Shown here: piece by piece, positions 1-9,135 of the stretch
Layout: each line of letters starts with the position of its first letter
Numbering within the stretch: the first letter of the stretch is position 1
NCBI GenBank assembly: GCA_003696125.1
Contig: RFHZ01000347.1
Span: 1 to 9,135 of the forward strand
Direction: 5' to 3'
Source: Nitrospinota bacterium
GTDB lineage: Bacteria; Tectomicrobia; Entotheonellia; J063
DNA: 9,135 bases
Program-made: the position numbers and the translations under genes
The notes under the pieces: model-generated
Seen by the model: the letters and a program-made list of their open reading frames with translations, nothing else
Databases searched by the model: none
What the model was told of the DNA's origin: nothing

Positions 1-1115
1 AGGAAAACCACACCGTTACCAAAATGGGCCAGGAGAGCAACGGGAAGACCGGTGCTCCCTTCCAGTTCCTCTGCCTTTTGAAACAGGTCACCTACCCGGC
101 TGGGAACCACGTTGATACGGCAGATGAGCGCCTCCGCTTCTCGCTCCCGCACGATGCGAGAGAAGCTGCGCACGATGTTCCACAGGCGTCGCTGCTTCTC
201 TTCGGAAAGGGAGATGATCTCCACCGAATCCTCGGCCATGCAGTAGCGCTGCATCTGGGTGTACTGTCGCTCGGCGGCCAGGGCCACATCGTCGATACCG
301 ACCAGGATCAGGGGACCGCTGGTAATCGAGATCCCGAGTTCCTGGCAGAGCAGGGCCCCTGCCCGGCTATTCAGGAGTTCGATGGCGCTGGGACGCAGCT
401 CAGACTGGAAGATCTGGGAAGCGACCCGCACGGCAGAGGCGAGATCGGGAAAGGTGGCAAAGAAGAGTCGCTCCGTTTCCGGCCTGGGGAGGAGCTTCAG
501 GGTCATCTCCACCAGCACTCCCAGGGTACCGTAAGAGCCGACGTAGAGCTTGTTCAGATCATAGCCGGCCACATTCTTCACCACCTTGCCTCCGGCTCGA
601 CTGATCCGTCCATCCGCATGCACCACCTTCACTCCCAGCAGGAAATCGCGGACCGTGCCGTAGAGGAGGCGTTTGGGACCGCTGGCATTGGTGGCAATGG
701 TTCCACCGATCGTCGCCTCCTGTGGAAAAGGAGGATCGAGCGGTACAAACTGTCCCTTTTCCCCTAACCGATCCTGAAGGGCCTGTATCCGGGTTCCGGC
801 CTGCATGGTTACGGTCAGGTCAGCCGGTTCGTGTTCCAGGATCTGGTTCATCCGTTCCAGGCCGAGTACGATATCGACCTGGCGAGGGATGCCTCCCCAG
901 TGGAGCTTTGTTCCCCCTCCACGAGGGATGACAGTAGCTCCCTCCCGATTGGCCAGGGAGAGGATCTCCGCGATCTGCTCCACCGTCTCTGGGAACACCA
1001 CCACCTGGGGGACCTTTCCCTCTACGGCATACGAGGGACACATCTCTGGAGGAAGGAGGGCAGACGAACCGGCTATTCGTTCTATCTCCTGCACCAGCTT
1101 GGCATAATCGACCAT
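1..1115 (-). CDS. glcE: FAD-binding oxidase, GlcE-like (partial, C-terminus off the left edge)
   Basis: Second gene of a glycolate-oxidase-type pair. GlcE subunits work with GlcD (and usually the Fe-S subunit GlcF) to oxidise glycolate or a related 2-hydroxy acid, passing electrons to the respiratory chain. I read 371 codons from the ATG and the frame is still open at base 1. The PCMH-type FAD fold is visible: PRGGGTKL at about residues 64-71, GGTIATNASGP at 138-147 and KNVAGYDLNKLYVGSYGTLG at 180-199. The FAD-oxidase C-terminal motifs with HxGDGN are not seen; a visible HFGNGV near the edge is the GlcE counterpart. The start is set by GGAGGAG just upstream and lies 13 nt after the glcD stop, so the two are co-transcribed. 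A GlcF-like iron-sulfur gene would be expected beyond the left edge. The substrate could be glycolate, lactate or another hydroxy acid; sequence alone does not decide. Confidence 0.85.
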   Translation of the reverse strand, partial: MVDYAKLVQEIERIAGSSALLPPEMCPSYAVEGKVPQVVVFPETVEQIAEILSLANREGATVIPRGGGTKLHWGGIPRQVDIVLGLERMNQILEHEPADLTVTMQAGTRIQALQDRLGEKGQFVPLDPPFPQEATIGGTIATNASGPKRLLYGTVRDFLLGVKVVHADGRISRAGGKVVKNVAGYDLNKLYVGSYGTLGVLVEMTLKLLPRPETERLFFATFPDLASAVRVASQIFQSELRPSAIELLNSRAGALLCQELGISITSGPLILVGIDDVALAAERQYTQMQRYCMAEDSVEIISLSEEKQRRLWNIVRSFSRIVREREAEALICRINVVPSRVGDLFQKAEELEGSTGLPVALLAHFGNGVVF

Positions 1116-1128
1116 GCTCTCTCCTCCT

Positions 1129-2577
1129 CTACCAGCGTTCGAGTCGGATCCCCTCCTTCTCGAGTACCGGCGGTTTACGAAGTTCCACACAGCGACCCGG
1201 TGTCGGGAAGATCTTTCCCGGATTACACAGCTCTTGGGGATTGAAGACGGCCCGGATCTGTTTCATGATCTTCATATCGGTCTCAGAGAAGATCAGGGAC
1301 ATCTCCTGCATCTTTTCCAGGCCGATCCCATGCTCTCCACTGATGGTCCCTCCCACATCCGCACACACCTTGAGGATCTCTGAGCTGGCCTTTAAGACCC
1401 GCTTGGTCTGCTCGGCATCTCGTTCGTCAAAGAGGATCAGGGGATGCAGGTTCCCATCACCGGCATGGAAGACATTGGCAATGCGGAGCCCGTAGCGCTC
1501 CCCGATCTCCCCAATTCGTTGCAACACCTCTGGTAGCTTGGTGCGGGGGATGACCCCATCCTGGACGTAGTAGGTGGGGCTGAGGCGTCCTATGGCCCCA
1601 AAGGCCCGTTTGCGTCCGGCCCAAAGCAGGGCACGTTCCTTATCGTCCTGTGCCACCCGCACCTCCCGGGCCTTGTTCTCGTAACAGATCTCCTCGATCT
1701 GTTTGGCCTGCTCGTCCAGTCCCTCCTTCAGGCCATCCACCTCGATCAGCAACACCGCACCGGCATCGAGCGGGTATCCGGCATGGATATAGTCCTCTAC
1801 TGCCTGCAGGGTCAGCTGATCCATCATCTCGATAGCCGCCGGCACGATCCCACGCCCGATGATGGCAGAGACCGCATTACTCGCCGCCTCGACAGTTTCG
1901 AATACCCCCAGCAGGGTCTTGATCGCCTCCGGCTTGCGCACGATTTTGACCACCACCTTGGTCACGATACCGAGGGTTCCCTCTGACCCGATCAGGAGTC
2001 CGCGCAGATCGTAACCGAGGTTATCTTCGACCTTGCCCCCGATCTCAACCACCTCACCATTGGGGAGCACAACCTCCAAGCCGAGCACATGGTTGGTGGT
2101 GACCCCATACTTCAGGGTATGGGGTCCTCCGGCATTTTCTGCCACGTTGCCCCCGATGGTGCAGGCCTGCTGGCTGGAGGGATCGGGGACATAATGATAC
2201 CCCTGGTCAGAGACCGCTTCTGACAGCCAGAGGTTGACCAGGCCGGGCTGGACCACGGCACGCTTGTTTTCCAGATCCACCTCCAGGATCTGGTTCATCT
2301 TGTTGAGCGCGATCATGATACCACCCTTCACCGGTATGATGCCCCCGCTCAGGCCGGTTCCGCCCCCACGGGCGATGAAGGGAACCCCCTCCTGGTTGGC
2401 CCATTTGACGATCTCCACCACCTGGGCAGTGGTGGTGGGAAAGACGACCACATCGGGCAGGGCTTTATCCATGGTCATTCCATCACACTCGTAGACCAGC
2501 AGTTCATCCTCTTCGTAAATGACATTTTGCCGGCCCACGATTCTGGCTAACGCTCGTCCCCATTTCTCTCTACTCAT
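1129..2577 (-). CDS. glcD: FAD-linked oxidase, GlcD-like catalytic subunit
   Basis: FAD-dependent 2-hydroxy-acid dehydrogenase of the GlcD/D-lactate dehydrogenase family, 482 aa, close to the usual 460-500. The FAD-binding PCMH domain covers about residues 38-215, with ARGGGTGLSGG at 69-79, PDPSS at 131-135, IGGNVAENAGGP at 141-152 and LIGSEGTLGIVTK at 195-207. The FAD-oxidase C-terminal domain follows, with HAGDGNLHP at 371-379 (metal/substrate histidines), GEHGIG at 414-419 and FNPQELCNPGKIFP at 445-458. The gene is first in its operon and is followed by glcE after 13 nt. The ATG at 2577 has GGGAGG nine bases upstream, and a two-codon minigene overlaps this start. The family reaction is oxidation of glycolate (or D-lactate) to glyoxylate (or pyruvate). 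The GlcD/GlcE arrangement favours glycolate, but this is inferred. Confidence 0.9.
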   Translation of the reverse strand: MSREKWGRALARIVGRQNVIYEEDELLVYECDGMTMDKALPDVVVFPTTTAQVVEIVKWANQEGVPFIARGGGTGLSGGIIPVKGGIMIALNKMNQILEVDLENKRAVVQPGLVNLWLSEAVSDQGYHYVPDPSSQQACTIGGNVAENAGGPHTLKYGVTTNHVLGLEVVLPNGEVVEIGGKVEDNLGYDLRGLLIGSEGTLGIVTKVVVKIVRKPEAIKTLLGVFETVEAASNAVSAIIGRGIVPAAIEMMDQLTLQAVEDYIHAGYPLDAGAVLLIEVDGLKEGLDEQAKQIEEICYENKAREVRVAQDDKERALLWAGRKRAFGAIGRLSPTYYVQDGVIPRTKLPEVLQRIGEIGERYGLRIANVFHAGDGNLHPLILFDERDAEQTKRVLKASSEILKVCADVGGTISGEHGIGLEKMQEMSLIFSETDMKIMKQIRAVFNPQELCNPGKIFPTPGRCVELRKPPVLEKEGIRLERW

Positions 2578-2582
2578 CGCAT
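2574..2582 (-). other. Two-codon minigene (ATG CGA TGA) overlapping the glcD start
   Basis: An out-of-frame ATG lies 4 nt after the GGGAGG Shine-Dalgarno (2587-2592). It reads ATG-CGA-TGA, and its stop overlaps the true glcD ATG as ATGA. The true ATG is 9 nt from the same Shine-Dalgarno and is the only one that opens a long frame. The same layout precedes the gene at 6123. Whether ribosomes use it is unknown. Confidence 0.5.
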
Positions 2583-2753
2583 GCTGCCTCCCTGTTCCCC
2601 TGTTGGGAGAAAGACCAATGCCCAGAGAGGACTCCTCCCCTCTGGCGTCTCTGCCAGCCTATAGCCCCGTATCCTGTATGCATACAGCCCTGAGGATTCC
2701 CCTCCCGGGGAGACAGGCTGCATGCTGGTGACCAAGAACCGAATGGTTCACCT
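2578..2753 (-). promoter_or_regulatory. Structured 5' leader of the glcDE transcript
   Basis: About 175 nt separate the predicted transcription start from glcD, and the stretch is unusually rich in self-complementary segments. In RNA sense these are: GAACC/GGTTC (2736-2749); TCCCC-GGGA-GGGGA with a GNRA-type loop (2698-2711); CTGTA-TGCA-TACAG (2674-2687); CTGGC/GCCAG (2642-2657); and CCAGA/TCTGG with an inner GAGG/CCTC (2622-2645). The last two compete for the same CCAG bases. A CTCCC at 2605-2609 could pair with the Shine-Dalgarno GGGAG at 2588-2592. I recognise no known riboswitch or T-box signature. The structure is read by eye, and no folding was computed. Confidence 0.4.
2674..2687. promoter_or_regulatory. 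Perfect 14-bp palindrome, candidate GntR-type operator
   Basis: CTGTATGCATACAG is a perfect inverted repeat with a TGTATGCATACA core. GntR-family (FadR/GlcC/LldR-like) regulators commonly bind short palindromes with TGT...ACA half-sites, and they often control glycolate and lactate oxidase operons. The site lies about 70 bp downstream of the predicted glc start, a position compatible with a roadblock or repressor. No regulator gene is in the window, so the assignment is inference. It could equally act as an RNA hairpin. Confidence 0.4.
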
Positions 2754-2759
2754 GTCTTT

Positions 2760-2788
2760 ACCATAACAGCAAGGCGTTGCGGTGTCAA
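2760..2788 (-). promoter_or_regulatory. Sigma-70 promoter for glcDE
   Basis: On the minus strand, a perfect -35 TTGACA (2783-2788) is followed after exactly 17 bp by TATGGT (2760-2765, four of six consensus). Transcription would start near 2753 and enter the long leader before glcD. It stands back to back with the plus-strand promoter at 2809-2836. Confidence 0.7.
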
Positions 2789-2808
2789 TGGGTTTTCGTG
2801 TTTAGGGA

Positions 2809-2836
2809 TTGACAGGGGGAGAGGGGGCGGTATACT
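2809..2836 (+). promoter_or_regulatory. Sigma-70 promoter for the thioesterase/M16 peptidase operon
   Basis: A perfect -35 TTGACA (2809-2814), a 16-bp spacer and TATACT (2831-2836, five of six) give one of the strongest promoters in the window. The predicted start is near 2843, leaving a leader of about 75 nt before the GTG at 2919. This position argues against the longer frame that begins with ATG at 2847, because that codon would sit almost at the 5' end without a ribosome site. Confidence 0.75.
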
Positions 2837-2918
2837 ATGGAGCAGGATGTCGAGTCATCACTGGCGAGGATGTTGTGGTCTATCCGTTCTTGGTATTCCT
2901 GGAAAGGAGGGGGGATTG

Positions 2919-3296
2919 GTGCAGCCGGTACAGCCTGGTATTACGGCAGAAATGACCATCACCACGACACCGGAGATGGGGATAACCCACCTGGGGAAGG
3001 ATGCCCCTTCCTTCTTCTCCACTCCGTCCATGATCGGTCTGATGGAACAGACGGCGATCAAGGCCATCACGCCTTACCTCGACCCGGGAGAGCAGACGGT
3101 AGGGGTGCAGGTCAACGTGAGCCATATCGCGGCCACACCGATCGGCATGCAGGTCACGGCCAGGGTCAGGTTGCTGGAGGTGAAAGGCCGGAGGCTGGTC
3201 TTTGCGGTGGAGGCGTACAACGAGAAGGAGAAGATCGGAGAAGGGACACACGAACGGGCCGTGATCAATATTGACCGCTTTACCAAGAAGGGGTAA
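2919..3296 (+). CDS. FlK-like hotdog-fold acyl-CoA thioesterase
   Basis: Small thioesterase of the family typified by fluoroacetyl-CoA thioesterase FlK; family members hydrolyse short acyl-CoA thioesters in the cytoplasm. I place the start at GTG 2919 because AAGGAGG (2904-2910) lies 8 nt upstream. This gives 125 aa, normal for a single hotdog domain. An in-frame TTG at 2916 is a near-equal alternative, and an in-frame ATG at 2847 is unlikely. Counting from the GTG, Thr35, Glu43 and His69 fall at the same spacing as the FlK triad Thr42/Glu50/His76, within TPSMIGLME and VNVSHIAATP. The C-terminal hotdog strands (ARVRLLEVKGRRLVFAVEA) are complete. It is the first gene of an operon with the M16 peptidase, 11 nt downstream. 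Many members of this family do not act on fluoroacetyl-CoA, so the substrate is unknown. Confidence 0.82.
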   Translation: MQPVQPGITAEMTITTTPEMGITHLGKDAPSFFSTPSMIGLMEQTAIKAITPYLDPGEQTVGVQVNVSHIAATPIGMQVTARVRLLEVKGRRLVFAVEAYNEKEKIGEGTHERAVINIDRFTKKG

Positions 3297-3307
3297 ACGC
3301 ATCGGCT

Positions 3308-4573
3308 GTGATCACCTGTGAACGCCTCCGGAATGGCCTCCAGGTCGTGCTGAAACAGGTTCCCTGGTCGCAAGCGGTGGCGATCAACGTCCTGCTCCGT
3401 GTCGGGTCGCGTTACGAGTCTCCTGCCCATCAGGGTATCTCCCATTTCACCGAACATCTCCTCTTCAAGGGGACCACCCACCGGCCGACCGCCTTTCATA
3501 TCGTCAATGCCATAGAGCGAGTGGGCGGAGACATTAACGCCTTTACCAGTGAGGAGTATACCAGCTATGTCACCCTGGTCCCCCTGGCCTATTTCTCGCT
3601 CGGGCTGGAAGTGTTGGCCGATATGCTGCAGAACCCGTTGTTACGCCCACGCGATCTGCGTATCGAACGGAGCGTGATCCTGGAAGAGCTGGCCAAGCTG
3701 GAAGATACGCCGGAAGAGCTGGTGTATGAGCTGCTCAGCACCCTGATGTGGCCGGACCATCCCCTGGGCTGGAGCATATTGGGGAAGGCAGAGACACTGC
3801 AGAGCATTACCCGGCGAGACGTTCTCCGCTATCTCGCCACCTACTATATCCCGGCCAACACCGTCATCAGTATCGTGGGGAACCTGGATCCTTCCCAGGC
3901 TGTGGATGCTGTACAGCGCTGGTTTGGTGAAGAGGCCAGCCCCCCGCCTCCTTCCTTCCTCCCTGCCCCGGAAAAGCAGACCGCTCCGGCCGTTCTTCTC
4001 CGGTCTCAACAGAGCAAGGAGACCCACCTCTGTCTGGGTATCCGTGCCTTGCCCCGCTCTCACAATGATCTCCCTGCCCTCCTGCTCCTCAACATCATTC
4101 TGGCCGGGGGCATGAGTAGCCGGCTCTTTCAAAAGCTGCGGGACCGGAGTGGCCTGGCCTACTATATTCACTCCGAGGTGATCACCTTTGCCGATACCGG
4201 CATGGTGGTGATTGCGACCGGGGTCAATGCCGCCAATGTGGAAAAGGTGATTCGTCTCATCCTGGAAGAACTCCGGCACCTGAAGAGGCGGCGGGTCACG
4301 GAAAGGGAACTCCTCGATGCCCGGGAGCATTTCAAGGGCTCCCTCATCCTCAGCCTGGAAGACAGCGCCAGCTATGGTGAATGGTTAGGGGAGACCCTGC
4401 TCCTGGAGGGAAAAGTCCCCCAGGTCACAGAAGTCCTGGAGCGTATCGAGCAGGTGAGTCGGGAAGACATCCTGCGACTCGCCCGCACCCTTTTTCTCCC
4501 GGAGCGACTCAACCTCGCCCTGATCGGCCCGCATACGGAGACAGAGGCCTTTCTCCGCCTCCTCGACTGCTGA
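3308..4573 (+). CDS. M16B family zinc metallopeptidase
   Basis: Pitrilysin-clan peptidase, 421 aa, the usual size of single-chain bacterial M16B proteins (processing-peptidase-like, YmxG/PqqL group). The inverted zinc motif HFTEH is at residues 46-50, and the third ligand is probably Glu127 in ERSVILEELAKLED, matching the HXXEH-(about 76)-E spacing. So this is the catalytically competent subunit, not the inactive partner. The second M16 domain carries GGMSSRLFQKLRDRSGLAYY from about residue 267. There is no signal peptide, so it is probably cytoplasmic. The start is a GTG; GAAGGGG lies a little far upstream (about 14 nt), and translation may be coupled to the thioesterase gene that ends 11 nt before. 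Family members degrade peptides or process precursors; the substrate here is unknown, and no second M16 gene lies next to it. The stop codon is separated by one base from that of convergent purD. Confidence 0.9.
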   Translation: MITCERLRNGLQVVLKQVPWSQAVAINVLLRVGSRYESPAHQGISHFTEHLLFKGTTHRPTAFHIVNAIERVGGDINAFTSEEYTSYVTLVPLAYFSLGLEVLADMLQNPLLRPRDLRIERSVILEELAKLEDTPEELVYELLSTLMWPDHPLGWSILGKAETLQSITRRDVLRYLATYYIPANTVISIVGNLDPSQAVDAVQRWFGEEASPPPPSFLPAPEKQTAPAVLLRSQQSKETHLCLGIRALPRSHNDLPALLLLNIILAGGMSSRLFQKLRDRSGLAYYIHSEVITFADTGMVVIATGVNAANVEKVIRLILEELRHLKRRRVTERELLDAREHFKGSLILSLEDSASYGEWLGETLLLEGKVPQVTEVLERIEQVSREDILRLARTLFLPERLNLALIGPHTETEAFLRLLDC

Positions 4574-4574
4574 G

Positions 4575-5846
4575 TCATCCCCGCAGCGCCTTTTGGCCGA
4601 TATCAGTTCGATAATGGACCCCCTCCCACCAGATCTGTTTTACCGCCGTATAGGCTCGCTCTATCGCCGCCGCGATCGTCTCTCCCAGGGCGGTGACTCC
4701 CAGGACCCGGCCGCCGCTGGTCACCACCTTCCCCTCTCGCAGGGCGGTACCGGCATGGAAGACCACCACATCCTCCATCTCTGCCACGGCCTCCAGTCCC
4801 TGGATCTCCTTCCCTTTCTCGTACGGGCCGGGATAGCCCTGAGAGGCCATGACCACGCACACGGCCGCCTCTTTCCGCCATCGCAGTCGGATCTGATCGA
4901 GCGTTCCGTCGATCGTCGCCTCCAGGGCCGGGATCAGATCATCCTCCAGGCGGACCAGCAGCACCTGGGCTTCGGGATCACCAAAACGCGCGTTAAACTC
5001 CAGCACCTTCGGTTCTTGCTGCTGGATCATCAAGCCGGCATAGAGGACACCGGTATAGGGACGTCCCTCCTGGGCCAGGGCGGCCACGGCCGGCTCCAGG
5101 ATCTGTTGCCGGATCTTCTCCGGTCCGGTCCTCTCCACCAGAGGGGCCGGGGAGTAGGCCCCCATCCCTCCGGTATTGGGTCCCCTGTCCTGATCGTACA
5201 CCGCTTTATGATCCTGGGCCGAGGGGAGGGGAAGGAGGTGGGTGCCGTCGGTAAGGGCAAAGACAGAGGCCTCTTCTCCCGGCAGGAATTCTTCTATGAG
5301 GATCCGTTCTCCCGCTTTCCCAAAGATTCGCTTTACCATCATCTGCTCGATCGCCTCTGTTGCTTCTCCTTCGTTGCGACAGATGATGGCTCCCTTGCCT
5401 GCCGCCAGCCCGTCGGCCTTCACGACCACAGGATAGGTGCAGCGTGGCAAAAAAGCCCTGGCCTCTTCCGGCGTCGAGAAGAGGGCACTCTGGGCCGTAG
5501 GGATATGAAAGCGCTGCATCAGGCTTTTGGCATAGATCTTACTCCCCTCGATCTCTGCCGCCTGCCGGGTGGGACCAAAGATGCGGAGTCCACGTTGGCG
5601 GAAAACATCGACGATACCCGCCACCAGAGGCGCTTCCGGGCCGACCACGGTCAGATCGATGTCTTCCCGGGTGGCGAAGTTCGCCAGTCCCTCCACATCC
5701 TCGGCCGGTATCGGGAGGTTCGTCCCTAAGGTCGCCGTTCCCGCATTACCCGGCGCACAGAAAAGTGTATCCACCCGCGGGCTCTGGCGGATTTTCCAGG
5801 CCAGCGCATGCTCTCTCCCTCCGCTTCCCACGATCAGGACTTTCAC
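4575..5846 (-). CDS. purD: Phosphoribosylamine--glycine ligase (GAR synthetase)
   Basis: Catalyses ATP + phosphoribosylamine + glycine to glycinamide ribonucleotide, the second step of de novo purine synthesis, in the cytoplasm. The protein is 423 aa, full length for PurD. Visible features are the N-domain VGSGGREHAL (6-15), VVGPEAPL (67-74), the ATP-grasp core VVKADGLAAGKG (141-152), SAQDHKAVYDQDRGPNTGG (209-227) and LEFNARFGDPEAQ (282-294). Translation starts at GTG 5846, with AGGAGG six nt upstream. The alternative of a later ATG is excluded because VLIVGSGG is the expected N-terminal strand. The gene stands alone here, without purF, purH or purN beside it. It is preceded by a short upstream ORF overlapping its start, and it runs tail to tail into the M16 peptidase gene with no visible terminator. 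Confidence 0.96.
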   Translation of the reverse strand: MKVLIVGSGGREHALAWKIRQSPRVDTLFCAPGNAGTATLGTNLPIPAEDVEGLANFATREDIDLTVVGPEAPLVAGIVDVFRQRGLRIFGPTRQAAEIEGSKIYAKSLMQRFHIPTAQSALFSTPEEARAFLPRCTYPVVVKADGLAAGKGAIICRNEGEATEAIEQMMVKRIFGKAGERILIEEFLPGEEASVFALTDGTHLLPLPSAQDHKAVYDQDRGPNTGGMGAYSPAPLVERTGPEKIRQQILEPAVAALAQEGRPYTGVLYAGLMIQQQEPKVLEFNARFGDPEAQVLLVRLEDDLIPALEATIDGTLDQIRLRWRKEAAVCVVMASQGYPGPYEKGKEIQGLEAVAEMEDVVVFHAGTALREGKVVTSGGRVLGVTALGETIAAAIERAYTAVKQIWWEGVHYRTDIGQKALRG

Positions 5847-5926
5847 TCTCTTCCTCCTGCTTGCTCGGTTGACGAATCCCCGGTGGGGTAGCAGTATCCG
5901 AAGATGGCCCCAGCCGGTTCGCTCAT
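5843..5926 (-). CDS. 27-codon upstream ORF overlapping the purD start
   Basis: An open frame of 27 codons begins with ATG about 20 nt after the predicted purD transcription start. It encodes a peptide beginning MSEPAGAIFGYCYPTGDS and ending EQAGGRE. Its TGA overlaps the purD start as GTGA, and the purD Shine-Dalgarno AGGAGG lies inside its last codons. A weak ribosome site (GGAAGAG, about 9 nt before the ATG) is present. The geometry suits translational coupling or a leader peptide that controls purD. I recognise no family; the AIFGYCY stretch faintly recalls class II amidotransferase N-termini, but the essential position-2 cysteine is absent. It could be a chance frame, so confidence is moderate. 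Confidence 0.45.
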   Translation of the reverse strand: MSEPAGAIFGYCYPTGDSSTEQAGGRE

Positions 5927-5928
5927 GC

Positions 5929-5957
5929 CTGTCAGCTCTTCCTTGATTCGTTATTAT
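5929..5957 (+). promoter_or_regulatory. Candidate divergent promoter for the ADP-ribosylglycohydrolase
   Basis: CTGTCA (5929-5934, four of six) is spaced 17 bp from TATTAT (5952-5957, five of six) on the plus strand. Its -10 lies on the same bases as the minus-strand purD -10, so the two promoters would compete. A second, weaker candidate is TATACT at 6050-6055, which has no clear -35. Between here and the gene, the stretch to 6106 holds no frame I can support. Confidence 0.35.
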
Positions 5958-5961
5958 AGCA
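5953..5961 (-). promoter_or_regulatory. Extended -10 promoter for purD
   Basis: On the minus strand, a perfect TATAAT (5953-5958) is preceded by TGC, giving the extended -10 form TGNTATAAT. No good -35 box is seen (AAGAAT at 17 bp, two of six), which is common for extended -10 promoters. The start would be near 5946, giving a leader of about 100 nt that carries the 27-codon ORF. I see no purine riboswitch in the leader. Confidence 0.6.
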
Positions 5962-6117
5962 TCCTCTCTACCGATATTCTTCCCCTTTTTGGGGTAAAGA
6001 ATGGTTCTGCCTTAAGCCTGTCCAGGTGGCTTCTCTCTCCCTTATGAGGTATACTTGTCCTTGCTATTCCTCACAATAAGGTCGGTTTATCCATACTTCA
6101 TCGGCTGGGGAGGAACA

Positions 6118-6126
6118 ATGCCATGA
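6118..6126 (+). other. Two-codon minigene (ATG CCA TGA) overlapping the next start
   Basis: An out-of-frame ATG lies 4 nt after the Shine-Dalgarno GGGGAGG (6107-6113). It reads ATG-CCA-TGA, and its stop overlaps the true ATG at 6123 as ATGA. The real start is 9 nt from the same Shine-Dalgarno. Spacing and layout match the minigene at the glcD start exactly. Confidence 0.5.
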
Positions 6127-7058
6127 GCACAAACAAGGTTTTGGATGCGCTTATGGGGGTCTGTGTCGGTGATGCCTTGGGGGTGCCGGTCGAGTTCCAA
6201 CCTAGAAGCCTGCTCCGGCAGCAGCCGGTGCGAGACATGATCGGGTACGGTACCCATCACCAACCTCCAGGTACCTGGTCTGATGATACCTCGCTTACCC
6301 TCTGCCTGGCCGAGAGCCTCTGTCATGGCTATGATCTCTATGATATCGGCCAGAAGTTCGTGCAGTGGTATGAGCAGAACCTGTGGACTCCGCATGGACG
6401 GGTCTTCGATGTGGGGGTCACCACACAAAAGGCTATCCGGCGTCTACGTGCCGGAAAGGTTCCTCCCCAGGAGGCAGGAGGGAGGGATGAGGGGAGCAAT
6501 GGGAATGGCTCCCTCATGCGGATATTGCCGATCGCCTTCTATGTCCGCTCCCTACCACCAGAGCAGCGGTTTAGAATCGTTGCCGAGGTCTCTGCCCTTA
6601 CCCATGGACATCGCCGGGCGATCCTGTCCTGCTGTGCGTACATCGAGCTGGCATTGCATCTGCTGGCAGGCCAACCGGCAGAGGTGGCATACAGGCAGAT
6701 GCAACACACCATGCAAACCCACTTCGCCCACGAAGATGAGCTGCCTATGCTCTCCCGGGTGATTACCCAGGACATCTCTCGTCTCCCGGAAGGAGAGATC
6801 CGGTCGAGCGGATACGTGGTACACACCTTAGAGGCCGCCCTCTGGTGCTTTTTGACCAGTCACTCGTATGCCGAGACGGTGCTGAAAGCGGTCAATCTGG
6901 GGGAAGACACGGATACAACCGGTGCGGTGGCCGGAGGATTGGCCGGCATCTACTACGGAGTCGAAGACATCCCTGCGCATTGGGTCGCCCAGATCGCCCG
7001 ACGAGAAGAGATCATCGCCCTGGCCGAGCGGCTGCAGCGGGCACTAGCCGATAGGTAA
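6123..7058 (+). CDS. ADP-ribosylglycohydrolase family protein (DraG/ARH-like)
   Basis: Mg-dependent hydrolase fold that removes ADP-ribose from proteins or small molecules; 311 aa, a normal length. The di-metal motifs are all present: GVCVGDALGVPVEF at residues 12-25, TWSDDTSLTL at 51-60, GNGSLMRILP at 127-136, LTHGHRRAI at 159-167, and EDTDTTGAVAGGLAG from residue 261, with Asp262/Asp264/Thr265 as expected ligands. No signal peptide is visible, so it is cytoplasmic. DraG reverses ADP-ribosylation of dinitrogenase reductase, but no nitrogenase or DraT-like transferase is in the window. The substrate is therefore unknown; reversal of toxin-type or nucleic-acid ADP-ribosylation is equally possible. 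The start is set by GGGGAGG nine nt upstream. The gene stands alone, and the following gene has its own promoter. Confidence 0.9.
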   Translation: MSTNKVLDALMGVCVGDALGVPVEFQPRSLLRQQPVRDMIGYGTHHQPPGTWSDDTSLTLCLAESLCHGYDLYDIGQKFVQWYEQNLWTPHGRVFDVGVTTQKAIRRLRAGKVPPQEAGGRDEGSNGNGSLMRILPIAFYVRSLPPEQRFRIVAEVSALTHGHRRAILSCCAYIELALHLLAGQPAEVAYRQMQHTMQTHFAHEDELPMLSRVITQDISRLPEGEIRSSGYVVHTLEAALWCFLTSHSYAETVLKAVNLGEDTDTTGAVAGGLAGIYYGVEDIPAHWVAQIARREEIIALAERLQRALADR

Positions 7059-7082
7059 GCGCAGGGGAGGAGCGTAAAGCGA

Positions 7083-7111
7083 TTGACCGGCGCTTCATCA
7101 TCCGGTATGCT
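7083..7111 (+). promoter_or_regulatory. Sigma-70 promoter for the enolase-superfamily gene
   Basis: TTGACC (7083-7088, five of six), a 17-bp spacer and TATGCT (7106-7111, four of six) lie about 70 bp before the start codon, with transcription expected near 7118. The gene is therefore probably expressed independently of the ADP-ribosylglycohydrolase, whose stop is 122 nt from the ATG. No terminator is visible between them, so read-through is also possible. Confidence 0.55.
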
Positions 7112-7180
7112 GGGGTGGTCATAGGATGATGGTGTTCTGTCAGAGCAGAGTCTAGATGTAAACGATGCAAGGAGGAAGGG

Positions 7181-8281
7181 ATGGAGATTACCGATTTGAC
7201 CGTGACCTTGTTCAAATGGCCCAGTAAGCCCTGGAGAACGGGGAGAAACCAGTTTGGTGGGGAGCGGCAACTCGGTGTGGTAACGGTACACACCGATGCC
7301 GGGATCGAGGGGCACGCCTTCCTCGGTTCCTCCAATCAGGGAGCTGACGAGCTGGTGGGACCGCTGATGACCCAGCTCAAACCGATGCTGATCGGCCGGA
7401 ATCCCCTGGACATCGGTGCCCTCTGGCAGGAGATGTGGCGGAGGCACCGGCTGGTCTCGTTGCGCGCCATCGGTGCGGTGGATGTGGCCCTGTGGGATGT
7501 GGCCGGCAAGGCGGCAGGCCTGCCCATCCATCGCCTGCTCGGCACCTGTAAGCATCAGGTACCGGCTTATGCCAGCTCTGCCTGGCTCCCCACGCCGGAG
7601 GCGTATGCGGAAGAGGCCCAGCATTTTCGATCACTCGGCTGGACCGCGTATAAGGTTCATCCCCATGGGACTCCGCAAGAGGATATCGAGATCTGTCGCG
7701 CCATCCGCCGGGCGGTGGGGGATGAGATGGTCCTGATGCTGGATGCCATGTGGGCTTACAGCTATGAAGATGCGGTGCGGGTCGGCAGGGCCATCGAGGA
7801 GTTGAACTACTTCTGGTACGAGGATCCGCTACCCGAAGAGGATATCTACAACTACATCAAGTTGCGGCAAAAGCTGGACATTCCCCTCCTGTGCACCGAA
7901 TACGCGCCGGGTGGGCTCTACGCCATGGCGCAATGGGTCCACCAGCAGGCGACCGATATCTTGCGGGGAGATGTGGCGGTCGTGGGAGGCATCACCCCGC
8001 TGGTGCGGATCGCTCACCTGGCAGAGGCTTTCCACATGAAGTGTGAGCTGCACCACGGGGGAAATTCCCTTAACAACGTGGCCAACCTCCATGTCACGAT
8101 GGCCATTCCCAACTGTGACTACTACGAGGTCTTTCCGGCCAGCGGTGCCAACAAGTACGGTCTGGTGCAGGACATCGAGGTGGACGACAAGGGGATGGTC
8201 TATGCGCCTGAAGGGCCGGGGTTGGGGTATGAGATCGACTGGGACCTGGTGCGACGGGATACGATCCAGGTGCTTCGTTGA
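7181..8281 (+). CDS. Enolase-superfamily enzyme, mandelate racemase/sugar-acid dehydratase group
   Basis: TIM-barrel enzyme of the MR/MLE group, 366 aa, a normal length. Such enzymes abstract the alpha-proton of a carboxylate, usually to dehydrate sugar acids or racemise 2-hydroxy acids. The Mg ligands are Asp188 (LMLDAMWAY), Glu214 (WYEDPLPEED) and Glu240 (LLCTEYAPGG), with the same 26-residue spacings as mandelate racemase Asp195/Glu221/Glu247. The His-Asp dyad is His291 (CELHHGG) with Asp264 (RGDVAVVGG), 27 residues apart as in MR. Glu316 in YYEVFP may match the MR general acid. At the KxK position the sequence is Lys158-Val-His160, so the second lysine is replaced by histidine. That argues against a simple racemase and for a dehydratase or unknown reaction. 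AAGGAGG lies 5 nt before the ATG. Its neighbours give no pathway context, and the substrate cannot be named. Confidence 0.88.
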   Translation: MEITDLTVTLFKWPSKPWRTGRNQFGGERQLGVVTVHTDAGIEGHAFLGSSNQGADELVGPLMTQLKPMLIGRNPLDIGALWQEMWRRHRLVSLRAIGAVDVALWDVAGKAAGLPIHRLLGTCKHQVPAYASSAWLPTPEAYAEEAQHFRSLGWTAYKVHPHGTPQEDIEICRAIRRAVGDEMVLMLDAMWAYSYEDAVRVGRAIEELNYFWYEDPLPEEDIYNYIKLRQKLDIPLLCTEYAPGGLYAMAQWVHQQATDILRGDVAVVGGITPLVRIAHLAEAFHMKCELHHGGNSLNNVANLHVTMAIPNCDYYEVFPASGANKYGLVQDIEVDDKGMVYAPEGPGLGYEIDWDLVRRDTIQVLR

Positions 8282-8297
8282 GCGCTGTATCTGGATC

Positions 8298-8344
8298 TAC
8301 CGGCATCTTTTATCTGGGGGGAAGTGGAGTCACGATTGCCGGTA
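8298..8344. repeat. 8-bp inverted repeat with 31-nt loop after the enolase-family gene
   Basis: TACCGGCA (8298-8305) and TGCCGGTA (8337-8344) are perfect inverted arms. With one bulged base the pairing extends by TC/GA. The position, 17 bp after the stop codon, would suit a 3' stabilising hairpin or a weak terminator, but no T-run follows. It could also be a recombination or transposon scar. Confidence 0.4.
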
Positions 8345-8469
8345 TGAATAACTTTGCTCGTGCAGAGGATGCGTATCTGTAGCGGGTAATCTCAAAGTAG
8401 ATCAGCTCCGTTACCGCATTGACGAGCCCTTTTCACCAGGTTGAGACCGATATACACAAAAAACTTTGA

Positions 8470-8498
8470 TTGCTCTTCTCTCCAGGTGATGCTATAAT
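8470..8498 (+). promoter_or_regulatory. Extended -10 promoter for the RHH antitoxin gene
   Basis: A perfect TATAAT (8493-8498) preceded by TGC forms an extended -10, with TTGCTC (three of six) 17 bp upstream as a weak -35. The start would be near 8505, giving a leader of about 85 nt. The 11 bases GATGCTATAAT are identical to those of the purD promoter. Toxin-antitoxin promoters are usually autoregulated by the antitoxin, but I see no clear operator palindrome beside it. Confidence 0.6.
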
Positions 8499-8590
8499 GC
8501 TGCTATAGAAGGGGTTGCCAAGGAGACGGTCCGGCGACAGGGAAAGAGCTGTCTGGCCAACCGATCAGCAAGAAGGAAGAGGTCGACGCT

Positions 8591-8893
8591 ATGACTGTTA
8601 CCCCGATGAAGCGCATTACACTTCGTGTACCCTCATCGGTACATCACGCCTTGACTCAGCTCGCTGCGAAACGGCATGTATCACTCAATACGCTGGCCCT
8701 CGAAGCCCTGCAACGCTATATTGCCCAGGAAAAACGTCGCTTTCCGTTCAAAGAACTCAGCGATGTGCTTGTCCCGGCCGCCCAGGCACAAGGTTTGACC
8801 GAGGAGGAAATACAGCACCAGATTAAAGAAATGCGGCGACGGCTCTGGCAAGAGCGGTACCAAGATATGGTTGAGGCTTCTCCCCAGAGATAA
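8591..8893 (+). CDS. Ribbon-helix-helix antitoxin (VapB/CopG-like)
   Basis: 100-aa DNA-binding antitoxin. The N-terminal ribbon KRITLRVP (residues 7-14) is followed by two helices with the RHH turn region SLNTLALEALQRY (31-43). Such dimers bind operator DNA through the beta ribbon. The C-terminal half (about 50-100) is charged and helical (GLTEEEIQHQIKEMRRRLWQ), like VapB tails that wrap around PIN toxins. I chose the ATG at 8591 because GAGG lies 8 nt upstream; an in-frame ATG at 8606 (MKRIT) is a possible shorter start. Five bases after its stop begins the PIN toxin remnant, the normal antitoxin-then-toxin order. With its toxin cut to 20 codons, this would be an orphan antitoxin, possibly kept as a regulator or as protection against related toxins. 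Confidence 0.8.
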   Translation: MTVTPMKRITLRVPSSVHHALTQLAAKRHVSLNTLALEALQRYIAQEKRRFPFKELSDVLVPAAQAQGLTEEEIQHQIKEMRRRLWQERYQDMVEASPQR

Positions 8894-8898
8894 GGTAG

Positions 8899-8961
8899 AT
8901 GACAAAGCTCCGTGTTTTCCCTGATACCGGGGCGCTGGTAGCGATGATCGTTTTTCCCTGA
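8899..8961 (+). pseudogene. Truncated PIN-domain toxin (VapC-like), first 20 codons only
   Basis: The frame starts with ATG five bases after the antitoxin stop and reads MTKLRVFPDTGALVAMIVFP, then TGA. This is the first strand and loop of a PIN ribonuclease, in which the aspartate of the (V/I)F-x-DT-x-L motif binds the catalytic metal. Asp9 is present, but the usual DTN or DTS is DTG. The rest of the fold, with the remaining acidic residues, is missing in all three frames downstream, so it cannot be a working toxin. Identification rests on 20 residues plus the position after an RHH antitoxin. The stop overlaps the next gene's ATG as TGATG. The junction probably marks a deletion or insertion near 8957. 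Confidence 0.6.
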
Positions 8962-9135
8962 TGATTGCTCAGTATCTCAGGCAGTTTGCCCATCTCCGCA
9001 CCGATGCCAGTGCAAGCCGCTGGCCGGCTGCCACCTGCCATCGCGCTCCACACAAACCCCTGCTCTTATTGGCCGTCATGGACCTCTTTGCGCAGGGCAC
9101 GATCACTTCCAATCTGATTGAACTCACTCTGGATC
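8961..9135 (+). CDS. N-terminus of a predicted HNH/McrA-like restriction endonuclease (partial)
   Basis: 58 codons are open to the right edge. The peptide contains YLRQFAHLRTD (5-15), APHKPLLLLAVMDL (29-42) and AQGTITSNLIELT (44-56). The APHKPLLLLAVxDL signature followed by a GxIxxNxIxLT strand is typical of the N-terminal domain of predicted HNH restriction endonucleases (COG3440-like). In ScoMcrA-type enzymes the comparable RAPHKPLLLL region belongs to the sulfur-binding domain that recognises phosphorothioated DNA. The nuclease part would lie beyond the window. The ATG at 8961 has no Shine-Dalgarno and overlaps the stop of the PIN fragment (TGATG), so translation may depend on coupling. 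The N-terminus appears complete for the family. The family assignment is from memory of the motif; modified-DNA specificity is inference. Confidence 0.6.
   Translation, partial: MIAQYLRQFAHLRTDASASRWPAATCHRAPHKPLLLLAVMDLFAQGTITSNLIELTLD

What the first reader, a model, noticed from the sequence alone, without database searches (positions are those of the whole stretch)
8591..9135. Toxin-antitoxin operon whose toxin has been replaced by a restriction-endonuclease gene through a TGATG junction
An intact RHH antitoxin gene is followed, at normal spacing, by only the first 20 codons of a PIN toxin. The toxin stop overlaps the ATG of an HNH/McrA-like nuclease N-terminus that lacks its own Shine-Dalgarno. 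The promoter and ribosome entry of the old toxin-antitoxin pair may now drive the nuclease, with the antitoxin possibly autoregulating it. If conserved, this would be an antitoxin-controlled restriction gene, not a simple scar.
Basis: partly seen in the sequence, partly recalled or inferred. Interest (0 to 1): 0.62.

Follow-up and report, generated by a model that had tools for sequence, protein, structure and literature searches.

The report
Toxin stub fused to nuclease start
In an uncultured bacterium the gene of a poison-antidote pair has been cut off after 20 codons and joined, stop codon to start codon, to the gene of an enzyme of the kind that destroys sulfur-marked foreign DNA; similar cut-off defence genes sit in front of relatives of this enzyme, but the antidote does not, so this looks like a reused genetic scar, not a new antidote-controlled weapon.

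Summary
The window (a whole 9,135-bp contig) ends with an intact RHH antitoxin gene (8591-8893), 20 codons of a PIN toxin (8899-8958, TGA 8959-8961) and the start (8961) of a nuclease gene that runs off the contig after 58 codons. The antitoxin's distant relatives pair with intact PIN toxins. The nuclease is the N-terminus of an SBD-HNH enzyme: full-length relatives fold as the Hga sulfur-binding domain plus HNH. Its ATG is the family's native start and has no Shine-Dalgarno, while the two older genes have one; an extended -10 promoter with a direct repeat over it lies upstream. Expression through the old operon by stop-start coupling is plausible.

The antitoxin-nuclease order is not conserved: none of about 40 relative nuclease loci has it. 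What recurs is a cut-off defence gene ending at the nuclease start: an HKD-helicase stub overlapping by 4 nt (L125) and an AAA-ATPase stub 16 nt upstream on a closed plasmid (L137). In Desulfuromonadia, 5' fragments of the same nuclease gene lie among toxin-antitoxin genes. I read the window as one recombination junction of a defence island, probably with captured expression; antitoxin control and an intact nuclease are unproven.

The parts
8490..8498 (+). Extended -10 promoter element TGCTATAAT; no good -35
   Evidence: Only TGNTATAAT on the + strand of the window. The strict two-hexamer scan does not list it.
8487..8507 (+). Direct repeat TGATGCTATA / TGCTGCTATA, 11-nt spacing, overlapping the -10: candidate RHH operator
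   Evidence: one of 4 such close repeats in 9.1 kb. Operator role is inference.
8591..8893 (+). Intact RHH antitoxin gene, 100 aa
   Evidence: good Shine-Dalgarno.
8899..8961 (+). 5' stub of a PIN toxin gene: 20 codons plus TGA
   Evidence: distant relatives of the antitoxin are followed by PIN genes.
8959..8963 (+). TGATG stop-start overlap joining the stub to the nuclease
   Evidence: Direct reading.
8961..9135 (+). 5' end (58 codons) of an SBD-HNH nuclease gene, cut by the contig end
   Evidence: 71% identity to L003 from residue 1; all 9 invariant columns kept; full-length relatives match SBD of Hga and HNH.

Best explanation
The contig end records a recombination junction inside a defence island. 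The front of a type II toxin-antitoxin operon (promoter, complete RHH antitoxin, ribosome-binding site and first 20 codons of a PIN toxin) was joined at the native start codon of an SBD-HNH nuclease gene, and the rest of the toxin was lost. The nuclease has no ribosome-binding site of its own, so it is probably translated by termination-reinitiation from the stub and transcribed from the old promoter. Its likely job is type IV restriction of phosphorothioated DNA (or, if linked to dnd genes, acting as their restriction partner). Shown: the anatomy, the native start, the missing SD, the lack of conservation of the antitoxin order, and comparable stub-nuclease junctions elsewhere. Inferred: one transcript, coupled translation, an intact nuclease beyond the contig, any repression by the orphan antitoxin.
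For: Parts and junction. Native nuclease start in L003, L004, L005 and L006. No SD at the nuclease, SDs at the antitoxin and stub. Extended -10 and repeat. SBD-HNH identity of full-length relatives. Independent stub junctions inside long contigs: L069/L125, where an HKD-helicase gene (TIGR04095 profile 2-48 of 451) stops 4 nt inside the nuclease start, and L062/L119/L137 (closed Chlorohelix plasmid), where a 112-aa AAA stub (DndD profile 1-110 of 650) stops 16 nt before it; the remainder of the cut gene is not downstream in either, because dndB follows convergently. Nuclease 5' fragments next to TA genes in L007 and L017.
Against: Only 58 codons are seen, and several relatives hold nothing but 5' fragments of this gene (L007 copies, L017, L022), so this copy may be dead. 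No second genome has this exact junction. The junction lies 175 bp from a contig end of a MAG with 8% contamination. Coupling and one transcript are untested.
Confidence: 0.58

Rival explanations
1. Dead scar: both the toxin and the nuclease are fragments left by rearrangement of a defence island; nothing downstream is made.
For: 5' fragments of this nuclease gene, ending around codon 40-60, occur among TA or phage-like genes in L007 (three copies), L017 and L022. No remainder of the gene in the assembly. Toxin certainly dead (20 codons).
Against: All 58 visible codons are open and keep the 9 invariant residues of the family, and identity to a full-length relative stays high up to the contig end (71%).
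Confidence: 0.25
2. Assembly chimera at the contig end joins two unrelated molecules.
For: Junction 175 bp from the end of a contig in a 990-contig, 8% contaminated MAG; no second genome shows the same junction.
Against: One search found no second place in the assembly that matches the contig end, and a graph-type misassembly would need a shared k-mer. The join sits exactly at a native start codon. Similar junctions exist on a closed plasmid and inside a 48.8-kb contig.
Confidence: 0.12
3. Antitoxin-controlled restriction gene as a maintained system: the orphan RHH protein represses its own promoter and sets the nuclease level.
For: Intact antitoxin, promoter with an overlapping direct repeat spaced 11 nt, no SD at the nuclease.
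Against: No such order at any relative nuclease locus; only distant homologues of the antitoxin in the roughly 800 genomes searched. That many RHH antitoxins need their toxin for strong repression is general knowledge, not tested here.
Confidence: 0.12

Closest known systems
SBD-HNH phosphorothioate-dependent restriction endonucleases (EcoWI, SprMcrA, Hga; NCBIfam NF045808)
   Same: N-terminal sulfur-binding domain and C-terminal HNH in full-length relatives.
   Different: Relatives score 127-147 bits, under the curated 180; several sit next to dnd genes, whereas linkage is reported for under 3.6% of such enzymes (PMC7461809).
RHH / PIN (TIGR00305, PIN_3) type II toxin-antitoxin operons
   Same: Antitoxin and toxin start in the usual order and spacing; distant relatives L032, L033, L035, L037, L038, L043 have the intact pair.
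   Different: The toxin is cut after 20 codons and cannot be catalytic.
Nucleases in Dnd neighbourhoods (HKD-SF2 helicase, HNH; PMC10853773)
   Same: Seven Chloroflexota loci have the nuclease (or its remnant) convergent with dndB, some with broken HKD-helicase genes upstream.
   Different: No dndD hit in the window's genome; the upstream stub is a toxin, not a Dnd restriction gene.

Membership tests
SBD-HNH PT-dependent restriction endonuclease | N-terminal sulfur-binding domain | tested here: inconclusive
   The window holds only residues 1-58; PDB SBD Hga hit E 0.06; NF045808 E 0.00085; full-length relatives match SBD clearly.
SBD-HNH PT-dependent restriction endonuclease | C-terminal HNH domain | not testable with these tools
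   Beyond the contig end; present in relatives (PF13391 E 4e-11).
SBD-HNH PT-dependent restriction endonuclease | Cleavage of phosphorothioated DNA | not testable with these tools
   Needs biochemistry.
RHH-PIN toxin-antitoxin | RHH antitoxin | tested here: met
   PF05534 above cut-off.
RHH-PIN toxin-antitoxin | PIN toxin with its catalytic acidic residues | tested here: not met
   Only 20 codons remain; no PIN continuation in any frame.
Antitoxin-controlled restriction system | Antitoxin-nuclease order conserved across genomes | tested here: not met
   Absent at the relative nuclease loci.

The most novel reading that the evidence does not exclude
SBD-HNH nuclease genes spread by replacing the 3' part of other defence genes at their own start codon, living on the promoter, ribosome-binding site and stop-start coupling of the victim's stub; in this genome the victim was a TA toxin, so the surviving antitoxin may set the nuclease level.
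Probability: 0.2. Interest if true: 0.65.

Novelty: new variant of a known kind. Interest (0 to 1): 0.36.

Why it matters
If the junction is expressed, it shows how a restriction gene without its own signals can take over the expression front end of another defence operon, and that truncated defence genes upstream of such nucleases are functional leaders, not just decay. It would also explain some orphan antitoxins.

Tried and rejected
Frameshift of an intact PIN gene: rejected, no PIN sequence in any frame after 8958. Nuclease inserted into an otherwise complete gene (remnant downstream): not seen in L062 or L069, where dndB follows at once; untestable in the window. Rest of the nuclease on another contig: none. 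Close relatives of the antitoxin on plasmids or viral contigs: none. Dnd genes in this genome: no dndD hit. Integron-like or att-like reading of the L007 repeats: considered, not supported beyond the repeats themselves. DndI as the nuclease family: rejected, it is DUF262-DUF1524 (PMC11662687). The single-sequence model of the antitoxin is too poor to use (pLDDT 60).

Full report
What is there. The window is one complete contig (C673) of a 4.2-Mb, 990-contig assembly. At its right end lie an RHH antitoxin gene (8591-8893), 20 codons that read as the start of a PIN toxin (8899-8958, TGA 8959-8961), and an ATG at 8961 that shares one base with that TGA and opens a frame to the contig end. The antitoxin passes Pfam's cut-off for HicB-type RHH. 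The stub is too short for a profile hit, but its 15-mer is the best match to six PIN N-termini among 13,125 window 15-mers, and distant relatives of the same antitoxin (L032, L033, L035, L037, L038, L043) are followed at once by intact PIN genes, of which two were tested against Pfam (PIN_3) and one against NCBIfam (TIGR00305).

The nuclease. The 58 visible residues are 71% identical, from residue 1, to a 325-aa protein of a Chloroflexi MAG (L003). They keep all nine residues that are invariant in an alignment with 15 relatives. Full-length relatives hit the NCBIfam model for phosphorothioated-DNA restriction endonucleases below its curated score, carry HNH_2, match the solved sulfur-binding domain of Hga by profile (E 3e-25) and by fold (TM 0.90 on the domain), and match HNH enzymes such as TagI in the C-terminal half. 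The ATG at 8961 corresponds to the family's native start, so the join is at the gene's own first codon.

Expression signals. Duplex energy with the 16S tail is -6.6 (antitoxin), -4.6 (stub) and +0.3 kcal/mol (nuclease; 89% of random 20-mers do as well or better). Upstream of the antitoxin is the only TGNTATAAT on the + strand, overlapped by two copies of a 10-mer spaced 11 nt, a layout that RHH repressors commonly use (general knowledge). The strict -35/-10 scan does not report it. One transcript and stop-start reinitiation are therefore plausible but inferred.

Is it conserved? No relative nuclease locus carries this antitoxin or a PIN stub upstream. Searches of roughly 800 genomes, viral contigs and plasmids gave only distant antitoxin relatives. 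Two of the four other genomes held from the phylum have only remote nuclease relatives (about 30% identity over most of the protein).

What does recur. Two other loci show a cut-off defence gene ending at the nuclease start. In L069/L125 an HKD/PLD-helicase gene stops just after its Walker A motif (TIGR04095 profile 2-48 of 451) and overlaps the nuclease ATG by 4 nt. In L062/L119/L137, a closed Chlorohelix plasmid, an AAA-ATPase stub of 112 aa (DndD profile 1-110 of 650) stops 16 nt before the nuclease. In both, dndB follows convergently and the rest of the cut gene is not there. Seven Chloroflexota loci share the nuclease-dndB convergence (L003, L119/L137, L122-L125, and L136 with a nuclease remnant), and the helicase gene upstream is also broken in L119, L123 and L124. 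HKD-helicases and HNH enzymes are known residents of Dnd neighbourhoods (PMC10853773), although dnd linkage is reported as rare for SBD-HNH enzymes (PMC7461809). In Desulfuromonadia the 5' end of the same gene is itself scattered: L007 has one full gene and three fragments of about 100-125 bp, 85-93% identical, among TA genes; L017 and L022 have single fragments next to a likely TA pair and a BRO gene. Two tight junctions besides the window are too few for a statistical claim; I report them as a pattern to test.

Verdict. The window shows a recombination junction in which the front of a TA operon was joined to a restriction nuclease gene. Capture of expression signals is the likeliest reading if the nuclease is intact; a dead scar is the main rival, and the contig end prevents a decision. 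Control by the orphan antitoxin is possible but rests on the promoter layout alone.

Noticed in passing
L007 3986-4128, 5093-5205, 5964-6076, 7859-7984: Four copies of the first 100-130 bp of the SBD-HNH gene (one in the full gene) at 85-93% DNA identity, interspersed with a PIN toxin gene, a DUF4143 ATPase and an addiction-module antidote gene.
   Followed up: partly
L003, L119/L137, L122-L125, L136: SBD-HNH nuclease gene convergent with dndB in seven Chloroflexota loci, with broken HKD-helicase genes upstream in several; such coexistence is reported as rare (PMC7461809).
   Followed up: partly
L085 563-961 and 952-1881: A VapC-like PIN gene overlaps the start of another HNH-domain protein gene by 10 nt: an intact toxin in front of a nuclease.
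   Followed up: no
L122, L124, L136 upstream of the nuclease: Short tandem repeats (for example KAFARPAKAFARP or ACTPAWIACPP when translated) directly upstream of the nuclease gene or its remnant.
   Followed up: no
G003:C1:1119066-1121039 (L056): Strong dndD match (549 bits) with 3 TGA and 4 TAG inside, in a class relative of the window's genome; decayed gene or sequencing errors.
   Followed up: no
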